Below are positions 1-64,000 of a DNA stretch of 64,000 nt, one piece after another. The notes beneath the pieces were generated by a model that was not told the DNA's origin, did no database searches, and was given only the letters and a program-made list of their open reading frames with translations. A program made the position numbers and the translations under genes. The stretch spans positions 124,001 through 188,000 of the forward strand of contig JAPUDO010000046.1 in the NCBI GenBank assembly GCA_027493055.1. The letters are read 5' to 3'. Source of the stretch: Niabella sp. Lineage in GTDB: Bacteria > Bacteroidota > Bacteroidia > Chitinophagales > Chitinophagaceae. Numbering within the stretch: the first letter of the stretch is position 1; every line of letters begins with the position of its first letter.

Positions 1-270
1 TAAGTCTTTTACCCTTCCCCCGCGGATCAATACGATAGAGTGCTCCTGCAGGTTGTGGCCTTCTCCTGGGATATAGGCAATCACCTCAATTTTATTGGTT
101 AAACGAACTTTAGCCACTTTACGAAGCGCTGAGTTCGGTTTTTTAGGTGTAGTAGTATATACACGGGTACAAACGCCGCGACGCTGAGGGCATTGGTCTA
201 AAGCCCTTGATTTGCTCTTTGCTTTAATTATTTGTCTTCCTTTACGTACTAACTGGTTAATTGTAGGCAT
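1..270 (-). CDS. rpsL: 30S ribosomal protein S12, C-terminus cut by window edge
   Basis: S12 is a universally conserved small-subunit protein at the decoding centre. The minus strand reads [12 protein letters not shown] at the start and contains the family signatures [18 protein letters not shown] and [12 protein letters not shown], including the lysine of PKKPNS where streptomycin resistance changes usually map. The ATG at 268-270 is preceded by AAGGA. Ninety codons are present and the remaining third or so lies beyond position 1. It is normally the first gene of the rpsL-rpsG-fusA operon, which would continue leftward. A strong promoter lies just upstream. Confidence 0.98.
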
Positions 271-296
271 TCCTTGATCCTTTAAATTTTGGACGG

Positions 297-327
297 CAAA
301 GGTAAGGTAAGAACTCTGAATATTCAA
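297..327 (-). promoter_or_regulatory. Bacteroidota-type promoter for rpsL
   Basis: On the minus strand TTG (325-327) is followed after 20 bp by TACCTTTG (297-304), matching the Bacteroidota primary sigma consensus TTG-N19..21-TAnnTTTG. It sits about 27 bp before the rpsL start codon. Confidence 0.75.
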
Positions 328-441
328 AAAATCCCTGAAAATTATTTTCCGGGAAAATGCAGCGGTATAATCCTACAAAAAAAAATTATCCGAAACCTGT
401 AGTTCATACCTGCTTTTATCCCACTTTGTAGTTTTTAAAAA

Positions 442-459
442 GGCCCGCAAATGCGGACC
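442..459 (-). terminator. Rho-independent terminator of ilvE
   Basis: GGTCCGC and GCGGGCC arms around a short loop, followed on the minus strand by a run of T. It lies about 45 bp past the ilvE stop codon. Confidence 0.75.
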
Positions 460-503
460 TCATTAAAATGTTTAAATATTAAATAACGTTCTGTCGGTAT
501 AAA

Positions 504-1568
504 CTACACCCGCTCCAGCCATCCGTACGGATCGCCATGAAGGTTTTCTTTATAATCCAGCAGGAACTTCTTCATATCGGCCGATATTTTCATGGTGTCT
601 ACATCAAACTCCATTACAAGATCTTTGTATTTCAGCTCTTTTACATGAGAAATGGTAGCCGCTGTTCCGCAACCAAATACTTCTTTTAGCTGTCCGGCTT
701 CATACGCTGCTACCAGCTCATCAATAGATATCCTGCGTTCTTCTACCTTATACCCTTTATCCTTAAATATATCAAGCAGGCTCATGCGGGTAATACCGTT
801 TAAAATAGTACCATCCGTAAGATCAGGTGTTATTATGGTATCGCCAATGATAAACATAATATTCATAGCGCCTACTTCCTGCACATATTTATGCTCCAAA
901 GCATCCATCCATAATACCTGGTCATAACCCTGCTTTTTGGCTTCAGCAGAAGATAACAACGAAGCCGCATAGTTACCGCCGGTTTTGGCTGCTCCGGTAC
1001 CACCGGGAGCTGCGCGGGTGAATTTTTCCTCTACATAGATCCTTGCAGGAGCCGAGAAATAAGAGCCTACCGGCCCGGTAAGGATCAAAAATTTATAGGA
1101 AGAAGACTCTTTTACACCCAGCGTCTCTTCGGTAGCAAATAAAAACGGCCTTATATACAGCGATTCATCGTAGCCAGAAGGAATAAACCCTTTGTCCAGT
1201 TCAATCAACTGCTTCATACCGTCAATGAATATTTCTTCCGGGACTTCGGGCATAGCCATACGTGCTGCTGAACGGTTCATGCGTTTCCAGTTCTCATGCG
1301 GACGGAAAATATGGATATTACCATTTTCATCTTTATGGGCTTTCTGGCCTTCAAAAATGGTTTGAGAATAATGCAGTACAGAAAGGGCCGGCAAAAAACC
1401 AAGCTCCTGGTAAGGGCGGATGTTTACATTTTTCCATACTCCGTTTTCCCAGTCTGCCTCCAGCATGTGATCAGAAAAATATTTTCCAAAACCTAAATTG
1501 CTAAAGTCTACTTGTCCTAATTTACTTTCTTTTATCTGCTGCACAGGTATTTGCATCGCCTCTACCAT
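504..1568 (-). CDS. ilvE: Branched-chain amino acid aminotransferase
   Basis: This cytosolic PLP enzyme exchanges amino groups between leucine, isoleucine or valine and their 2-oxo acids, the last step of branched-chain amino acid synthesis. The 354-residue protein is of the longer BCAT (eukaryote-like/type II) form. The motif AAKTGGNYAASL carries the Schiff-base lysine at about residue 195, and VQEVGAMNIMF and GCGTAATIS are conserved cofactor-site segments. It is a single gene: rpsL lies downstream on the same strand behind a terminator, and a divergent gene begins about 105 bp upstream. A second ATG at codon 5 could also serve as the start. Confidence 0.95.
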   Translation of the reverse strand: MVEAMQIPVQQIKESKLGQVDFSNLGFGKYFSDHMLEADWENGVWKNVNIRPYQELGFLPALSVLHYSQTIFEGQKAHKDENGNIHIFRPHENWKRMNRSAARMAMPEVPEEIFIDGMKQLIELDKGFIPSGYDESLYIRPFLFATEETLGVKESSSYKFLILTGPVGSYFSAPARIYVEEKFTRAAPGGTGAAKTGGNYAASLLSSAEAKKQGYDQVLWMDALEHKYVQEVGAMNIMFIIGDTIITPDLTDGTILNGITRMSLLDIFKDKGYKVEERRISIDELVAAYEAGQLKEVFGCGTAATISHVKELKYKDLVMEFDVDTMKISADMKKFLLDYKENLHGDPYGWLERV

Positions 1569-1644
1569 AAAATACTATTTTTGACTATTATTGTTCCTGC
1601 GAAGATACGAAAACGCCGGAGCAAATATTAACCTGACAGCATAA

Positions 1645-1663
1645 AACCACATAGGCACATAGA
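1645..1663. repeat. Left arm of 19-bp inverted repeat flanking the GxxExxY gene
   Basis: Reads AACCACATAGGCACATAGA. Its exact reverse complement is at 2090-2108, just past the stop codon of the enclosed gene. The arm itself is nearly a tandem of CACATAG. Confidence 0.85.
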
Positions 1664-1673
1664 AAACAGAAGT

Positions 1674-2084
1674 ATGTTAACAAAGAAATATCTTGATGAT
1701 CTGACTTATCAGGTATTAGGATGTGCCATCGAAGTACATAAACATCTTGGCCTGGCCTTACTTGAAAGTGTGTATGAAATTTGTCTTGCCAAAGAACTGC
1801 GCCTGAGAGGAATTAACTTTAAAACTCAGGTGCAGGTACCTATTCATTACAAGGGATTAGATTTAGATGCAAGGCTACGGCTCGATATGTTAATTGAAGA
1901 TGCGCTATGTGTAGAACTAAAATCGCAGGAAGCTCTTCTTCCTATACATGACGCAATATTACTTTCTTATATGCAAATGCGCCAAAAGCCGAAAGGGCTA
2001 TTGATCAATTTTCATTGCACTAATATTTTTAAATTTGGACAAAAAACATTAGTAAATCAACTATTCTCACAATTACCAGACTAA
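1674..2084 (+). CDS. GxxExxY family protein (PDDEXK-like nuclease fold)
   Basis: The 136-residue protein matches the GxxExxY family: GCAIEVHKHLGLALLESVYE near residues 16-35, LRLDMLIEDALCVELKS near 68-84 and LLPIHDAILLSYM near 87-99. The RLDMLIED...CVELKS arrangement fits the D-xn-ExK core of PDDEXK nucleases, with D70 and E80/K82 as the likely metal site. The family is common in Bacteroidota and elsewhere; its biological role is not settled. It starts 11 bp after the left repeat arm and ends 6 bp before the right arm, so the gene fills the interval between exact inverted repeats. That arrangement suggests a unit that moves or is copied together with its repeats, although no transposase is present. 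Confidence 0.9.
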   Translation: MLTKKYLDDLTYQVLGCAIEVHKHLGLALLESVYEICLAKELRLRGINFKTQVQVPIHYKGLDLDARLRLDMLIEDALCVELKSQEALLPIHDAILLSYMQMRQKPKGLLINFHCTNIFKFGQKTLVNQLFSQLPD

Positions 2085-2089
2085 GCACA

Positions 2090-2108
2090 TCTATGTGCCT
2101 ATGTGGTT
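2090..2108. repeat. Right arm of 19-bp inverted repeat flanking the GxxExxY gene
   Basis: Reads TCTATGTGCCTATGTGGTT, the exact reverse complement of 1645-1663. Confidence 0.85.
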
Positions 2109-2120
2109 ATATAAATAAAT

Positions 2121-2645
2121 ATGAGCTTAAATAACATCAACCTCTCCCCTTTCCTGGTGGCACAACTTTACCCGGACAGCTTAACAGGCGAACCTAAAAA
2201 AACAGGACCTGCTCAAAAGGACCCCGCACCAACGGAAGAGCGTACCCCCGCCCCTGAATGGAAGCTATTGGGCAGTAACCAAAAAAACATACTGGTTGCC
2301 GTGGCGTATGAAAATATTACCCACCTGCCTGACCCCCAGCTGGACTTTTTAATGCAGCTTCTGAAAGCCTGCCACCTGGGCCTTAACGACGTTGCGCTCA
2401 TTAATATGAACAATTATAAGGGAATGGAGTACACAGATATCCTGAGCTATTTTCAAACAAAGGCCATTCTGCTTTTTGGCATCAGCGCCCAGGAGTTTGG
2501 CTTCCCGTTTGAAATGCCGCAATACCAGGTTCAGCCATTCACCCAATATACAGTAATTCACGCGCCGGCTTTGCATGATCTGCAAAATGATAAGCCCGCT
2601 AAAGGGCTGCTCTGGACCGGCTTAAAAAAGATATTTAATTTATGA
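2121..2645 (+). CDS. Hypothetical protein, possibly HolD (DNA polymerase III psi)-like
   Basis: I do not recognise this 174-residue protein with certainty. After a Pro/Lys-rich linker (about 23-45) comes an alpha/beta domain beginning EWKLLG. It has ILVAVAY and KAILLFGISAQEF strand-like segments and ends APALHDLQNDKPAKGLLWTGL followed by a short tail. The last segment closely resembles the end of E. coli HolD (ASPALTDLRANPTARAALW), and the preceding LPDPQLDFLMQLLKAC resembles HolD's DPLVSDVLRAL. From this I infer a possible psi-like clamp-loader accessory protein. The stop overlaps the rdgB start by ATGA, so the two are translationally coupled; pairing with a nucleotide-pool sanitising enzyme fits a replication role. 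Confidence 0.6.
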   Translation: MSLNNINLSPFLVAQLYPDSLTGEPKKTGPAQKDPAPTEERTPAPEWKLLGSNQKNILVAVAYENITHLPDPQLDFLMQLLKACHLGLNDVALINMNNYKGMEYTDILSYFQTKAILLFGISAQEFGFPFEMPQYQVQPFTQYTVIHAPALHDLQNDKPAKGLLWTGLKKIFNL

Positions 2646-3220
2646 CTTTGATTTTTGCCACCAACAACATCCATAAGGTAAACGAGATCCGCAATGCTTT
2701 AAATAACGATTTTGAAATTATCAGCTTAAAAGAAGCAGGTATTAATAAAGATATCCCTGAACCACATGATACCCTGGAAGCTAATGCTTCTGAAAAATCA
2801 CAGACTATTTTCAGGCTTACGGACAGCAATTGTTTTAGTGAAGACACAGGACTGGAAGTGGAGGCGCTAAACGGGGCTCCTGGTGTAAAGAGCGCAAGGT
2901 ATGCTGAGGGGGAACCACAATATAAAGACTTCATAGACAAACTATTAGACAAACTAAAAGATGAAAACAACCGGAAAGCAAGGTTCAGAACGGTGATTTC
3001 CCTCATTATCAACGGGGAAGAGCAGCTGTTTGAAGGGATCTGCACCGGGAAGATTACCCGCGAACGCATAGGCGCTAACGGTTTCGGTTACGACCCGGTA
3101 TTTATACCCGATGGAGCTGATAAAACATTTGCAGAAATGACAATGGATGAAAAAAAACAGTACAGCCACAGGGCAAAGGCGCTGGCAAAGTTAGTTACCA
3201 GGTTGAAAATATGTCCATAA
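2642..3220 (+). CDS. rdgB: RdgB/HAM1 family non-canonical purine NTP pyrophosphatase
   Basis: The enzyme hydrolyses (d)ITP and XTP to the monophosphates and so keeps deaminated purines out of DNA and RNA. The 192-residue length is normal. Signatures are FATNNIHKVNEI at the N-terminus, EDTGLEVEALNGAPGVKSARY (catalytic acid region, about 68-88), GFGYDPVFIPDG (about 143-154) and SHRAKALAKL near the end. It overlaps the preceding gene by four bases. The last residues and the stop codon (KICP-stop) lie inside a CCATAG-type word repeat that runs on downstream, so the C-terminus may have been altered by the repeat. Confidence 0.95.
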   Translation: MTLIFATNNIHKVNEIRNALNNDFEIISLKEAGINKDIPEPHDTLEANASEKSQTIFRLTDSNCFSEDTGLEVEALNGAPGVKSARYAEGEPQYKDFIDKLLDKLKDENNRKARFRTVISLIINGEEQLFEGICTGKITRERIGANGFGYDPVFIPDGADKTFAEMTMDEKKQYSHRAKALAKLVTRLKICP

Positions 3221-3295
3221 TCCATAGTCAATGGACCATAGTAGTTCGTAAATCAACTATGGTCTATGGTCCATCAGCTATGGGCTATTTCCCTA
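3205..3295. repeat. CCATAG/CTATGG word-repeat with inverted symmetry
   Basis: The stretch contains repeated CCATAG words, then after about 20 bp the complementary CTATGG words. ATGGACCATAGT on the left pairs with ACTATGGTCTATGGTCCAT on the right to form a long imperfect hairpin. A related stretch occurs at about 48915-48950. Confidence 0.7.
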
Positions 3296-3409
3296 TATTC
3301 CCCATGAATACTTATTATTGTTTTTGACCATGGGGAACTTCCATATCCCGAAAGATTCGGGATTCATTCATTCTTTGTATATTTTCTAAATGAAAAATTT
3401 CATGTACGT

Positions 3410-4003
3410 TTGGAAAATCTTTTTAATAATTTAAAGAATTTGGAACCTACACGCAACCATACGCTTCCGGAAAGCGACTTAATTACAGGGTGCATAGAAG
3501 GAGACCGCAGAATGCAGGAAGAGCTATACAGGCGCTTTTCTCCTAAAATGTATGCAGTTTGCTTACGTTATGCCTCCAATGCTGATGAAGCCCAGGATAT
3601 TTTACAGGACGCATTTATCAAAGTTTTTAAAAAACTGGACAGCTTCAGGGGCGATGGTTCTTTTGAGGGCTGGGTAAGAAGGATTTTTGTAAATACTGCT
3701 ATTGAATATTTCAGGCGAAAAAAATACCTGCAACCTGTAACCGAGAAAGAAGAGAATACCATTGAGGGAAAGTATATTTCTGCATTGGATGAGCTGGCTG
3801 AAAAGGATATCCTGGAATTAATCACCCGGTTATCTCCCGGCTACCGCACCGTATTTAACATGTATGTTGTAGAAGGTTATTCGCATAAAGAAATCGGTGA
3901 TATGCTGGGCATCAGTGAAGGCACCAGCAAATCGCAGCTATCCCGCGCAAAAGCCCTTTTACAGGATCTAGTAAAAAAACATATTGAAGACAGATCGAAG
4001 TAA
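3410..4003 (+). CDS. ECF-type RNA polymerase sigma factor
   Basis: This is a 197-residue sigma-70 family factor with two domains. Region 2 is seen in AQDILQDAFIKVFKKLDSFRGD and WVRRIFVNTAIEYFRR (about 60-105). Region 4 is seen in LSPGYRTVFNMYVVEGYSHK then EIGDMLGISEGTSKSQLSRAK (about 142-184), a helix-turn-helix that binds the -35 element. No in-frame ATG exists before the sigma-2 domain; the reading frame begins at TTG 3410, without a visible Shine-Dalgarno site. Eight bases separate it from the next gene, a membrane protein that is the likely anti-sigma partner. Confidence 0.9.
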   Translation: MENLFNNLKNLEPTRNHTLPESDLITGCIEGDRRMQEELYRRFSPKMYAVCLRYASNADEAQDILQDAFIKVFKKLDSFRGDGSFEGWVRRIFVNTAIEYFRRKKYLQPVTEKEENTIEGKYISALDELAEKDILELITRLSPGYRTVFNMYVVEGYSHKEIGDMLGISEGTSKSQLSRAKALLQDLVKKHIEDRSK

Positions 4004-4011
4004 GTTTTACC

Positions 4012-5019
4012 ATGAGCAGCCTTAAAAAAATATATGATCTTGAAGTTACGCCACCGGCTGGGGTATGGCTGAATATTGCTTGCGAACTGGATGAAATCAA
4101 CACATACAAAAACCTTTCACCTTCTATTAATAAGCTGGAGGTTACTCCCCCGGCAAATGTATGGGCACATATTGAAAGGGAGCTGGATGAGATGGATGAG
4201 CATAAACATCTATCTGAAAAGATCAGTTCCCTGGAAGTCACCCCTCCAGACAACGCCTGGAATCATATAGCTGCTGCTTTAAAAGTAACGGAACAGGAAC
4301 AGTCTCTTGCTAACAGGTTGTATGATATACAGGCTGAAGCGCCTGCTATGGCCTGGGAAAATATTTCTAAAGAGCTGGACGATCAAAAGGCTTTAGCAAT
4401 TATAGAGCGCAAGTTATCCAACTTACAAGTTACTCCTCCTGCCGCTGTATGGAATAATATAAGCCGGGAGCTGAGCGGGAAAAATACACATCAGCCGCTT
4501 ATAGTGCCTATGCACCACGGATGGCTGAAATATGCTGCCGCTGCCTGTTTTATTGCTGTTATAAGCGTTACGGCCTTTTTTATATTGAATGATGGCGGCA
4601 GCACCGGTACTAATTATACAGCAGGTACTGCTTCTGGTAAGCCAGCCCCTGTAAACGTTCAGAAAACGGCACAGTCCACTGCAAATACGCAGCAGGCTCA
4701 GGGCAATGCAAGGCACCAGGTACTGGCGGAGATCAAAACCAGGCTGGGTAATGCGTACAGCGTTTCAATGGAAAGAAACACGGAGCTGCAGAACAGGTAT
4801 ATCATTTTGATGACACAGGACGGCAACGTGGTGCGTATGTCGAAAAAAGTAAGCAATATGGCCGACTGTATTGCAGGTGAAGACCGGAGCTGCGATGATC
4901 AAATCTCCAAATGGCAGAAAGAAATGGCCGGCAGCAATACTACCTCTTCCCCGGATAACTTTTTAGACATCCTGGATATGGCCAGCGAGGAAGCTGCTAA
5001 CAGTACTACTAATTTATAG
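4012..5019 (+). CDS. Single-pass membrane protein with five TPPxxVWxxI repeats, probable anti-sigma factor
   Basis: The 335-residue protein opens with five imperfect repeats of about 30-40 residues built on L-E-V-T-P-P-x-x-V-W-x-x-I-x-x-E-L-D (starting near residues 8, 43, 75, 110 and 142). The fourth copy has diverged to AEAPAMAWENI. A membrane segment follows (WLKYAAAACFIAVISVTAFF, about 168-188). The rest is an outer (periplasmic) domain of about 145 residues with a Thr/Gln-rich start. A single PPxxVWxxI element before a transmembrane helix is familiar from Bacteroidota anti-sigma-type proteins. Here it is multiplied on the cytoplasmic side, where it could contact the sigma factor encoded 8 bp upstream. 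That role is inferred from position and topology. Confidence 0.75.
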   Translation: MSSLKKIYDLEVTPPAGVWLNIACELDEINTYKNLSPSINKLEVTPPANVWAHIERELDEMDEHKHLSEKISSLEVTPPDNAWNHIAAALKVTEQEQSLANRLYDIQAEAPAMAWENISKELDDQKALAIIERKLSNLQVTPPAAVWNNISRELSGKNTHQPLIVPMHHGWLKYAAAACFIAVISVTAFFILNDGGSTGTNYTAGTASGKPAPVNVQKTAQSTANTQQAQGNARHQVLAEIKTRLGNAYSVSMERNTELQNRYIILMTQDGNVVRMSKKVSNMADCIAGEDRSCDDQISKWQKEMAGSNTTSSPDNFLDILDMASEEAANSTTNL

Positions 5020-5030
5020 CCTGTTGCTGC

Positions 5031-5104
5031 CTCACCCACCGCAGGGCTAACGTATTTATTTATTTCTTTAAATATCCCAAAAACATTGCGCAGCTATGCG
5101 GCAA
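5031..5104. repeat. Dispersed repeat, copy A (about 70 bp)
   Basis: Shares with 6510-6581 the blocks CACCC, CAGGGC, ATTTATTTCTTTAAATA, AAAAACATTG and CTATGC in the same order and orientation. The two copies bracket the thioesterase and metalloprotease genes. The rest of the 5019-5224 gap shows nothing further. Confidence 0.65.
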
Positions 5105-5223
5105 GATAAAGCACCAATACGGCCGCATAAATATGTTGGAATTTATGTGTTAGCCTTACCCTTCAGCTCTTGCAATAAAGCAATTTAATTGGCTCAATAC
5201 TTATTTTTGCTGCAAAAATTATA

Positions 5224-5655
5224 ATGGCCCGGATTAAAGTTTTATTACCCGAACACTTTACATTTTCTACGCCTATTCCTGTAAGGATTACTGATATTAA
5301 CTATGGCGGACATGTGGGCAATGATGCCCTGTTAAGTATCATTCACGAAGCCCGTTTACAGTTTCTCAGCCATCATGGTTACAGTGAAATGAACATGGAG
5401 GGTACCGGCTTAATCATGGCAGATGCAGCCATTGAATTTAAAGCAGAAGCCTTTTATGGAGATACCCTTACAGTATCGGTTGGCGCTAATGATTTCACCC
5501 GTATTGGTTTTGACCTTTGCTACAAGCTTGAAAAAAGCATTGCAGATAAAACCGTAACGGTAGCTATTGCGAAAACCGGGATGGTCTGTTATAATTATGA
5601 CCAAAAGAAGGTAGCAGCTGTTCCTGCCAACGCCTTGACCCGTCTCCAGCAGTAA
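5224..5655 (+). CDS. Acyl-CoA thioesterase, hotdog (4HBT) family
   Basis: The 143-residue protein fits the single-domain hotdog thioesterases that hydrolyse acyl-CoA or acyl-ACP thioesters. The segment RITDINYGGHVGNDALLSII (about 22-41) matches the R-x-x-D-x-x-x-x-G-H-V-x-N motif of 4HBT enzymes, with the aspartate at about 24 as likely catalytic residue. The central ADAAIEFKAEAFYGDTL and the C-terminal KTGMVCYNYD strands complete the fold. The substrate cannot be told. It is preceded and, after the next gene, followed by copies of a dispersed repeat. Confidence 0.85.
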   Translation: MARIKVLLPEHFTFSTPIPVRITDINYGGHVGNDALLSIIHEARLQFLSHHGYSEMNMEGTGLIMADAAIEFKAEAFYGDTLTVSVGANDFTRIGFDLCYKLEKSIADKTVTVAIAKTGMVCYNYDQKKVAAVPANALTRLQQ

Positions 5656-5817
5656 TCTTTTCGAAAAGCAGTGTGCCCAGTTGTGCAGGGTGCCCTCGCC
5701 TTGTACGCTTATTCTACCGCCAGCTGGCAATCAATAAAATTATAAAAAAGCTAACTGGTCATGCACTCCGGTAAATCTGCTGCTTACATATAGCTTATCT
5801 TTATTAAAATAAAAATT

Positions 5818-6486
5818 ATGGGAACAGCTGAGACTCAAACATCATCCCAAACAATTACTATCTGCTCACATATTATTACTTATGGCAATGCTGCGGATGC
5901 CATCATTACTGAACAGATAAGAGACGAAATTGAAACGATGTGGAACGAGCCACAGGCAGTTATTCCCTTCCATCATGATTACTATCTTGTTCGGTTCAAT
6001 ATAACTGCCGAACACCAGCCATTGATCCAACCGGAGGAAATACTGGCTAACGATAATCCGCGCAATAATTACTTCCGGATTGAAGCATTTGCCCACGGTA
6101 ATATTTCTTTCGTAGACGGGCTGGGTTGCAACACCGGCTACTTTAAACTGGAAAACTTATATAAGGGCTCTACCACCGCAGCCCATGAATATGGCCATAC
6201 GCTTGGCCTAAAGCACCCGGAAAATATGGACCTGAGGGGGCAGGGTGTGCCGGGTATTATGTATCCCCGCGGCACATTGGTTGATCCGCAGTTTCAATAT
6301 GATCCTTCCAAACCTGCCGGAGTTACAGGCGGCACGATGCACCCTATATACCGGAAAGTAAAACAGGAAGATGTGGAGCTGTTAAAGATCCCAAAACTTG
6401 ATTTTAATAACAATACGGCTATAATCGGCGATTTTAGCAGTGTGTGGCATCCGGATCATAAAGACTTTGATGTTGGTTTTGCTTAG
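5818..6486 (+). CDS. Matrixin-like zinc metalloprotease (metzincin)
   Basis: The 222-residue protein carries the full metzincin zinc signature HEYGHTLGLKH (about 123-133; HExxHxxGxxH) followed at the usual distance by a Met-turn, GIMYPRG (about 146-152). It should therefore bind catalytic zinc through three histidines and act as a protease of the M10/M12-like clan. Unusually it has no signal peptide or membrane segment, so it is either cytosolic or exported by another route. The C-terminal VKQEDVELLKIPKLDF is typical of the region after the catalytic domain in similar small bacterial proteins. It stands alone, about 160 bp after the thioesterase. Confidence 0.8.
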   Translation: MGTAETQTSSQTITICSHIITYGNAADAIITEQIRDEIETMWNEPQAVIPFHHDYYLVRFNITAEHQPLIQPEEILANDNPRNNYFRIEAFAHGNISFVDGLGCNTGYFKLENLYKGSTTAAHEYGHTLGLKHPENMDLRGQGVPGIMYPRGTLVDPQFQYDPSKPAGVTGGTMHPIYRKVKQEDVELLKIPKLDFNNNTAIIGDFSSVWHPDHKDFDVGFA

Positions 6487-6509
6487 GGTACATTTTTTTG
6501 CTGGAAGAT

Positions 6510-6581
6510 CTCACCCTCAGGGCAAGCGTATAAATTTATTTCTTTAAATACCCGAAAAACATTGTGAAGAATCTATGCAGC
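6510..6581. repeat. Dispersed repeat, copy B (about 70 bp)
   Basis: Second copy of the element at 5031-5104, same orientation, beginning about 24 bp after the metalloprotease stop codon. Confidence 0.65.
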
Positions 6582-6619
6582 GATTTTAACCGGGGAATTA
6601 ATATCTTCTATAAATGGGT

Positions 6620-6835
6620 TACCGCTACGCGGTAAGAGAATATATACGCAAAGATTGTTCAACCCCGAGGGGCAATATCATTAAGTCAACATTGCTTGGA
6701 CTAACCAAAAAGGCGCCGAAGCTCCAGGTTGTAGCTTTAGGCTATTTTTAAATGTAGCCAAAGGCTACAACATAATCCTGCGAAACAAAATGTTTCGCAG
6801 AGCGTCGAGCAAAATGTTTCGCAGAGCATCGATTA
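6620..6835. repeat. Intergenic stem-loops and a 24-bp tandem repeat
   Basis: The 384-bp gap 6487-6869 has no gene. It holds TACCGC-TAC-GCGGTA (6620-6634), a larger imperfect hairpin TGTAGCTTTAGGCTA...TAGCCAAAGGCTACA (6730-6769), GCGAAACA-AAA-TGTTTCGC (about 6780-6798), and two tandem copies of CAAAATGTTTCGCAGAGC[G/A]TCGA (6786-6808 and 6810-6832). None has a clear U-tract. Confidence 0.6.
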
Positions 6836-6869
6836 CAAAGAAGCCCTATACACTTTTTGCTTAATGATC

Positions 6870-7790
6870 CTAACCAATAAGCTGTGCTATGGCGCTGTCA
6901 ATATCCGGGTATGAAAATTTAAAACCGGCATCCTGCACTTTTTGGCTGCTTACCGTAGTACTTTTTAAGACCTCAACACTCATTTCCCCGAGTATTATTT
7001 TTAACACCGGCGCCGGAACAGGAAGGCTTATATAGAGGTTTCCATTGACGGCTTTTGCCAAAGTTGTTACCAGGCACTTAGTACACACGGGATGTGGAGC
7101 TACAGCATTATATACACCTTCGTAAGCTGTATTTTCCATGGCTTCTATATAAAGCGCTGCCAGGTCATCTATATGTATCCAGCTGGCCATTTGTTTTCCT
7201 GAGCCCGGCACAGCTGCAATACCGTATTTTAACGGTTTCAAAAGCTCTTTTAAAGCACCACCAGTACTTAGTACGATACCTGTACGGATATAGCAAAGCC
7301 TTGTCCCCCTGTCTTTAACCGCTCTCACCGACTGTTCCCACTCATAACAGGTTTGCCCCAGGAAATCGCTGGCATGCGCTGCTTGTTCAGTAAAGGGATG
7401 AGGGTTGGGAATAACCGGATCTGGTCCATACCAGCCAATAGCAGAAGCGCTTATGAAAGACTTTACTTTATGATCTGTCTTTTGCAAAGCACTGCCAATC
7501 AGCTGACCACTTTTTACCCGACTATCAGCAATCTCCTTTTTCCGTTTTTGCGTCCATCGCTTTTCAGCTACATTAGCGCCCGCCAGGTGAATAACATGAT
7601 CGGCAGCAGCTACAGCACCTTCGTCAATAACCTGGTTGTCAATATCCCATTGGGCATAGGCAACATTTTTATCGTTTAACTTCTGCGGACTGCGTGTAAG
7701 GATGATCACTTCATAACCTTTTCCGGTTAATTGTTTTACTAATGCTGTTCCTATTAACCCGGTACCGCCGGTAAGTAATACAGTGGACAT
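6870..7790 (-). CDS. TIGR01777 family NAD-dependent epimerase/dehydratase-like protein
   Basis: The 306-residue protein starts [21 protein letters not shown], the GGTGLIG dinucleotide-binding turn of the extended SDR fold. [18 protein letters not shown] (about 62-79) and [11 protein letters not shown] (about 113-123) are hallmarks of the YfcH/SDR39U1-like TIGR01777 group. The C-terminal third ([15 protein letters not shown] onward) matches the DUF1731 tail of that group. The substrate is unknown for most members. It is monocistronic, with about 235 bp to the end of ftsZ upstream. Confidence 0.88.
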
Positions 7791-7958
7791 AGATAGAATG
7801 TTAAATGTAAAATATTAAATTAATGAATATTGAACAATCCATGTCGGTTAAAGATGTTGGTGATAACACCAACATTGGCGCCCGCCGTTGCCCGCAAATA
7901 AACTGATGATAAGTAAACGACATTAATTGAACAATATACAGCCATCTTCATAAAAAAA

Positions 7959-7978
7959 CCTCCCGTTTTAACGGGAGG
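7959..7978 (-). terminator. Terminator at the end of the dcw cluster
   Basis: CCTCCCG and CGGGAGG arms with a TTTTAA loop, followed on the minus strand by a run of seven T. It lies 46 bp past the ftsZ stop codon. Confidence 0.85.
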
Positions 7979-8024
7979 CAACAACTATAAAACTAAACCG
8001 ACGTCACGCGAATTTCCACAGGGC

Positions 8025-9920
8025 TTAATCAGGTTTCTTACCGTCAAGGAAACTGTTGATCGTATTGATCTGACCCTGGTTCTGATCGTCAGAAGAGACT
8101 TCAAACTTGCTATAGTAACTTTCTATATGCGAAGTATTATTTTTCAGTTCCATATTGCGCCTGATATAAGCAGGAACATTTTCGAATTCATCCGTAGGAT
8201 CGTTAGAGTTAGCATTAAAAGACAGGTTACGTAATTTCTGGATCCGTTCTAATTGCCTGCGCTTCTGCATCTCTTCTTCCTGGTAAGCCTCTGTTAGGTC
8301 ATCAATACCCGGCTCCTCTTTTTCTACGGAAGGAAAACTGATCGATGTTCTCTTTGCTTCAACGGTCTCGGGTTTCTCGTACACAGAAAACGGCTCCTGC
8401 GGCTGCGGCCCGGCAGGTGTTTGTTTTTGCTCAGTTACAGGCTCTTCTTTAGTTTCTGCATATATATTGGCAGGCTTTGATAAGTAGCTTCTGGGCTCCT
8501 GTTTTACTTCTTCCTGTATCATCTCTGCTACCTTATTTTCATGCTGCTCAATAATACGCTCCCCGGGAACTGCAGGTGAATGAAACAGGCTTGCATCAGC
8601 ATCGGCAGCTGTTACCTCTTTTTCGATATGCTCCACATCCTTTACAAATTTCAGATCCTCACTATTTGCGCTCAGGAAAAAATGCTGATCCCTGTCTTCA
8701 TTTACTACATCTTCAACAACAGGCATAGGCACATCCACGAAAGGAAAATCTTCTACCAGCCTGGGCGCCATCGGATCGGGTTTCAGTTCTATAGGCACAG
8801 GTGCTTCCACAACAGGAGCGGATGCTTCAGGCTTAACTTCGGCCAAAGGCTGTGCAGGAGCTGCCGGCTGCTGATGGTTATCATTTTTCAGCGTCATTAC
8901 AATTTTCCCTTCAGCCACTTCTTCCTTTTTCAATACCGGTTTAACAAAGGGATCCTTATTCTCAAACCCGGTAGCAATAAGGGTTATACCAATCTGATCG
9001 CCCAATGATTCATCATATCCCAGTCCCAGTATCACATCTGTATTATCACCGGCATGGCTTAACAGGTAAGCCTGGATGATTTCTACCTCATCCATAGTAA
9101 ATTCATGCTCCCCTTCGGCGGAGTTGATATTGATAAGGATCCATTTGGCACCTTTAATATCATTATCATTTAATAGCGGCGAGTTCAATGCTTCTTCTAT
9201 AGCCTGCTGCGCACGGTCTTCTCCCCTTGCTGCTGCATTTCCCAGAATAGCCCTTCCGCCATTTTTCATTACAGTGCATACATCTGCAAAGTCTACATTT
9301 ATCTGGCCGGTAGAATTGATCACATCTGTGATACATTTTGCGGCAGTAGCTAATACATTATCCGCTTTTTCAAATGCCTCACGCATTTTAAGATTACCAT
9401 ACTGGTGGCGCAATTTGTCATTGCTGATCACCAGCAGCGTATCTACATATTGCTTTAACTGGCTGATCCCTTCTTCTGCCTGCTGCTGACGCTTTTTACC
9501 TTCATAAGCAAAAGGAGTAGTTACTATACCCACCGTTAATACACCCAGGTCTTTACAGATCTTAGCAATGATTGGAGCGCCCCCGGTACCGGTTCCACCG
9601 CCCATACCGGCAGTAATAAAGGCCATCTTGGTATTTACTTCCAGTATCTTCCGTATTTCTTCCAAAGATTCTACGGTAGCCTGGCGGCCGATCTCGGGGT
9701 TAGCACCTGCGCCCAAACCGGACGTTAACTGCGGTCCTAACTGTATTTTGTTGGGAATTTTACTGTTGGCAATAGCCTGGGCATCAGTATTGCAAATAAT
9801 AAAATTCACACCTTCTATATCCTGGTTGAACATGTGGTTTACGGCATTGCCGCCACCGCCACCTACACCTATTACTTTCAGGATAGATGATTGCTCACTT
9901 GGTAAATCAAATTGAATCAT
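8025..9920 (-). CDS. ftsZ: Cell division protein FtsZ
   Basis: This tubulin-like GTPase polymerises into the Z-ring. The N-terminal 320 residues hold the GTPase core, with the tubulin signature GGGTGTGGAP at about 106-115 and NVDFADV near 208. The protein has 631 residues, far above the roughly 380-400 of E. coli FtsZ. The excess is a long acidic, Pro/Glu-rich linker (about 345-600) ending in NTINSFLDGKKPD, which resembles the Bacteroidota C-terminal peptide (NSFLHDN-like) thought to bind FtsA. It is the last gene of the cluster, separated from ftsA by about 210 bp that contain a hairpin element, so it may have its own promoter. Confidence 0.98.
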   Translation of the reverse strand: MIQFDLPSEQSSILKVIGVGGGGGNAVNHMFNQDIEGVNFIICNTDAQAIANSKIPNKIQLGPQLTSGLGAGANPEIGRQATVESLEEIRKILEVNTKMAFITAGMGGGTGTGGAPIIAKICKDLGVLTVGIVTTPFAYEGKKRQQQAEEGISQLKQYVDTLLVISNDKLRHQYGNLKMREAFEKADNVLATAAKCITDVINSTGQINVDFADVCTVMKNGGRAILGNAAARGEDRAQQAIEEALNSPLLNDNDIKGAKWILININSAEGEHEFTMDEVEIIQAYLLSHAGDNTDVILGLGYDESLGDQIGITLIATGFENKDPFVKPVLKKEEVAEGKIVMTLKNDNHQQPAAPAQPLAEVKPEASAPVVEAPVPIELKPDPMAPRLVEDFPFVDVPMPVVEDVVNEDRDQHFFLSANSEDLKFVKDVEHIEKEVTAADADASLFHSPAVPGERIIEQHENKVAEMIQEEVKQEPRSYLSKPANIYAETKEEPVTEQKQTPAGPQPQEPFSVYEKPETVEAKRTSISFPSVEKEEPGIDDLTEAYQEEEMQKRRQLERIQKLRNLSFNANSNDPTDEFENVPAYIRRNMELKNNTSHIESYYSKFEVSSDDQNQGQINTINSFLDGKKPD

Positions 9921-9993
9921 AACTTAAAATTTTTAGTACGCCTGTAACGTACGGGATTACGAATGGGTTAGTAAAAGAACTCCTTACTCCGCT

Positions 9994-10037
9994 CCCCCTC
10001 TCCAACGTTTATCTGACAGACAAATTTGGAGAAGGGG
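9994..10037. repeat. CCCCTCTCC hairpin element between ftsA and ftsZ
   Basis: Arms CCCCCTCTCCAA and TTGGAGAAGGGG enclose about 20 bp. A related element, with the same pyrimidine-rich arm, lies between rsmH and ftsL at 23603-23662. Confidence 0.65.
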
Positions 10038-10129
10038 AACAAGGCTTAAGGGATTAAAAGTTTATTTAAAAGAGCTTATTCCTGATTGATCTGCTGCCGG
10101 GTATATCCCTGCGGGCATTACGGCCGGCA

Positions 10130-11509
10130 CTATCTTTCAAAATGTTTATCTTCCTCGTCCTCGAATATTTTGATGAGCTGTTTTTTTATATTCTCCCAAA
10201 TATTCTTTTTAGGCTTTGGAGGCGCTACTGCAACGTCTGGCACGTCTGAGCTTTCTTCTGTCATGCTTTCAATTGCGCCCGGCTTTAATAAATCCTCAGG
10301 TACTTCTACTTTTATAAAGTCGTTTGTAAACTCCTGTCTTTTGTTCTCAAAATCATCGTAACCTTTCAGTATCAATCCCAGGCAGGTAGAATAAGTAGGT
10401 TTTGCCAGCTCATCAATATGCCCTGCTGCCAAATGCTCATTAGGCAGGCCGATACGTGCAGGCAAGCCGGTTACATACTCGGTAAGCTGAATTAAATGTC
10501 TTAACTGGGATCCGCCGCCGGTAAGGATAATACCTCCGTTCAGGTGGCGGTTATCCATGCCTATTTGTTTTAAATGGTAAGTAACAAAATCCAGTATCTC
10601 GCTCATGCGGGCCTGTATAATGTTAGCCAGGTTTTTTACACTGATCTCTTTTGCAGGCATACCGCGTAAACCGGGGATCGTAATATAGGCATTGGCTTTA
10701 GCCTCGTTTGCCAGAGCACTGCCAAACTGGGTTTTCATTTGCTCGGCCTGACTTTTTAATACTCCCAAACCGGTTTTAATATCGTTAGTGATATTTTCCC
10801 CGGCAAAAGGTATCACGGCAGTGTGGCGCAATACACCTTCAGCAAACACTGCAATATCGGTAGTACCACCGCCTATATCTACAATAGCCACGCCAGCCTC
10901 CAGGTCTTCCTGGGCCATTACGGCTGCCGCAGAAGCTAATGGCTGCAACACCAGGTCTTTGGTTCGTAAACCAGCTTTCTCAACGCTCCTGTTAATATTA
11001 CGGATCGCATTTTTGTCGCCGGTAATGATATGGAAATTAGCGCCCAGTTTTACACCGCTGTAGCCGATGGGCCTTACAATATCGGGCATATTATCTATAG
11101 TGTACTCCTGGGGGATCACATCAATAATTTCATCGCCGGCAGGTATGTAGGTTTTATACTGTTTGTTGATCAGCAAGTCCACTTCTGCCTGTGTAATTTC
11201 TTCTTCCTCATTTTCGCGAACAATGTCCCCGCGCGTCTGAAGACTTTTAATATGATGGCCCGCAATACCCACATACACATCATTGATATTCAAATTAGGA
11301 TTCAAAGACATGCAATTTTCAAGCGCCTGCCTGATCGCCTTAATTGTTTCATCAATGTTTAATACCTGGCCATGCTTTACGCCGTTGCTATTGGCTTTTC
11401 CAAAACCAAGGATCTCCAGCTTGCCAAACTCGTTTTTACGGCCGGCAATGACAGCGATTTTGGTGGTACCAATATCAAGACCTACAATAATGGGTTGTTC
11501 GGAATTCAT
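10130..11509 (-). CDS. ftsA: Cell division protein FtsA
   Basis: FtsA is the actin-like ATPase that tethers FtsZ to the membrane. The 459-residue protein has the phosphate-1 loop GLDIGTTKIAVIAGR (about 9-23), the phosphate-2 loop VDIGGGTTDIAVF (about 208-220) and the adenosine motif GGIILTGGGSQL (about 325-336). The SHS2/1C domain lies between. The tail (about 400-459) is an extension rich in Pro/Lys that ends KKQLIKIFEDEEDKHFER, where the amphipathic membrane helix is expected. It follows ftsQ after 43 bp. Confidence 0.97.
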   Translation of the reverse strand: MNSEQPIIVGLDIGTTKIAVIAGRKNEFGKLEILGFGKANSNGVKHGQVLNIDETIKAIRQALENCMSLNPNLNINDVYVGIAGHHIKSLQTRGDIVRENEEEEITQAEVDLLINKQYKTYIPAGDEIIDVIPQEYTIDNMPDIVRPIGYSGVKLGANFHIITGDKNAIRNINRSVEKAGLRTKDLVLQPLASAAAVMAQEDLEAGVAIVDIGGGTTDIAVFAEGVLRHTAVIPFAGENITNDIKTGLGVLKSQAEQMKTQFGSALANEAKANAYITIPGLRGMPAKEISVKNLANIIQARMSEILDFVTYHLKQIGMDNRHLNGGIILTGGGSQLRHLIQLTEYVTGLPARIGLPNEHLAAGHIDELAKPTYSTCLGLILKGYDDFENKRQEFTNDFIKVEVPEDLLKPGAIESMTEESSDVPDVAVAPPKPKKNIWENIKKQLIKIFEDEEDKHFER

Positions 11510-11552
11510 AGTATATCGTTTTTTAGTTGTTTTACTTTTTACTAATTATAAT

Positions 11553-13025
11553 TTATCCATTCTTCTTAGCATCTTTCTTCTTAGCAGGTGTTGTTTTTTC
11601 TGCCGGTTCAGGCTTCAGTAACACATTTCTTTTTACTTCCTTCTCTTCTGTTTTCTTAACAGCCGGTTTCTTTGCTTCAACCTTAGCCGCTGTTTTAGCA
11701 GACGCTTTAGCACTTGTTGTTTTCGACTCTGGTTTTTTCGGTACAGGAGATTTACTATCAGCCTTTTTTACCGCTGTTTTCTTTTCATTAGCCTTTGCCG
11801 ATCCCGGCTTCTTATCCGAAGTTTTTGTACCTGCAGACTTTACGGTTGCAACAGGCTTCGTAACTTTTTTTGCAGGCTCAGCTTTTGGATTTACTTCTTT
11901 CCCGCCTGACGAACGGACAGACTTAACAGCTGCTTTTTCTTCTTTTTTTATAACAGGTTTTACAGCTTTCACCGGGTCTGCCTTTTTAACTACCGGAGCC
12001 GCAGCCACAGTTACTTTTTTCTCTTCAGGCTCATCTTCTCCGTCATTCATAAAAAGCGTTGAGTCTGCCGGTTCAATTGCACCGTAAATCTCGTCGGCGG
12101 ATAAAGTAGTATCGCCCTGGGGCAGGACCGCATAATTTACTACAGGCGCTATCTGCAACATTTCGTTATACTCTCTAGACTGCTGCAACAGTTGCTCAAT
12201 ATTTTTTCTTAGCTGGATGGAGTCTACCCTGGTATAATTCCCCTTTACGCCAATTACCTGGCCGTTGTACTGCACATCAATTTTCTGATATTTATCAAAG
12301 CCGGTACGCTTCAGCACCTGGTCGTAAAACAAATACAACCTGTGGAATTTTGAAACGATATCATTACCATCACCCAGGTCTACTTTATGATTGCCTACTA
12401 CAGGAATCATTTCCAGGTTCCAGCAATCAGCACCACAATTATTGATATCAATCTGCGCTACCTGTGCATTCCAGAAAGGATCACTGCTGACAAAAGAGGC
12501 CGTGGCAATTATATTCTGCATTAAAATACTATCGGCACTGTTCATTATTTTTTTTGCAGGATAACCGGTAAATACAGGCAGATCGAGGCTTATCTTGTCT
12601 GACAAAGGAATATGCTTACCCGCCTCATCAATATAAAAAGACGCGCCCTGGCTGGTAAATATTCTTGCCAGCGGCTTACGTTCTGTTACATTTGCATGGA
12701 GTATAGCGTTGTTATCGAAATAAAGGTCGGCGTTATACACCCATGCGCTCTGCTCCAGCAAATCTTCAATCACCGGCAGGTTAAACTCCGATTTGCGCTG
12801 GCCGGTTATATTGCCATTGCTCGCAGTTTTTAACAATTCGGCTATCTGTTCTTTTGAAGTAAAGAGCATATCCTCTTTAAAACCCTGAATCTGTATATCA
12901 TAGCCTTTACAAACGCCTGCTTCCTGTACGCGCATAGCAGCAGTGATAACAGTGCCCATGCCTATCGCTACGCCCAACCACATGAGCGTCAGAAAAAATC
13001 GTTTTATGGCTCTTTTTCTTTTCAC
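11553..13025 (-). CDS. ftsQ: Cell division protein FtsQ/DivIB with long Lys/Ala-rich tail
   Basis: This is a bitopic divisome protein with a short cytoplasmic N-terminus (KRKRAIKR), a membrane helix (FFLTLMWLGVAIGMGTVITA, about 10-29) and a periplasmic POTRA/FtsQ domain to about residue 310. The GTG start overlaps the murC stop as GTGA, indicating coupled translation. The 490-residue length is unusual. From about 330 the protein becomes an almost pure Lys/Ala/Pro/Thr tail with repeated KK, AKK and KPA words, reminiscent of histone-H1-like sequence. This tail must be periplasmic and may bind anionic wall polymers, which is speculation. FtsQ-like identity rests on topology, the N-terminal half and its place between murC and ftsA. 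Confidence 0.88.
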   Translation of the reverse strand: MKRKRAIKRFFLTLMWLGVAIGMGTVITAAMRVQEAGVCKGYDIQIQGFKEDMLFTSKEQIAELLKTASNGNITGQRKSEFNLPVIEDLLEQSAWVYNADLYFDNNAILHANVTERKPLARIFTSQGASFYIDEAGKHIPLSDKISLDLPVFTGYPAKKIMNSADSILMQNIIATASFVSSDPFWNAQVAQIDINNCGADCWNLEMIPVVGNHKVDLGDGNDIVSKFHRLYLFYDQVLKRTGFDKYQKIDVQYNGQVIGVKGNYTRVDSIQLRKNIEQLLQQSREYNEMLQIAPVVNYAVLPQGDTTLSADEIYGAIEPADSTLFMNDGEDEPEEKKVTVAAAPVVKKADPVKAVKPVIKKEEKAAVKSVRSSGGKEVNPKAEPAKKVTKPVATVKSAGTKTSDKKPGSAKANEKKTAVKKADSKSPVPKKPESKTTSAKASAKTAAKVEAKKPAVKKTEEKEVKRNVLLKPEPAEKTTPAKKKDAKKNG

Positions 13026-14410
13026 TTTATTAAAATCTGTTTTACAGGCGCTACCAGCTTATCTATATCTCCCGCACCTGCGATAACCAATACTTCTCCA
13101 AATTCTTTGTCCCTGTTTACAGCAAAATTGTTTTCTACCCAATCCAGTAATTGTTTTTTGGTATATAATGCTTTTGCTTCCAGCTCCACATTTTCTAAAA
13201 TCATGCTGCTGCTTACGCCCTCTATAGGCAGCTCACGCGCCGGGTATACAGGTAACAAAATGACACGATCCACCTTACCTAACACTTCTGCAAATGCTGA
13301 TGCAAAGTCCCGGGTCCTGGTGAATAAATGAGGCTGAAAAATAAGCGTACATCTTTTTCCCGGGAACAGTGATTTTACACCATTTATCAACGCTTTCAGC
13401 TCTTCCGGATGATGGGCATAATCATCTACAAACACAAGGTCTTCCCGGCAGATGATATATTCAAATCTTCGCTTTACTCCTTTAAACCCAGCCACTGCAT
13501 TTTTTATCTTTTCCTCCTCTATGCCCATACTGTTGGCCACAGCAACAGCCGCCATCATATTTTCCACATTATGCATGCCACCCATGTTCAGCCTTATACC
13601 TGCAATGGTTTTTTCCTGCAATACTGCATCAAAGTTGTAGCCGCCATCTTTCATTTGTATGTTGGCTGCATATATTTCAGCGCTGTCGTTCTGCAGGCTG
13701 TAGGTTAATGTTCTGTCTGCCGCGAGTTTTCTTTCCAGGCCAAACTTTTTAAGTAACAGCCCTCCGGGTTTCACCTTTCCTGCAAATTCTCTGAAAGCCT
13801 CTTTTACGTTTTCTTCAGTTCCGTAAATATCCAGGTGATCGGCGTCCATTGCCGTTACCACTGCCACATCAGGACTTAATTTCAAAAAGCTCCGGTCATA
13901 TTCATCTGCTTCTACCACACAAACATTATTGGCGCTGCTCCAGAAATTAGTGTCATAATTGGCAGAGATTCCGCCCAGAAAAGCGTTACATCCATACCCG
14001 CTATCGCGTAGCAAATGCGCTACCATAGTTGAGGTAGTCGTTTTACCATGTGTGCCGGCCACGCATATATTGAACGAGGTTTCCGTGATCACCTGCAAAA
14101 TATCACTGCGCTTTACAACGCGGTAACCATGCTCCTGGTAATACACCAGCTCTTTATGATCTTTGGGCACGGCAGGTGTGTACACTACGTAATCGGCATC
14201 TTTAGGGATACGTTCCACATCTTCGGTATAATGCACCTCAATACCTGCTGCCTTCAAATCCTTTGTATTTTCTGTCTCAGTTTTATCGTAACCACTCACA
14301 TTTTTACCAATTGACGCAAAGTACCTCGCAATAGCGCTCATGCCAATGCCGCCTATACCAATAAAGTAAACGGTCTGTACCTGGTCAATATGTTTGTGTG
14401 TTACGCTCAT
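13022..14410 (-). CDS. murC: UDP-N-acetylmuramate--L-alanine ligase
   Basis: This ATP-dependent cytosolic ligase adds L-Ala to UDP-MurNAc, the first amino acid of the peptidoglycan stem. The N-terminal Rossmann domain begins VYFIGIGGIGMSAIARYF. The ATP loop is AGTHGKTTTSTMVAHLL (about 114-130), and DADHLDIYG and VDDYAHHPEELKALI are further Mur-ligase signatures. I place the start at ATG 14410 (MSVTHKH); the reading frame extends to TTG 14422, but ATG is preferred. It lies 21 bp after murG and overlaps ftsQ by four bases. Confidence 0.97.
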   Translation of the reverse strand: MSVTHKHIDQVQTVYFIGIGGIGMSAIARYFASIGKNVSGYDKTETENTKDLKAAGIEVHYTEDVERIPKDADYVVYTPAVPKDHKELVYYQEHGYRVVKRSDILQVITETSFNICVAGTHGKTTTSTMVAHLLRDSGYGCNAFLGGISANYDTNFWSSANNVCVVEADEYDRSFLKLSPDVAVVTAMDADHLDIYGTEENVKEAFREFAGKVKPGGLLLKKFGLERKLAADRTLTYSLQNDSAEIYAANIQMKDGGYNFDAVLQEKTIAGIRLNMGGMHNVENMMAAVAVANSMGIEEEKIKNAVAGFKGVKRRFEYIICREDLVFVDDYAHHPEELKALINGVKSLFPGKRCTLIFQPHLFTRTRDFASAFAEVLGKVDRVILLPVYPARELPIEGVSSSMILENVELEAKALYTKKQLLDWVENNFAVNRDKEFGEVLVIAGAGDIDKLVAPVKQILIK

Positions 14411-14431
14411 ATCCCGCTTCAAAAAATGGAT

Positions 14432-15541
14432 TTATTCAATACTTTTTAAAATTTCATCCGCTACTCTTTCCGCTGCATTGATAATGGCCAGCTTAGAAAG
14501 ATTGTTGCTTATTTCCTGTCTTTTATTTTCATCGGCAGCCAGCTCAATTACCCTCTTCACCACTTTGCTCCCCGCCTCCGAGTCTTTTACTATTAATGCC
14601 GCATTCTTATTCACTAACTGCTGCGCATTTACTGTTTGATGATCTTCGGCAGCATAAGGATAAGGAACAAAAATCGCCGGCTTTTTAGTTACGCATATCT
14701 CCGCCACTGTCATGGCTCCTGCTCTTGCTACGATAATATCTGCGGCAGCATAAGCATATTCCATATCTGTAATAAACTCATTCGCCCATACCTGCTTATG
14801 CTCTTCGGCCACATGTGCAGCTTGGGCTGACAATGTTTTACCTGTTTGCCAGATGAGCTGCAAACCCGCCTTTAGCAATTCATTCACACCGGCCAGCACG
14901 GCTTCGTTAACAGATTTAGCGCCCAGGCTTCCACCTACTACCAGCAAGGTTGTTCTTCCTTCTTCCAGTCCAAAAAAAACAAGGGCCTCTTTTTTGCTGA
15001 TGGCAGCATTTACGATCTGGCTGCGCACCGGGTTACCTGTAACTATGATCTTACCCGCAGGAAAAAATTGCTCCATGCCGTCCGCTCCTGTAAAGACCTT
15101 AGTGGCATGTTTTGCCAGCATTTTATTGGCCTTGCCTGCAAAAGAATTAGACTCATGAATAAATGTGGGAATACCCTGCCCCTGGGCATGCTTCAGCACA
15201 GGAAAAGTAGAGTAACCACCCACCCCAATAACTGCATCAGGCCTGAACTCTTTAAAGATCTTTCTTACCTGGAAAAAGCTTTTTATGATTTTTACCGGAA
15301 GCCCAATATTTTTTATCAAAGAACTACGGTTTAACCCTGCTATATCTATGCCTCTTATATCGTATCCTGCCTGCGGAACTTTATCCATTTCCATTTTTCC
15401 CTTAGCGCCTACAAACAGGAATTCCGTATCCGGCTCCCTTTGCTTCAGCGCGTTGGCTATAGCTATTGCCGGGAATATATGACCTCCCGTACCACCACCT
15501 GCTATGATAATTTTTTTACTCACTTTTATCTTTGTTGTCAT
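14432..15541 (-). CDS. murG: UDP-GlcNAc--undecaprenyl-PP-MurNAc-pentapeptide GlcNAc transferase
   Basis: MurG makes lipid II from lipid I at the inner face of the cytoplasmic membrane. The 369-residue GT-B enzyme has the N-terminal loop IIIAGGGTGGHIFPAIAIANAL and the hydrophobic membrane-binding patch region. Loop VIGVGGYSTFPVLKHA lies near 104-119, and the donor-site segment ADIIVARAGAMTVAEI is near 262-277. The ATG at 15541 lies inside the end of ftsW (26-bp overlap); a GTG six codons later is an alternative start. Confidence 0.97.
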   Translation of the reverse strand: MTTKIKVSKKIIIAGGGTGGHIFPAIAIANALKQREPDTEFLFVGAKGKMEMDKVPQAGYDIRGIDIAGLNRSSLIKNIGLPVKIIKSFFQVRKIFKEFRPDAVIGVGGYSTFPVLKHAQGQGIPTFIHESNSFAGKANKMLAKHATKVFTGADGMEQFFPAGKIIVTGNPVRSQIVNAAISKKEALVFFGLEEGRTTLLVVGGSLGAKSVNEAVLAGVNELLKAGLQLIWQTGKTLSAQAAHVAEEHKQVWANEFITDMEYAYAAADIIVARAGAMTVAEICVTKKPAIFVPYPYAAEDHQTVNAQQLVNKNAALIVKDSEAGSKVVKRVIELAADENKRQEISNNLSKLAIINAAERVADEILKSIE

Positions 15542-16832
15542 CTGTTACAACTGGCTCTGCAATTTTAACAGGCTCCATATTCTCAACGTTTCTTGACACG
15601 CTTAAAATAATACCTATTGCCAGGCAGGTAAATAAAAAGCTGGAACCGCCCATACTTACCAATGGCAGCGTAACCCCCGTAACCGGAAACAGGTTTACTG
15701 TTACCGCCATATTAGCCAATGCCTGTATAGCCAGCGTAAAACTCAGTCCCAGTGCCAGGAATGCCCCGAAAGCAAACGGGCATTTTTTAAAGATCCTGAT
15801 ACATCTGAACAAAAACACCAGGTACACAAATACCAGGAAGGCGCCGCCTATTATACCATACTCTTCTATGATGATCGCAAAAATGAAATCATTATATGCC
15901 TGTGGCAAATAGTCGCGGGTAGTGCTGTTACCGGGGCCCACACCCAGGATGCCTCCTTTTGCAATAGCTATCTTTGCCTGGTTCACCTGGTACATTTCAT
16001 CGGTATCAGCCTCTTTACCGCCATACATAAAATTCTCTACACGCCCTACCCACGTCCTTACGCGCACCCATATACCGCCAGACTTCTTTGCAGGAGCTTC
16101 AGCCGACACATGTTCCGTAGCCACAGGCGCAGATTCTTTATCTGAATGATGTTGTGCCACTGCCGCAATGATCAGCATAGTGATAGGTATTAAGGCAAGG
16201 CCCCCCACCATTAAAAGGTGCTTTGTATTAACCCTTCCTATAAATAACAGGATCATACAGCTGGCTCCTAATAACAACGCGGTAGATAAGTTTGCCGGAG
16301 CAATCAGCAAGCAGGTTATAGCTATGGGAAGCATTACCGGCAAAAAGCCTTTTTTAAAATCCTTAATCACCTGCTGCTTCCTGCTAAGCAATCTTGCCAG
16401 GTACATAAATAATGCAAGCTTGGCCAGATCGGAAGTTTGCATGGTCATGTTGATGATGGGCAATTTGATCCACCGGCTGCCTTCATTGATCTTGGCACCA
16501 AAGAACAATGTATAGATCAGCAGCGGAATACTTAACAAAAACAATATCTGCGCTACTTTGGAGTAGATGGTATAATTAACCCTGTGCGCAAAGTACACTA
16601 CTGCAAAACCCAGGAGAATAAAAATGATCTGCTTAAAAAGATATATTTCTGTATTGCCTTTATAATTTTTATATGCCAAAGAACCTGTGGCGCTGTACAC
16701 GGCTAAAAGAGATACCAGCGTAAGTAATACCACCAATGCCCATATTACCTTATCACCACGGGTATGGCGATTTAAGTTCTCGCGCCAGTCCGTAGACGGT
16801 ATATTGCTTCTTATTTCAGTTGTTGCAGACAT
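15516..16832 (-). CDS. ftsW: Lipid II polymerase FtsW (SEDS family)
   Basis: This is a polytopic SEDS glycosyltransferase that polymerises septal peptidoglycan with FtsI. The 438 residues contain about ten hydrophobic helices and the family motifs AKLALFMYLARLLSRKQ, GGILGVGPGNSTTRDYLPQA (about 304-323), DFIFAIIIEEYGIIGG and the late LPLVSMGGSSFLF. The extracellular segment between about 235 and 300 carries an Ala/Glu-rich insertion compared with E. coli. The 3' end overlaps murG by 26 bp, and murD precedes it by about 68 bp. Confidence 0.96.
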   Translation of the reverse strand: MSATTEIRSNIPSTDWRENLNRHTRGDKVIWALVVLLTLVSLLAVYSATGSLAYKNYKGNTEIYLFKQIIFILLGFAVVYFAHRVNYTIYSKVAQILFLLSIPLLIYTLFFGAKINEGSRWIKLPIINMTMQTSDLAKLALFMYLARLLSRKQQVIKDFKKGFLPVMLPIAITCLLIAPANLSTALLLGASCMILLFIGRVNTKHLLMVGGLALIPITMLIIAAVAQHHSDKESAPVATEHVSAEAPAKKSGGIWVRVRTWVGRVENFMYGGKEADTDEMYQVNQAKIAIAKGGILGVGPGNSTTRDYLPQAYNDFIFAIIIEEYGIIGGAFLVFVYLVFLFRCIRIFKKCPFAFGAFLALGLSFTLAIQALANMAVTVNLFPVTGVTLPLVSMGGSSFLFTCLAIGIILSVSRNVENMEPVKIAEPVVTDDNKDKSE

Positions 16833-16899
16833 TGCTTAGTTCATTATTCATAGTTAATGGTTCACCCACAGGTTATATACTTCCACCGGATGCATTATT

Positions 16900-18237
16900 T
16901 TACAGATCAATTACAGCGCTCTTAAACTGCGCTCCCCTGTCTTCGTAATTTTTAAACAGATCGAAGCTTGCACAACCGGGGCTCAGCAACACCACATCTC
17001 CTTTCTCAGAGTAGCTGAAAGCAGCTACTACGGCCTCCTGCGCACTGGTTGTGTCTATCATAACAGGCACTACTTCTTCAAAAGCCTCATGGATCTTTTT
17101 ATTATCCTTACCCAGGCAAATGATCGCTTTCACCTTTTCTTTTACCATATCCATCAGCAGGCTGTAATCATTTCCTTTATCAACACCACCCAAAATCAAC
17201 ACCGTGGGCTTGTCCATATTTTCCAGCGCAAACCAGGTAGAGTTCAGGTTGGTAGCTTTGCTATCATTGATAAACTCTACACCCCGGATGGTAGCCACAT
17301 ATTCCATCCTGTGCTCCAGGTTCTGGAAGGTTTGTACCGCCTCACGAATTTTTTCTTTCCGGATCTCCATTGTGGTACCCGTCAGGCATCCTGCCATAGT
17401 ATTGTATTGGTTGTGTTTACCTTTAAGCGTAAAATCGAATACGCTCATTGTCATAAAATCCTCTCCTGCTCTTACGTACATATTGCCGTCCCTGATAAAT
17501 GCCGCGCTTTTTTCGTTTGCCATACTGATCGTTAATGGGTTAGAATGAATATTAAATTGATCTATATATTTCATGGTTACTTCATCATCCAGGTTGTAAA
17601 TGAAGTAATCACCTGCCTTCTGATTTTTTATTATTCTGAACTTACTCTCTATATATTTTTCAAACCGGTAATCGTAACGATCCAGATGGTCTTCTGTAAT
17701 GTTGGTCAGTACTGCTATATCTGCCCTGAAATCAACAATATCATCCAGCTGGAAACTGCTCACTTCCACCACATACACGGGCTTGGGATCTACAGCCACC
17801 TGCTTTGCAAACGACTCGCCTATATTACCTACCAACGCTGCGTCCAAACCTCCTGTTTTTAAAATGTGCCAGATAAGCGAAGTGGTGGTGGTTTTACCAT
17901 TGCTTCCTGTAATAGCCACTATCTTACTATCTCCTTTAAACCTGTAAGCCAGCTCAATCTCACTGATAACAGGAATCCCTTTCCGGCGGATCTTTTTTAC
18001 CATTTCGTTCTTCTCCGGTATGCCGGGACTTTTCATGATCTCGTCCGCAGCAAGGATCTTTTCTTCACTATGCTTGCCTTCTTCCCATTCAATACCCGCA
18101 GCGTCCAGCTCATTACGATATACTTCTTTCAAAGAACCACTGTCGGAAACCAATACCTCATACCCTTTCTGCTTAGCCAGAATGGCCGCGCCTACCCCGC
18201 TTTCACCTCCACCCAGTATGATCAGTTTCTTCGGCAC
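16900..18237 (-). CDS. murD: UDP-N-acetylmuramoyl-L-alanine--D-glutamate ligase
   Basis: MurD adds D-Glu to UDP-MurNAc-L-Ala. The 445-residue protein has the N-terminal LIILGGGESGVGAAILAK loop, the ATP loop AITGSNGKTTTTSLIWHIL (about 110-128), NITEDHLDRYDY (about 188-199), INDSKATNLNSTWFAL (about 313-328) and C-terminal VVLLSPGCASFDLFKNYEDRG. The frame starts with GTG immediately after mraY; no nearby ATG keeps the nucleotide-binding loop intact. Only two bases separate it from mraY. Confidence 0.97.
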   Translation of the reverse strand: MPKKLIILGGGESGVGAAILAKQKGYEVLVSDSGSLKEVYRNELDAAGIEWEEGKHSEEKILAADEIMKSPGIPEKNEMVKKIRRKGIPVISEIELAYRFKGDSKIVAITGSNGKTTTTSLIWHILKTGGLDAALVGNIGESFAKQVAVDPKPVYVVEVSSFQLDDIVDFRADIAVLTNITEDHLDRYDYRFEKYIESKFRIIKNQKAGDYFIYNLDDEVTMKYIDQFNIHSNPLTISMANEKSAAFIRDGNMYVRAGEDFMTMSVFDFTLKGKHNQYNTMAGCLTGTTMEIRKEKIREAVQTFQNLEHRMEYVATIRGVEFINDSKATNLNSTWFALENMDKPTVLILGGVDKGNDYSLLMDMVKEKVKAIICLGKDNKKIHEAFEEVVPVMIDTTSAQEAVVAAFSYSEKGDVVLLSPGCASFDLFKNYEDRGAQFKSAVIDL

Positions 18238-18239
18238 TA

Positions 18240-19517
18240 TTATCTTAGTTTAAGTGTTACCAGGCATATTACTACCAGCATTACCTGTATGATCCAAAAG
18301 CGGGTTACAATCTTTGCTTCATGATACCCTTTTTTCTGAAAGTGGTGATGCAAAGGGCTCATTAAAAAAATACGTCTCCCCTCTCCATACTTTTTTTTAG
18401 TGTATTTAAAATAAGTAACCTGTAGGCTCACACTTAATATCTCTACAAAAAACACCCCGCAGAAAATAGGTATCAGTAATTCTTTATGTACAATAATAGC
18501 AATGGCAGCTATAATACCCCCTAATGTTAAGCTGCCCGTATCTCCCATAAACACCTGCGCCGGGTAAGAGTTATACCACATAAAGCCTACGCATGCTCCT
18601 ATCATGGCAGCCAGAAATATTGACAGCTCACCCAGATTGGGTATATACATGATATTAAGATAGTCCGCAAAGAAAAAGTTACCGCTGGCGTAGGCAAAGA
18701 TGCCCAGCAACACCCCTATTAAAGCAGAAGTGCCCGAAGCCAGACCATCCAACCCGTCTGTAATATTGGAAGCATTTGATACTGCTGTTATAATGAATAT
18801 TACTACCAGGATATATAAAACCCATGTATATTGTTTTAAAGCATCAGGCAGCAGCCTGGAGTAGTTAAACTCGTGATTTTTTACAAACGGGATAGTAGTA
18901 ATAGGCTCTTTGGTCTCCACAAAATGCTTTTCCTTATTATTTACCATCCGGGTAATAATATTGGGGTTGCCCGGATTAGGAGTGCCATGATATTCCCTCC
19001 AGATCTTAACATCGCTGTTAAAATATAAAACCGCCCCTACCAGGATACCTATTCCTACCTGGCCAAAAATCTTAAACCATCCTGCAAGGCCATCTTTATC
19101 GCCTTTTTTATAAGCAACGCCCTGCTCCTGTGCCAGGCGTTTGGCCCTCAGCTTTAAATAATCATCAATAAACCCAATAATACCCAGCCATATTGTGCAG
19201 GCCAGCATGAGTAATACATATACGGTATTCAAACGGGCAAAAAGCAAAGTAGGTACCAGAATACCCAGTATGATAATAATACCCCCCATTGTTGGCGTTC
19301 CTTTCTTTGCCTGCTCGCCGGCCAGACCTAAATCGCGAACGGTTTCGCCTACCAGCTTTGCACGCAGGATATTGATCAGTTTTTTGCCATACACCAATGT
19401 AATGATCAGGGCAAGCAGCACTGCCATCATAATGCGGAAGGTCTGAAATTCCATCAGCTGTCTTCCGGGAAAGTTGATCCCCTGTTGCTTAAACCATTCA
19501 AATAAGTGATATAACAT
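18240..19517 (-). CDS. mraY: Phospho-N-acetylmuramoyl-pentapeptide transferase
   Basis: MraY transfers phospho-MurNAc-pentapeptide to undecaprenyl phosphate, forming lipid I in the cytoplasmic membrane. It has about ten membrane helices and the motifs [24 protein letters not shown] (the DDxxK catalytic aspartates), [12 protein letters not shown] and [12 protein letters not shown], plus [10 protein letters not shown] near the end. A hydrophilic insertion of about 60 residues (roughly 170-230) with [17 protein letters not shown] is characteristic of Bacteroidota MraY. I choose ATG 19517 (MLYHLFEWF); a TTG eight codons upstream extends the frame but is less likely. Confidence 0.97.
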
Positions 19518-19561
19518 AATTTTAATTTGCCAATGAGCCAATCTGCTAATAAGCTGATTTT

Positions 19562-21025
19562 TTATTTACCCAATAACTCAAACATTTCCCTTACCACTTC
19601 CTTATCATCGAAATGATACTTTACACCATTTATCTCCTGGTATTTCTCATGCCCCTTACCAGCCACCAAAACAATATCTTCATTATTCGCAAGGCTGATG
19701 GCTGTTTTTATGGCCTCCTTCCTGTCTGCAATTGAAATACATTTTCTTCTCGCAGCCGCGGGGACTCCTGCTTCCATCTCTTTTATAATTTCACCGGCGT
19801 CTTCAAAGCGGGGGTTATCGCTTGTTAATATTACTTTGTCGCTGTATTCACAGGCCACCTCAGCCATTACCGGCCTTTTGGTTTTATCCCTGTTACCACC
19901 GCAGCCTGCTACTGTTATCACCTGCTCAAAACCTTTTTTCAACTTTTTTATCGTGGCCAGCACATTTAACAAAGCATCGGGCGTATGCGCATAATCAATA
20001 ATAGCAATCACTCTTTCTGCCGGGGACATGATGTACTCAAACCGTCCTTCTGCACCATTTAAAGTGCTTAGCATCTGCAACACTTCATACTTACCCTGCC
20101 CCAGGCAAACAGCTGCACCATACACTGCTAAAAGATTGTGTGCATTAAACTCGCCAATCAGCCGAAAGTGCACTTCCTGCCCGTCTATATTCATGTGCAG
20201 TCCCATAATGCCATTATCCAGCACTTTCCCTTTAAAATCACTTACAGCTTTTAAGGAATAGGTTTTGACCAGAGCCTTTGTATTCTGCACCATCACCATC
20301 CCTCTTTTATCATCTATATTGGTGATAGCAAAGGCAGCTTTGGGCAAACCATCAAAGAACTGTTTCTTTACACGGATGTATTCATCAAATGTTTTATGAT
20401 AATCCAGGTGATCATGTGTTATATTGGTAAAAATGCCTCCCGCAAACTCCAAACCATTTATACGATGCTGATCTATGGCATGAGAGCTCACTTCCATAAA
20501 TACATAAGAACAACCTTCATCCACCATCCTTTTCAACAGCTGATTTAGCTGAACCGTATCAGGAGTAGTGTGGGTAGCAGGCAGAATAGCATTGCCTATA
20601 TGATTCTGCACTGTACTTATCAGGCCACATTTATATCCCAGACCGCTAAATAGCTGGTACAGCAAAGTGGCAACGGTAGTTTTACCATTAGTTCCGGTAA
20701 CCCCAACCAGCTGTAGCTGTACAGACGGGTTGCCATAAAAATTATGGGCCATTATACCCGCTGCGGCTGCACTGTTTTCTACCTGTATGTATACTACTCC
20801 GGCAGCAATAGCAGCCGGCAACGCTTCGCACACTATGGCCACAGCACCACCTGTAATTGCTTTGTCAATGAACTGATGACCATCAGCCGCTACACCTCTC
20901 AGCGCTATAAACAGGTTTCCCGGCTGAATATTCCGGGAGTCAATACAAACACCAGTTACCTCTGTATCCGTATTTCCTGACACCGATATTAAACTGGTTT
21001 TATATAGAACTTCCTGTAATTGCAC
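19562..21025 (-). CDS. murE: UDP-MurNAc-L-Ala-D-Glu--2,6-diaminopimelate ligase
   Basis: MurE adds the third stem residue to UDP-MurNAc-L-Ala-D-Glu. The 487-residue ligase has the ATP loop [18 protein letters not shown] (about 109-126), [16 protein letters not shown] (about 203-218) and [27 protein letters not shown] near residue 400 contains the DNPR motif that selects meso-diaminopimelate rather than lysine, so the organism's peptidoglycan should be of the mDAP type. The frame starts at GTG 21025 (MQLQEVLYK). It is followed by mraY after 44 bp. Confidence 0.96.
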
Positions 21026-21057
21026 AATACTGCTAATGAATGTATAATAAGAATGAA

Positions 21058-23190
21058 TTAAACAAGATTCAATACAATGTCCTGCCCTTTCCTGAAAGGC
21101 GCACCCGGCTGAATAGACTGATCAGCTACTTTCCCACTACCCTTTGCACGCACGCGCAATCCTTTCTCTTCCAGTAACCTGATCGCATCCCTAAGCCCCA
21201 TACCTTTTACATTAGGCACCAGGTTATCTTTTACTATATTGGTTTTTAAGATCCTCTTATAATTAGTTGCATACATGGAAGCCCAGCCGTTTTGCTGTAT
21301 AGAATCCACATAAGGCATATCCAGGTAGCTCAGTACATTTTTAATAGCATTGGAGCTGCCGGCATAGAAATAACTTGTGCTGTCCACAGCGCCTTCATAC
21401 TCTTTGGGTGTTTTCCGGTCTACATACATAGAATACACTTTTGTAGCAATTTCGCGAAACACGGGTGCGGCCAGCTGGCCTCCGTAATACAGGCCGGAAC
21501 CGGCTTTGGTACGAACTACTACAATGCAGGAATATTGCGGATTGTTAGCAGGAAAATAACCTGCAAATGAAGCCTGGTAAATACCAGCACCATATTTGGT
21601 ATTACCGTCTGCCACCCGCGCTGTACCCGTTTTACCTGCTACCTTGAAAGGCATGTCTTTAAATACATTTTTCCCAGAACCCTCTGTAATTACCAATTCA
21701 AGTGCTTTTTTAGCTGCTTCAATGGTTGCAGGTTTACCTATTTGCTGCTCCAGAACAGCCGGTTTCATTTCTTTTACTACTACCCCTTTATTACGTACAC
21801 TATTCACCAGGTAAGGACTAACCATAGTACCGTTATTGGCGATAGCATTATATAATGTTAATAATTGCATAGGGCTTACCTGTATGGCATACCCGAAGGC
21901 CATAGTTACCAGGTTCATCTGACCGCCATGATCTACCTGCAGCGGGGCAACCCGGGGATTAGGTATGGCAGCAAGATCTATAGGTGATTTTTTGGTAAGA
22001 TGATATTTATCCAGGTACTCTTTATACTCAACAGGCTTTTTACCAAAAGCTTTGAGCGCTACCCTGCCCATTCCCACATTAGAGCTATGTGCTATACATT
22101 CTTCTATAGTCAGTACGCTTTTTGGCATCCTGTGCGCATCAGTAATAGGACGCGGTCCTACCTGCATACGCCCTGTGCTGCCCACTTCAAATAAATCTCC
22201 CGGCTTAACATCTCCCTTATCTATTGCAGCAAGGTAACTTACTATTTTAATGGTGGAGCCAGGCTCTGTCACCCTCAGCGCATAGTTATCATTTTCCCAA
22301 TAGGTGGTATCGTTAGGATTACGTCCAAGATTGGCGATGGCTTTAATTTTACCTGTTTTGGTTTCCATTAAAATAGCTGTCCCATACTCTGCATGTGTTG
22401 ACTGCAACATGCGCAATAATGCAGTTTCGGTAATATCCTGCATGTTTACATCTAACGTAGTATAGATATCTCTTCCATCTTCTGGTTCTACCTGGAAACC
22501 CTGTACCGGCACAGCTCCGCCAGAAATAAATCTTACCAGCCGCTGACCATTTTGCCCGTTCAGCAAACTGTCGTAGCTCATTTCAAGGCCCACATTCATC
22601 TTCTTCACCTTACCCTCGCTATTAACATATTCGCGGCTCAGGCCAATAGTTCTGTTAGCCAGCAACCCGAAAGGTGCAATACGCTTGCTGGTTTGCTCTA
22701 CAATGATCCCGCTTTTATTTTTTCCCAGCCGGATTAATGGAAAATCCCGGAGGGCTTTATAATCAGCAAAAGAAATTTTCTTCTTTAAAGCATAATACCT
22801 GTTGCCTTTCTTGTATGCTTTATCAAATTCTGCTTTATACTCTTTTGCTGTTTTATCCTTAAAATAAGCAGCCATAGCAACGGCAAAAGAATCAATATAC
22901 AGGTTATAGACCTTTCCCCCTTTATCCCGAAGCCCATCGGCCTTAAAGTCCATATAAATATCAAACTGCGGCAACGATGTGCTTAACATTTGCCCGTCCT
23001 CGCTGAAGATAGTACCTCTGTCCGCATTGATCTCCACAATTTTCTGGTGCATACTATCGCCCATGCTCCTCCAGTGCTCTCCCTGGAATTTCTGGATAAT
23101 AACAGCTTTACCCAGTACCATTACAGACAGCACCACTATGCCTATAAAGCACAGGTAAACACGCCATAATATGTCCTTTTTTACCTCCAT
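21058..23190 (-). CDS. ftsI: Septal D,D-transpeptidase FtsI/PBP3 with C-terminal PASTA domain
   Basis: This is a class B penicillin-binding protein that cross-links septal peptidoglycan. It has an N-terminal membrane anchor (VYLCFIGIVVLSVMVLGKAV, about 11-30), a dimerisation domain, and a transpeptidase domain with all three active-site motifs: S312-T-I-K315 in EPGSTIKIV, S369-S-N371 in HSSNVGMG, and K520-T-G in VAGKTGTAR. A single PASTA domain closes the protein (LVPNVKGMGLRDAIRLLEEKG, from about 650). At 710 residues it has the length expected for Bacteroidota FtsI. It lies between ftsL and murE. Confidence 0.97.
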   Translation of the reverse strand: MEVKKDILWRVYLCFIGIVVLSVMVLGKAVIIQKFQGEHWRSMGDSMHQKIVEINADRGTIFSEDGQMLSTSLPQFDIYMDFKADGLRDKGGKVYNLYIDSFAVAMAAYFKDKTAKEYKAEFDKAYKKGNRYYALKKKISFADYKALRDFPLIRLGKNKSGIIVEQTSKRIAPFGLLANRTIGLSREYVNSEGKVKKMNVGLEMSYDSLLNGQNGQRLVRFISGGAVPVQGFQVEPEDGRDIYTTLDVNMQDITETALLRMLQSTHAEYGTAILMETKTGKIKAIANLGRNPNDTTYWENDNYALRVTEPGSTIKIVSYLAAIDKGDVKPGDLFEVGSTGRMQVGPRPITDAHRMPKSVLTIEECIAHSSNVGMGRVALKAFGKKPVEYKEYLDKYHLTKKSPIDLAAIPNPRVAPLQVDHGGQMNLVTMAFGYAIQVSPMQLLTLYNAIANNGTMVSPYLVNSVRNKGVVVKEMKPAVLEQQIGKPATIEAAKKALELVITEGSGKNVFKDMPFKVAGKTGTARVADGNTKYGAGIYQASFAGYFPANNPQYSCIVVVRTKAGSGLYYGGQLAAPVFREIATKVYSMYVDRKTPKEYEGAVDSTSYFYAGSSNAIKNVLSYLDMPYVDSIQQNGWASMYATNYKRILKTNIVKDNLVPNVKGMGLRDAIRLLEEKGLRVRAKGSGKVADQSIQPGAPFRKGQDIVLNLV

Positions 23191-23245
23191 ATTCTAACCC
23201 TCCCGCAGGAAGAGATATATTTATTTAAAATTTTACCCGGCTATT

Positions 23246-23581
23246 TTACTGCACATTTGCCATGTAACTTTCCAGCGAATCCTTTAGCACATAAGGTGTT
23301 TCATTCAGCTCACTCAGTCCCAGCGGCTGCAAGGCTTTTGACAATTCGCTGGGTTTACTGCGGAACATTACTTCACTTTTCAGGTTTTTATATTCCCACT
23401 GTAATTCCTTTACCTCTTTGGCCATCGCATTTATTTTCCGAACTGTTTTATCAGCAGTGTGCCCGTTGTAGATATATACCACTGCCAGAAAAGCAAGAAA
23501 GAAAAGAAACGGCACCTGCCTTACAATGGATTGATAATTCAACCATTTTTTCCAGCTCAATTTTAACCGCTTTTCTTTCAT
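23246..23581 (-). CDS. ftsL: FtsL-like cell division protein
   Basis: This 111-residue bitopic protein has a basic cytoplasmic start (KEKRLKLSWKKW) and a membrane helix (VPFLFFLAFLAVVYIYNGHT, about 23-42). A coiled-coil-prone periplasmic segment (KINAMAKEVKELQWEYKNLK) follows. FtsL proteins diverge strongly in sequence and are recognised by size, topology and position between rsmH and ftsI, all of which fit. It probably works with FtsQ and a DivIC-like partner encoded elsewhere. Confidence 0.85.
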   Translation of the reverse strand: MKEKRLKLSWKKWLNYQSIVRQVPFLFFLAFLAVVYIYNGHTADKTVRKINAMAKEVKELQWEYKNLKSEVMFRSKPSELSKALQPLGLSELNETPYVLKDSLESYMANVQ

Positions 23582-23602
23582 ACTAATGTTTTTGTAGTTA
23601 GC

Positions 23603-23662
23603 CTCACTCCCAACCCCTCTCCTCCAAAGGAGTCCTTTCGGACAAAGGAGAGGGAAGTGAGA
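23603..23662. repeat. CCCCTCTCC hairpin element between ftsL and rsmH
   Basis: CTCACTCCC...CCCCTCTCC on the left pairs with GGAGAGGGAAGTGAG on the right, with a nested GGAGTCC-TTTC-GGAC hairpin. It is of the same type as 9994-10037 and lies within the dcw transcription unit. Confidence 0.7.
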
Positions 23663-23716
23663 CTTCTGAAAAAAGTTTATGTACTCACGATAAGTATTCT
23701 ATTCCGTTATCTTTTA

Positions 23717-24718
23717 TCACAATCTTTCCGCAACTCTCAGCTTAGCGCTTCTGGATCTTGTATTTCTTTTTAATTCTTCCTGAGCGGCTACTACTGGCTT
23801 TTTTGTAATCACCTTAAACACCTGCTCCTTTTTTGTATTTATAAAAGGATTTTCATCCGCCTCTTCAAAACTCCCTTCTTTAAAAAAATGCTTCACCAGC
23901 CGGTCTTCTATAGAATGAAAGGTGATGACCGCTATTCTGCCGCCCGGCTTTAGTAATGCAACAGATTGCTCCAGCATATCTTTCAGCACCTGTACTTCCT
24001 CATTCACTTCCATCCTTAATGCCTGGAAAACCTGCGCGAAATACTTATTCGGATTTCCTTTTACTACATCTCTCAGCGCATTTTTAAACCCTTCAATAGT
24101 TTTAAGCGAAACCGAATTACGCACCAACACTATGGTTTTTGCAAGCGTCCGGGCATTTGTTACTTCCCCGTATTGCTCAAACAACTTATGCAGCCTCACT
24201 TCAGGGTAATTTTGTACTACATTAAAGGCAGTCACCTGTTGCCTTCTGTCCATCCGCATATCCATATCAGCATTAAACCTGATGCTAAAGCCACGGTCCG
24301 CTTCATCAAACTGATGACTGCTAACACCTAAATCAGCCAGTATGCCATCCACCTTGCTCACTCCCTGCAAGCGCAGGAATCTTTGCAGATGCCTGAAATT
24401 TTCGGGGATAAAAGTCACCCGTTGATCATCCGGCACATTTTGCTGCGCATCTGCATCCTGGTCAAATGCGTACAACCGTCCCTCTTCATCCAGGTGCTTT
24501 AATATTTCAGCAGAGTGGCCGCCACCGCCAAATGTGGCATCTACATATACACCCTGCGGATTAATGTTTAACCCATCAATGGTTTCATGCAGCAGCACGG
24601 GGATATGGTAGCCGGTTGATAAGTTAACAGGTTGACAGGTTGACAAGACTTCCTTTTCTTCCCCATCCCTGCTCCTGTTGTTTTTCCTTTTCAACTTATT
24701 AACTTTTAAACATTTCAA
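23717..24718 (-). CDS. rsmH: 16S rRNA (cytosine(1402)-N4)-methyltransferase
   Basis: RsmH methylates N4 of C1402 in 16S rRNA using S-adenosylmethionine. The conserved core begins YHIPVLLHETIDGL and has the SAM loop VDATFGGGGHSAEIL (about 59-73), FDQDADAQ, GILADLGVSSHQFDEADRG and VITFHSIEDRLVKHFF. The start is problematic. No ATG lies in frame before the core; the frame opens at TTG 24718, and another TTG at 24646 is possible. The 36 or so residues before YHIP are encoded by repetitive DNA (STCQPVNLSTG corresponds to GTTGACAG words), so this extension looks like a repeat insertion and not an ancestral domain. Confidence 0.93.
   Translation of the reverse strand: MKCLKVNKLKRKNNRSRDGEEKEVLSTCQPVNLSTGYHIPVLLHETIDGLNINPQGVYVDATFGGGGHSAEILKHLDEEGRLYAFDQDADAQQNVPDDQRVTFIPENFRHLQRFLRLQGVSKVDGILADLGVSSHQFDEADRGFSIRFNADMDMRMDRRQQVTAFNVVQNYPEVRLHKLFEQYGEVTNARTLAKTIVLVRNSVSLKTIEGFKNALRDVVKGNPNKYFAQVFQALRMEVNEEVQVLKDMLEQSVALLKPGGRIAVITFHSIEDRLVKHFFKEGSFEEADENPFINTKKEQVFKVITKKPVVAAQEELKRNTRSRSAKLRVAERL
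24612..24718. repeat. GTTGACAG / AGTTAATAAGTTGA word-repeat at the 5' end of rsmH
   Basis: On the plus strand GTTGATAAGTTAACAGG is followed by GTTGACAG GTTGACA words. Further upstream of rsmH, on the minus strand, come AAGTTGAAATG, AAAGTTAATAAGTTGAAAAGG words. Similar words occur at 45775-45800 and 51510-51560. Confidence 0.65.
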
Positions 24719-24726
24719 CTTACCAA

Positions 24727-25176
24727 CTATACCCCGCCCATAACCAGGCTGGCCAGATCGCTGAACGACTCCGGTGAGAACGAATCAAAGAACTCTTTAT
24801 ACTTAGCGGTATCCCAGATCTCCATTTTATTACCTGCAGGTACCAGCACTATATCTTTCTGAAGCGTAGCGTACTCTCTCAATGTGGGTGGCAGCAAAAG
24901 CCGGCCTGCACTATCCGGTTCCACTATAGTTGCGCCGTTCAAAAAATAGCGCTTGAACTGCCTCACTTTAGGATCAAAATCATTCAGTGCATTGATCTTT
25001 TCTGCAATAGGCTCCCAGGAGCTTAGCGGATAAAGGCTCAGGCATTTTTCAAATCCCCTGTTTATAACAAAACGTTCGGTATCCCCCTCTCCCAGCTGCT
25101 TTTTAAAGCCAGCCGGTAAAAGAAAGCGGCCCTTCGCATCAACTGTGGCCTCAAACTCTCCAAGGAAACCGGTCAT
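24727..25176 (-). CDS. mraZ: Transcriptional regulator MraZ
   Basis: MraZ is an AbrB-fold DNA-binding protein, usually the first gene of the dcw cluster and an autoregulator of it. The 149-residue protein holds two tandem SpoVT/AbrB-like modules: FLGEFEATVDAKGRFLLPAGFKK near the start, and GATIVEPDSAGRLLLPPTLREYA in the second half (about 79-101). Both show the D-x-x-G-R-x-x-L-P pattern of the family. Its start is 33 bp from a three-copy operator that it probably binds. rsmH follows within about 8 bp. Confidence 0.96.
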   Translation of the reverse strand: MTGFLGEFEATVDAKGRFLLPAGFKKQLGEGDTERFVINRGFEKCLSLYPLSSWEPIAEKINALNDFDPKVRQFKRYFLNGATIVEPDSAGRLLLPPTLREYATLQKDIVLVPAGNKMEIWDTAKYKEFFDSFSPESFSDLASLVMGGV

Positions 25177-25208
25177 AAATAGTGTTTATTTGATTTGCAA
25201 GTACTAAA

Positions 25209-25238
25209 CAAACACAAAGTAACACTTTTTCCCACTTA
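25209..25238 (-). promoter_or_regulatory. MraZ-box operator, three 10-bp direct repeats
   Basis: Read on the minus strand the 30 bp are TAAGTGGGAA, AAAGTGTTAC and TTTGTGTTTG: GTG[G/T] recurring exactly every 10 bp. E. coli MraZ binds TGGG-type repeats with the same 10-bp period, and mycoplasma MraZ binds AAAGTG[T/G] repeats with that period. The site is 33-62 bp before the mraZ start codon. Confidence 0.75.
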
Positions 25239-25263
25239 TCTACCAAATTTTAGCATTTTTGAT

Positions 25264-25364
25264 TTATCCACAAATAAAAAATGGCTGTAATGCAGTACAG
25301 CAAAGGGATTGGCAGCTTTTCTGGCTCATTTTAAGAAAAACAGATGTTAATATAATGTGGATTA
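25264..25364. other. Two DnaA-box-like 9-mers in the AT-rich mraZ-queA gap
   Basis: TTATCCACA at 25264-25272 equals the canonical DnaA box. TGTGGATTA at 25356-25364 is TAATCCACA on the other strand, one mismatch. They could let DnaA influence dcw transcription or may be chance in AT-rich DNA. The rest of the 390-bp gap (25177-25565) shows only the MraZ box and no gene. Confidence 0.4.
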
Positions 25365-25565
25365 ATGTGCTTTAACAGTGGAAATCCCATAAAACGGTGT
25401 AAAATTATGCGTATCGGGTTGTAAAAACTGTTGAAAATACAGATTTTTGCTGCATTTAACAGTCGGGATATATTTATAATGATGAAGGGTACGACGCTCC
25501 GCAGGAATCTTTGGGACAACAAAAAGATAATAGTAGCACTACCAACGATCCCATAAAACTAAAAA

Positions 25566-26789
25566 ATGCATCCTAAAAACTTATCTATAAAGGATTTTAC
25601 ATATCAACTGCCGGAAGAGAGAATTGCCTTTCATCCATTACCCAACCGGGACGACGCCCGGCTTCTTATTTTTGAAAAAAGAAAGATCCAAACAGATATT
25701 TACAGGCATATAGCCCAACATATTCCTGGTGGCAGCCTGGTGATCTTTAACAACACGAGAGTAGTTGAGGCAAGGCTCTTATTTAAAAAAGATACCGGCG
25801 GACTCATTGAAATTTTTTGCCTGCAACCGCATGAGATGTATGCCGATATTACTTCCGCAATGAATGAAACGGGTAAAGTAACCTGGCTTTGCCTGATTGG
25901 CGGCGCTGCCAAGTGGAAAAGCGGGCAACTGTTATCCTTACCTTTTTCTGTAAGCGGACAGTCTTACTCACTTAAGGCTGCGCTTGTGGGAAAAAGAAGC
26001 GATTGCTACGTGGTAGCGCTTAGCTGGGACAGCAGCCTGAGCTTTGCTGAAGTATTGCACCACGCAGGCCATGTACCTTTACCTCCTTACATAAAAAGAG
26101 CAGATGAGACAGCAGACAAAAACCGCTACCAGACCGTATTTGCGCGTTACGACGGATCGGTGGCAGCACCAACCGCAGGATTACACTTCACAAAAGAAGT
26201 TCTGGCATCTCTCAAAGAAAAAGGCATAAGGCAGCAATTTGTAACGCTGCATGTAGGCGCAGGAACCTTTAAACCGGTAAAAGCCGAAACCATGCAGGAA
26301 CATGAAATGCACGCTGAATTTATTGAAGTGGGCCGGGAACTGATACAACAACTGCTGGAGCATAAGGAGGGGCCGCTGGTTGCCGTGGGCACTACTTCTT
26401 TAAGAACGCTTGAAAGCCTGTTCTGGCTGGGCGCGAAGCTCATCAGCCAGCCTGGTATTTTTGATCATACGTTGCCCGTGCTTACCCAGTGGGAACCATA
26501 CGAAACCCTTTCTCCACCTTCAAAAGAAGCAACGCTCAGGGCGCTGCTTGCTTACCTGGATGTCCAAAACGCCAGCCAGCTGATTGCTAAAACGCAAATC
26601 ATCATTGCCCCCGGCTATGATTTCAAAATGATTAATGGCCTCGTAACTAATTTTCACCAGCCCGCCTCTACGCTCCTGCTCCTGGTGGCCGCACTGGTGG
26701 GTAATGATTGGAGGAAGATTTATAATTATGCCCTTGAAAACCATTTTCGCTTTTTAAGCTACGGCGATGGGTGTTTGTTGTGGGTATAA
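25566..26789 (+). CDS. queA: S-adenosylmethionine:tRNA ribosyltransferase-isomerase family protein
   Basis: QueA transfers the ribosyl group of SAM to preQ1 in tRNA, forming epoxyqueuosine. Family segments are present: YQLPEERIAFHPLPNRDDARLL at the N-terminus, VIFNNTRVVEARL (about 59-71), PTAGLHFTKEVL (about 203-214), HVGAGTFKPV, VAVGTTSLRTLESL and the late LVTNFHQPASTLLLLVAAL. At 407 residues it exceeds the usual 340-350. Bacteroidota often carry a longer QueA-like paralog next to the standard one, so a second, canonical queA may exist elsewhere. The start ATG 25566 is preceded by an A-rich stretch without a Shine-Dalgarno site. Confidence 0.9.
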   Translation: MHPKNLSIKDFTYQLPEERIAFHPLPNRDDARLLIFEKRKIQTDIYRHIAQHIPGGSLVIFNNTRVVEARLLFKKDTGGLIEIFCLQPHEMYADITSAMNETGKVTWLCLIGGAAKWKSGQLLSLPFSVSGQSYSLKAALVGKRSDCYVVALSWDSSLSFAEVLHHAGHVPLPPYIKRADETADKNRYQTVFARYDGSVAAPTAGLHFTKEVLASLKEKGIRQQFVTLHVGAGTFKPVKAETMQEHEMHAEFIEVGRELIQQLLEHKEGPLVAVGTTSLRTLESLFWLGAKLISQPGIFDHTLPVLTQWEPYETLSPPSKEATLRALLAYLDVQNASQLIAKTQIIIAPGYDFKMINGLVTNFHQPASTLLLLVAALVGNDWRKIYNYALENHFRFLSYGDGCLLWV

Positions 26790-26832
26790 AAGACAAAAAT
26801 ATCTTTATTTTTACAGGAGAAAAGCTGTTTTT

Positions 26833-27204
26833 ATGAACCACGATATTCATATAAAAAGGATATACGAACCGTTCTCAAAGGAAGACGGGTTCCGGGTTTT
26901 GGTGGACCGTGTCTGGCCAAGAGGTATCTCTAAAGCTGCCATCCATTTAGACATGTGGGCAAAAGAAATGGCTCCCAGCACTGCCTTACGTAAGTGGTTC
27001 AACCACGATCCAGCAAAGTGGGAAGCTTTTAAAACCAGGTATAAGGCGGAGCTTGATGAAAATGATGCGCTTGAAGCATTTGCCCGTGAATGCAGCCGGC
27101 ATCCGGTTGTTACTTTTTTATATGGAGCCAAAGACACTGAACACAACCAGGCCATAGTATTACAGCAATACATCATTCAAAAACTGAAAAATCAACGTTT
27201 CTAA
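26833..27204 (+). CDS. DUF488 family protein
   Basis: The 123-residue protein carries the DUF488 core VLVDRVWPRGISKAAIHLDM (about 17-36), then MAPSTALRKWFNHDPAKWEAF and a C-terminal VVTFLYGAKDTEHNQAIVL strand-loop. The family is widespread in bacteria; no activity is established to my knowledge. Open frame extends upstream, but ATG 26833 fits the conserved start of the family. It is 44 bp after queA and its stop codon directly adjoins the ATG of the next gene, so these two are likely co-transcribed. Confidence 0.85.
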   Translation: MNHDIHIKRIYEPFSKEDGFRVLVDRVWPRGISKAAIHLDMWAKEMAPSTALRKWFNHDPAKWEAFKTRYKAELDENDALEAFARECSRHPVVTFLYGAKDTEHNQAIVLQQYIIQKLKNQRF

Positions 27205-28425
27205 ATGAACAGGAATACAATAACAGAAATGGCTACAGCCGCCATACATGGTGTGCAGGATGATATAGCAGAACACGCCCATCTTATGCCTATATACGCA
27301 ACTTCTACGTTCACCTTTGACAGCGCCGAGCAGGGAATGGACCGGTTTTCGGGTAAAGAGCCGGGATTTATCTATTCAAGGTTTGGCAATCCTACTACTT
27401 CAGCAGCAGCACAACTGGTTGCAGCTCTTGAAACACATGGGCTAAAAACAGCAACAGGTGAGCCCATGGAGGCACACGCATTCCTTACTTCAAGCGGGCA
27501 GGCTGCACTGGCCGCTATGCTGATGAGCCTCGTAAAAGCCGGGGATACCATTATCTCTGACCATGTTTTGTACGGAGGCTCTTATGAGTTCTTAAATAAT
27601 TTTTTACCGGCATTTGGCGTACGTACGGTATTTATAAATATAACCGACCTCAACGCGCTTGAAAACGCATTGAAAAATGATCCCTCCGTCAGGCTGATCC
27701 ACATTGAAACTCCTGCCAACCCCCTCATGCAATGCACCGATATGGAAGCAGTATGCCGGATAGCGCAAAAGCACGGGGTCATTGTTACCATCGACAATAC
27801 TTTTGCTACGCCCTATTTACAGCAGCCTTTCAAATACGGAGTAGATTATATTTTTCACTCTACCACAAAATTCCTCAACGGGCACGGCAGCGCTATCGGC
27901 GGAGTTATTATTGGCCGCCACATCAATTTTATGCGTACCCAAATGGCAAAAACCCATAAGCTGCTGGGAGGGAACAGCAATCCTTTCGATGCCTTTATGC
28001 TGATGCAGGGGATTAAAACATTAGCTGTAAGAATGGACAGGCATTGCAGTAATGCCGGGCAGGTTGCTGACTACCTCTCTGCCCACCCTGCCGTGGCCAA
28101 AGTTAATTACAATGGCCTGGCCAGCCATCCGGATTATATCATGTCAAAAAAGCAGATGCGTGCAGCAGGCGCGGTTTTGAGTTTTGAGCTAAAAGGTGGG
28201 TTTGACCAAAGTGTACAATTCATCAACAAGCTACAATTATGCGTGCGCGCGGTATCCCTGGGAACAGTTGACACGCTGATCTCCCACCCCGCTTCTATGT
28301 CGCACAGCGGTATGTCAAAAGAAGAACAGGAAAAGGCCGGGATATCAGACGGTTTGATCAGGATGAGCGTAGGGCTGGAAGATATTAACGATATCCTGAA
28401 CGACCTGGGACAGGCGCTAAGCTAA
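27205..28425 (+). CDS. Trans-sulfuration family PLP enzyme (methionine gamma-lyase/cystathionine gamma-lyase-like)
   Basis: The 406-residue protein belongs to the Cys/Met metabolism PLP family. YSRFGNPTTSAAAQLVAALE (about 62-81) matches the substrate/PLP phosphate segment, VTIDNTFATPYLQQPFKYGV is the classical strand before the active site, and HSTTKFLNGHGSAIGG (about 216-231) holds the Schiff-base lysine. VSLGTVDTLISHPASMSHSG is the C-terminal substrate arginine/serine region of the family. Members catalyse gamma- or beta-elimination or replacement on methionine, homocysteine or cystathionine, and sequence alone does not settle which. A second family member, under SAM-riboswitch control, lies at 56290. 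Confidence 0.85.
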   Translation: MNRNTITEMATAAIHGVQDDIAEHAHLMPIYATSTFTFDSAEQGMDRFSGKEPGFIYSRFGNPTTSAAAQLVAALETHGLKTATGEPMEAHAFLTSSGQAALAAMLMSLVKAGDTIISDHVLYGGSYEFLNNFLPAFGVRTVFINITDLNALENALKNDPSVRLIHIETPANPLMQCTDMEAVCRIAQKHGVIVTIDNTFATPYLQQPFKYGVDYIFHSTTKFLNGHGSAIGGVIIGRHINFMRTQMAKTHKLLGGNSNPFDAFMLMQGIKTLAVRMDRHCSNAGQVADYLSAHPAVAKVNYNGLASHPDYIMSKKQMRAAGAVLSFELKGGFDQSVQFINKLQLCVRAVSLGTVDTLISHPASMSHSGMSKEEQEKAGISDGLIRMSVGLEDINDILNDLGQALS

Positions 28426-28461
28426 AGATCTTGAAAACAGGGTATGAATAACTAAAAAAAA

Positions 28462-28481
28462 GCTCCGCGATAATGCGGAGC
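28462..28481 (-). terminator. Terminator of trxA
   Basis: GCTCCGC and GCGGAGC arms around GATAAT, followed on the minus strand by seven T. It lies 30 bp past the trxA stop; it may also end transcription of the convergent PLP-enzyme gene. Confidence 0.85.
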
Positions 28482-28510
28482 CAATAAAACAATAAAACAA
28501 AACCAAAAAT

Positions 28511-28831
28511 TTAGTTCAGGTGTGCCTCAATTTTCTTTACAAAATTGCCTTTAGGCTGAGCGCCCACTAATTTATCTACTACCTGGCCGCCTTTGATAAA
28601 TAAGATAGCAGGTATAGAAGTAATGCCGTAGTCCATAGAAACCTGCGGATTTACGTCCACATTCAGCTTACCAATATTCACTTTACCATCATATTCTTTT
28701 GCCAATTCTTCAATTACCGGGCCTATAGCGCGGCAGGGGCCACACCATTCTGCCCAGAAATCTACTACAGTTAGTTTATCTGAATCCAGAACTTCTGCCT
28801 GGAAGTTTGCGTCGTTAAATTCTTTCGCCAT
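28511..28831 (-). CDS. trxA: Thioredoxin
   Basis: The 106-residue protein has the single-domain thioredoxin fold. The redox centre is W29-C30-G-P-C33 in VVDFWAEWCGPCRAIGPVIEE, followed by LNVDVNPQVSMDYGITSIPAILF with the conserved cis-proline. There is no signal peptide, so it works in the cytosol as a general disulfide reductant. It is monocistronic, with its own promoter and terminator. Confidence 0.97.
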   Translation of the reverse strand: MAKEFNDANFQAEVLDSDKLTVVDFWAEWCGPCRAIGPVIEELAKEYDGKVNIGKLNVDVNPQVSMDYGITSIPAILFIKGGQVVDKLVGAQPKGNFVKKIEAHLN

Positions 28832-28878
28832 TATTAAGATAGTTTTAAAAGTTGATAATTTTTATGTGAATGTTACAC

Positions 28879-28910
28879 CAAAGTTAAGTCCACAAATTAA
28901 ATAACAGCAA
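28879..28910 (-). promoter_or_regulatory. Promoter of trxA
   Basis: Minus strand TTG (28908-28910), 21 bp, then TAACTTTG (28879-28886), a good match to the Bacteroidota consensus, about 48 bp before the start codon. The remaining 28911-29111 shows no feature I can support. Confidence 0.65.
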
Positions 28911-29111
28911 TAGTGTCATTTTGTTGTGAAGAAAATGTCAATTCTCTTCTAAACTACTGCCAGAATACCACTAACGGCCGTTGGTAAAAAGCCGAAGAAT
29001 TAAGAGGTCCAACGGTAAAGAGACTTTTAATACTGATACTTGTCAAATAAAACAAAAGAGCAAAATAAGCGCAACACTATTTTTGTAAATTTAGCCTGAA
29101 AAAGATAGAAT

Positions 29112-30154
29112 ATGTCAAAGAAAAAGGACACAGCATCCCAAAACGGTTTCAACGAAATATTGCTTTACACTACACCCAACGGCAATATAAAGGTTGAGAT
29201 CTATCTGCAAAACGAAACTGTGTGGCTATCGCAACAAAAAATTGCGGATTTGTTTGGTGTAGACAGAACCGTTGTAACCAAGCATATAGGGAAAATTTTT
29301 AAGGAAGGCGAACTGAAAGAAGAAGTGGTATGTGCAAATTTTGCACATACCACTCAACACGGCGCAATCGAAGGAAAGACCCAGCAATCAGTTTCCAAAT
29401 TTTATAATCTGGATATGATTATTTCGGTAGGTTACAGAGTAAACAGCTCTCAGGCAACAGCATTTCGGATCTGGGCTACCGAACGGCTGAAAGAGTACAT
29501 CATCAAAGGATTTACAATGGATGATGAACGGCTGAAAAATCCAAACAATATTTTCGGTAAAGATTATTTTGATGAGCAACCTGCCCGCATTCGTGATATT
29601 CGCAGTAGTGACGAAGGTTTTATCAGAAAATTACCGACATCTATTCGCAATGCAGTGCCGATTACAGCAAAGACAATGACATTACAAAAAAGTTTTTCGC
29701 TACCGTTTAAAACAAACTACATTGGGCAATCACAGGACAAACTGCAGCTGAAATTGTTCACTCTCGAGCCGACTGCACCAAAGAAAATATGGGTTTGACT
29801 AATTGGAAAAATGCACCCAAAGGCAGCAGCAGGAAAACCGATGTGGCCATTGCAAAAAATTACCTAAGCGAAAAAGAGCTGGACGGACTAAACCGCATTG
29901 TTACGATGTACCTCGACTATGCCGAAAATCAGGCAAACAAAGGTGTTGTAATGTATATGAAAGATTGGGTGCAGAAATTAGACGCTTTCCTGCAATTTAA
30001 CGAAGAAGCCGTTTTGAAACATCAGGGAACAGTATCGCATGAAGTAGCAATAGCATTGGCTGAAACTGAGTTTGAAAAATACCGAGTGATACAAGACCGA
30101 AAATACGAAAGTGATTTTGACAAGGTAATAAAGCAAATCAAAAACAAGAAATAA
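29112..30154 (+). pseudogene. rhuM-like virulence-type protein, broken by a frameshift and a stop
   Basis: The first frame (228 codons) begins with the RhuM family core: VEIYLQNETVWLSQQKIADL, VTKHIGKIFKEGEL, FYNLDMIISVGYRVNS and TERLKEYIIKGF. After RDIRSSDEG the family continues in another frame: FYQKITDIYSQCSADYSKD, a TAA at 29708-29710, then NKLHWAITGQTAAEIV and MGLTNWKNAPKG through to 30154. The shift lies at about 29611-29620 and is explained by loss of one base (GACGAAGG where GAC-GAA-AGG is expected). The TAA stands where a Gln codon (CAA) is expected. The two lesions make the roughly 345-codon gene a pseudogene. RhuM-type proteins have a KilA-N/Fic-associated style DNA-binding N-terminus, and their role is poorly known. 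Confidence 0.85.
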
Positions 30155-30175
30155 ACCCCAAAAAGACCGGCTCTA

Positions 30176-31555
30176 TTAATGCCCTACAGCGCCTATCTGA
30201 TCAGGATGATGTTTATGCCTGAAGAATACAGCAAAAAGAATTGCAATAACCAGGGCATAAGCCGCAAAAGTGAACCATATCAGAGGCCACTCCCTTATCG
30301 CTACCGGCTGGCTTAACAAACCATCAGCGCCCACTGCTACTCGAAACTGGCCGGACAAAACAGATAAATATCCCGGATCACCAGGTGTGGTATGCAGAAA
30401 ATCAGCGAGGTCCGCACTGTCCGTAAAATGCCGGGTAAAAAATTTCTCGATCAGCCATCCCGAAGTAAGGCTGCCAAATACCGCTCCAAAACCGTTAGTC
30501 ATCATCATAAACATTCCCTGTGCAGAAGACCGTATTTTGGCATGTGTATTTGTTTCAATAAATAAAGAGCCTGAAATATTAAAAAAGTCGAATGCCATGC
30601 CATACACAATACAGGAAAGAATGATCATCCACAACCCTGTGGTAGGGTCACCAATGCCAAATAAGCCGAAGCGCAACACCCAGGCAAACATGGAGATGAG
30701 CATTACTTTTTTAATGCCATACCGCTTTAAAAAGAAAGGAATGGCCAATATGAACAACGTTTCTGATATCTGTGAAACAGACATAATAATGGTGGAATAT
30801 TTCACCACAAAAGAATCTGCATACTTGGGATAGTGTTTAAACTCATCCAGGAATACATCGCCATAAGCATTGGTAAGTTGCAGCGCACCCCCCAGGAACA
30901 TGGAGAAGATAAAGAACACGGCAATCTTGTAATTACCAAACAGTTTAAAGGCATCCAGGCCAAGAGCCTGGGAAAGACCCGCACCACGGGCAATCAGCTT
31001 CTGTGGCGGGCACTTGGGCAATGTAAATGCAAATACGCCGATAAGTACAGCCGCAGCGCCCGCAATATAAAACTGCTCAGCGCCTGCTTTGCTGCCTGAT
31101 AAATTAGTGAGCCACATGGCCACAATAAAACCAACAGTGCCCCAAACCCTGATAGGCGGGAAATCTTTAATAACATCTCCCCCGTTATTTTTAAGAACGG
31201 TATAAGATATGGAATTGGCCAGCGCAATAGTGGGCATGTAAAATCCCATAGCTAATAGCATTACCCAGAAAAACGTATCGGGATCATTTACCTGCGGGAT
31301 ATAAAACAGCACGGCCGCGTATAATATTTGCAATATGCCGTACAGGCGTTCTGCGTTCATCCACCTGTCCGCTATTATTCCCGTTAGCGTAGGCATAATA
31401 ATAGATGCAAAACCCATAGTGCTGAATACGGCACCAAATTTAGATCCATCCCAACCACGCGTTCCAAACCAGTAGTTGGCAATGGTAATAAGCCATGCGC
31501 CCCATACAAAAAACTGGAAAAAGCTTAAAACAGTCAGCCTGAATTTTATCGACAT
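30176..31555 (-). CDS. MFS transporter, nucleoside:H+ symporter (NupG-like) family
   Basis: The 459-residue inner-membrane protein has about twelve hydrophobic helices. The N-terminus FRLTVLSFFQFFVWGAWLIT and GIIADRWMNAERLYGILQIL (between helices 2 and 3, with the D-R-W motif) match the NupG/XapB nucleoside symporter family. It would import nucleosides with protons. It stands alone, convergent with the decayed rhuM. Whether the substrate is a nucleoside or another sugar cannot be told, because Bacteroidota have several paralogs annotated this way. Confidence 0.82.
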   Translation of the reverse strand: MSIKFRLTVLSFFQFFVWGAWLITIANYWFGTRGWDGSKFGAVFSTMGFASIIMPTLTGIIADRWMNAERLYGILQILYAAVLFYIPQVNDPDTFFWVMLLAMGFYMPTIALANSISYTVLKNNGGDVIKDFPPIRVWGTVGFIVAMWLTNLSGSKAGAEQFYIAGAAAVLIGVFAFTLPKCPPQKLIARGAGLSQALGLDAFKLFGNYKIAVFFIFSMFLGGALQLTNAYGDVFLDEFKHYPKYADSFVVKYSTIIMSVSQISETLFILAIPFFLKRYGIKKVMLISMFAWVLRFGLFGIGDPTTGLWMIILSCIVYGMAFDFFNISGSLFIETNTHAKIRSSAQGMFMMMTNGFGAVFGSLTSGWLIEKFFTRHFTDSADLADFLHTTPGDPGYLSVLSGQFRVAVGADGLLSQPVAIREWPLIWFTFAAYALVIAILFAVFFRHKHHPDQIGAVGH

Positions 31556-31657
31556 AAATTTATTTTATTAATCAGCCCAACGAATCTAAAGAAAAATATT
31601 AGCATTATATTGGACTTTCAAAAGTGAATTAATAATTTGTAGTATTATTATAGAGAT

Positions 31658-32392
31658 ATGTCTGACTCCCCGGTTATACTTATTAAAAATTATGCTTTTG
31701 AAAAAGCCACCCTTGAAGGTTTGTTAGCAGAAGCCTTAACAGAGCAAGACTTCCTGGCTGCATCCTATTTCAAAAACGGATGGTATGATACTAACAGGCT
31801 TCACGATCTGTTTTGCAGATTGAAAGACAAATTTTATACAGAGAAAAAAAGGACAATCAACATAATTGCAGAACTGAAAAATAAGCTTACGGAGCTACAG
31901 CGGGGAGATGAAGATTCTTATAGGTGGAAATGGATCAATAATGAAATAAATAAAGAAGAAGAGAAGCTAAGTGTATTAAATGAATGCACTATAACCAATA
32001 ACGATAATCCCGGAAACAATCTTTTCAATGAGCTGCTCGGAAAACTATTCAAAAAAGAAATAACAAAGCTTTCCATCACAATAAATAAGAAAACAAATCT
32101 GCGCCTGCAATTAGAAAAGAAGAAAAACCGCACTATTATTACGCTGCCCAATCTTCACCAGCTCATTAAAAATTATGGACTCTATAATACCGATATTAAA
32201 CATTTATGTGCTAAAGGGTTTGAGCTAAAAACTAAACCTGCCAGGCTGGTCAAAATCTTTCACACGCCAAAAGAAGCCGATTTATCGGAATTGAAAATAT
32301 TTCTTTCCCGCTGTTATTTTGAAGTATTATTTGCACATACAGACGATAATAATTTTATTGAATATCACTCTAAACCGGCAGCTTCAAATTAA
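31658..32392 (+). CDS. Hypothetical protein
   Basis: I do not recognise this 244-residue protein. It is highly charged and mainly helical in appearance. A Lys/Glu-rich stretch (about 63-105, FYTEKKRTINIIAELKNK onward) could form a coiled coil. The C-terminal part (about 165-235) has LPNLHQLIKNYGLYN and LSELKIFLSRCYFEVLFAH. It has no signal peptide or membrane segment. It lies 5 bp before the next small gene and may be co-transcribed with it. Confidence 0.6.
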   Translation: MSDSPVILIKNYAFEKATLEGLLAEALTEQDFLAASYFKNGWYDTNRLHDLFCRLKDKFYTEKKRTINIIAELKNKLTELQRGDEDSYRWKWINNEINKEEEKLSVLNECTITNNDNPGNNLFNELLGKLFKKEITKLSITINKKTNLRLQLEKKKNRTIITLPNLHQLIKNYGLYNTDIKHLCAKGFELKTKPARLVKIFHTPKEADLSELKIFLSRCYFEVLFAHTDDNNFIEYHSKPAASN

Positions 32393-32397
32393 TCAAA

Positions 32398-32742
32398 ATG
32401 AGTACCATCAGCTACAACAATAAAATCTTTAAACCCGTAAGCAATACTGAGAACGGGGAAACTTCATCTGAAACCATATTTCACTACCGGCAAAATAAAA
32501 ATATCTTAACCGCTACTTACAGCGGTGGCAAAATAAAATCCGGACATTTGATAGGACTGGTTAATGAAGCAGGATATACTGATATGCGTTACCACCAGGT
32601 AAATAATAATGATGAGCTCATGACAGGTATTTGCCATTCCGTGCCGGAAGTTTTACCCAACGGTAAAATCAGGTTGTTGGAAACATGGAAATGGACAAGC
32701 GGTGACCAGTCACAAGGAACATCGGTTATTGAAGAAGTATAA
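32398..32742 (+). CDS. Small conserved protein often labelled n-acetylglutamate synthase
   Basis: The 114-residue protein is beta-rich, with FKPVSNTENGETSSETIFHY at about 12-31, YSGGKIKSGHLIGLV and MRYHQVNNNDELMTGICHS, ending in LETWKWTSGDQSQGTSVIEE. I recognise these as segments of a small conserved family that databases commonly name n-acetylglutamate synthase. It has no resemblance to GNAT or ArgA-type synthases, so that name should not be taken as a function. It follows the previous gene after 5 bp. Confidence 0.7.
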   Translation: MSTISYNNKIFKPVSNTENGETSSETIFHYRQNKNILTATYSGGKIKSGHLIGLVNEAGYTDMRYHQVNNNDELMTGICHSVPEVLPNGKIRLLETWKWTSGDQSQGTSVIEEV

Positions 32743-32780
32743 GGCAGGCAACCGCAAAATATTACATCAACCCCAAAATA

Positions 32781-33059
32781 TTAATGATAATCTACATAAT
32801 CAACCAGGTAAACATCCCCCGCTGTAAACTCAAAAACAATACGCCAGTTAGTTTTTACTGTAATAGCCCATTTCCCTTTCATTTCACCCTTTAAGGCATG
32901 AAGATTTGCTCCTGGAAAGTTAATGTCTTCAATAAAAGCAGCAGCATCCAGTATATCTAATATCAATCGGATCTTCCTTACCTGATCTGCAGCAAGCTTA
33001 GAACTATCTCCTTTTGTCCAGTAAAGCTTTATGCCTTTATGCTGAATGCTCTTTATCAT
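32781..33059 (-). CDS. higB: HigB-type RelE-superfamily toxin
   Basis: The 92-residue protein matches the HigB/GraT group of mRNA-cleaving ribosome-dependent toxins: MIKSIQHKGIKLYWTKGDSS at the start, IRLILDILDAA, FPGANLHALKGEMKGKWAI, VKTNWRIVFEF and the terminal VDYVDYH. I use the second ATG (33059), which fits the family start; an ATG at 33071 would overlap the antitoxin by eight bases. It lies downstream of its antitoxin, the reverse of the canonical higBA order. Confidence 0.88.
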   Translation of the reverse strand: MIKSIQHKGIKLYWTKGDSSKLAADQVRKIRLILDILDAAAFIEDINFPGANLHALKGEMKGKWAITVKTNWRIVFEFTAGDVYLVDYVDYH

Positions 33060-33063
33060 TCTG

Positions 33064-33357
33064 TCAGGCAATAGCCTTTATATTTTCATCAAATTTTTTT
33101 TCAGCCTGCCAAAGGTCATAATTTCTCTGAAGATTTAACCATAATAAGGGGCTGGTACTGAAGGCCCGTGATAACCTTAGGGCCATCTCTGCTGTGATTC
33201 CCTGCCTGCCATTGAGCAGCTTATTAACTGTTATGCGTGAAACACCAATTTTTTCCGCAAGAAAATTATTGTTGATACCAAGCGGTTCCACGTACATTTC
33301 CTTTAAGATCAACCCCGGGTGCTCCGGTGCAAGCCCTCTCTGCAAAATAGAGTTCAT
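33064..33357 (-). CDS. higA: HigA-type XRE-family antitoxin
   Basis: The roughly 97-residue protein contains a helix-turn-helix (NNNFLAEKIGVSRITVNKLL, about 28-47), GRQGITAEMALRLSRAF and LLWLNLQRNYDLW, the standard HigA pattern. It should neutralise the HigB encoded next and repress the pair. The long open frame upstream (to 33447) has an untypical sequence; I start at ATG 33357 (MNSILQRG), with ATG 33363 equally possible. On the minus strand TATCTTTA lies shortly upstream as a likely -7 box. Confidence 0.88.
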   Translation of the reverse strand: MNSILQRGLAPEHPGLILKEMYVEPLGINNNFLAEKIGVSRITVNKLLNGRQGITAEMALRLSRAFSTSPLLWLNLQRNYDLWQAEKKFDENIKAIA

Positions 33358-33585
33358 ACCCATAATAATGTAAAGTGTAAAGATACTATTTACAAAATAA
33401 ACAAAACAATTTTCTATGCTGATGCAAAGGAAGCACATCAATTTCAACGTATTATCGCTATACGGCTAAACCTGTGCTCCCTTCAAAGCATTGGCTATTG
33501 GGAAGTCTGCATTAAAAGTACCAGATCATAATAAAACATGATCATAATCAGACAATTTTTAAATCCTTAAACCCAAAATCCGTTT

Positions 33586-33593
33586 TATCTTTG
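33586..33593 (+). promoter_or_regulatory. -7 promoter element of mqnE
   Basis: TATCTTTG matches TAnnTTTG and lies 21 bp before the ATG. No clear TTG is seen at the expected -33 position. Confidence 0.5.
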
Positions 33594-33614
33594 TGAATTA
33601 TTAATTTTTACCTG

Positions 33615-34754
33615 ATGAGTATATTCAGCCTTTCCAATATAGATACAGCATTACACAAAATAAGCAATAAAGTACACAACGGACAAAGGATCAGCGATGA
33701 GGATGCTTTACATCTTTTTAAACATGCCAGCCTGGGTTTTGTGGGGGCTTTGGCCAACTATGTACGGGAGCAAAAGCATGGTGATATTACTTACTTCAAC
33801 CGGAATTTTCATATTGAGCCTACTAATGCGTGTGTGTACTCCTGCCACTTTTGCAGCTACAGCCGCGTGTATGCCCATCGTGATGAAGCCTGGGAGCTTT
33901 CATTGCAGCAAATGATGGATATCGTAAAAAAATACGATCATGAACCTGTAACCGAAGTGCATATTGTAGGCGGTGTGCATCCTAAAATGAACCTGGAATT
34001 TTTTGCAGAATTGCTGCGCAGTATTAAAGCGCACCGGCCTGATCTTCACATAAAAGGTTTTACAGCTGTAGAGCTGGATTATATGTTCCGTAAAGCAAAA
34101 AAATCCATACCTGAAGGTATGCAATACCTGAAAGAGGCCGGCCTTGAAAGCCTGCCCGGCGGCGGCGCAGAAATTTTTGCTCCTGAAATAAGAAAACAGA
34201 TCTGTGCCGATAAAGTAGATGGTAAAGGGTGGCTGTACATTCACCAGACAGCACATGAGCTGGGTATGCAAAGCAACGCCACTATGCTTTACGGACACCT
34301 GGAAAACTATAGCCATCGTATTGACCACATGAGCCAACTGCGCAACCTGCAGGATCAAACCGGGGGATTCAATACCTTCATCCCGCTGAAATTCAGAAAC
34401 GGCGACAATGATATGAGCCATGTAGCAGAATCATCACTGATAGAAGACATGAAAGTGTACGCTATTAGTCGCATTTATTTAGACAACTTTCCACATATTA
34501 AGGCATATTGGCCTATGCTTGGTCGACAAAATGCGCAACTATCCCTGTCTTTTGGCGTAAATGATATAGACGGAACGATTGATGATACTACCAAAATTTA
34601 CTCCATGGCCGGTTCTGAAGAACAAACGCCTTCCATGACTACCGAAGAGCTGGTATTACTGATACAGCAGGCCAGAAGAAGACCCGTGGAAAGAGGCACA
34701 CTGTACAATGTAATAAAAGATTATAGTAATACAGGCGTTTTGGAACCTGCTTAA
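33615..34754 (+). CDS. mqnE: Aminofutalosine synthase MqnE
   Basis: This radical SAM enzyme joins 3-[(1-carboxyvinyl)oxy]benzoate to SAM-derived adenosine in the futalosine route to menaquinone. C73-x3-C77-x2-C80 in TNACVYSCHFCSYSR binds the 4Fe-4S cluster. GLESLPGGGAEIFAPEIRKQ, GWLYIHQTAHELGMQSNATM and LYGHLENYSHRIDHM are strongly conserved in MqnE and distinguish it from MqnC. The 379-residue length is normal. No other mqn genes are in the window, which is common in Bacteroidota, where the pathway is scattered. Confidence 0.93.
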   Translation: MSIFSLSNIDTALHKISNKVHNGQRISDEDALHLFKHASLGFVGALANYVREQKHGDITYFNRNFHIEPTNACVYSCHFCSYSRVYAHRDEAWELSLQQMMDIVKKYDHEPVTEVHIVGGVHPKMNLEFFAELLRSIKAHRPDLHIKGFTAVELDYMFRKAKKSIPEGMQYLKEAGLESLPGGGAEIFAPEIRKQICADKVDGKGWLYIHQTAHELGMQSNATMLYGHLENYSHRIDHMSQLRNLQDQTGGFNTFIPLKFRNGDNDMSHVAESSLIEDMKVYAISRIYLDNFPHIKAYWPMLGRQNAQLSLSFGVNDIDGTIDDTTKIYSMAGSEEQTPSMTTEELVLLIQQARRRPVERGTLYNVIKDYSNTGVLEPA

Positions 34755-34835
34755 AAAAACCGGCGGGCTGGTGGCTGATTTGCAATTATGGCTTTTTTTA
34801 GCTATATTGCTGATATAAATTAAATCATACTATCT

Positions 34836-35264
34836 ATGACCAAAGTATCCACAATTCTTTCGAGGAAAGGACGTAATGCGATCAGTATTCAAACAGATAC
34901 TAAAGTTTATGATGCTTTAAAAATCATGTCCGATAAAAATATCGGCTCCCTAATAGTGCTTGACGGTGAAAAATATGCAGGGCTGCTTACTGAAAGGGAT
35001 TATTCAAGAAAAGTCATTCTTTTAGGCAAACATTCAGACGAAACCACTGTGGCCGAAATTATGTCAACTGATTTACCCACCGTACATCCTAATGATACTA
35101 TAGAGCGCTGTATGCAGCTGATGTCCAATAAGAACATAAGATACCTTCCTGTTTTTGAAAATGATCAGCTTTCAGGCATTATATCCATCAGCGATGTAGT
35201 TACAGAAACTATTTTGCAACAAAGAGAAACCATCAACCAACTGCAAAACTATATTCAGGGCTAG
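34836..35264 (+). CDS. CBS-domain pair protein
   Basis: The 142-residue protein is almost entirely a tandem CBS (Bateman) module: DTKVYDALKIMSDKNIGSLI (first CBS, about 22-41), LTERDYSRKVIL, then VAEIMSTDLPTVHPNDTIER and MQLMSNKNIRYLPVFENDQL (second CBS, about 73-115), ending in LSGIISISDVVTETI. Such stand-alone modules bind adenine nucleotides and regulate partner proteins; the partner is unknown. Its 3' end overlaps that of the convergent gene by four bases. Confidence 0.9.
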   Translation: MTKVSTILSRKGRNAISIQTDTKVYDALKIMSDKNIGSLIVLDGEKYAGLLTERDYSRKVILLGKHSDETTVAEIMSTDLPTVHPNDTIERCMQLMSNKNIRYLPVFENDQLSGIISISDVVTETILQQRETINQLQNYIQG

Positions 35265-36466
35265 TCTTTGGTTTGATACGGGTCAAAATCAAGTGGCAGC
35301 ATATCCCCAACCTTTTCACTCCATGACCAGTACCACTCGGATATAATAGCGTTTGCCGGCGACCAGTTACCATTTTTATCAATAATAACATGCTCAGCGT
35401 TAAGATGTATGAGCGAACGTATGGGATAAGGTTTTCTTTTTTCGTTATAATAATCAAGATAACCTTGTTCCTCCAGCTTGTTCTTATATGTAATAGCCAG
35501 GTAATCCGGCCATGCTATCACCTTATGATCTGTTCCGGTATTTACCACCAGGCTGTTGCTGTTGAGCAGGGATGAATCGTATTCATCAGTATAATCCTTC
35601 TGTGCCAATATCCTTTCATAATATGCGCTTGAATCTCCTGTAAGCCTGGGCACAGCTAACAACACCCTGTTCAACGGGATATTGCAAATTGTACGCACCC
35701 TGTCTTTCTCTGTATTTCTTAAACGCTTCATCCGCCGCACCTCAAACCCCTCCTGCTCCAGGTTGCCGTTGTAAAGGCTCCTTATAAAATGCATTATGGA
35801 TCCCTTATAAGCTTCCTGCCTTTTACGCATACTATTTTTACGGGGCACTTTTCTGCCACCTGATTCAGTAAACAATACATGGCCCGAAAAAAAGTTACTG
35901 AGCTCCTTAAAGTTGATCTCAAATTCCTGTAAATGGTAGGTAAGCTGGTAGCCCAGGGCCTGGTTCTCAATAATCAGCGGCTCTTTGGCAATCACTTCCA
36001 GTTTATGTAGCTTCTTATAAAACCTGAACCAAAGCACTTCCTTATTCTTAATAAAAGTTTCTTTGCTGTTGGCGCTCATGCCAATAAAATATTCAAGAAA
36101 GGTGCGCCCCCATTTTTCCCATGTTTCGGTCACATACCCGCCCACAACAACCGTTTCCATCACTGTAGCCTTTGGATGCATCACAAATTTTACCTGGCGG
36201 GGTAACTGATCCGTTGAAAAGCGGTATGAAGCAGTTTCATAGCTTATGACCGTAGCCACTACCTCATAATTTCCGGAAGGGATATTCCTTATCTCAAAAT
36301 AACCCTCTTTATTCGTTACGGCTCCCATGGACGTGTTGGTAAGAAAAACGCTGCAACCGGCCATGGGCACACTATCCTTTTCATCTACAACAAACCCTTT
36401 AAGGGTGGATTGGCCAGTTGCCACCTCAACCTGGAATAAAAAAAATATGACCAACAGGCGTATCAT
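35261..36466 (-). CDS. Exported carboxypeptidase-regulatory-like domain protein
   Basis: The 401-residue protein begins with a signal peptide (MIRLLVIFFLFQVEVATGQS, cleavage likely after TGQ/S). A CarboxypepD_reg-like beta-sandwich follows: LKGFVVDEKDSVPMAGCSVF, NKEGYFEIRNIPSGNYEVVA (about 22-110), ending MHPKATVMETVVVGG. This is the domain found in front of TonB-dependent receptors, but here no receptor barrel follows. The remaining 290 residues are a domain I cannot assign that is common in Bacteroidota exported proteins. It probably resides in the periplasm or outer membrane. Confidence 0.75.
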   Translation of the reverse strand: MIRLLVIFFLFQVEVATGQSTLKGFVVDEKDSVPMAGCSVFLTNTSMGAVTNKEGYFEIRNIPSGNYEVVATVISYETASYRFSTDQLPRQVKFVMHPKATVMETVVVGGYVTETWEKWGRTFLEYFIGMSANSKETFIKNKEVLWFRFYKKLHKLEVIAKEPLIIENQALGYQLTYHLQEFEINFKELSNFFSGHVLFTESGGRKVPRKNSMRKRQEAYKGSIMHFIRSLYNGNLEQEGFEVRRMKRLRNTEKDRVRTICNIPLNRVLLAVPRLTGDSSAYYERILAQKDYTDEYDSSLLNSNSLVVNTGTDHKVIAWPDYLAITYKNKLEEQGYLDYYNEKRKPYPIRSLIHLNAEHVIIDKNGNWSPANAIISEWYWSWSEKVGDMLPLDFDPYQTKD

Positions 36467-36537
36467 TCCTGCAAAGATATACGACGCAACAAAATATCTA
36501 CGATATATTCGTATTTATTTTTAGCAGAACCCATCAC

Positions 36538-37242
36538 TCAGGACGATACAGCCATTTCTCCTAATACCTTATTGATAATGGTGCTTATCTCATTAGCACG
36601 GTTATAAACCATCATGTGGGTGCCTGATTTTATTACATGGGTAGGGCTAATGGTTTTTATAGGAAAGATCCTGTCTGCATCACCATGTATATGAATGATA
36701 CCATGAGGGTACGCCTTATTTTTCCAGTTGAGTATCTTATCAAAGCTCCAGTTCACATATTCAATATCGGCAGTGCGCCGGTAAGCATTGGCAAATGCTT
36801 GCTCCTGTGGCGTAACGGCTCCCAGTCGCTTATTGGCAATTTTATATACTTTGTTGCTCTGCTGTATTTTCTTTACCGGGAAAATTTTATCTAACCGTAA
36901 ATTACCTATGCACTTTAAATGGAAAGGCAGCTCCTTCCGGCACTTAGCCCCCGAAATGATGATCACCTGTTTAGCCGGTAAAAATTTGTCAATTTCTATG
37001 GCCATCATTCCGCCAAAAGAAACACCTAAAATAACAGGGTGTTCCTCTTTTATATTTTCGGCCATCCGGCGTGCATAGTTTTCTATACTTTCTTTCTGAT
37101 AAGGTTTTATCCAGTTTAGAAACCGGAGATCCGCATCAACTTCAAGGTTCGCAAAAATTCTCTCATCCACTCCAAATCCCGGAACACAATATATTTTGTG
37201 CCGTTGTATACAATGGTTTTCTTTTCTGCTGGTTACGTTCAT
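36538..37242 (-). CDS. Alpha/beta hydrolase
   Basis: The 234-residue protein has a hydrolase fold: CVPGFGVDERIFANL at the oxyanion strand (about 19-33), nucleophile elbow GVSFGGMMAIE (about 73-83, serine at 75), acid in HGDADRIFPI (about 190-199) and histidine in KSGTHMMVYNRA (about 206-217). The triad is thus complete. The substrate is unknown. It has no signal peptide and appears to be a single gene, about 70 bp upstream of the carboxypeptidase-regulatory-like gene on the same strand. Confidence 0.8.
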   Translation of the reverse strand: MNVTSRKENHCIQRHKIYCVPGFGVDERIFANLEVDADLRFLNWIKPYQKESIENYARRMAENIKEEHPVILGVSFGGMMAIEIDKFLPAKQVIIISGAKCRKELPFHLKCIGNLRLDKIFPVKKIQQSNKVYKIANKRLGAVTPQEQAFANAYRRTADIEYVNWSFDKILNWKNKAYPHGIIHIHGDADRIFPIKTISPTHVIKSGTHMMVYNRANEISTIINKVLGEMAVSS

Positions 37243-37300
37243 TATACATTTTATTTACAGGCTGCAAAACTGTAAAATAAGAAACTAAAATGCAAAAAAA

Positions 37301-37322
37301 GTGCGAAGGTTTCCCTCCGCAC
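37301..37322 (-). terminator. Terminator of lysC
   Basis: GTGCGGAGG and CCTTCGCAC arms around GAAA, then seven T on the minus strand, 32 bp past the stop codon. Confidence 0.8.
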
Positions 37323-37353
37323 AGTAAAACATATTCCGCAATCGTTCAGGCAC

Positions 37354-38676
37354 TTAATTTAACCCAAACATACCCTTGTTCAGCTGCTGCAATAACTGTG
37401 TTTTATGCTCTGCCGCAACCAGTAAAGAGATATTATGACGGCTGCCGCCATAAGAAACCATGCGAATAGGAATGCTTCTTATAGAGCCGAACAGCTTTTT
37501 AATGATCTCTTCAGTTTCGTTAATATTATGTCCCACCACAGAAATAATAGTTTGCCCTTCATCTACCTCAACAGAACCCAGCACTTCCAGTTCCTTAATA
37601 ATTTGCTTCAGGTGCTCGGCATTGTCAATAGTAATAGAAACAGCAACTTCTGATGTTGTGATCATATCAATAGGTGTTTTATATTTTTCAAACACCTCAA
37701 ATACTTTTCTCAGAAAACCGTAAGCCAGCAGCATACGGCCGCTTTTTATTTTTATAGCGATGATATTATCTTTTGCGGCAACAGCCTTAACCCCGGCCGA
37801 TGCGGCATCCTGTGTGATTAAGGTACCTTTGGCATCCGGCGCCATGGTGTTCAGCAGCCTCACCGGTATTTTATACTGCTGTGCAGGCCAGATGGAAGCG
37901 GGGTGCAGAATTTTAGCCCCGAAATAAGCCAGCTCAGCTGCTTCATCAAAGCTCAGCTGCTCTACCGGTACGGTTTTGTTTACCACGCGGGGGTCGTTGT
38001 TGTGCATGCCATCTATGTCCGTCCAGATTTCACAAACAGAAGCATTGATTGCTGCCGCTACCAGTGAAGCCGTATAATCGCTGCCACCACGCTTCAGGTT
38101 GTCAACCTCTCCCCTTGCATTTTTACAGATGTACCCCTGGGTAACCAATATTTTTTTATCCTTATGCTGATGGATCAGCTGTGTAAGCCGGGTACGGATA
38201 GTGCCAATTTGCGGTTCTTCGTTTTCATCAATACTCATGAACTCAAGGGCCGGAAGCAGGGCATAAGAAGCACCAGCCTCTTCCAGGTAGCAGCAGAATA
38301 TTTTGGTAGAAAGCAGTTCTCCCTGGGCCAGTATATCCTTGCTCAGCGCCTCGCTGAAAGAAATTTTAAGAATAATGTTCAGAAAATCAAAATGCTCTTC
38401 TACAATAGCCTGTGCTTTTTTATAGGCGTCGTCATCTGAAAGCAACTCCCTGATAAAAATTTTGTAATGCTCATGCAAAGCATTGATATTCTGGGTAGCT
38501 GTATGCCTGTCACCATCAGCAATATTATCGCCAATCGTTACCAGGGCATTGGTAGTACCCGAAAGTGCGGAAAGCACCACCAGCGCTGGTTCAGTCTGGT
38601 TTTGCAGCAGCGCCGCAATATGTTTCATACGCTCGGGCTTGCCCACACTGGTGCCGCCAAACTTCATTACTTTCAT
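37354..38676 (-). CDS. lysC: Aspartate kinase
   Basis: The enzyme phosphorylates L-aspartate, the entry to lysine/diaminopimelate, methionine and threonine synthesis. The 440-residue monofunctional enzyme starts VMKFGGTSVGKPERMKHIA and has LKRGGSDYTASLVAAAI (about 204-220), EIWTDIDGMHNNDPRVV and SFDEAAELAYFGAKILHP. A C-terminal ACT pair (from about 305) would give feedback inhibition, probably by lysine. A TATATTTG element (about 38814-38821, minus strand) about 140 bp upstream could be its -7 box; where the -33 box is expected there is a GTCGGAAAG word-repeat. Its product feeds the mDAP that murE uses. Confidence 0.95.
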   Translation of the reverse strand: MKVMKFGGTSVGKPERMKHIAALLQNQTEPALVVLSALSGTTNALVTIGDNIADGDRHTATQNINALHEHYKIFIRELLSDDDAYKKAQAIVEEHFDFLNIILKISFSEALSKDILAQGELLSTKIFCCYLEEAGASYALLPALEFMSIDENEEPQIGTIRTRLTQLIHQHKDKKILVTQGYICKNARGEVDNLKRGGSDYTASLVAAAINASVCEIWTDIDGMHNNDPRVVNKTVPVEQLSFDEAAELAYFGAKILHPASIWPAQQYKIPVRLLNTMAPDAKGTLITQDAASAGVKAVAAKDNIIAIKIKSGRMLLAYGFLRKVFEVFEKYKTPIDMITTSEVAVSITIDNAEHLKQIIKELEVLGSVEVDEGQTIISVVGHNINETEEIIKKLFGSIRSIPIRMVSYGGSRHNISLLVAAEHKTQLLQQLNKGMFGLN

Positions 38677-38819
38677 CAGTTTCTTTTTTATATTTTAATG
38701 GTCTGATGGAACGCCCCCTATACAACCCTTTACCGTTTTGGTGAAAAAACATCCTGCATGGGCGTTTCATACCTTGATATATCTTTATTTCATCATCTAC
38801 AAAATGAATCGGGTTGCAA

Positions 38820-39172
38820 ATATAGTCGGAAAGTCCGGAAGTCGGAAAGCCCGGGGTCGGAAAGTCCGGAAGAAGTTGGAGGTCAGAAGTTGATGTCCTT
38901 ACATCGTATATCAGACATCAGACCACAGCTGTGCGAAGCGAGGACGCTTCGCAATATTATTCTGTCGCCTGTGGCGACCGTTTTGAACGGGAAGGCCTTT
39001 TCTTGCGCAGGTCTACAGCATAGCAATAAGAGGGGCTGACCTAAACATCATGCTGTTACTTATTAATTCTGATAGAAAAGTAACAGTTATACACTGGCCC
39101 GAGGCCAGCGCAAGAGAAAACTTAAGGCTGAACACATCCAGCATCCAAGATCCAGCATGCAGCATTAAACCA
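38820..39172. repeat. GTCGGAAAGTCCG / ACATC / CATCCAGC word-repeats and stem-loops in a gene-free gap
   Basis: The 496-bp gap between lysC and the dehydrogenase holds no gene. From 38823 GTCGGAAAGTCCGGAA words recur three times, then TTACATCGTATATCAGACATC words. Perfect hairpins follow: GCGAAGCG-AGGA-CGCTTCGC (38933-38952) and GTCGCC-TGT-GGCGAC (38964-38978). Near 39130-39165 there are CATCCAGCATCCAAGATCC words running up to the stop codon of the dehydrogenase gene. Confidence 0.7.
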
Positions 39173-40252
39173 TTACAATTCTATAGCAAACCTTTCACCC
39201 AATTTTTTCAAATCATCCGCTACAGCCGTCAGTAAAGGTATTCCGCCCGTTTTCCTTTCGGTTTCCATTTCCCGTTCAGGGTCACCGGGAATCAATACTT
39301 TGTTGTAACCAGGCAATGTTTTCGCATTCCTGAAGCCGGAGATCCAGTCGTCCATATCCCGTTTAAACTCATCCGCAGGCCTGAAGGCATCCACCCGCAT
39401 AGCGCCAAAAAAATGCCCGATACCTTTTCCAGGTTGTTTTTCGGGCATAGGAACATAAGCCGGAAAAGGGGGTACCCAGGGTGCATAATTAGCCCCGCTT
39501 AACAAGGCCGAAAAAATATCTACCATTGCGCCCAGCGCATAGCCTTTATGGCTGCCATGCTCACGGTCGCCGCCAAGCGGCAATAAAGCGCCTCCCTTTT
39601 TTAAAATACTCGCATCTGTTGACGGATTGCCCTCAGCATCCTGCACCCAGCCATAAGGAGCTTCTTCGTTTTTTCTTTGTAAAATTTCGAGCTTACCGTT
39701 TGCGGCAGTTGTAGTAGCCAGATCCATTACAAAAGGCGGTTGCTGTCCGGCAGGCGCGGCTACACAAATAGGATTAGTGCCTAACATTTTTGAAACAGAC
39801 AATGCAGGGGCCACTAAAGGACTGGCATTGGTCATGGAAATACCGATCATATCTTCTTTCAGCGCCATCATAGCATGTGCGGCAGCAATGCCATAATGGT
39901 TGCTGTTCTGCACGCTTACCCACCCGGTACCCACATTCCTGGCTTTATCAATAGCTACCTGCATGGCAACCGGCGCCACTACCAGGCCCAAACCGCTGTC
40001 GCCATCTATTACAGCTGTAGATGGGGTTTCATGAATAATCCTGATATCCGGTGTTGCATTTACCCTTTTTGCTTCCCACAGTCTTACATAGCCGCTCAGT
40101 CTCGCCACGCCATGCGAATCTATCCCGCGCAGGTCAGCCAGAAGCAAAACTGCTGCTGCAGACGCTGCCTGCTCTGCAGGACATCCTATCTTTTCAAAAA
40201 CATTTACTGTAAAATCGTATAATTTGCTGTAACCAAATGTTTGTGTGCTCAT
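39173..40252 (-). CDS. Malate/L-lactate dehydrogenase (Ldh2) family oxidoreductase
   Basis: The 359-residue protein belongs to the NAD(P)-dependent malate/lactate/ureidoglycolate dehydrogenase family, which has a fold different from classical MDH. ADLRGIDSHGVARLSGYVRL (about 39-58), VQNSNHYGIAAAHAMMA (about 133-149) and LGTNPICVAAPAG (about 176-188) are family hallmarks, with the SHG and NSNHYG histidines at the active site. EHGSHKGYALGAMVDIFSAL follows. The substrate is a 2-hydroxy acid but cannot be specified. It is flanked on both sides by word-repeats. Confidence 0.88.
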   Translation of the reverse strand: MSTQTFGYSKLYDFTVNVFEKIGCPAEQAASAAAVLLLADLRGIDSHGVARLSGYVRLWEAKRVNATPDIRIIHETPSTAVIDGDSGLGLVVAPVAMQVAIDKARNVGTGWVSVQNSNHYGIAAAHAMMALKEDMIGISMTNASPLVAPALSVSKMLGTNPICVAAPAGQQPPFVMDLATTTAANGKLEILQRKNEEAPYGWVQDAEGNPSTDASILKKGGALLPLGGDREHGSHKGYALGAMVDIFSALLSGANYAPWVPPFPAYVPMPEKQPGKGIGHFFGAMRVDAFRPADEFKRDMDDWISGFRNAKTLPGYNKVLIPGDPEREMETERKTGGIPLLTAVADDLKKLGERFAIEL

Positions 40253-40284
40253 ATAAACAAAGAAACAAAGAAAAAGGCAATTGT

Positions 40285-40445
40285 AGTGAAAGTCGGAAAG
40301 TCCGAGGTCCGGAAGTCGGGAAGTCCGGGGTCGGAAGACGGAAGTCTGATGTCTGATGTTGGAAATCGGTGTCTATCCTGCAATAGGTTAACCGGCGCTG
40401 GAAGCAAAAGGCTGAAAGCTAAAAGCATAATAAGTCAGGCCCTCA
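40285..40445. repeat. Word-repeat cluster upstream of the dehydrogenase
   Basis: Contains GTCGGAAAGTCCG, GGTCCGGAAGTCGG and GTCGGAAGACGG words, then GTCTGATGTCTGATGTTGG. Near 40395-40430 GCTGGAAGCAAAAGGCTGAAAGC appears, the inverted counterpart of GCTTTTTGCTTCCAGC at about 45868. Confidence 0.65.
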
Positions 40446-40453
40446 AACACAAG

Positions 40454-40483
40454 AAAGGGCTCCCTGAGATGCGGAAGCCCTTT
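40454..40483 (-). terminator. Terminator of the kinase operon
   Basis: AAAGGGCTTCC and GGGAGCCCTTT arms around an eight-base loop; T-rich on the minus strand. It lies 34 bp past the kinase stop codon. Confidence 0.65.
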
Positions 40484-40516
40484 AATCATCACCAATCACA
40501 AACAGCCTTTATATTT

Positions 40517-42304
40517 TTATGGTACCAGTATACCGCGTAAGCTTGTTTTAAAGCTCTTTCCTGAAAAAACAGTTTCCATACTTGCGCCAATCTCTGACCG
40601 GTCCAGGCGGGCAGTGCGTCCGCGGGCATTCAGCGAAACGAAAATAATGCTCATCCGCCTCGATCCCAGTCCCTTTATCTTACCATACAAAACAGTACCT
40701 TTTGGAAGAATAACTTCACCCCGCAACATGCCTGGCTCTAATAATTTAAAAGTTATCTGCTGGCCTTCGCTGGCAGTTTCCTTACTTAAATTTTCCCGTA
40801 GCGCAATAACCACCGGTATACCCCTTCCCCGCAATGCTATTGGTCCTTTGGAGGCTACGTCATCCGGATCATTCTCTTCAGCTTCATCAGGCCTGGGTGT
40901 AACCTGTGGTTTGGGTTTGGGTTTTGTGTCTGACGCGCCAGGCTTTACAGAAGCGCTGCTCCCTGTATTTTGCTGTGAAGGCTTTTCACCAGGCTTTTTA
41001 GTTGCAGCTGAACCTCCGCCGGCATTATTCCCCTGCTGTACCAATACCAACTGTTGCTCCTCCTCTTTTTTTTTGTTGAGTAAAAAATATATTGAGTCGT
41101 TATTTTTGTTGCTCAAAGAGGCGTCATCTGCAAGAGGCCCCTGCTCTTCTCCCGGCGGTGTATGATCGGATATCAATGGTGTTGAACCATCGTCATCAGG
41201 CTTTTTGTTACCTGAAGAAAATAACTGGGACAGTGTAAATACTAATACTGCCAGAACAGCCGCGCCTAAATAAAGAAATTTGTTGGTAAGAAGAGCGGTT
41301 GACACCCCTTTACTACTGCGCGCTGTTGCTGTTGCGCCTTTTACGCCTGCCAGGGTAGTAGCAGGCGCTTCTTTATATAACACTGTTGCCGGTGCAGCCT
41401 CTTTCAGCAATGCAGCTTCCGGGATCTCCTGTATTTTTGAAGTTGTGGCAGCTGCTACAGGTTGTATTAATCCCCGCGGAATATGTTTCAGACCAGGGAA
41501 AGCCTCCTGCAAAGACTTCGAAAATTCTTCCGCTGTTTTATAACGGTCTGCAGGTTTCTTCTCTAATGCCTTCAGTACAATTTCAGATAGCTGATGGGGA
41601 ATGCTGTCGTTCCAGTTATCGGGCAACGCAGGTTTTTCTTTTACAATTTCCTGCATCAGCATATAATCGCTTTTACCTGTAAACGGAAGCTTTCCGGTAA
41701 GCATTTCATACATGGTTACACCCATAGCATAAATATCCGAAGCCGCTGAAGGTTCCTGGCCTTCGATCAATTCGGGCGCCAGAAACTCTAAAGTACCTAT
41801 TACCCTGCTTACCTGTGTAAGCTTCACCTGGTCCGACATTTTTGCAATGCCGAAGTCCATGAGCTTAATGGTATTATAGGGTGTCAACATGAGGTTAGCA
41901 GGTTTAATATCCCGGTGCAATACGCCTTTACTGTGCGCATGAGCCAGGCCTTCTAACGCCTGTACCATCATAGGAACAACGGCATGGGAGGGAATGGTTT
42001 TGTTCTTTTTCGTTAACTGGTCAAGGTTTTCGCCTTCTACATATTCCATGATCATATAATAATCACTGCCATTCTGCAGGTAATTATATAATACAGCAAT
42101 ATTAGGGTGCGATAAACGCGCCAGGATTTTTGCTTCATTTTTAAACCGCTCTAAAAAAGACGGCTGGTTGGTCAATGAAGCGTTAAGGCTTTTAACAGCA
42201 ACTGCCCGCCCCAGAACCGTATCTGTAGCTTTATATACTTTTCCCATTCCGCCCTCTCCAAGTACAGACTCTATATAATAATTTTGCAATGTTGTGCCAA
42301 TCAT
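40517..42304 (-). CDS. Membrane Ser/Thr protein kinase with C-terminal beta-barrel-like domain
   Basis: This is a Hanks-type kinase of 595 residues. The catalytic domain (about 1-265) has the P-loop GEGGMGKVYKA, K38 in VAVKSL, the catalytic loop HRDIKPANLML with D132, D150-F-G and LAPELIEG. A juxtamembrane linker is followed by one helix (FLYLGAAVLAVLVFTLSQLF, about 337-356). A Lys/Pro/Ser-rich stalk (about 365-475) leads to a C-terminal domain of about 110 residues (IPVVIALRENLSKETASEGQ, LRGEVILPKGTVLYGKI, IIFVSLNARGRTARL). That domain resembles the VirB10/TrbI/conjugative-TraM C-terminal barrel and not PASTA. The start ATG overlaps the phosphatase stop (ATGA), so kinase and phosphatase are coupled. 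Confidence 0.9.
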   Translation of the reverse strand: MIGTTLQNYYIESVLGEGGMGKVYKATDTVLGRAVAVKSLNASLTNQPSFLERFKNEAKILARLSHPNIAVLYNYLQNGSDYYMIMEYVEGENLDQLTKKNKTIPSHAVVPMMVQALEGLAHAHSKGVLHRDIKPANLMLTPYNTIKLMDFGIAKMSDQVKLTQVSRVIGTLEFLAPELIEGQEPSAASDIYAMGVTMYEMLTGKLPFTGKSDYMLMQEIVKEKPALPDNWNDSIPHQLSEIVLKALEKKPADRYKTAEEFSKSLQEAFPGLKHIPRGLIQPVAAATTSKIQEIPEAALLKEAAPATVLYKEAPATTLAGVKGATATARSSKGVSTALLTNKFLYLGAAVLAVLVFTLSQLFSSGNKKPDDDGSTPLISDHTPPGEEQGPLADDASLSNKNNDSIYFLLNKKKEEEQQLVLVQQGNNAGGGSAATKKPGEKPSQQNTGSSASVKPGASDTKPKPKPQVTPRPDEAEENDPDDVASKGPIALRGRGIPVVIALRENLSKETASEGQQITFKLLEPGMLRGEVILPKGTVLYGKIKGLGSRRMSIIFVSLNARGRTARLDRSEIGASMETVFSGKSFKTSLRGILVP

Positions 42305-43182
42305 GACTTTAAATTTTCTGTCATTAAAGGAATTTCAAAATCCCGTGTGCTTTTTAGCCGGGGGATAGATGGTTGTTCCTCCCTGGTTGCTAACAGTACC
42401 GTAATATTATCATGCCCACCTCTTTTTTTTGCTTCAGCAACAAGATTGTTAGCCGCAGCATTTATACTTCCGGAAGTGTTTATAATAGCAGCGATCTCTT
42501 CGTCAGCAACCAGGTCATGTAATCCATCAGAGCAGAGCAGCAGGGTATCTCCGGTATCAAAAGCGGTATCAGCTTTCATCACATCGCCATTGACAAGTGG
42601 CTTTGTACCTAAAGCGCTTAACAGTATATTACGCTCAGGATGACTGGCGGCCTGGGCTGCTGTTATCTGTCCCATATCTACCAGCTGCTGTACTACCGTT
42701 TGGTCTTTGCTTAGCCTTAAAAAATTATCCTTTCCTAAAAAATAAGCCCTGCTGTCTCCCACATGTGCCAGGTAAATACTGCTGTCCTTTATCACTACAG
42801 CAGTTATAGTAGTGCCCATTCCGGCGTACTGAGAATCAGTAAGCGATGCATCAAATACAGCCTGGTTGGCATTTTTTAAAGCATATTGAAGCGATTTGCA
42901 AATATTGCCGCGATGGTTAAAATATGCATCTGTAAAAACGGCAAGGGCCATCTCGCTGGCTACCTCACCGCTATTATGTCCGCCCATACCATCTGCAAGA
43001 ACCAAAAGGCAACCCTTCTTTTTCTGCGATGGCTCTTCAGCAAAACTGATAACTGCGCCGTCTTCATTATTGGTGCGAACATTTCCTGTATCCGTAGCAA
43101 TAACTGCTGTCAGCTCTTCAAACACTGCCCTGTTCCGGAACCGGCGTACCTGTACATTATCCCTCCTTAAAAACCAGCTCAT
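42301..43182 (-). CDS. PP2C-family Ser/Thr protein phosphatase
   Basis: This metal-dependent phosphatase probably reverses the action of the adjoining kinase. PP2C motifs occur in order: TDTGNVRTNNEDGAVI (about 31-46), LVLADGMGGHNSGEVASE (about 59-76), IYLAHVGDSRAYFLG (about 136-150), LLLCSDGLHDLVADEEI (about 213-229) and RGGHDNITVLLATRE (about 255-269). The aspartates of ED, DGMGG, SDG and HDN form the usual metal site. The first 25 residues are a basic extension. It overlaps the kinase gene by four bases. Confidence 0.93.
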   Translation of the reverse strand: MSWFLRRDNVQVRRFRNRAVFEELTAVIATDTGNVRTNNEDGAVISFAEEPSQKKKGCLLVLADGMGGHNSGEVASEMALAVFTDAYFNHRGNICKSLQYALKNANQAVFDASLTDSQYAGMGTTITAVVIKDSSIYLAHVGDSRAYFLGKDNFLRLSKDQTVVQQLVDMGQITAAQAASHPERNILLSALGTKPLVNGDVMKADTAFDTGDTLLLCSDGLHDLVADEEIAAIINTSGSINAAANNLVAEAKKRGGHDNITVLLATREEQPSIPRLKSTRDFEIPLMTENLKS

Positions 43183-43208
43183 ATACTTATACTTATTTTA
43201 AAGAAGTG

Positions 43209-43862
43209 TTATCCAATCTTCCTTCTGAAAGCTATAACAGCCAGCAGCGACAGGCCGCCAAGCGCCAGCAGCGAATAGCCTGTTGTTTTCATTTTGGCAT
43301 TACCCTGGGTGGTAATGCTTTCTGTAGGCATTTTATATTTTACAAGCACATTGTTAAACTCGTCCCTGTCAAACTCCATACTGGTGGCAGCAACAGGCAG
43401 GGTTACCTTCATGCTGTTCTGGATAATTACATTGTTGCCGCCCATTTGCGACACCACACAGTTAAAGGAATTTTCGGTAAGCTTTATGGGCTGTGCATCC
43501 CTTAAACCTACTGACGCTATCCATTTATCTTTTCCCAGGTATTCTACAATTCCTTTAGCTTTGTACTGAATAGTAAAAGAGCGTTCCATTTCATTAGGAG
43601 TGTACTTGAAATCATACACATAATACGGGCTCAAAGACCTTTCAATGCTGCGCTTTACATTGGATGCGTTGCCACCGCCATACATATAGTTCCAGTTAAT
43701 CCACTGCTGGGCGGTCAGTTGTCCCGAGGTTTCAAATACGGCGTTACCTGTAGAGTCTATATGAGCTTCGGTATTGATCATCATATTTCCCGAAGTTGAT
43801 TGAGCTGCTATATTGCCGATAGCAATAAGCGTAAGTAAAAGGGTATATACTAACTTTTTCAT
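43209..43862 (-). CDS. Exported protein with C-terminal membrane anchor, unknown function
   Basis: The 217-residue protein has a signal peptide (KKLVYTLLLTLIAIGNIAAQ) and a C-terminal hydrophobic helix followed by basic residues (YSLLALGGLSLLAVIAFRRK, about 195-214), so most of it faces the periplasm. The middle is beta-rich (AVFETSGQLTAQQWINWNY, MERSFTIQYKAKGIVEYLG). I do not recognise the domain. It lies 26 bp before the phosphatase and 40 bp after the FHA gene, which places it in the kinase-phosphatase operon. Confidence 0.7.
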   Translation of the reverse strand: MKKLVYTLLLTLIAIGNIAAQSTSGNMMINTEAHIDSTGNAVFETSGQLTAQQWINWNYMYGGGNASNVKRSIERSLSPYYVYDFKYTPNEMERSFTIQYKAKGIVEYLGKDKWIASVGLRDAQPIKLTENSFNCVVSQMGGNNVIIQNSMKVTLPVAATSMEFDRDEFNNVLVKYKMPTESITTQGNAKMKTTGYSLLALGGLSLLAVIAFRRKIG

Positions 43863-43902
43863 TGTTGTTGTTGTTTGAGATTATTGATTAAAAGGCACCG
43901 GG

Positions 43903-45588
43903 TTATTGCTGAACAGGCTGGCCATCCTGCACCTGCTGCTGCTGATCAGCAAAAACAAACGGGCCGCCTACAGCGAACTTCGCAGCCATTTCATCTACCT
44001 TGGTACGCAGGAACGCATCATCCGCCAGCTCCATTTGCTGCACCCCTCTTTTATTCAATGCATTTATGTCAATCATAGTGTAACGGGGATCGCCCTGCTG
44101 CACCATTTGAAAAAATTCTTTTAACTCTTTCATACCTTTTTCAAATGCCTGCATGGGGTTAGCAATATTCCCCAGGCCTTCACCGCCCACTGCTGTGGCT
44201 TCTATAGCATAGTAATTACCATTATACCTGATACCGGGATACGCATGGCCGGGAATAAAGAAAATAACAGGCTCCAGCCCTGCGGCTGCAAATACGCTGG
44301 CATACAGGAACGACATTTCGATGCAAAGCCCCGTATTGCCGGTGATCACTTCACGGGGCAAACGCACTTTTTGCTTGGTGCTTTGGATATCGCCGATTGG
44401 TCCCCAGATACCATCAGTTGAGCTATATACCATGTGTGTGCGGCGGGTAGCTTCATATACGCCCATCATCAACCTTATAGCTTCCCTGTCGCCGCCGCCA
44501 ACACCGGCCGTTTCACCACCTAACAGCTTTTCCTGGATCTGCTGGGCATAGTATTTTACTATGGGATCCTGCGGAGTTACGAACACCGCCGCCAGATCAT
44601 TATTATCTTCCTGATCGGCCACTCCTCTTACTTCACTTGCAGGCACATTGGTATATAAAAAGTCGTTGCGGCTAAGCATTGCAAACGTGTAGGCCTTTTC
44701 ATATTTTTCAGGTTTACCATCAGACAGGTAAGTAATACGGATCTGCACCCGCTCTGCTGACTCGGTAGTTTTTTCAGTTACTTTTTGCGGAAACTGCGGA
44801 TAGATCGTAACCACGGCCGAACCTTTGGGAAGGATATGTTTAATTTCGGAAGCAGTAGTCCAGGCTATATACCCAGGTACAGTGTACTCAACTTTCACGT
44901 CCTTCAGCTCGCCACCTCCCTTATTGTCAATTACCAGCTTTGAAAAATAATACCTGCCATCCAAAGCCATGGGATTGGCATACACTTTATAAGCCGCCGG
45001 CATGACAGCCTGCATAGGAAAGATTTTAACATCCATCTCTCCTTCCCCGGCCATTTTGGCAACAACATTTTTTTCCCTTCCGCCCTTCCACAAAGTACCG
45101 CCGCCACATATTAAAAGCACCAGCGGCAGTGCCAGCCAGTACATCCATTTGGAAGTATGCTGAACAGGCCTGGGTTTGAAACTTTCTACGTTGATGGTAG
45201 TGGTAGCAGGAGGAATATTCACCAGTTGTGTAGGCAGCGGCGGCCTGTAAGGCTTAGGATCCAGGTCGAAAATAAAAGCAGGGCCGTTTTCTCCCAGCTT
45301 TACCTCATCCCCGGGCTGCAGTAAAACATTACCTGCAACCTTTTTGCCATTTACAAAAGTGCCGTTACGCGAACCGTTATCCACAATAATAAAGCAATCA
45401 TCGGCCTTCTTAACAATCTTTCCATGCTCACGGCTTACGATCAGCTCAGTTTCGGGATCAAATTGAATATCGTTATTAGTGTCTCGCCCAATAGACAGCT
45501 CGGGCTTGCTGAAGTCGAACTCCTCTACCTGGCTGTTTTTTACGCCATTGGTGTAGCGGATGACATACTTTTCAGTGGTTTGTGACAT
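43903..45588 (-). CDS. FHA domain - transmembrane - transglutaminase-like protein
   Basis: The 561-residue protein joins a phosphothreonine-binding FHA domain to a transglutaminase-like domain. FHA (about 20-95) shows LSIGRDTNNDIQF, VSREHGKIV and IIVDNGSRNGTFVNGKKV. A single helix (WMYWLALPLVLLICGGGTLW, about 147-166) follows. A beta-rich region comes next, then the transglutaminase-like core (about 370-475) with Cys in NTGLCIEMSFLYASVF, His in IPGHAYPGIRY and an acidic residue in YAIEATAVGG, a plausible catalytic triad. The FHA side is cytoplasmic and could dock to a target of the kinase, while the catalytic domain acts in the periplasm. It is the first gene of the kinase operon. Confidence 0.88.
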   Translation of the reverse strand: MSQTTEKYVIRYTNGVKNSQVEEFDFSKPELSIGRDTNNDIQFDPETELIVSREHGKIVKKADDCFIIVDNGSRNGTFVNGKKVAGNVLLQPGDEVKLGENGPAFIFDLDPKPYRPPLPTQLVNIPPATTTINVESFKPRPVQHTSKWMYWLALPLVLLICGGGTLWKGGREKNVVAKMAGEGEMDVKIFPMQAVMPAAYKVYANPMALDGRYYFSKLVIDNKGGGELKDVKVEYTVPGYIAWTTASEIKHILPKGSAVVTIYPQFPQKVTEKTTESAERVQIRITYLSDGKPEKYEKAYTFAMLSRNDFLYTNVPASEVRGVADQEDNNDLAAVFVTPQDPIVKYYAQQIQEKLLGGETAGVGGGDREAIRLMMGVYEATRRTHMVYSSTDGIWGPIGDIQSTKQKVRLPREVITGNTGLCIEMSFLYASVFAAAGLEPVIFFIPGHAYPGIRYNGNYYAIEATAVGGEGLGNIANPMQAFEKGMKELKEFFQMVQQGDPRYTMIDINALNKRGVQQMELADDAFLRTKVDEMAAKFAVGGPFVFADQQQQVQDGQPVQQ

Positions 45589-45774
45589 GATTTGTTTGTT
45601 TATGGTGATAGAATTGGTAATTCATTTACAAATTTCCCATTGGAATCTGCAGCCGGCAATAACCCATTTGGATAGTTTTAGGTATTACAGCTGCTATCCC
45701 TATATGCATATCGGGAACATGATTAAAAGGTCATCAATTGTTTTTATGGAGGCTGATCAGTAGGGTGAATGTTA

Positions 45775-45960
45775 GTTGACAGAGGACGGTTGACAGGATT
45801 GAAGGTTGGATGCTGGATACTGGTTACAGTAAAGGCCGAAGGCATAAGGCCTGATGCATAATGCCTAAAGCTTTTTGCTTCCAGCTTTTCGCTTTTATGT
45901 CGTACATCTTACATCGAATATCCTATATCCTACATCCTGCATCAACCATCGTCTATCTAC
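45775..45960. repeat. Compound word-repeat cluster in a gene-free gap
   Basis: The 365-bp gap 45589-45952 has no gene. It holds GTTGACAGAGGACGGTTGACAGG, then GGATGCTGGATACTGG, a small inverted AGGCATAAGGCCTGATGC unit, GCTTTTTGCTTCCAGC, and a run of ACATCTTACATC and ATCCTACATCCTGCATC words that reaches into the end of the next coding region. Confidence 0.7.
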
Positions 45961-47762
45961 CATCAACCACCTGCACCGTTTTGATATAAGTTTTTGTTCC
46001 GTCAATATCTACCTGGGCAATGCGGATGAACAGTTTTTTACCAGAAATATCAATGGCATCAAAAGTTGATTTGTTGCAGGAAATATACCCGATGGATAAA
46101 ACGATGATCATAATAAGCTGCCAGCCGCTCCTTCTTCTATTACCTGATAACAGCATTACCGCAAAACCCAGCAAGCCAATGGCCATAAGGCCCGCACCGG
46201 CCTGGTAGCTGAAACTGTAACTTACGGGAATATCAGCGTTACCGTCTTTTGCTTTTGAAAGCACCGGTTCGCCTATGGTTTGAAAATGCACACCATCAGC
46301 AGATGCTTCTATTTCATAATGATGGTTATTGGTTTCTTTGAGGGCTGTCCAGTTTACGGTAAGCAACCCGTTTTTCATAAAGGCTTCAATAGAACCGAAA
46401 GTTACAGGCACTGTGCCACCGGATATATCAAAAGCCGCGAAGCCGAGTCTGCTTTGCCCCTCTATTTGAGTGAATTGTCTGCCCACATATAATGCGCCAC
46501 CTGCCGCCGCAAGAGCGAGCACCGAAATATTAGGGTTTGGCATCCACGATGTGGCAGCGCCGGTGCCTGCATCTAAGGCGGCCAAATAGCGTCGGCTGGT
46601 TCCGCCAACACCAATAGTATTGAAACCTCTTCCTACGTATACCGTGCCGCCCGCCACTGCCAGTGCATTTACGGTTCCATCAACAGCATTAGGATCCCAG
46701 GATGAGAGCGTACCGTCCGCACCCAGTGCAGCTATCCGGTTGAGGGGTTTGTTACCAAAGTTTTCGAAAGCCCCACCCACATAAACCATACTGCCATCTA
46801 CTGCAATGGCGTACACAGTAGTACTGGCGCCCGGATTCCAATCGGTGGCAAGGCCGGTGGTTACATCTAAGGCAGCGACATAGTTGCGCGGCTGCCCGCC
46901 AATGTTTCTGAAGTTGCCGCCTGCATACACGATATTACCGACTACAGCAAGTGCTCCCACAGCATTGGTGGAAAGACTGCTATTGGCATTAGGATTCCAA
47001 TTGTCGATAGCGAGACCTGTGGATGCATCCAAAGCCGCTATACAGCTACGGGTAGCACTGCCGATATAAGTGAATAAACCACCTGCATATACCCTGCCAC
47101 CCGCTACTGCAAGAGCAAGAACAACGTTGTTGGCACTGGGGTTCTACGATGGTTTAAAATCGCCGCTTGTTTCATCAAAAGCGGCTATCCGGTTGCAGGG
47201 TTGCCCGTTCATAGTAGTAAACACTCCTCCCACATATATGGCGCCGCCACCTACCGCAAGAGCAAGAACAAGGCTATTAGCATTGGGATTCCATGAGGTG
47301 GCATTGTTGTTTCCTGTATTTAAGGCCGCTACATAGTTACGGGTTTGTCCGCCAATAGTATTAAAGCTCCCTCCTATATATATGGTACCGCTATATATGG
47401 TACCGCCATCTATTGCGATCGTGTGCACAGTGAGCATAAAGGGTGGCGTAACGCTCAGAACCGGGTTCCAGCTATTTAAACTGCCATCTGCATTAATACG
47501 CGCCAGCCCGGTGCGCGGCTGCCCGAACCGCATTATTTGGCTTTGCATAGCTTAAACCCGGGTTCCCTGTTCCGGTGCTGATAGCAGCGCCATAAGGAAT
47601 ATTCAAACCAACCTGTGTAAATTGCCCCCCGATATAAACAGTGCTGCCAGACTTTTGTACCGCATAAACCGTTCCGTTGGTGACCCACATATTTTCCTGT
47701 AACACCTGAGAAAAAGAGGTTGCTGTTGAAAATAACAGGAGAAAGGCAATAAATTGCTTCAT
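45953..47762 (-). pseudogene. Beta-propeller (DUF5122-like) surface protein, decayed paralog
   Basis: This is a shortened, broken copy of the intact gene at 48934-51495. The start (47762) encodes a signal peptide and LQENMWVTNGTVYAVQKSGS. At about 47530-47545 a deletion removes the segment corresponding to AVPDGAGGWYIGGFFTSVSG of the intact copy and shifts the frame. The propeller then continues in another frame until TAG 47144-47146, which replaces the Trp codon of a conserved S-W-N-P. After it the same frame runs to 45953 through more repeats, the membrane segments and KLFIRIAQVDIDGTKTY. Near 47387-47412 a 15-bp unit is duplicated (GTIYSGTIYIGG). The last codons (VVDGR-stop) come from ATC-type word repeats. 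Confidence 0.85.
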
Positions 47763-47876
47763 AACATTTGGCCTTAAGATGTGTTATCCAAATTTTAGGT
47801 GCAATAATTGAAAAGCTCATATTCCTGCTCACCGGCGCACCGGAGTGATAGAATTGGTAATGCGTTTACAGATTTC

Positions 47877-48887
47877 CTAAAATGTGGCATCGCCCCGTAT
47901 ATATCCGCTTGCTTTCACACCGTTGCCTTTGGATCTGGCATTCCATTTATCCATTTCGGTGAGATTGTTAAAAGTGAGAACGAACTGGCTCCGGCCATCA
48001 GAAGTTACTGATATCTGTTCTCCATTTGCGCCAAATGTACGCTCACGACTATTATCGATCTGCTCGCTGCCATTATAATACCATTGCACGTGCATTAATG
48101 TTGTGAAGCCCTGGGCGCCAAACACCATGGTCTGCGGTGGATGTACCTCCTTGCCATCCCATCGCACGAACATCTGCATACGCTCCCCGTTACGATCTAT
48201 ACCATAGCCGTATATATAAAAACCGACATTACCATACCTGTCTTTGTTTGCGGCTACTGTGCTTTTAATAAAAAAAGCGTTATTGTCAAATGTCAGATAG
48301 CCCAACCCCAACGATTTGTTGTACAGGTTAACCAGTTCGAGCGCTATATCAGTATAGTCGCTGGATGCACTTGCCGCGATTTGGGGGTTGACAGATGCCT
48401 GCTGCGAAGCCCGCAACACACCACGGGCGTTGCTGGTTTGTATTCCTGAGATCTTTTTATTCACCCGCAGCCGTATTCGCATGCTCTTACTGTCGGCATT
48501 GCTTAATTCGAAATCAAAACCTGTAGCGTTGTCCAACACAGAGGCGTTTTCAACGGCTGCCTGCTCAATTTTCAATATCTTATCCCCTTCTTTACGCCAT
48601 TTACCTGTAAATTTCCCCAACAAATAAAAATACCCGTTACAGGTGCCGTCCGTTTTTAGGGACAGATAATCCTTTTGGCTCACATCGATGCTGTATTTGT
48701 GCTCCGTACCGTCATAAAACGCCGTCACTTCATACTTTCCTTTGCCCTCTATTGGCGCCCATACCGTGGCGAAGCTATCTTCGGAATTACTGTGGTTGTC
48801 TTTTTTGCAACTTTGCAGGTATAATAACAGGGTACCCCCGAGCATTATCGTTGCTAATGCGAATACTATTGAGATAATCTTTTTCAT
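47877..48887 (-). CDS. Putative lipoprotein, unknown function
   Basis: The 336-residue protein has a lipoprotein signal: FALATIMLGGTLLLYLQSC, with the lipobox LQSC and KKDN after it. The charged residue pattern after Cys does not follow the usual surface-export signal. The mature part begins with a lipocalin-like stretch (WAPIEGKGKYEVTAFYDG, KWRKEGDKILKIEQA) similar to domains in other Bacteroidota lipoproteins. The rest is unassigned. It lies between the two propeller paralogs on the same strand, about 47 bp after the intact one's stop, and so may belong to a duplicated surface-protein locus. Confidence 0.7.
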   Translation of the reverse strand: MKKIISIVFALATIMLGGTLLLYLQSCKKDNHSNSEDSFATVWAPIEGKGKYEVTAFYDGTEHKYSIDVSQKDYLSLKTDGTCNGYFYLLGKFTGKWRKEGDKILKIEQAAVENASVLDNATGFDFELSNADSKSMRIRLRVNKKISGIQTSNARGVLRASQQASVNPQIAASASSDYTDIALELVNLYNKSLGLGYLTFDNNAFFIKSTVAANKDRYGNVGFYIYGYGIDRNGERMQMFVRWDGKEVHPPQTMVFGAQGFTTLMHVQWYYNGSEQIDNSRERTFGANGEQISVTSDGRSQFVLTFNNLTEMDKWNARSKGNGVKASGYIRGDATF

Positions 48888-48911
48888 TAGAAATTATATT
48901 TTGTTGAATGA

Positions 48912-48952
48912 ATAACCATGGATAGTCCATAGACTATGGCCGATAGTCTGTC
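48912..48952. repeat. CCATAG-type word-repeat at the end of the propeller gene
   Basis: ATGGATAGTCCATAGACTATGG and GCCGATAGTCTG words with dyad symmetry. The stop codon and last residues of the propeller gene (48934) fall within it. Confidence 0.65.
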
Positions 48953-51495
48953 CCCACCTGCACCGTTTTGCTATAAGTTTTTGTTCCATCCTTATCTACC
49001 TGGGCAATTCGGATGAACAGTTTTTTACCTGAAATATCAATCGTATCAAAAGTTGATTTGCTGCAGGAGATATACCCTATGGATAAAACGATGATCATAA
49101 TAAGCTGCCAGCCACTCCTTCTTCTATTACCCGAAAACAGCATTGCTGCAAAACCAACCAGGCTGATAGCCATAAGGCCTGCACCGCCCTGATAGCTGAA
49201 GCTGTAGTTCAAAGAGATACCAGCGTTGCCGTCTTTTGCTTTTGACAGCACTGCTTCACCTATCATTTGAAAATGAACGCCATCTGCGGAAGCCTCTATC
49301 TCGTAGTGGTGGTTATTGGTTTCGGTAAACGATGTCCAGTTTACAGTAAGCAAACCGTTTTTCATAAAGGCTTGGATGGGACCGAAACTTACCGGCAGCT
49401 CTCCGGATATATCAAAAGCCGCGAAGCGCCTGTATTGCCCTGCTATTTGAAGAAAGTCGCCACCCACATATAAGGCACCGCCGGCTGCTGCAAGAGTCTG
49501 CACACTGCCTGAACTGCCCACGGTTGGGTTAAATGATGTAGCAGCACCGGTAGCTATATCTAAAGCTGCTATTTTATTCCTGCTTTGTCCGCCAACAGAG
49601 GAAAAAAAGCCTCCTGTACACACGGTATTACTTGCCAGCACAAGGGCCCGAACTTCATTGCCGGTAATATTGGGATTCCATGATGTTGGAGTGGTACCGT
49701 CTGTTACATCTATGGCGGCCATGCGATTTCGGGTAACTCCACCCATGGTAGTGAACAGGCCACCTGCATATATTACATTGCCTGCCAGTGCAAGGGCATA
49801 CACATAATTATTAGCATTAGGGTTCCAGTCTGTGGCCGCTCCGCTGGTTGCATCTAAGGCTGCTATTTTGCCTCTGCTTTGACCGCCAATGTTACTGAAG
49901 TATCCCCCAGCATATACTATACTGCCGGTTCCATTTACTGCCAGTGAATACACCCCGTTATCGGCATCAGGGTTCCAGCTCATGGCATTGCCGGGTATTG
50001 CTGCATTTAAGGCGGCTATATATTTCCTGTTTTGTCCGCCAGCGTTAGTGAACAATCCGCCTACATATATCGTGCTGCCGCTCACCACAAGCGCATACAC
50101 AATGCCGTTAGCATCAGGGCTCCACAATGTGGCATTGCCGGTGCCTGCATCTAAGGCAGCTATTTTGCTCCGGCTTTGGCCGCCAATAGTGTTGAAAGCA
50201 CCTCCCGCATATACTACGCTGCCGGCTACCGCAAGCGTACGTACCTGACCATCAGCATCAGGATTCCACGAGGTGGCGGCGCCGCTGTTTGCATCGAAGG
50301 CAGCTATATTGTTCCGGGCTACCCCACCCATAGAGGAGAACTTTCCCCCGGCGTATATTGTATTGCCTGTTATTGCAAGCGTGCGCACATAATCATCAGC
50401 ATTTGGATTCCACGAGGTGGCAGCGCCGTTTGCATCTAAAGCTGCTATACGGTTCCGGCTTTGACCGCCGATCGTGGTAAAGTCGCCAGCCGCATATACC
50501 GTGTTACCACTTACTGCAAGCGCATACACAACGAGGCTATTCGCATTGGGATTGGGATCCCAGGATGTAGCATTATTATTATTTGCGTTTAATGCAGCAA
50601 TATTCTTCCTGCTTTGCCCGCCAACAGCGGTGAAAGAACCACCCATATACACTGTATTGCCACTCACGGCAAGCGCATACACAGTGCTGCCGGTAGCATT
50701 GGGATCCCATCCCGTGGGGCTGTCGCTTCCCACTGTTAATGCAGCTATATGGTTCCTGGTTTGCCCATTAATTTTGGTAAAAAGACCTCCCACATATATC
50801 GTGGTACCACTTACTGAAAGGGCACTTACCGGATCGCTGGCATTGGGGTTCCACGATGTGGCATTACCGCTGGTTGAATCAATAGCTGCTATAAAATTCC
50901 GCGTGGCCGGACCAATTTTAGTAAAGCTTCCTCCTGCGTATACTGTGCTGCCGATTACTTCAAGGGCGTTCACAGTTCCATCAACATTGGGGTTCCAGCC
51001 TGTGGGTTGACCGGTTGTTGCGTCAATAGCGGCTATATAGTTTCGTCCCGAGCCACCAATATTAGTGAAAGAACCTCCCACATATACCGATTCGCCGTAT
51101 ACTGCAAGGCTGTTCACAGCACCATTAGCATTGGGATTCCAGCTGTTTAAGCTGCCATCTGCATTAATACGCGCCAGCCGGTTGCGCGGCTGTCCGCTTA
51201 CGCTCGTAAAAAAACCGCCTATATACCAGCCGCCTGCCCCATCGGGTACAGCAACCTGAACTATGTCATTAGGCTTTGCATAGTTTACATTGGAACTGCC
51301 TGTGCTTATGCTGATAGCAGTTCCGCAAGGTATATGCGGACCAACCTGGGTAAAACTTCCTCCAACATAAACAGTATTGCCTGCCCGTTGTACGGCATAA
51401 ACATTACCGTTGGTCACCCACATATTTTCCTGCAATGCCTGTGCAAAAGACGTTGCTGTTAAAAATGATAAGACAAACGAAATAAGCGGTTTCAT
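48934..51495 (-). CDS. Large exported beta-propeller protein with DUF5122-like repeats
   Basis: The 853-residue protein has a signal peptide (SFVLSFLTATSFAQ) and about thirteen repeats of 41-46 residues of the form W-N-P-N-A-x3-V-x-A-L-x3-G-x-T-V-Y-x-G-G-x-F-T-x-I-G-G-Q-x-R-x3-A-A-L-D, from about residue 60 to 660. These should fold into one or more beta-propellers. Next comes a T9SS-style region, ETNNHHYEIEASADGVHFQM. A hydrophobic stretch with GGAGLMAISLVGFAAMLFSG and MIIVLSIGYISCSKST interrupts it before KKLFIRIAQVDKDGTKTYSK. The interruption gives two membrane helices and a lipobox-like ISC. A ligand or partner is unknown; surface location is inferred. Confidence 0.8.
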   Translation of the reverse strand: MKPLISFVLSFLTATSFAQALQENMWVTNGNVYAVQRAGNTVYVGGSFTQVGPHIPCGTAISISTGSSNVNYAKPNDIVQVAVPDGAGGWYIGGFFTSVSGQPRNRLARINADGSLNSWNPNANGAVNSLAVYGESVYVGGSFTNIGGSGRNYIAAIDATTGQPTGWNPNVDGTVNALEVIGSTVYAGGSFTKIGPATRNFIAAIDSTSGNATSWNPNASDPVSALSVSGTTIYVGGLFTKINGQTRNHIAALTVGSDSPTGWDPNATGSTVYALAVSGNTVYMGGSFTAVGGQSRKNIAALNANNNNATSWDPNPNANSLVVYALAVSGNTVYAAGDFTTIGGQSRNRIAALDANGAATSWNPNADDYVRTLAITGNTIYAGGKFSSMGGVARNNIAAFDANSGAATSWNPDADGQVRTLAVAGSVVYAGGAFNTIGGQSRSKIAALDAGTGNATLWSPDANGIVYALVVSGSTIYVGGLFTNAGGQNRKYIAALNAAIPGNAMSWNPDADNGVYSLAVNGTGSIVYAGGYFSNIGGQSRGKIAALDATSGAATDWNPNANNYVYALALAGNVIYAGGLFTTMGGVTRNRMAAIDVTDGTTPTSWNPNITGNEVRALVLASNTVCTGGFFSSVGGQSRNKIAALDIATGAATSFNPTVGSSGSVQTLAAAGGALYVGGDFLQIAGQYRRFAAFDISGELPVSFGPIQAFMKNGLLTVNWTSFTETNNHHYEIEASADGVHFQMIGEAVLSKAKDGNAGISLNYSFSYQGGAGLMAISLVGFAAMLFSGNRRRSGWQLIMIIVLSIGYISCSKSTFDTIDISGKKLFIRIAQVDKDGTKTYSKTVQVGTDYRP

Positions 51496-51504
51496 ACTAT
51501 TGGA

Positions 51505-51725
51505 AGTTTTAGATGACAGTTGACAGTTTGAAAAGTTGAAGGTGATTAAACAATAGTTGAATGGCGGAGAAGTTGATAAGGTGAAATCCTAAGAGACTTA
51601 CATCTAAAGACATGAACTAATATTCAATACTCATTGATAAGTTCAGCTATCAACCAGGGCCCCTGCATCAAATCTCAAATTTAAAATCAGACATCCTACA
51701 TCATCCATTCAAAATTTCATCACAA
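51505..51725. repeat. Word-repeat cluster upstream of the histidine kinase
   Basis: GATGACAGTTGACAGTTTGAAAAGTTGAAGG, later AGTTGATAAGGTGAAATCC, then ATCAAATCTCAAATTTAAAATC and AGACATCCTACATCATCC words. The 316-bp gap 51496-51811 contains no gene. Confidence 0.6.
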
Positions 51726-51811
51726 AAATGAACCAGCACAGGGTTTTTCTCAATACTCCATTTGGATAGTTTTTAAACAAAACTGATTAGGTATCTTTAC
51801 AAAAAACTACT

Positions 51812-53749
51812 GTGCGGCCCCACACGTCTATAATTACGGTATTATTCATTACTTTTTTTTACTGTGCCTATAGCCAGACAAAAACCGCAGACAGCCTGCT
51901 GACGCGCATTCATGCTACAACTACACCAAAAGAAAGATTAGCTGCTATACTGGCTTTTTGTGCCGAATATCAAAACGTTAACCGCGACACCTTGGATGAA
52001 TATGCGAAAGAAGCAGAGAGGCTGGCTGATCAATACGGCGATAAAAAACAAAAAGATCTTTCGAAAATAGCCATAGCTAACAGCTATCACCGTTGGAACT
52101 GGATAGACAGTTCCATCATGTTCATCGATCCCGTAATTAAAAGCAACCATGTTGACAACCCCGGCGAGCGCGATATTTATTTTAATGCATCCCGGCAAAA
52201 AGCAATGTACCTGGGAGGAAAGGATAAAATGGCGGAAGCATTGGATATACTTTACAAAATAACCGGTGAAGCCGAAAAACTGATGGACACCGTCATTTAC
52301 ACTACCAATATTAATACCATTGGATCCATAGCTTTGGCAAGAAAAGCGCCATCCGTATCCATGAAATGGTTGAGGCAGGCGCTTTCCTGGCTGACTACCT
52401 CCGAAAAGTATGATAAAGTAAAAGCAGCTATATATGCCAATATGAGCGAGGCGTATAAGCTAACAGGTAAAATTGACAGCGCCATTTTCGCCAGCACAAA
52501 GGCCATTGAGCTTTACCGGAAAACACAATTACTAAACGGACTGGCCATTACTTATCAGCGCCAGGCCGATATTTATAAAGATGCAAAACAGTATGGTAAA
52601 GCAGAAGCCGCATTGAAAGAAATGATCAGGATACGGAGTCTGCTGAATGATGGCTCCATGTATATAGACGACAACCTTGCATTAGTTAATTTTTACCTGG
52701 CCACCCGGCAATTTGACAGCGCAATCGCTTTATGCAAACGCAATCTTGTTTGGGGAGATATATATACCCAAAACAAGGGAAGCGGAACAACGCTAACGAA
52801 CACACCAGCCTTCAGAATATCTTTTTACCAGGCCCTGGCCAAAAGCTACCTGGCTAAGAAAGATTATGCATTGTACGCCCAAACGCTGGAAGCAATTATC
52901 AGTAATAAAGACTCCTTGAACACATTACAGCAGGAACAAGCCATTGCCGATATACAAACAAAATACGATGTTCAGAAAAAAGAGATCACCATTGTGCAGC
53001 AGCAACTGGATATTTCTAAAAAAAATACGCAGCTAATCTTATATAGCAGCCTTGCAATACTGATTTTGATGAGCGGCATGATCTATTTTATCAATTTCAG
53101 AAAAAAACAAAAGCTAAAGGCAGAAAAAGCCGTGCAGGATGCCGAAGAGAAAGAAAGGAAACGGATTGCCGCTGATCTGCACGATAATCTTGGTGTACAG
53201 GCCAACGCTATCTTATATACCAGTGAGCTGTTAAAGCAGGAAGAAGGCGCTAACAATGAGCTTACGGACAACCTGAATGATACGGCTAAAGATATGCTCT
53301 TTTTTTTGAGAGAAACTTTATGGGCCTTAAAAACAGCCGACACTACAGCTGCCGGCCTTTGGGTGCGCGTTATTAACTTTATAAGCCAGATGAGGAGGAA
53401 CTATAAGCATATTGCTTTTACCACATCAGGCATTGCTCCCGAAACGCTTTCCATACCTTCTGCAAAAGCGCTGAATATTTTAATGATCGTTCAGGAGGCG
53501 GTTAATAACGCTATAAAGCACAGCCGCGCTGAAAACACAGAAGTGAAGACAACCATTACAGATAAAGAATGGACCATTACCATCCGCGATAACGGCAAAG
53601 GGTTTCTTGTACAGGAAGTGCAGGATAAAGAGGATAGCCACGGGCTCCTCAATATGCAGCAACGCGCACGCGCTTCTCAAATCGCCATAGACATAAAAAG
53701 CAGCGAAGATGACGGAACGGAAATTACCTTAGGCGTACCCCTGGCATAG
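51812..53749 (+). CDS. TPR-containing sensor histidine kinase (NarX/DesK-type)
   Basis: The 645-residue protein begins at GTG 51812 with a signal peptide (SIITVLFITFFYCAYSQ). A periplasmic region of about 370 residues contains TPR-like helices (YANMSEAYKLTGKIDSAIF, ALAKSYLAKKDYALYAQTL). A membrane helix (LILYSSLAILILMSGMIYFI, about 408-427) follows. A HisKA_3 phospho-acceptor helix, ERKRIAADLHDNLGVQANAI with His at about 457, leads to a HATPase_c domain with VQEAVNNAIKHS, IRDNGKGF and GLLNMQQRA. It should phosphorylate the response regulator encoded 62 bp downstream. The input signal is unknown. Confidence 0.92.
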   Translation: MRPHTSIITVLFITFFYCAYSQTKTADSLLTRIHATTTPKERLAAILAFCAEYQNVNRDTLDEYAKEAERLADQYGDKKQKDLSKIAIANSYHRWNWIDSSIMFIDPVIKSNHVDNPGERDIYFNASRQKAMYLGGKDKMAEALDILYKITGEAEKLMDTVIYTTNINTIGSIALARKAPSVSMKWLRQALSWLTTSEKYDKVKAAIYANMSEAYKLTGKIDSAIFASTKAIELYRKTQLLNGLAITYQRQADIYKDAKQYGKAEAALKEMIRIRSLLNDGSMYIDDNLALVNFYLATRQFDSAIALCKRNLVWGDIYTQNKGSGTTLTNTPAFRISFYQALAKSYLAKKDYALYAQTLEAIISNKDSLNTLQQEQAIADIQTKYDVQKKEITIVQQQLDISKKNTQLILYSSLAILILMSGMIYFINFRKKQKLKAEKAVQDAEEKERKRIAADLHDNLGVQANAILYTSELLKQEEGANNELTDNLNDTAKDMLFFLRETLWALKTADTTAAGLWVRVINFISQMRRNYKHIAFTTSGIAPETLSIPSAKALNILMIVQEAVNNAIKHSRAENTEVKTTITDKEWTITIRDNGKGFLVQEVQDKEDSHGLLNMQQRARASQIAIDIKSSEDDGTEITLGVPLA

Positions 53750-53811
53750 ATTATCCAAATGGATTATTGATATACCGGCTTTTTATTTTCAGCTTTGAAT
53801 AAAAACAAACC

Positions 53812-54477
53812 ATGATCAGAATTGCTATTGTTGACGATAAAATAACTAACCGCCGCATAGTGGCAGATAAACTATCCCGGCACCCTGTTTTTACCATCCT
53901 GTTCCAGGCCTCGGACGGGGAAGATTTCCTTTCCCGGATGAAAGATTGCAGGGAAGACCAACAACCCCATATTGTTCTGATGGATATTGAAATGCCCAAT
54001 GTAAACGGAATTACAGCCATTGCTACAGCATCATCGCTTTACCCCGAGATAAGATTTGTGGTGCTTACTATTTTTGATGATGAGGACAAAATTTTCAACG
54101 CTATCAAAGCAGGCGCCTGTGGTTATTTATTAAAGGAGGAAAGCGGACCTGTTATTGCAGATATGCTTACCAATCTTTGGGAAAGCGGTGCCGGCCCCAT
54201 ATCGCCCAGTATTGCTTATAAAATATTACAGATGGTACAAGCCCCGCTGGCGCCCGCTTCTGCTTTAAATAACAGCACTGAAATATTTCATCTTTCAGAA
54301 AGAGAGAAACAGATACTGGAAATGCTGAGCCAGGGATTTGAGTATAAAGATATTGGCAATAAATTATTCATCAGCGCTAATACAGTAAAAAAGCACTGTA
54401 TCAATATATACCAGAAACTGCACGTTAACAGCCGCGCCCAGGCCTTAAGAATAGCCTATACCAAAGGTCTGATTTAG
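53812..54477 (+). CDS. NarL/FixJ-family response regulator
   Basis: The 221-residue regulator has a receiver domain (about 1-125) with acidic pocket VDDK, phospho-acceptor D58 in IVLMDIEMPNVNG, T/S in VVLTIFDDE and Lys in YLLKEES. A LuxR-type helix-turn-helix (LSEREKQILEMLSQGFEYKD, IGNKLFISANTVKKHCINI, about 157-205) follows. It forms a two-component pair with the kinase just upstream. The next locus downstream may or may not be a target. Confidence 0.95.
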   Translation: MIRIAIVDDKITNRRIVADKLSRHPVFTILFQASDGEDFLSRMKDCREDQQPHIVLMDIEMPNVNGITAIATASSLYPEIRFVVLTIFDDEDKIFNAIKAGACGYLLKEESGPVIADMLTNLWESGAGPISPSIAYKILQMVQAPLAPASALNNSTEIFHLSEREKQILEMLSQGFEYKDIGNKLFISANTVKKHCINIYQKLHVNSRAQALRIAYTKGLI

Positions 54478-54562
54478 TAGGCCCCTTATAATGTAATTTC
54501 TTATACGCCCGGATTTTTCAGGAAGCGTTATTTCAAAACAGTATCTCATAATAAATAATTAG

Positions 54563-54603
54563 TCTACTAATTTAGTAGAATATTAAAATTTACTATATAT
54601 TCG
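54563..54603 (+). promoter_or_regulatory. Operator site 1 and promoter of the TSUP gene
   Basis: TCTACTAATTTAGTAGA (54563-54579) is a 17-bp palindrome preceded by TTAG. Its right arm lies at the -33 position of TATATTCG (54596-54603), a one-mismatch TAnnTTTG. The site belongs to a five-copy family with TCTAC-N7-GTAGA. Confidence 0.75.
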
Positions 54604-54639
54604 CAAACAATTTTAAAAGTGCACAGCACATATATTGAT

Positions 54640-55959
54640 ATGAGTGAAGTTTTAACAAAAAGCAATGAGAACAGCGCCGATAACAGATCATTCCCTGCAT
54701 TTCTAAAAACCGGGGAGCTGGATATCCTGATAGTGGGTGGCAAAACAGCTGCATTGGAACAATTGAATTTACTGTTGCATAGTGCCTCTCAGGCTACCAT
54801 AAAGATAGTTGCAGAAAGCATACGGGATGATATACGGAAATTAGAAACCGGTTTTAATAACGTAAGCGTAGAAGAGCGTCCTTATGAAAGAAAGGATATT
54901 AAAAATGCAGACCTGGTTATTGTAACAGAAACCAGCCAGGCTATTATTGATAAGATCATTAATGACGCTGCACATACAGGCTTAACAGATATCCATATCT
55001 TACAGGGGAACTATAAAAACCCCTACCCTGTTCAAACCGGCAGTGCTAATCCAGGACATCCGGGACAGGAAAGAGTAAAGAGGAAACTTTCCTATAAAAG
55101 GATAGCTTCCTATGCACTGGCAGCTTTTGCATGTATGTTAATAGGTCATATCGTTTTTTCTTTCTGGCCTTTTGACGCAATAAAAGAACAGGCCCTGACA
55201 CTCTATGATTCTTTAGGACAATCTTTTCTTATTATGCTTGCCGCAGGTTTTATTGCACAATTGGTGGATGGCGCATTGGGCATGGGCTATGGGGTTACCA
55301 GCGCTACTATCTTATTATCGGCAGGTGTAAATCCTGCTGCCATCAGCGGGAGCATACATACAGCTGAAATGTTTGCCAGCGGGGCATCGGGCTATAGCCA
55401 TTATAAATTTGGGAACGTAAATAAAAAGCTATTTAAAATGCTGCTGATACCCGGTGTAATCGGGGCTATTGCCGGGGCTGTGCTGTTAGTATATCTTGGC
55501 GAAAAATACAGCGACTGGGTTCGGCCTCTGCTTGCCTGCTATACTTTATTCTTAGGATTAAAAATTTTGTACAACGCTTTCAAAAAGCAGATAGCGAAAA
55601 AGAAATTTAAACACTACCGGGCATTAGCAGGCGCCGGCGGATTTTTTGACTCATTTGGCGGTGGCGGATGGGGGCCGATTGTTACAACAACCCTTATTAC
55701 AAAGGGGCGTAGTCCCAGGTACGTGATCGGTTCTGTAAGCCTTACCGAATTTTTTGTAACCCTGGCAAGTGCCTTTACCTTTTTTATTTTATTAGGTGTC
55801 AGTCACTGGCAAACGATACTGGGACTGATTGTTGGCGGGTTAATAGCGGCACCCCTGGCAGCAAAACTGGCCGGCAGGCTACCAAGAAAAACATCCTTTA
55901 TACTGGTAGGTATTTTAGTCATCGTCTGGAGCGTACGTATTCTAATAAAACTTTTATAA
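54640..55959 (+). CDS. TSUP (TauE/SafE) transporter with N-terminal siroheme-synthase-like domain
   Basis: The protein (about 439 residues from ATG 54640; a GTG seven codons upstream is possible) is a fusion. The first 130 residues, FPAFLKTGELDILIVGG onward, resemble the precorrin-2 dehydrogenase/CysG N-terminal domain. The usual glycine-rich NAD loop is degenerate (VGGKTAALEQ), so catalysis is doubtful. After a linker come eight or so helices of the TauE/SafE sulfite-exporter family (IAQLVDGALGMGYGVTSATI, ISGSIHTAEMFASGASGYSH, GAGGFFDSFGGGGWGPIVTT). The family moves sulfite, sulfonates or related anions. It has an operator-bearing promoter shared in type with the following sulfur genes. Confidence 0.85.
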   Translation: MSEVLTKSNENSADNRSFPAFLKTGELDILIVGGKTAALEQLNLLLHSASQATIKIVAESIRDDIRKLETGFNNVSVEERPYERKDIKNADLVIVTETSQAIIDKIINDAAHTGLTDIHILQGNYKNPYPVQTGSANPGHPGQERVKRKLSYKRIASYALAAFACMLIGHIVFSFWPFDAIKEQALTLYDSLGQSFLIMLAAGFIAQLVDGALGMGYGVTSATILLSAGVNPAAISGSIHTAEMFASGASGYSHYKFGNVNKKLFKMLLIPGVIGAIAGAVLLVYLGEKYSDWVRPLLACYTLFLGLKILYNAFKKQIAKKKFKHYRALAGAGGFFDSFGGGGWGPIVTTTLITKGRSPRYVIGSVSLTEFFVTLASAFTFFILLGVSHWQTILGLIVGGLIAAPLAAKLAGRLPRKTSFILVGILVIVWSVRILIKLL

Positions 55960-55964
55960 AAAGA

Positions 55965-56004
55965 TCTACAAATATTGTAGACTAATAAAATAGTGTTATA
56001 TTTG
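55965..56004 (+). promoter_or_regulatory. Operator site 2 and promoter of the SAM-riboswitch transcript
   Basis: TCTACAAATATTGTAGA (55965-55981) followed by CTAATA. The TTG inside the right arm (55975-55977) is followed after 19 bp by TATATTTG (55997-56004), a full consensus promoter, so the operator covers the -33 element. The 5' end of the transcript would fall about 15 bp before the riboswitch. Confidence 0.8.
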
Positions 56005-56022
56005 CATCAGTTCTTTTCAATT

Positions 56023-56140
56023 TTCTTATCAAGAAAGGCTGAGGGTAATGGCCCAATGAAGCCTTGGCAACCTCTTTATAAATCTTTTATAAAAAAGGTG
56101 CCAAATCCATCCCATATATTATTTTGGGGCAGATAAGTCA
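56023..56140 (+). ncRNA. SAM-I (S-box) riboswitch
   Basis: The S-box consensus is present in order: CTTATCAAGA (P1 and start of P2), GGCTGAGGG, TGGCCCAATGAAGCC, GGCAACC, a variable P3/P4 region, GGTGCCAAATCC, GGGGCAGATAAG (P1 closing strand). It binds S-adenosylmethionine. A terminator hairpin follows 35 bp later, so SAM should switch transcription of the downstream gene off. Confidence 0.96.
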
Positions 56141-56174
56141 GTGCTTAGCTTTAGGATTATTTTTATTGAATGAT

Positions 56175-56209
56175 AAAAAGCTCACCTGGTTTGTCGGGTG
56201 AGCTTTTTT
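56175..56209 (+). terminator. Riboswitch expression-platform terminator
   Basis: AAAAAGCTCACC and GGTGAGCTTTTTT arms with a nine-base loop and a U tail, between the SAM-I aptamer and the coding region. Confidence 0.9.
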
Positions 56210-56289
56210 ATTATAAAGTCATGCCGGTTTTCTTTTCCTGATAAGGTTTGAATAAAAGTATTGTATCACCTTAAAAATTAAAGATCGTC

Positions 56290-57468
56290 ATGAGTAACAT
56301 TGTAACACAAACCATCCACAGTATTCCGTCAGACCCGCTAACAGGAGCTATATCGGTTCCCATTTACCAAACCTCCACTTTTGTACAGGAGGCTCCCGGG
56401 GTGAATCTCGGTTATGACTATTCAAGAACCAATAATCCCACGCGCGCCACACTTGAAAAAATTGTAGCGGAGCTCGAAGGCGGACACACAGCAGCAGCTT
56501 TTTCAAGCGGACTGGCTGCTATTGACGCAGTCATAAAATTATTACAAGCGGGCGATGAGATAGTTGCCGTTGATGATATCTACGGAGGCGCTTTCAGGCT
56601 TTTTACACATATCTATGAAAAGTTCGGCATAAAAGTAACTTATACAGATAGTACCAATGCTAATAATGTCCTCCAAGCGATAAACTCAAAAACAAAGCTG
56701 ATATGGATAGAAACGCCCACAAACCCTACCCTCAAAATTTCAGACATCGAGGTCATTGCAAAAATTGCAAAGGCCTATGGTTGCTTACTATGCGTAGATA
56801 ACACCTTTGCATCGCCTGTGTTACAGCAACCATTATTGTTGGGTGCAGACCTGGTAGTGCATTCGGCAACCAAGTACTTAGGCGGCCATTGCGATCTGAT
56901 TGCAGGCCTGGTTATTACTAAAACTGAAGAGCTTGGCAGCAGGATAAAATTTATACAAAATGCCAGTGGTGCAGTATTGTCTCCCTTCGACAGCTGGTTG
57001 ATTATCCGGGGTATTGAAACCCTGCACCTGCGTGTAAAACAGCACTGCGAAAATGCTGCTGCAGTTGCAAAGTTTTTACAAAACCATCCCGCCGTGGACA
57101 AAGTATTCTACCCAGGTCTTCAAGATCATCCCAATCATGAAATTGCAAAAAAACAGGCCAAAGGTTTTGGTGGTGTGGTTTCCTTTACATTAAAAGAAGA
57201 TACAGAAGCCGCGGCCACCTCTTTTGTAACATCAACAAAATATTTTAAGCTGGCAGAAAGTCTGGGTGGCGTAAAAAGCCTTGTATGTCATCCTGCTGCA
57301 ATGACGCATAAAAGCATACCGTCCGAAAAACGCCGTGCAGCAGGAGTTTCGGACAGCCTGATCCGCTTATCCGTAGGGCTGGAAGACGCTGCTGATCTTA
57401 TTGATGACCTGAACCAGGCTTTTCATACGATAGCAGAAAAACCCGAACAGCACTATGCCGTTTCCTAA
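56290..57468 (+). CDS. Cystathionine gamma-synthase / homocysteine synthase-type PLP enzyme
   Basis: The 392-residue trans-sulfuration enzyme has YDYSRTNNPTRATLEKIVAE (about 43-62), FSSGLAAIDAVIKLL, IWIETPTNPTLKISDI, CVDNTFASPVLQQPLLLGAD and HSATKYLGGHCDLIAG (about 199-214) with the PLP-binding lysine. SLGGVKSLVCHPAAMTHKS is the C-terminal substrate site. SAM-riboswitch control and the shared sulfur operator favour a biosynthetic role, adding cysteine or sulfide to an activated homoserine on the way to methionine. Cystathionine gamma-lyase activity cannot be excluded from sequence. A second, less closely regulated family member lies at 27205. Confidence 0.9.
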   Translation: MSNIVTQTIHSIPSDPLTGAISVPIYQTSTFVQEAPGVNLGYDYSRTNNPTRATLEKIVAELEGGHTAAAFSSGLAAIDAVIKLLQAGDEIVAVDDIYGGAFRLFTHIYEKFGIKVTYTDSTNANNVLQAINSKTKLIWIETPTNPTLKISDIEVIAKIAKAYGCLLCVDNTFASPVLQQPLLLGADLVVHSATKYLGGHCDLIAGLVITKTEELGSRIKFIQNASGAVLSPFDSWLIIRGIETLHLRVKQHCENAAAVAKFLQNHPAVDKVFYPGLQDHPNHEIAKKQAKGFGGVVSFTLKEDTEAAATSFVTSTKYFKLAESLGGVKSLVCHPAAMTHKSIPSEKRRAAGVSDSLIRLSVGLEDAADLIDDLNQAFHTIAEKPEQHYAVS

Positions 57469-57491
57469 AGCCTGAAAAAATAAAAATAAAA

Positions 57492-57537
57492 TATTAGTCT
57501 ACTTTTTTGGTAGACTAATATTTACTGCTTATGTTTG
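57492..57537 (+). promoter_or_regulatory. Operator site 3 and promoter of the PhyH/SDR transcript
   Basis: TATTAGTCTAC (57492-57502) and GTAGACTAATA (57510-57520) are exact 11-bp inverted arms around TTTTTTG. TTG (57507-57509) and TATGTTTG (57530-57537) are 20 bp apart, a full consensus promoter with the operator covering -33. Transcription should begin near 57544, giving a leader of about 180 nt. Confidence 0.82.
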
Positions 57538-57559
57538 CACCACACTATTACATTCCACA

Positions 57560-57643
57560 GTGATACCGTCAGTGACATATAATACACTCCCCACCTCAAA
57601 GCATGACAATGCAAGCGTAATCGTCATGTGCTGTTGTTGCTGA
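57560..57643 (+). CDS. Candidate leader ORF ending in four cysteines (MCCCC-stop)
   Basis: The leader contains ATG-TGC-TGT-TGT-TGC-TGA at 57626-57643. In the same frame a GTG at 57560 (another at 57572) would give a 27-residue peptide, beginning MIPSVTYNTLPTSKHD and ending VIVMCCCC. ATGAC (57603-57607) can pair with GTCAT (57623-57627), so the Cys codons lie at the 3' edge of a hairpin. Four consecutive Cys codons are very unlikely by chance in a cysteine-poor genome, and a second poly-Cys leader precedes susC. I infer a cysteine-sensing leader peptide; which start codon is used is unknown. Confidence 0.5.
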   Translation: MIPSVTYNTLPTSKHDNASVIVMCCCC

Positions 57644-57726
57644 TTCTTTGCTTCTTATTGAAGCCGGTTCCTGATTCACTTCTATTTTTCTTCTTTCATT
57701 TTTTAACCTTTTAATACTCTATAGTT

Positions 57727-58593
57727 ATGAGTAACGCTACACAACAATTCTATTTTAATGATCAGGTTACACAACTGCACCTAACGCATCTGCAAAAACA
57801 TGGAGTTTTGCATTTTAAGCAATTCGTATCCTTCCACACTGTAAAAGAGTTTTTATATGAGATCAGCTCAGTTGAAAAGTATCTTTTAAGAAAAGAAATA
57901 ACAGTGGTAAATGGTATCCCCCTTAAATTCGGAAATGATGTGAACGGTTCACAGCTTATCCAGCGCATTGCTTTTGCATCTCAATACAGTAGTGTGCTAA
58001 ATAATTTCTTAAAGAGCGACCGCGTACAGCAATTGGCTAAACTGCTGGCCCCCTTTGAAGGCCGCATAGGTGAATCAGAGAAAGACGGCCTTGTGATAAA
58101 CCACTACCTGAACACAGAAGACAGCTCTTTCACAAGATTAGGATGGCATACAGACAGTCCCAGGGATCTGTTCCTAGGATCAAGGATCAAACCCATGCTG
58201 AACGTAGGGCTGCACCTAGATGATTGCCCCCAAAGCAATGGCGGACTAAGGGTTTTGGCAGGAACGCACAATAAAGGACTGCTTACTCTTTTCTTTAAAA
58301 AGAAATATTTTATAGATCACAAACCAGATAAAAAAGAAACAGGGCTTGACATTGAAGCCGGGGATCTTACCATACATGACGGGCGCCTCTGGCACCGGGT
58401 AGAGCAATCTCCTTTTATTGGAGAAGAAAGCAGACGGCGCGTAATGTATATCCCCGTGGTAACCGGAGCTTACCAGCCCAAAAGCGAAAGAAGCAGCACA
58501 CCCTTTTACCATAAGCTGGCGACTTTGGCATCACCAAAGCCTAAAAGAAAACCGGCCCCTGATTATGCCCCTCAATTAAATCCAACACTATGA
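57727..58593 (+). CDS. Phytanoyl-CoA dioxygenase (PhyH) family protein
   Basis: The 288-residue protein is a Fe(II)/2-oxoglutarate-dependent oxygenase by fold. LGWHTDSPRDLFLG (about 138-151) gives the His-x-Asp metal ligands, LNVGLHLDDCPQSNGGLRVL (about 158-177) follows, and LTIHDGRLWHRVEQSPFIGE (about 215-234) supplies the distal His. An arginine in EESRRRVMYIP is placed to bind 2-oxoglutarate. The substrate is unknown. Its promoter carries the sulfur-locus operator and its leader a poly-Cys ORF, which suggests a role in handling a sulfur compound or in sulfur limitation. It is followed after 60 bp by an SDR gene. Confidence 0.85.
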   Translation: MSNATQQFYFNDQVTQLHLTHLQKHGVLHFKQFVSFHTVKEFLYEISSVEKYLLRKEITVVNGIPLKFGNDVNGSQLIQRIAFASQYSSVLNNFLKSDRVQQLAKLLAPFEGRIGESEKDGLVINHYLNTEDSSFTRLGWHTDSPRDLFLGSRIKPMLNVGLHLDDCPQSNGGLRVLAGTHNKGLLTLFFKKKYFIDHKPDKKETGLDIEAGDLTIHDGRLWHRVEQSPFIGEESRRRVMYIPVVTGAYQPKSERSSTPFYHKLATLASPKPKRKPAPDYAPQLNPTL

Positions 58594-58653
58594 TACCCTT
58601 GTTAATTTTCTCCATACTTAAAAGCTATTTCAGAAAAAAAACGTTCAACTGAT

Positions 58654-59475
58654 ATGTCATACGCACTTATTACCGGCGCTGCAAAAGGAATTGGCGCCGC
58701 TATTGCCATAGAGCTGGCGCAACAAAAACGGGGATTAATCCTTATTGATATTGATGAAAGGCAGCTATTGGATACGGCACAGTACATCAGGGATAAATAC
58801 CATGTGGATGTGGTAACTCTCATACAGGATCTGGCAACGCCGGATGCGGCCCAAAGGATATTTGAAAAAACAAAATGGTACCATGCCTATCTTGATATGG
58901 TGATAAACAATGCAGGGTATGGCCTCAATACGTCTTTTACAGAAACAGGAATTGAGGAGCAATTGAACATCATCGACGTAAATGTGAAAGCCCAGTTACG
59001 CATAGCACATGTATTCATTCCCGTTTTAAAAAAATTCCCACGTTCGTTCCTGCTGAATGTAGGCAGTACCACCTGTTATCAGTCAGTTCCCTACTTATCA
59101 GTATATGCGGCATCCAAAGCGTTTGTCATTTCATTTACACGCAGCCTGCGGTATGAGCTGAAAGAAACATCTATATCTGTTAGTTGTCTTATTCCGGGCG
59201 CTACAGATACAGCTTTCGTAACAAGAGCAGGTATGAAAGCATACACGCTAAAAACAGCTGAAAAATTTAATATGACACCACAGGCCGTTGCAAAAGCAGC
59301 AGTAAAAGGATTGCTGAAAGGCAAAGCTGAAATCGTTCCCGGCATTTCCAATAAGCTGAATGCCTTTATAACAAAGGTTGTTCCCAAAAGCCTTACAGAG
59401 CGGGTAGCAGCAAATATTTACAAGCCCAGGGAAGATGAACAGGTGATACAACAGGCCGTTGCTCCACAGTACTGA
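58654..59475 (+). CDS. Short-chain dehydrogenase/reductase
   Basis: The 273-residue classical SDR has the cofactor loop LITGAAKGIGAAIAIELAQQ (about 5-24), NNAGYG (about 86-91), a serine in LNVGSTTCYQSVP and the catalytic Y-x3-K in VYAASKAFVISFTRSL (about 150-165). D38 or so at the end of strand 2 (LIDIDERQ) suggests NAD(H) preference. The substrate is unknown. It is likely co-transcribed with the PhyH gene 60 bp upstream and is followed by tRNA-Cys. Confidence 0.9.
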   Translation: MSYALITGAAKGIGAAIAIELAQQKRGLILIDIDERQLLDTAQYIRDKYHVDVVTLIQDLATPDAAQRIFEKTKWYHAYLDMVINNAGYGLNTSFTETGIEEQLNIIDVNVKAQLRIAHVFIPVLKKFPRSFLLNVGSTTCYQSVPYLSVYAASKAFVISFTRSLRYELKETSISVSCLIPGATDTAFVTRAGMKAYTLKTAEKFNMTPQAVAKAAVKGLLKGKAEIVPGISNKLNAFITKVVPKSLTERVAANIYKPREDEQVIQQAVAPQY

Positions 59476-59495
59476 CTCAACCATTAATACCAAAA

Positions 59496-59568
59496 AGCCA
59501 CGTGGCCGAGGGGTTAGGCGAAGGTCTGCAAAACCTGTTACGAAGGTTCGAATCCTTCCGTGGCGTCA
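59496..59568 (+). tRNA. tRNA-Cys (GCA)
   Basis: A cloverleaf can be drawn: U8, D-arm GCC...GGC with loop GAGGGGTTA, anticodon arm AGGT-CTGCAAA-ACCT with anticodon GCA, T-arm GAAGG-TTCGAAT-CCTTC, acceptor GCCACG/CGTGGC and discriminator U73, which is the Cys identity base. Two positions look odd: pair 1:72 reads A-G and pair 27:43 reads A-G. No CCA is encoded. It lies 20 bp after the SDR stop codon and its 3' half overlaps, antisense, the end of the sterol-desaturase-like gene. Confidence 0.88.
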
Positions 59569-60788
59569 GATTGTACCCGGTACAGATATCTTATAAATAA
59601 ACGGTCGATATCACTAAAATATACTAAGGCTAATAAAAGGCCGGCTATAAAAAAAGTTATCACCAAATGTGAGGGGTGAAACTGGTAAACTATGAGAAAA
59701 AGTAATAATACCCTGGCTATTTCCAGGTAACTTATCCAACGGCGCTGATCTAAGATAGCGCCACTGTTGATTAAACTGATAAAAATAAACAAGGAGCAAA
59801 GGCTCAGTGTTGTCGCGGAAAGGTATTTTTCGCATAGCAGTACCAGGAACAATATAATCAACGATAGTGCCGTTTGAATAGTAACATAAGTTCGCATAGC
59901 CGCTGTTGGGGGAATCTTCGCCTTCCTGTTCTTCAAAAACTTCCTTTCCAGTACTGCCCGGTAGCGGGGATCCAGGTTATCAGGCTTTCCAAAAATAGTT
60001 TGCCACTTTGTCTTAAACCCTTTTGCGTAATAAAAATTGAGACCTATTTCAAGTATAAAATGAAAATGCTGCCATAAAAAACTGTGACTTTCCAAAGGCT
60101 TTGTTAACCCATACGTTATTTCTATATTTTTATCTTCTCCAATAAAGGTTCCGAACATCTTATCCCAGATGATTAAAACATCGCCATAATTCTTATCCAG
60201 GTATTCGGGGTTGGAAGCATGATGTATGCCATGATGTGTAGGTGTTACCAGGATCTTTTCGAACCACCCCCACTTTCCCAGGACTTGTGTATGTACAAAA
60301 AAAGGATAAAGCCCATGTACAAGCAAAAGCGTGGTGATCATTACCGGAGGAAATCCCAGCAATGGTATTACAGACCAGAACAAGCTACGCACAACAGCCT
60401 GGAATACTGTGATCCTGGCCGATACGGTATAATTAAAATCTTCACTTTGATGGTGTACTACATGCACCGCCCAAAAAGCATTAATCTCATGCGCCAGACG
60501 ATGATACCAATACCAAACAAAATCCGTGATCAGGAAAAGTAACACCCAGATAAAGACATTTGCTTTTACAGGCAGCAAGGCATAATGCTTATATATATAA
60601 TCAAAAAAATAGAAAAACAAACCGGTGGTTAATACATCCAGCAGGCGCTCTGCAATGCCCACATTAATGTTGGCCACAGATTCAGCGTACTGGAAAAAAT
60701 TCTTACCACTTCTTTTGGTGTACAAATATTCCCATGCAATAAAAAAGAGGAATAGCGGAATAGCAAATGCTATGAAATTGAAATGCAT
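59538..60788 (-). CDS. Sterol desaturase/fatty acid hydroxylase superfamily membrane protein
   Basis: The 416-residue protein has several membrane helices and the di-iron histidine clusters of the family: HRLAHE (about 95-100), HVVHHQS (about 108-114) and HHGIHH (about 186-191), with THHGIHHASNPEYLDKNYGD typical. It probably hydroxylates or desaturates a lipid. The second half adds four helices (from about 305) of unknown role. The C-terminal residues DATEGFEPS and the stop codon are encoded antisense within tRNA-Cys, so the natural end may have been replaced. Its promoter region holds operator site 4. Confidence 0.85.
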   Translation of the reverse strand: MHFNFIAFAIPLFLFFIAWEYLYTKRSGKNFFQYAESVANINVGIAERLLDVLTTGLFFYFFDYIYKHYALLPVKANVFIWVLLFLITDFVWYWYHRLAHEINAFWAVHVVHHQSEDFNYTVSARITVFQAVVRSLFWSVIPLLGFPPVMITTLLLVHGLYPFFVHTQVLGKWGWFEKILVTPTHHGIHHASNPEYLDKNYGDVLIIWDKMFGTFIGEDKNIEITYGLTKPLESHSFLWQHFHFILEIGLNFYYAKGFKTKWQTIFGKPDNLDPRYRAVLERKFLKNRKAKIPPTAAMRTYVTIQTALSLIILFLVLLCEKYLSATTLSLCSLFIFISLINSGAILDQRRWISYLEIARVLLLFLIVYQFHPSHLVITFFIAGLLLALVYFSDIDRLFIRYLYRVQSDATEGFEPS

Positions 60789-60806
60789 TGTAGAAAAATT
60801 TATTAG

Positions 60807-60848
60807 TCTACTATTTTAGTAGAGTATCAAAAATAATATATATCTTTA
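60807..60848 (+). promoter_or_regulatory. Operator site 4 in the divergent desaturase/yeiH promoter region
   Basis: TCTACTATTTTAGTAGA (60807-60823), preceded by TTAG. On the plus strand TATCTTTA (60841-60848), one mismatch to TAnnTTTG, stands about 21 bp after the TTAG of the right arm. On the minus strand TATTTTTG (60828-60835) lies just upstream of the operator, so the operator would sit at the start of the desaturase transcript. One site may control both genes. Confidence 0.75.
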
Positions 60849-60865
60849 AATAATTTGAAAATAAC

Positions 60866-60973
60866 ATGTACTATTTTCCTAATTCCGGGAAAAGAAAAAA
60901 TACAAATACTCTAAAAAGCACCATTGCTCAATCCTTAATCATTTTATCTTTATTATTGCAGCCTATTTACTAA
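60866..60973 (+). CDS. Possible 35-codon leader ORF before yeiH
   Basis: An ATG-to-TAA frame of 35 codons (MYYFPNSGKRK..., hydrophobic end LIILSLLLQPIY) lies in the yeiH leader and stops 17 bp before the yeiH start. It has no cysteine. No family is recognised; it may be non-coding. Confidence 0.25.
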   Translation: MYYFPNSGKRKNTNTLKSTIAQSLIILSLLLQPIY

Positions 60974-60990
60974 AATAAAATATACAGAAG

Positions 60991-62250
60991 TTGAATCGCA
61001 TTTATCTTACTGAAGACTGGACTGTTGTAGTTTTAGGTTTTATAATCATCATCCTGTCGGCTTTCGGGATTATTATTAATGCTCCTGTATTTAACTGGAA
61101 AAACATTTCAGACCTGTCTGCAGGTGTGCTAAGCACAGATAACCTGGCCAGGATACTGTCTCAATTCTTATATACCTTTATTATAGCCATTATTGGCAAC
61201 TATTTAACCGGCAAATCCGTAACACATATCCTGAAAGGCTTCCCTGTCCTGTACCTGCTTACCATACCTGCCTTTATAATTGGCGGGAACAGCACCATAC
61301 AATTGCTCAATCTCGAAACAGTTATTTTCTGTTTAGCCTTCGGACTGGTTATCCGGAATCTTTTCACATTGCCCGAATGGCTGACCGGCTCGCTTTCATC
61401 AGAGTTCTTTGTAAAGATCGGTTTGATATTATTAGGCACTAATGTTATTTTTTCGGATATACTAAAGGCGGGCTCCCTGGGATTGATACAGGCACTGATT
61501 GTAGTACTTTCAGTATGGTATTTTTCATTCTGGCTCTGCAAAAAGCTTAAAGTAGATAAAGAGCTTTCGATGATGCTTTCAAGCGCTGTATCTATCTGTG
61601 GGGTATCAGCCGCTATTGCTACTTCAGGCGCCATCAAAGGCGATACAAAAAAATTGTCCCTGGTCGTTTCCTTAGTATTAATTACGGCAGTACCTATGAT
61701 GATCATAATGCCTTGGATTGCCAAAACATTTGGCTTCTCACAGGAAGTAACCGGCGCCTGGCTGGGAGGGACTATTGATACAACGGGAGCCGTAGCAGCA
61801 TCGGGCACCCTTGTAGGAGAAACGGCATTAAAGATCAGCACAATCGTAAAGTTTTCTCAAAACGTATTATTAGGTATTGCGGCATTTGCCATATCTGTTT
61901 ACTGGACTTATTCTAAAACTTCTGCTGAGCATACCATTGCTGAAAAGCCTACTTTAAAAGTAATATGGGAGCGGTTCCCAAAATTTGTTATAGGTTTTGT
62001 AGCCGCTTCTCTTATTTTTTCATTCTTCATCAGCACGGATACTATTGCCCTGGTAAAAAGCCCTTTAAAAAACCTCCAGGCATTATGGTTTGCCCTGGCA
62101 TTTACCAGTATAGGCCTGGAGACTAACTTTAAAGACCTGGTAGGTGTGCATAACAGGAAACCTGTGATTGCATTTTTAGGGGCACAGCTTTTTAATGTGA
62201 TCATAACGCTCATTATAGCCTGGTTTCTTTTCGGTGGCAACAAACTTTAA
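60991..62250 (+). CDS. YeiH/UPF0324-type putative sulfate exporter family transporter
   Basis: The 419-residue protein has about ten to eleven membrane helices and belongs to the YeiH (Cons_hypoth698) family. Family segments include SSEFFVKIGLILLGTNVIFS, SMMLSSAVSICGVSAAIATS (about 192-211), GAWLGGTIDTTGAVAASGTL (about 252-271) and the late WFALAFTSIGLETNFKDL. Databases name the family putative sulfate exporter; a relative works as a sulfite or sulfonate-linked exporter in taurine users. The frame opens at TTG 60991, since a stop codon lies 15 bp upstream and no ATG is near. The context of sulfur genes and the shared operator supports transport of a sulfur anion. Confidence 0.88.
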   Translation: MNRIYLTEDWTVVVLGFIIIILSAFGIIINAPVFNWKNISDLSAGVLSTDNLARILSQFLYTFIIAIIGNYLTGKSVTHILKGFPVLYLLTIPAFIIGGNSTIQLLNLETVIFCLAFGLVIRNLFTLPEWLTGSLSSEFFVKIGLILLGTNVIFSDILKAGSLGLIQALIVVLSVWYFSFWLCKKLKVDKELSMMLSSAVSICGVSAAIATSGAIKGDTKKLSLVVSLVLITAVPMMIIMPWIAKTFGFSQEVTGAWLGGTIDTTGAVAASGTLVGETALKISTIVKFSQNVLLGIAAFAISVYWTYSKTSAEHTIAEKPTLKVIWERFPKFVIGFVAASLIFSFFISTDTIALVKSPLKNLQALWFALAFTSIGLETNFKDLVGVHNRKPVIAFLGAQLFNVIITLIIAWFLFGGNKL

Positions 62251-62260
62251 GCTCATAAAA

Positions 62261-62340
62261 GATGCTGTCTTATAAAAGCATCCATTATGCTCAAAGTGTT
62301 TTTTAAATAAGTATAAAAAAACTTTTAAAAGTTTTTTTAT
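62261..62340. terminator. Hairpin and 28-bp perfect AT-rich palindrome after yeiH
   Basis: GATGCT...AGCATC (62261-62282) is a short hairpin just past the yeiH stop. A perfect 28-bp palindrome at 62313-62340 (half-site ATAAAAAAACTTTT) ends in a run of seven T and would act as a terminator in both directions. Confidence 0.6.
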
Positions 62341-62355
62341 ATCAAACAGGTTCAG

Positions 62356-62381
62356 TATTTTTGTCTACTAAATAAGTAGAC
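62356..62381 (+). promoter_or_regulatory. Operator site 5 and promoter before the poly-Cys leader and susC
   Basis: GTCTACT-AAATA-AGTAGAC (62363-62381) followed by TAATA. TATTTTTG (62356-62363) matches TAnnTTTG directly upstream, so transcription would start inside the operator. A second possible -7, TATATTTT, is at 62406-62413. The position relative to the promoter differs from sites 1-3, where the operator covers -33. Confidence 0.75.
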
Positions 62382-62426
62382 TAATAGCTGTTAACCACCA
62401 GCAGTTATATTTTAAACCCAATTAAA

Positions 62427-62546
62427 ATGAATAGCTCAACAAACGCTGTGTTTAAGTTGCAAAACTTCACTTCTGTAAGCCAGGTGGTAATACCTTCTCA
62501 AATGTTCTGTATGAACAGAACCACTACTACCTGTTGTTGCATATAA
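62427..62546 (+). CDS. 39-residue leader peptide ending in TTTTCCCI
   Basis: ATG 62427 opens a frame of 39 codons: MNSSTNAVFKLQNF, then SVSQVVIPSQMFCMNR, then TTTTCCCI and TAA. Cys codons are at 62508 and at 62532-62540 (TGT-TGT-TGC). It lies between the operator/promoter and susC, and 58 bp after its stop a 16-bp hairpin begins. GTTGCA, formed by the last Cys codons (62536-62541), can pair with TGCAAC at 62594-62599 just ahead of that hairpin. This is the layout of an amino-acid attenuator read by stalled ribosomes, with cysteine as the signal. Mycobacteria are known to use poly-Cys leader ORFs in this way; the function here is inferred. Confidence 0.65.
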   Translation: MNSSTNAVFKLQNFTSVSQVVIPSQMFCMNRTTTTCCCI

Positions 62547-62603
62547 GTACCCATTTTTCATGTTATCTGAATAAGCGATAAGCCTGTTATTGCTGCAACC
62601 GGC

Positions 62604-62671
62604 AAAAGGTATCCCATGGCCTGTCCACAATAATCGGTGGTTGGTTATAGTTGGGGGCCGGGGTGCCTTTT
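62604..62671 (+). terminator. Candidate attenuator hairpin between leader peptide and susC
   Basis: AAAAGGTATCCC-AT-GGCC (62604-62621) pairs with GGCCGGGGTGCCTTTT (62656-62671) through 16 base pairs, including two G-U pairs, with a two-base bulge. The strand ends in four U. The 34-base loop holds a small CCAC...GTGG hairpin. It lies about 112 bp before the susC start. Confidence 0.6.
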
Positions 62672-62782
62672 ACTGATTACACTTACAGAGATTTCCATAA
62701 TACACAAACCATCAAAAAACGAGTACAAAGTACCTGCGGCATTATTATGCCCGGAACGTACCGGATACAAACTACAAATAAA

Positions 62783-64000
62783 ATGCGCAAGAAGAGTCTT
62801 TTATATAGCATCACACTATACCTGCTGCTCCTTTTAACCGGCAGTGCGATCCATGCACAAAACCCCGCTACTATTAATTCTGTACTTGAAGGTACCGTGC
62901 TTGATGAAGTAACCAATGAGCCGCTTGATGGAGCTAACGTCATTATTGAAGGGGTAACCAATCAAACTACAACCAATTCCAAAGGACAGTTCATATTACG
63001 CACGGGACAGAAGTTCCCCTACAACATCATCATCACTTTTGTGGGGTACGAAAAGAAGATCGTGCTGGCAACAGGGTCGCCCGTTTCCGTAAGATTAAAA
63101 CCTATCAATAACAACCTGGATGATGTGGTAGTAGTAGGTTATGGAACCCAAAGAAAAACTGATGTTACCGGAGCCGTAAGCTCATTATCACAGAGCGCTA
63201 TCAGGCAGCCGCTGAGCTCATTTGATCAGGCGTTAAAAGGTGCCTCCACGGGCGTTCAGGTAACACAAACATCAGGACAACCTGGCGGAGGTGTCAGCAT
63301 CCGCATCAGGGGCGGATCCTCCATCCAGGGAGGTAATGAGCCGCTGTATGTTATAGATGGCTTCCCGGTATACAATAGCAGTAACTCGCCCGGTATAGCT
63401 TCCGGGGCCGTGGTAAATCCATTGGCAGGTATTAACCCGGCTGACATTGACAGGATAGATATTTTAAAAGACGCCGCGGCCACTGCTATTTATGGATCGC
63501 GTGGCGCAAATGGCGTAGTAATTATAACAACCAAAAAAGGAAGCCCCAGGAAAAGCGCCATCAGCTACGATGGGTCGTATGGTCAGCAAAGCGTGCAGAA
63601 AAAAATTGACGTGCTGAATGCAAAACAATTTGCGGTTCTAAGAAATGAAGTGCTGTACGATACCAAACCATCAGGCGGAAAATATCAATATTTAAGTGAA
63701 GCTGAGATAGCCGCATTAGGCGAAGGAACCAACTGGCAACAGGAGGCTTTCAGGAATGCTCTTGTACAAAGCCACCAGGTTTCTATTGCAGGGGGCAGCA
63801 GTAATACACAATACTTTATATCGGGAAGCTATAATAAACAGGAGGGAATTATTAAAAACACCGACTTTACAAGAATAGCTGTCAGGGCCAATATCAATGC
63901 CCGGCCTGTTAACAGGCTCACAGTAAGCACCAATATTACCGCAAGTAAAGCAGACGCAAATATTGCTCCATCAGGCATCATCGGCTCTTTATTAATCATG
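62783..64000 (+). CDS. SusC/RagA family TonB-linked outer membrane receptor, 3' end beyond window
   Basis: The 406 codons present show a signal peptide (LLYSITLYLLLLLTGSAIHA) and a CarboxypepD_reg-like domain (VLEGTVLDEVTNEPLDGANV, about 33-110). The SusC-type TonB box region is VVVVGYGTQRKTDVTGAVSS. The plug follows (QVTQTSGQPGGGVSIRIRGG, PLYVIDGFPV, DIDRILKDAAA-like segment, AIYGSRGANGVVIITTKKG), then the first barrel strands. Full-length members are about 1000 residues and pair with a SusD lipoprotein, expected just outside. It would import an oligomeric or bulky nutrient through the outer membrane. The operator and cysteine-type leader suggest that the substrate is a sulfur source, not a plain glycan. 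Confidence 0.95.
   Translation, partial: MRKKSLLYSITLYLLLLLTGSAIHAQNPATINSVLEGTVLDEVTNEPLDGANVIIEGVTNQTTTNSKGQFILRTGQKFPYNIIITFVGYEKKIVLATGSPVSVRLKPINNNLDDVVVVGYGTQRKTDVTGAVSSLSQSAIRQPLSSFDQALKGASTGVQVTQTSGQPGGGVSIRIRGGSSIQGGNEPLYVIDGFPVYNSSNSPGIASGAVVNPLAGINPADIDRIDILKDAAATAIYGSRGANGVVIITTKKGSPRKSAISYDGSYGQQSVQKKIDVLNAKQFAVLRNEVLYDTKPSGGKYQYLSEAEIAALGEGTNWQQEAFRNALVQSHQVSIAGGSSNTQYFISGSYNKQEGIIKNTDFTRIAVRANINARPVNRLTVSTNITASKADANIAPSGIIGSLLIM

Follow-up and report, generated by a model that had tools for sequence, protein, structure and literature searches.

A poly-cysteine leader ORF before a SusCD-arylsulfatase operon of Niabella sp. and a possible terminator-free mode of cysteine sensing

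The stretch of Niabella sp. DNA analyzed here (64,000 nucleotides, hereafter the window) carries, in front of a susC gene, a short open reading frame (ORF) with a run of cysteine codons at its 3' end. Sequence comparison demonstrates this ORF, its recurrence in other genomes, its association with sulfatase genes, a shared operator, three co-occurring RNA pieces, and a downstream hairpin. We consider it probable that the leader is translated and its Cys codons sense charged cysteine tRNA, so that the SusCD-arylsulfatase operon responds to cysteine shortage, under the control of the operator and with a putative switch formed by a strand of the 5'UTR. Cysteine sensing by the leader is well supported by the comparison, and a more specific reading is offered tentatively, at somewhat less than even confidence: a terminator-free cysteine attenuator of Bacteroidota, in which the 5'UTR strand would choose between GGUGG behind a stalled ribosome and the loop of the downstream hairpin, the contact spanning the leader ORF.

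The leader ORF and its recurrence before sulfatase-linked susC genes

A reading of the window from its letters alone (the sequence-only reading) had described a 39-codon ORF ending Thr4-Cys3-Ile-stop, with a further Cys earlier, placed between a promoter and susC. Both the ORF and its placement were confirmed, and the features concerned are as follows.

62356..62363, + strand: putative -7 promoter box TATTTTTG, found by eye and presumably of the Bacteroidota type
62363..62381, + strand: operator at the susC leader, GTCTACTAAATAAGTAGAC, a perfect palindrome that overlaps the presumed transcription start
62427..62546, + strand: poly-Cys leader ORF, 39 codons, MNSSTNAVFKLQNFTSVSQVVIPSQMFCMNRTTTTCCCI-stop, with the end T-T-T-T-C-C-C-I-stop
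62783..64000, + strand, continuing past the window: susC (P0001), with susD and two arylsulfatase genes behind it on the contig

The Cys codons of the run occupy positions 62532-62540, and the translation holds one further Cys earlier in the peptide. The putative -7 box and the palindrome lie on the 5' side of the ORF and the susC ATG (62783) on its 3' side. The promoter-like box at 62356-62363 and the ATG at 62427 (by eye), about 57 nt 3' of the presumed transcription start, speak tentatively against a leaderless start. Counts of the CCC-stop pattern across the genome (165 places, and 24 for the reversed pattern) say little because frame and context are ignored in them. As judged from the comparison of loci given below, the leader ORF is real and its Cys run is beyond chance.

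The recurrence of the leader was determined in a set of 100 susC loci, made up of 79 named loci, 20 stretches of relatives' DNA, and the locus of the window itself, and an ORF with at least three Cys in its last 8 residues was found within 900 nt upstream of susC at 24 of them. A locus was taken to have a sulfatase if such a gene lay at any distance downstream, on the same strand, within the available sequence. Dropping the nine loci with less than 2.5 kb downstream left 91, which comprised 20 with both leader and sulfatase, 15 with a sulfatase only, three with a leader only, and 53 with neither. Under a stricter rule (at least three Cys in the last 5 residues, within 600 nt upstream; 13 loci dropped) the leader was present at 19 of 34 sulfatase-linked susC loci vs. 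2 of 53 others (p = 3.5e-8), in the named genomes alone at 8 of 22 vs. 2 of 44 (p = 0.0015), and in the relatives plus the window at 11 of 12 vs. 0 of 9 (p = 3.4e-5), p-values which overstate the association because the loci are related and because both the profile used to search the named genomes (SusC with a leader already seen made up 10 of its 11 rows) and the relatives were picked after leaders had been seen. In the controls at the sulfatase-linked loci the next residue, Leu, reached 7 of 34, Cys on the antisense strand reached 2 of 34, and shuffles gave a mean of 0.23. The CCC-stop ORF is hereby found to be conserved before orthologous susC genes, with 15 of the 34 sulfatase-linked loci having no such leader.

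A narrower set of SusC (43 places found) yielded a leader with at least three Cys in the last 9 residues at 24 of 30 loci, three of the six misses being cut by the contig end. The two sets overlap, since nine of these 30 susC loci belong to genomes already sampled in the first set, and locus L246 repeats the leader of L117. Besides the window's relatives, the named carriers belong to Flavobacterium, Mucilaginibacter, Pedobacter, Niastella, and Larkinella, and the leader of the Chitinophagaceae genome G324 is that of Niastella caeni (L117). A leader without a sulfatase found downstream occurred in a Tannerella MAG and in Mucilaginibacter achroorhodeus. Outside close relatives the leader peptides have little in common except the terminal Cys run, which is written with TGT as well as TGC (105 and 43 times, respectively, over the final six codons of 36 leaders, a count that includes the codons of a wrong ORF at L067).

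A match in Gemmatimonadetes (L157) looks like chance. Five Flavobacterium leaders (L093, L094, L097, L100, and L101) end in ...MCxCC and have on their 3' side a hairpin with a CGGCAA-like loop (by eye), which is perhaps another class of leader structure.

The operator and the sulfur neighborhood of the operon

The susD gene and both arylsulfatase genes were located at about 5906-10693 of L061, on the same contig beyond the window. Both arylsulfatase genes gave Pfam Sulfatase matches with E-values below 1e-57 and contain, by eye, C-x-P-x-R, which we take to be the sulfatase motif. Sulfatase domains behind susCD, together with the association between leader and sulfatases, point to a role in sulfur supply. 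The window holds the following further features upstream of the susC leader.

54559..54583, + strand: third operator, before the gene at 54619
54619: gene with NAD-binding and TauE domains, behind the third operator; we take the NAD-binding domain to be siroheme-synthase-like
55965..55981, + strand: weak fifth operator-like palindrome TCTACAAATATTGTAGA, found by eye, before the SAM riboswitch
56023..56139, + strand: SAM riboswitch (Rfam), 5' of a Cys/Met-metabolism PLP enzyme gene (56290)
57494..57518, + strand: second operator, with the boxes TTTG (57506) and TATGTTTG (57530), found by eye and presumed to be promoter-like
57560..57643, + strand: second poly-Cys leader, with a GTG start and the end ...VIVMCCCC-stop, or with ATG 57626 and the peptide MCCCC
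57727..58593, + strand: PhyH-family gene behind the second leader, with an SDR gene next at 58654
60803..60827, + strand: fourth operator, between an FA_hydroxylase gene (- strand) and the YeiH/Cons_hypoth698 gene
60991, + strand: YeiH/Cons_hypoth698 gene, upstream of the leader and susC

With genes for YeiH/Cons_hypoth698, PhyH, SDR, a Cys/Met PLP enzyme, and NAD-binding/TauE domains upstream of it, the susC leader lies in what is largely a sulfur neighborhood. Rfam returned one SAM riboswitch and one tRNA in the window, and two SAM riboswitch matches, a tRNA, and one snoRNA match in a scan of 12 loci; the snoRNA match was below the gathering score and was judged to be chance.

The operators were searched for in the window's own genome using the pattern GTCTACT-N5-AGTAGAC plus flank. 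Among the matches listed were four palindromes with at most two mismatches in the genome, all of them inside the 64-kb window, and the weak palindrome TCTACAAATATTGTAGA was absent from the matches. One further place, with three mismatches, lies on another contig before a gene whose start resembles that of a TonB-linked receptor (by eye). The four operators plus the weak fifth mark a predicted local sulfur regulon. Directly 5' of the first operator of the sulfur cluster, at 51812-54477 of the window, are genes for a sensor kinase and a LuxR-type response regulator, a pair that is a possible candidate for the regulator of the cluster.

A related operator pattern, applied to 59 genomes of relatives, matched at least 35 places. 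Thirty-one operator loci were read, 30 from the search of the relatives and one from that of the own genome (two of the 31 lie in the own genome), and 15 of them had a Cys-rich leader; behind most of these 15 leaders TonB receptor, PhyH, or susC genes were seen by eye. A sixteenth operator-linked leader (L201) was judged spurious. Several operator loci show, by eye, TTTG and TAnnTTTG at promoter spacing, which we take to be promoter boxes.

The second leader of the window has its own operator and promoter-like boxes and precedes the PhyH-SDR gene pair. PhyH leaders in relatives end in CCCC (L210/L260), CCC (L216), or MCCR (L199), and a leader with at least three Cys in the last 9 residues was found at 13 of 30 PhyH loci, among which the matches far upstream at L269, L276, and L280 may be chance. 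The proposal of the sequence-only reading that cysteine is the effector, and that the leader has this role before susC, is thus backed by comparative data, namely the sulfatase-linked recurrence and the operator shared with sulfur genes.

A three-part RNA element and the alternatives to it

Comparison of the leaders revealed three pieces, a 5'UTR strand UUAACCACC, GGUGG in the ORF, and GGUGGUUGG in the downstream hairpin, of which UUAACCACC can pair alternatively with the GGUGG of the ORF or with GGUGGUUGG. Their positions in the window are as follows.

62390..62399, + strand: element 1, the 5'UTR strand GUUAACCACC, within a small predicted hairpin
62483..62487, + strand: element 2, GGUGG in the leader ORF, 16 codons 5' of the Cys run
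62600..62675, + strand: stable downstream hairpin, with element 3 in its apical part
62636..62644, + strand: element 3, GGUGGUUGG, with 10 pairs possible with element 1, three of them G-U

Among 34 distinct leaders, all three pieces were present in seven and none in 27 (p = 1.9e-7), element 2 accompanying elements 1 and 3 in all seven leaders that have them and occurring in 0 of the 27 others, a tally in which the pieces had been defined on the same leaders as were counted. The seven positive leaders include the window's and come from four genera; L067 and the duplicate L117 were omitted, and the variant L253 was counted among the 27. A search of 344 genomes with the 14-mer of piece 1 gave 21 places (six for the reversed pattern), eight of them beside an operator. 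Seven of these eight had a leader and both other pieces vs. 0 of 13 elsewhere, and three of the seven full-set places (L291, L293, and L303) were newly found. Of 12 loci chosen for the element, 11 have GGUGG, at a distance of 11-16 codons from the Cys run, and the arms of the distal hairpin were better than shuffles at 12 of 12 element loci (p at most 0.007).

The pairing between elements 1 and 3 was counted by script; six distal hairpins were also aligned automatically, but the 3' arms aligned badly and the alignment was left unused. The pairing is preserved through changes in L253 (A-U to U-A), L232, L257, L291, and L293, with a double change in L253 only, and each locus paired 5.17 of 6 positions with its own partner vs. 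4.83 of 6 with the partners of other loci. The covariation is thin because pieces 1 and 3 hardly vary. A looser pattern for these two pieces also matches places without a leader, and the pairing between them would not on its own preclude the downstream hairpin.

Two loci have an operator and the 5' element with no poly-Cys leader. In Dyadobacter luticola (L095, about 8780-8960) an operator-like site and the 5' element GTTAACCACC are followed by GGTGGTTAAC early in the next ORF, a periplasmic-binding-protein-like gene by eye, and at L301, around position 1500, the operator and the 5' element stand before a membrane-protein ORF (by eye).

As 27 of the 34 leaders have no three-part element, the element is not the sole device, and the leaders without it must use another one. 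This count is also in keeping with the most serious alternative, that translation of the leader sets Rho-dependent termination or coupling with no specific RNA switch involved. The second leader, only 83 nt from the PhyH gene and with no terminator seen by eye between the two, fits this explanation as well, as do the Cys-run leaders for which the available part of PMC1262725 finds no terminator conserved and proposes Rho. What counts against it is that the three-part element recurs, as does the distal hairpin, in some of the leaders, that of the window among them, and we regard it as possible but the less likely account.

Classical attenuation of the trp/his type, as put forward in the sequence-only reading, would rest on pairing of the Cys codons with GCAAC and on an intrinsic terminator, the 62604-62671 hairpin, that forms at high cysteine. 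The 16-bp stem which that reading described does exist, with 62604-62615 and 62618-62621 pairing with 62660-62671 and 62656-62659 and UUUU at its 3' end, and the fold of 62595-62680 (-35.9 kcal/mol) is stable and moderately beyond chance (z -2.91, 1 of 200 shuffles as good). The UUUU is, however, the end of the stem itself with no further U after it, and in the congener locus L077 the U-run sits inside a longer stem. A canonical terminator scan of the window's leader region, which covered loops of 3-8 only, found none. Of 35 leader regions (L067 left out), 12 have a terminator-like hairpin of up to 50 nt on the plus strand that surpasses shuffled sequence, but the one in the window had p = 0.85. 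The proposed pairing of the Cys codons stood only in part: GUUGC (62536-62540) with GCAAC (62595-62599) is indeed predicted, but at chance level (p = 0.46 against shuffled downstream sequence). Over 36 leaders this pairing gave a median p of 0.305, a combined p of 0.001, and p < 0.05 in six, the rows being related and one of the six (L067) being on the wrong ORF. This amounts to a weak overall tendency of the sort that classical attenuation would call for, and to that extent it counts against the preferred working. Nor was an antiterminator of comparable strength seen by eye in the predicted fold. The terminator architecture of the trp/his type was accordingly not upheld for the window, and this explanation appears unlikely.

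On the minus strand, 16 of 35 leader regions hold terminator-like hairpins better than those of shuffled sequence, and such hairpins, which would end antisense transcripts, hint at antisense RNAs. Antisense RNAs occur at Bacteroides polysaccharide loci. Minus-strand hairpins of this kind lie between leader and susC in relatives (e.g., L239, L244, L256, and L100) and, weakly, at about 62713-62775 of the window (p = 0.07). An antisense RNA as the main regulator, acting via these hairpins, is nevertheless improbable given the weakness of the signal in the window, the reading by eye of a few regions, which showed no clear promoter on the minus strand, and the Cys run, which an antisense RNA would leave unexplained.

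Still less credible is sensing of a metal (copper) by the nascent Cys-rich peptide, after the manner of CruR, a CXXC upstream ORF before the gene of a TonB-dependent receptor (PMC9426467, available part), since the Cys run of the window leader stands at the very C-terminus, neither a CXXC nor a RAPP motif is present, and the gene context (sulfatases, SAM riboswitch, TauE) is one of sulfur. That the leader ORF is a chance open frame, to which its 39 codons, the lack of a match in the NCBIfam scan of the peptide, and the weak and unconvincing matches in a tblastn search of relatives with the 39-residue peptide might lend some color, is very improbable in view of its recurrence, the controls, and the second poly-Cys leader in the same window.

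Proposed working and comparison with known systems

In the working of a cysteine-sensing leader with a 5'UTR-strand switch, which we prefer, the leader ORF would be translated and its terminal Cys codons would sense charged cysteine tRNA, with the sulfur-regulon operator at the promoter acting above the leader control. The susC-susD-arylsulfatase operon would serve the uptake and desulfation of sulfate esters. With ample cysteine, ribosomes would reach the stop codon and UUAACCACC would pair with GGUGGUUGG, a state in which the leader would be closed and susC expression low. With scarce cysteine, a ribosome would halt at the Cys run and leave GGUGG bare behind it; the exposed GGUGG would then capture the 5'UTR strand, the downstream element would be freed, and susC would be switched on. 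The controlled step may be transcription, by means of Rho and not of an intrinsic terminator, or the translation of susC.

If this holds true, translation of the leader would be read out via a long-range RNA contact over a sulfur-scavenging SusCD-sulfatase operon, which would provide a testable example of amino-acid sensing with no evident terminator. SusCD operons are usually seen as carbon-source systems tuned by glycan. Where such operons bear sulfatases and have a cysteine leader in front, a role in sulfur supply is suggested, and the poly-Cys leader is a sequence signature that may separate sulfur-supply from glycan-degrading SusCD operons. Similar leaders before many related Bacteroidota operons suggest that the lack of cysteine is sensed by stalled ribosomes.

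The published systems are compared here on the basis of the available parts of the sources cited. The trp/his attenuators share with the window ORF a run of effector codons in the leader and differ in their intrinsic terminator and in the pairing of effector codons with an antiterminator, neither of which was borne out for the window leader. In mycobacteria, leaderless poly-Cys short ORFs upstream of operons have been described as cysteine-responsive attenuators (Canestrari et al., 2020, via PMC9094748). They resemble the window's in having Cys codons in a short ORF before an operon, whereas the window leader belongs to Bacteroidota, is apparently not leaderless, and stands before SusCD-sulfatase or, in the second case, PhyH genes. 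The Bacteroidota leaders moreover differ from the mycobacterial ones in having a palindromic operator and, in a subset, the three-part RNA element. The Cys-run leaders before cys and cbs genes of Actinobacteria, for which Rho was suggested, are likewise characterized by runs of Cys codons near the stop and no conserved terminator; they precede cys operons and cbs in another phylum, and the available text describes no comparable RNA element for them (PMC1262725).

The uORFC-8-2 motif before cysS of Rhodobacterales combines, like the window's leader, an upstream ORF with tandem Cys codons and an RNA structure, but it has a terminal U run like that of an intrinsic terminator and two conserved Cys codons, and it precedes the gene of cysteinyl-tRNA synthetase (PMC8632094). 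CruR (DUF2946) shares with the window's leader the position of a Cys-containing upstream ORF before a TonB receptor gene and differs in the sensing of copper through CXXC, in the RAPP arrest motif, and in Rho-dependent termination (PMC9426467). For Flavobacterium psychrophilum there are clues for leader-peptide attenuation before amino-acid operons (PMC9723704). No cysteine leader in Bacteroidota was found in the literature covered (subscription papers, preprints, and supplements being outside its scope), and the consulted portions of the literature on the Actinobacteria, mycobacteria, Rhodobacterales, and F. psychrophilum leaders contain none before SusC or sulfatases. Leaders with Cys runs as such are already known from other bacteria.
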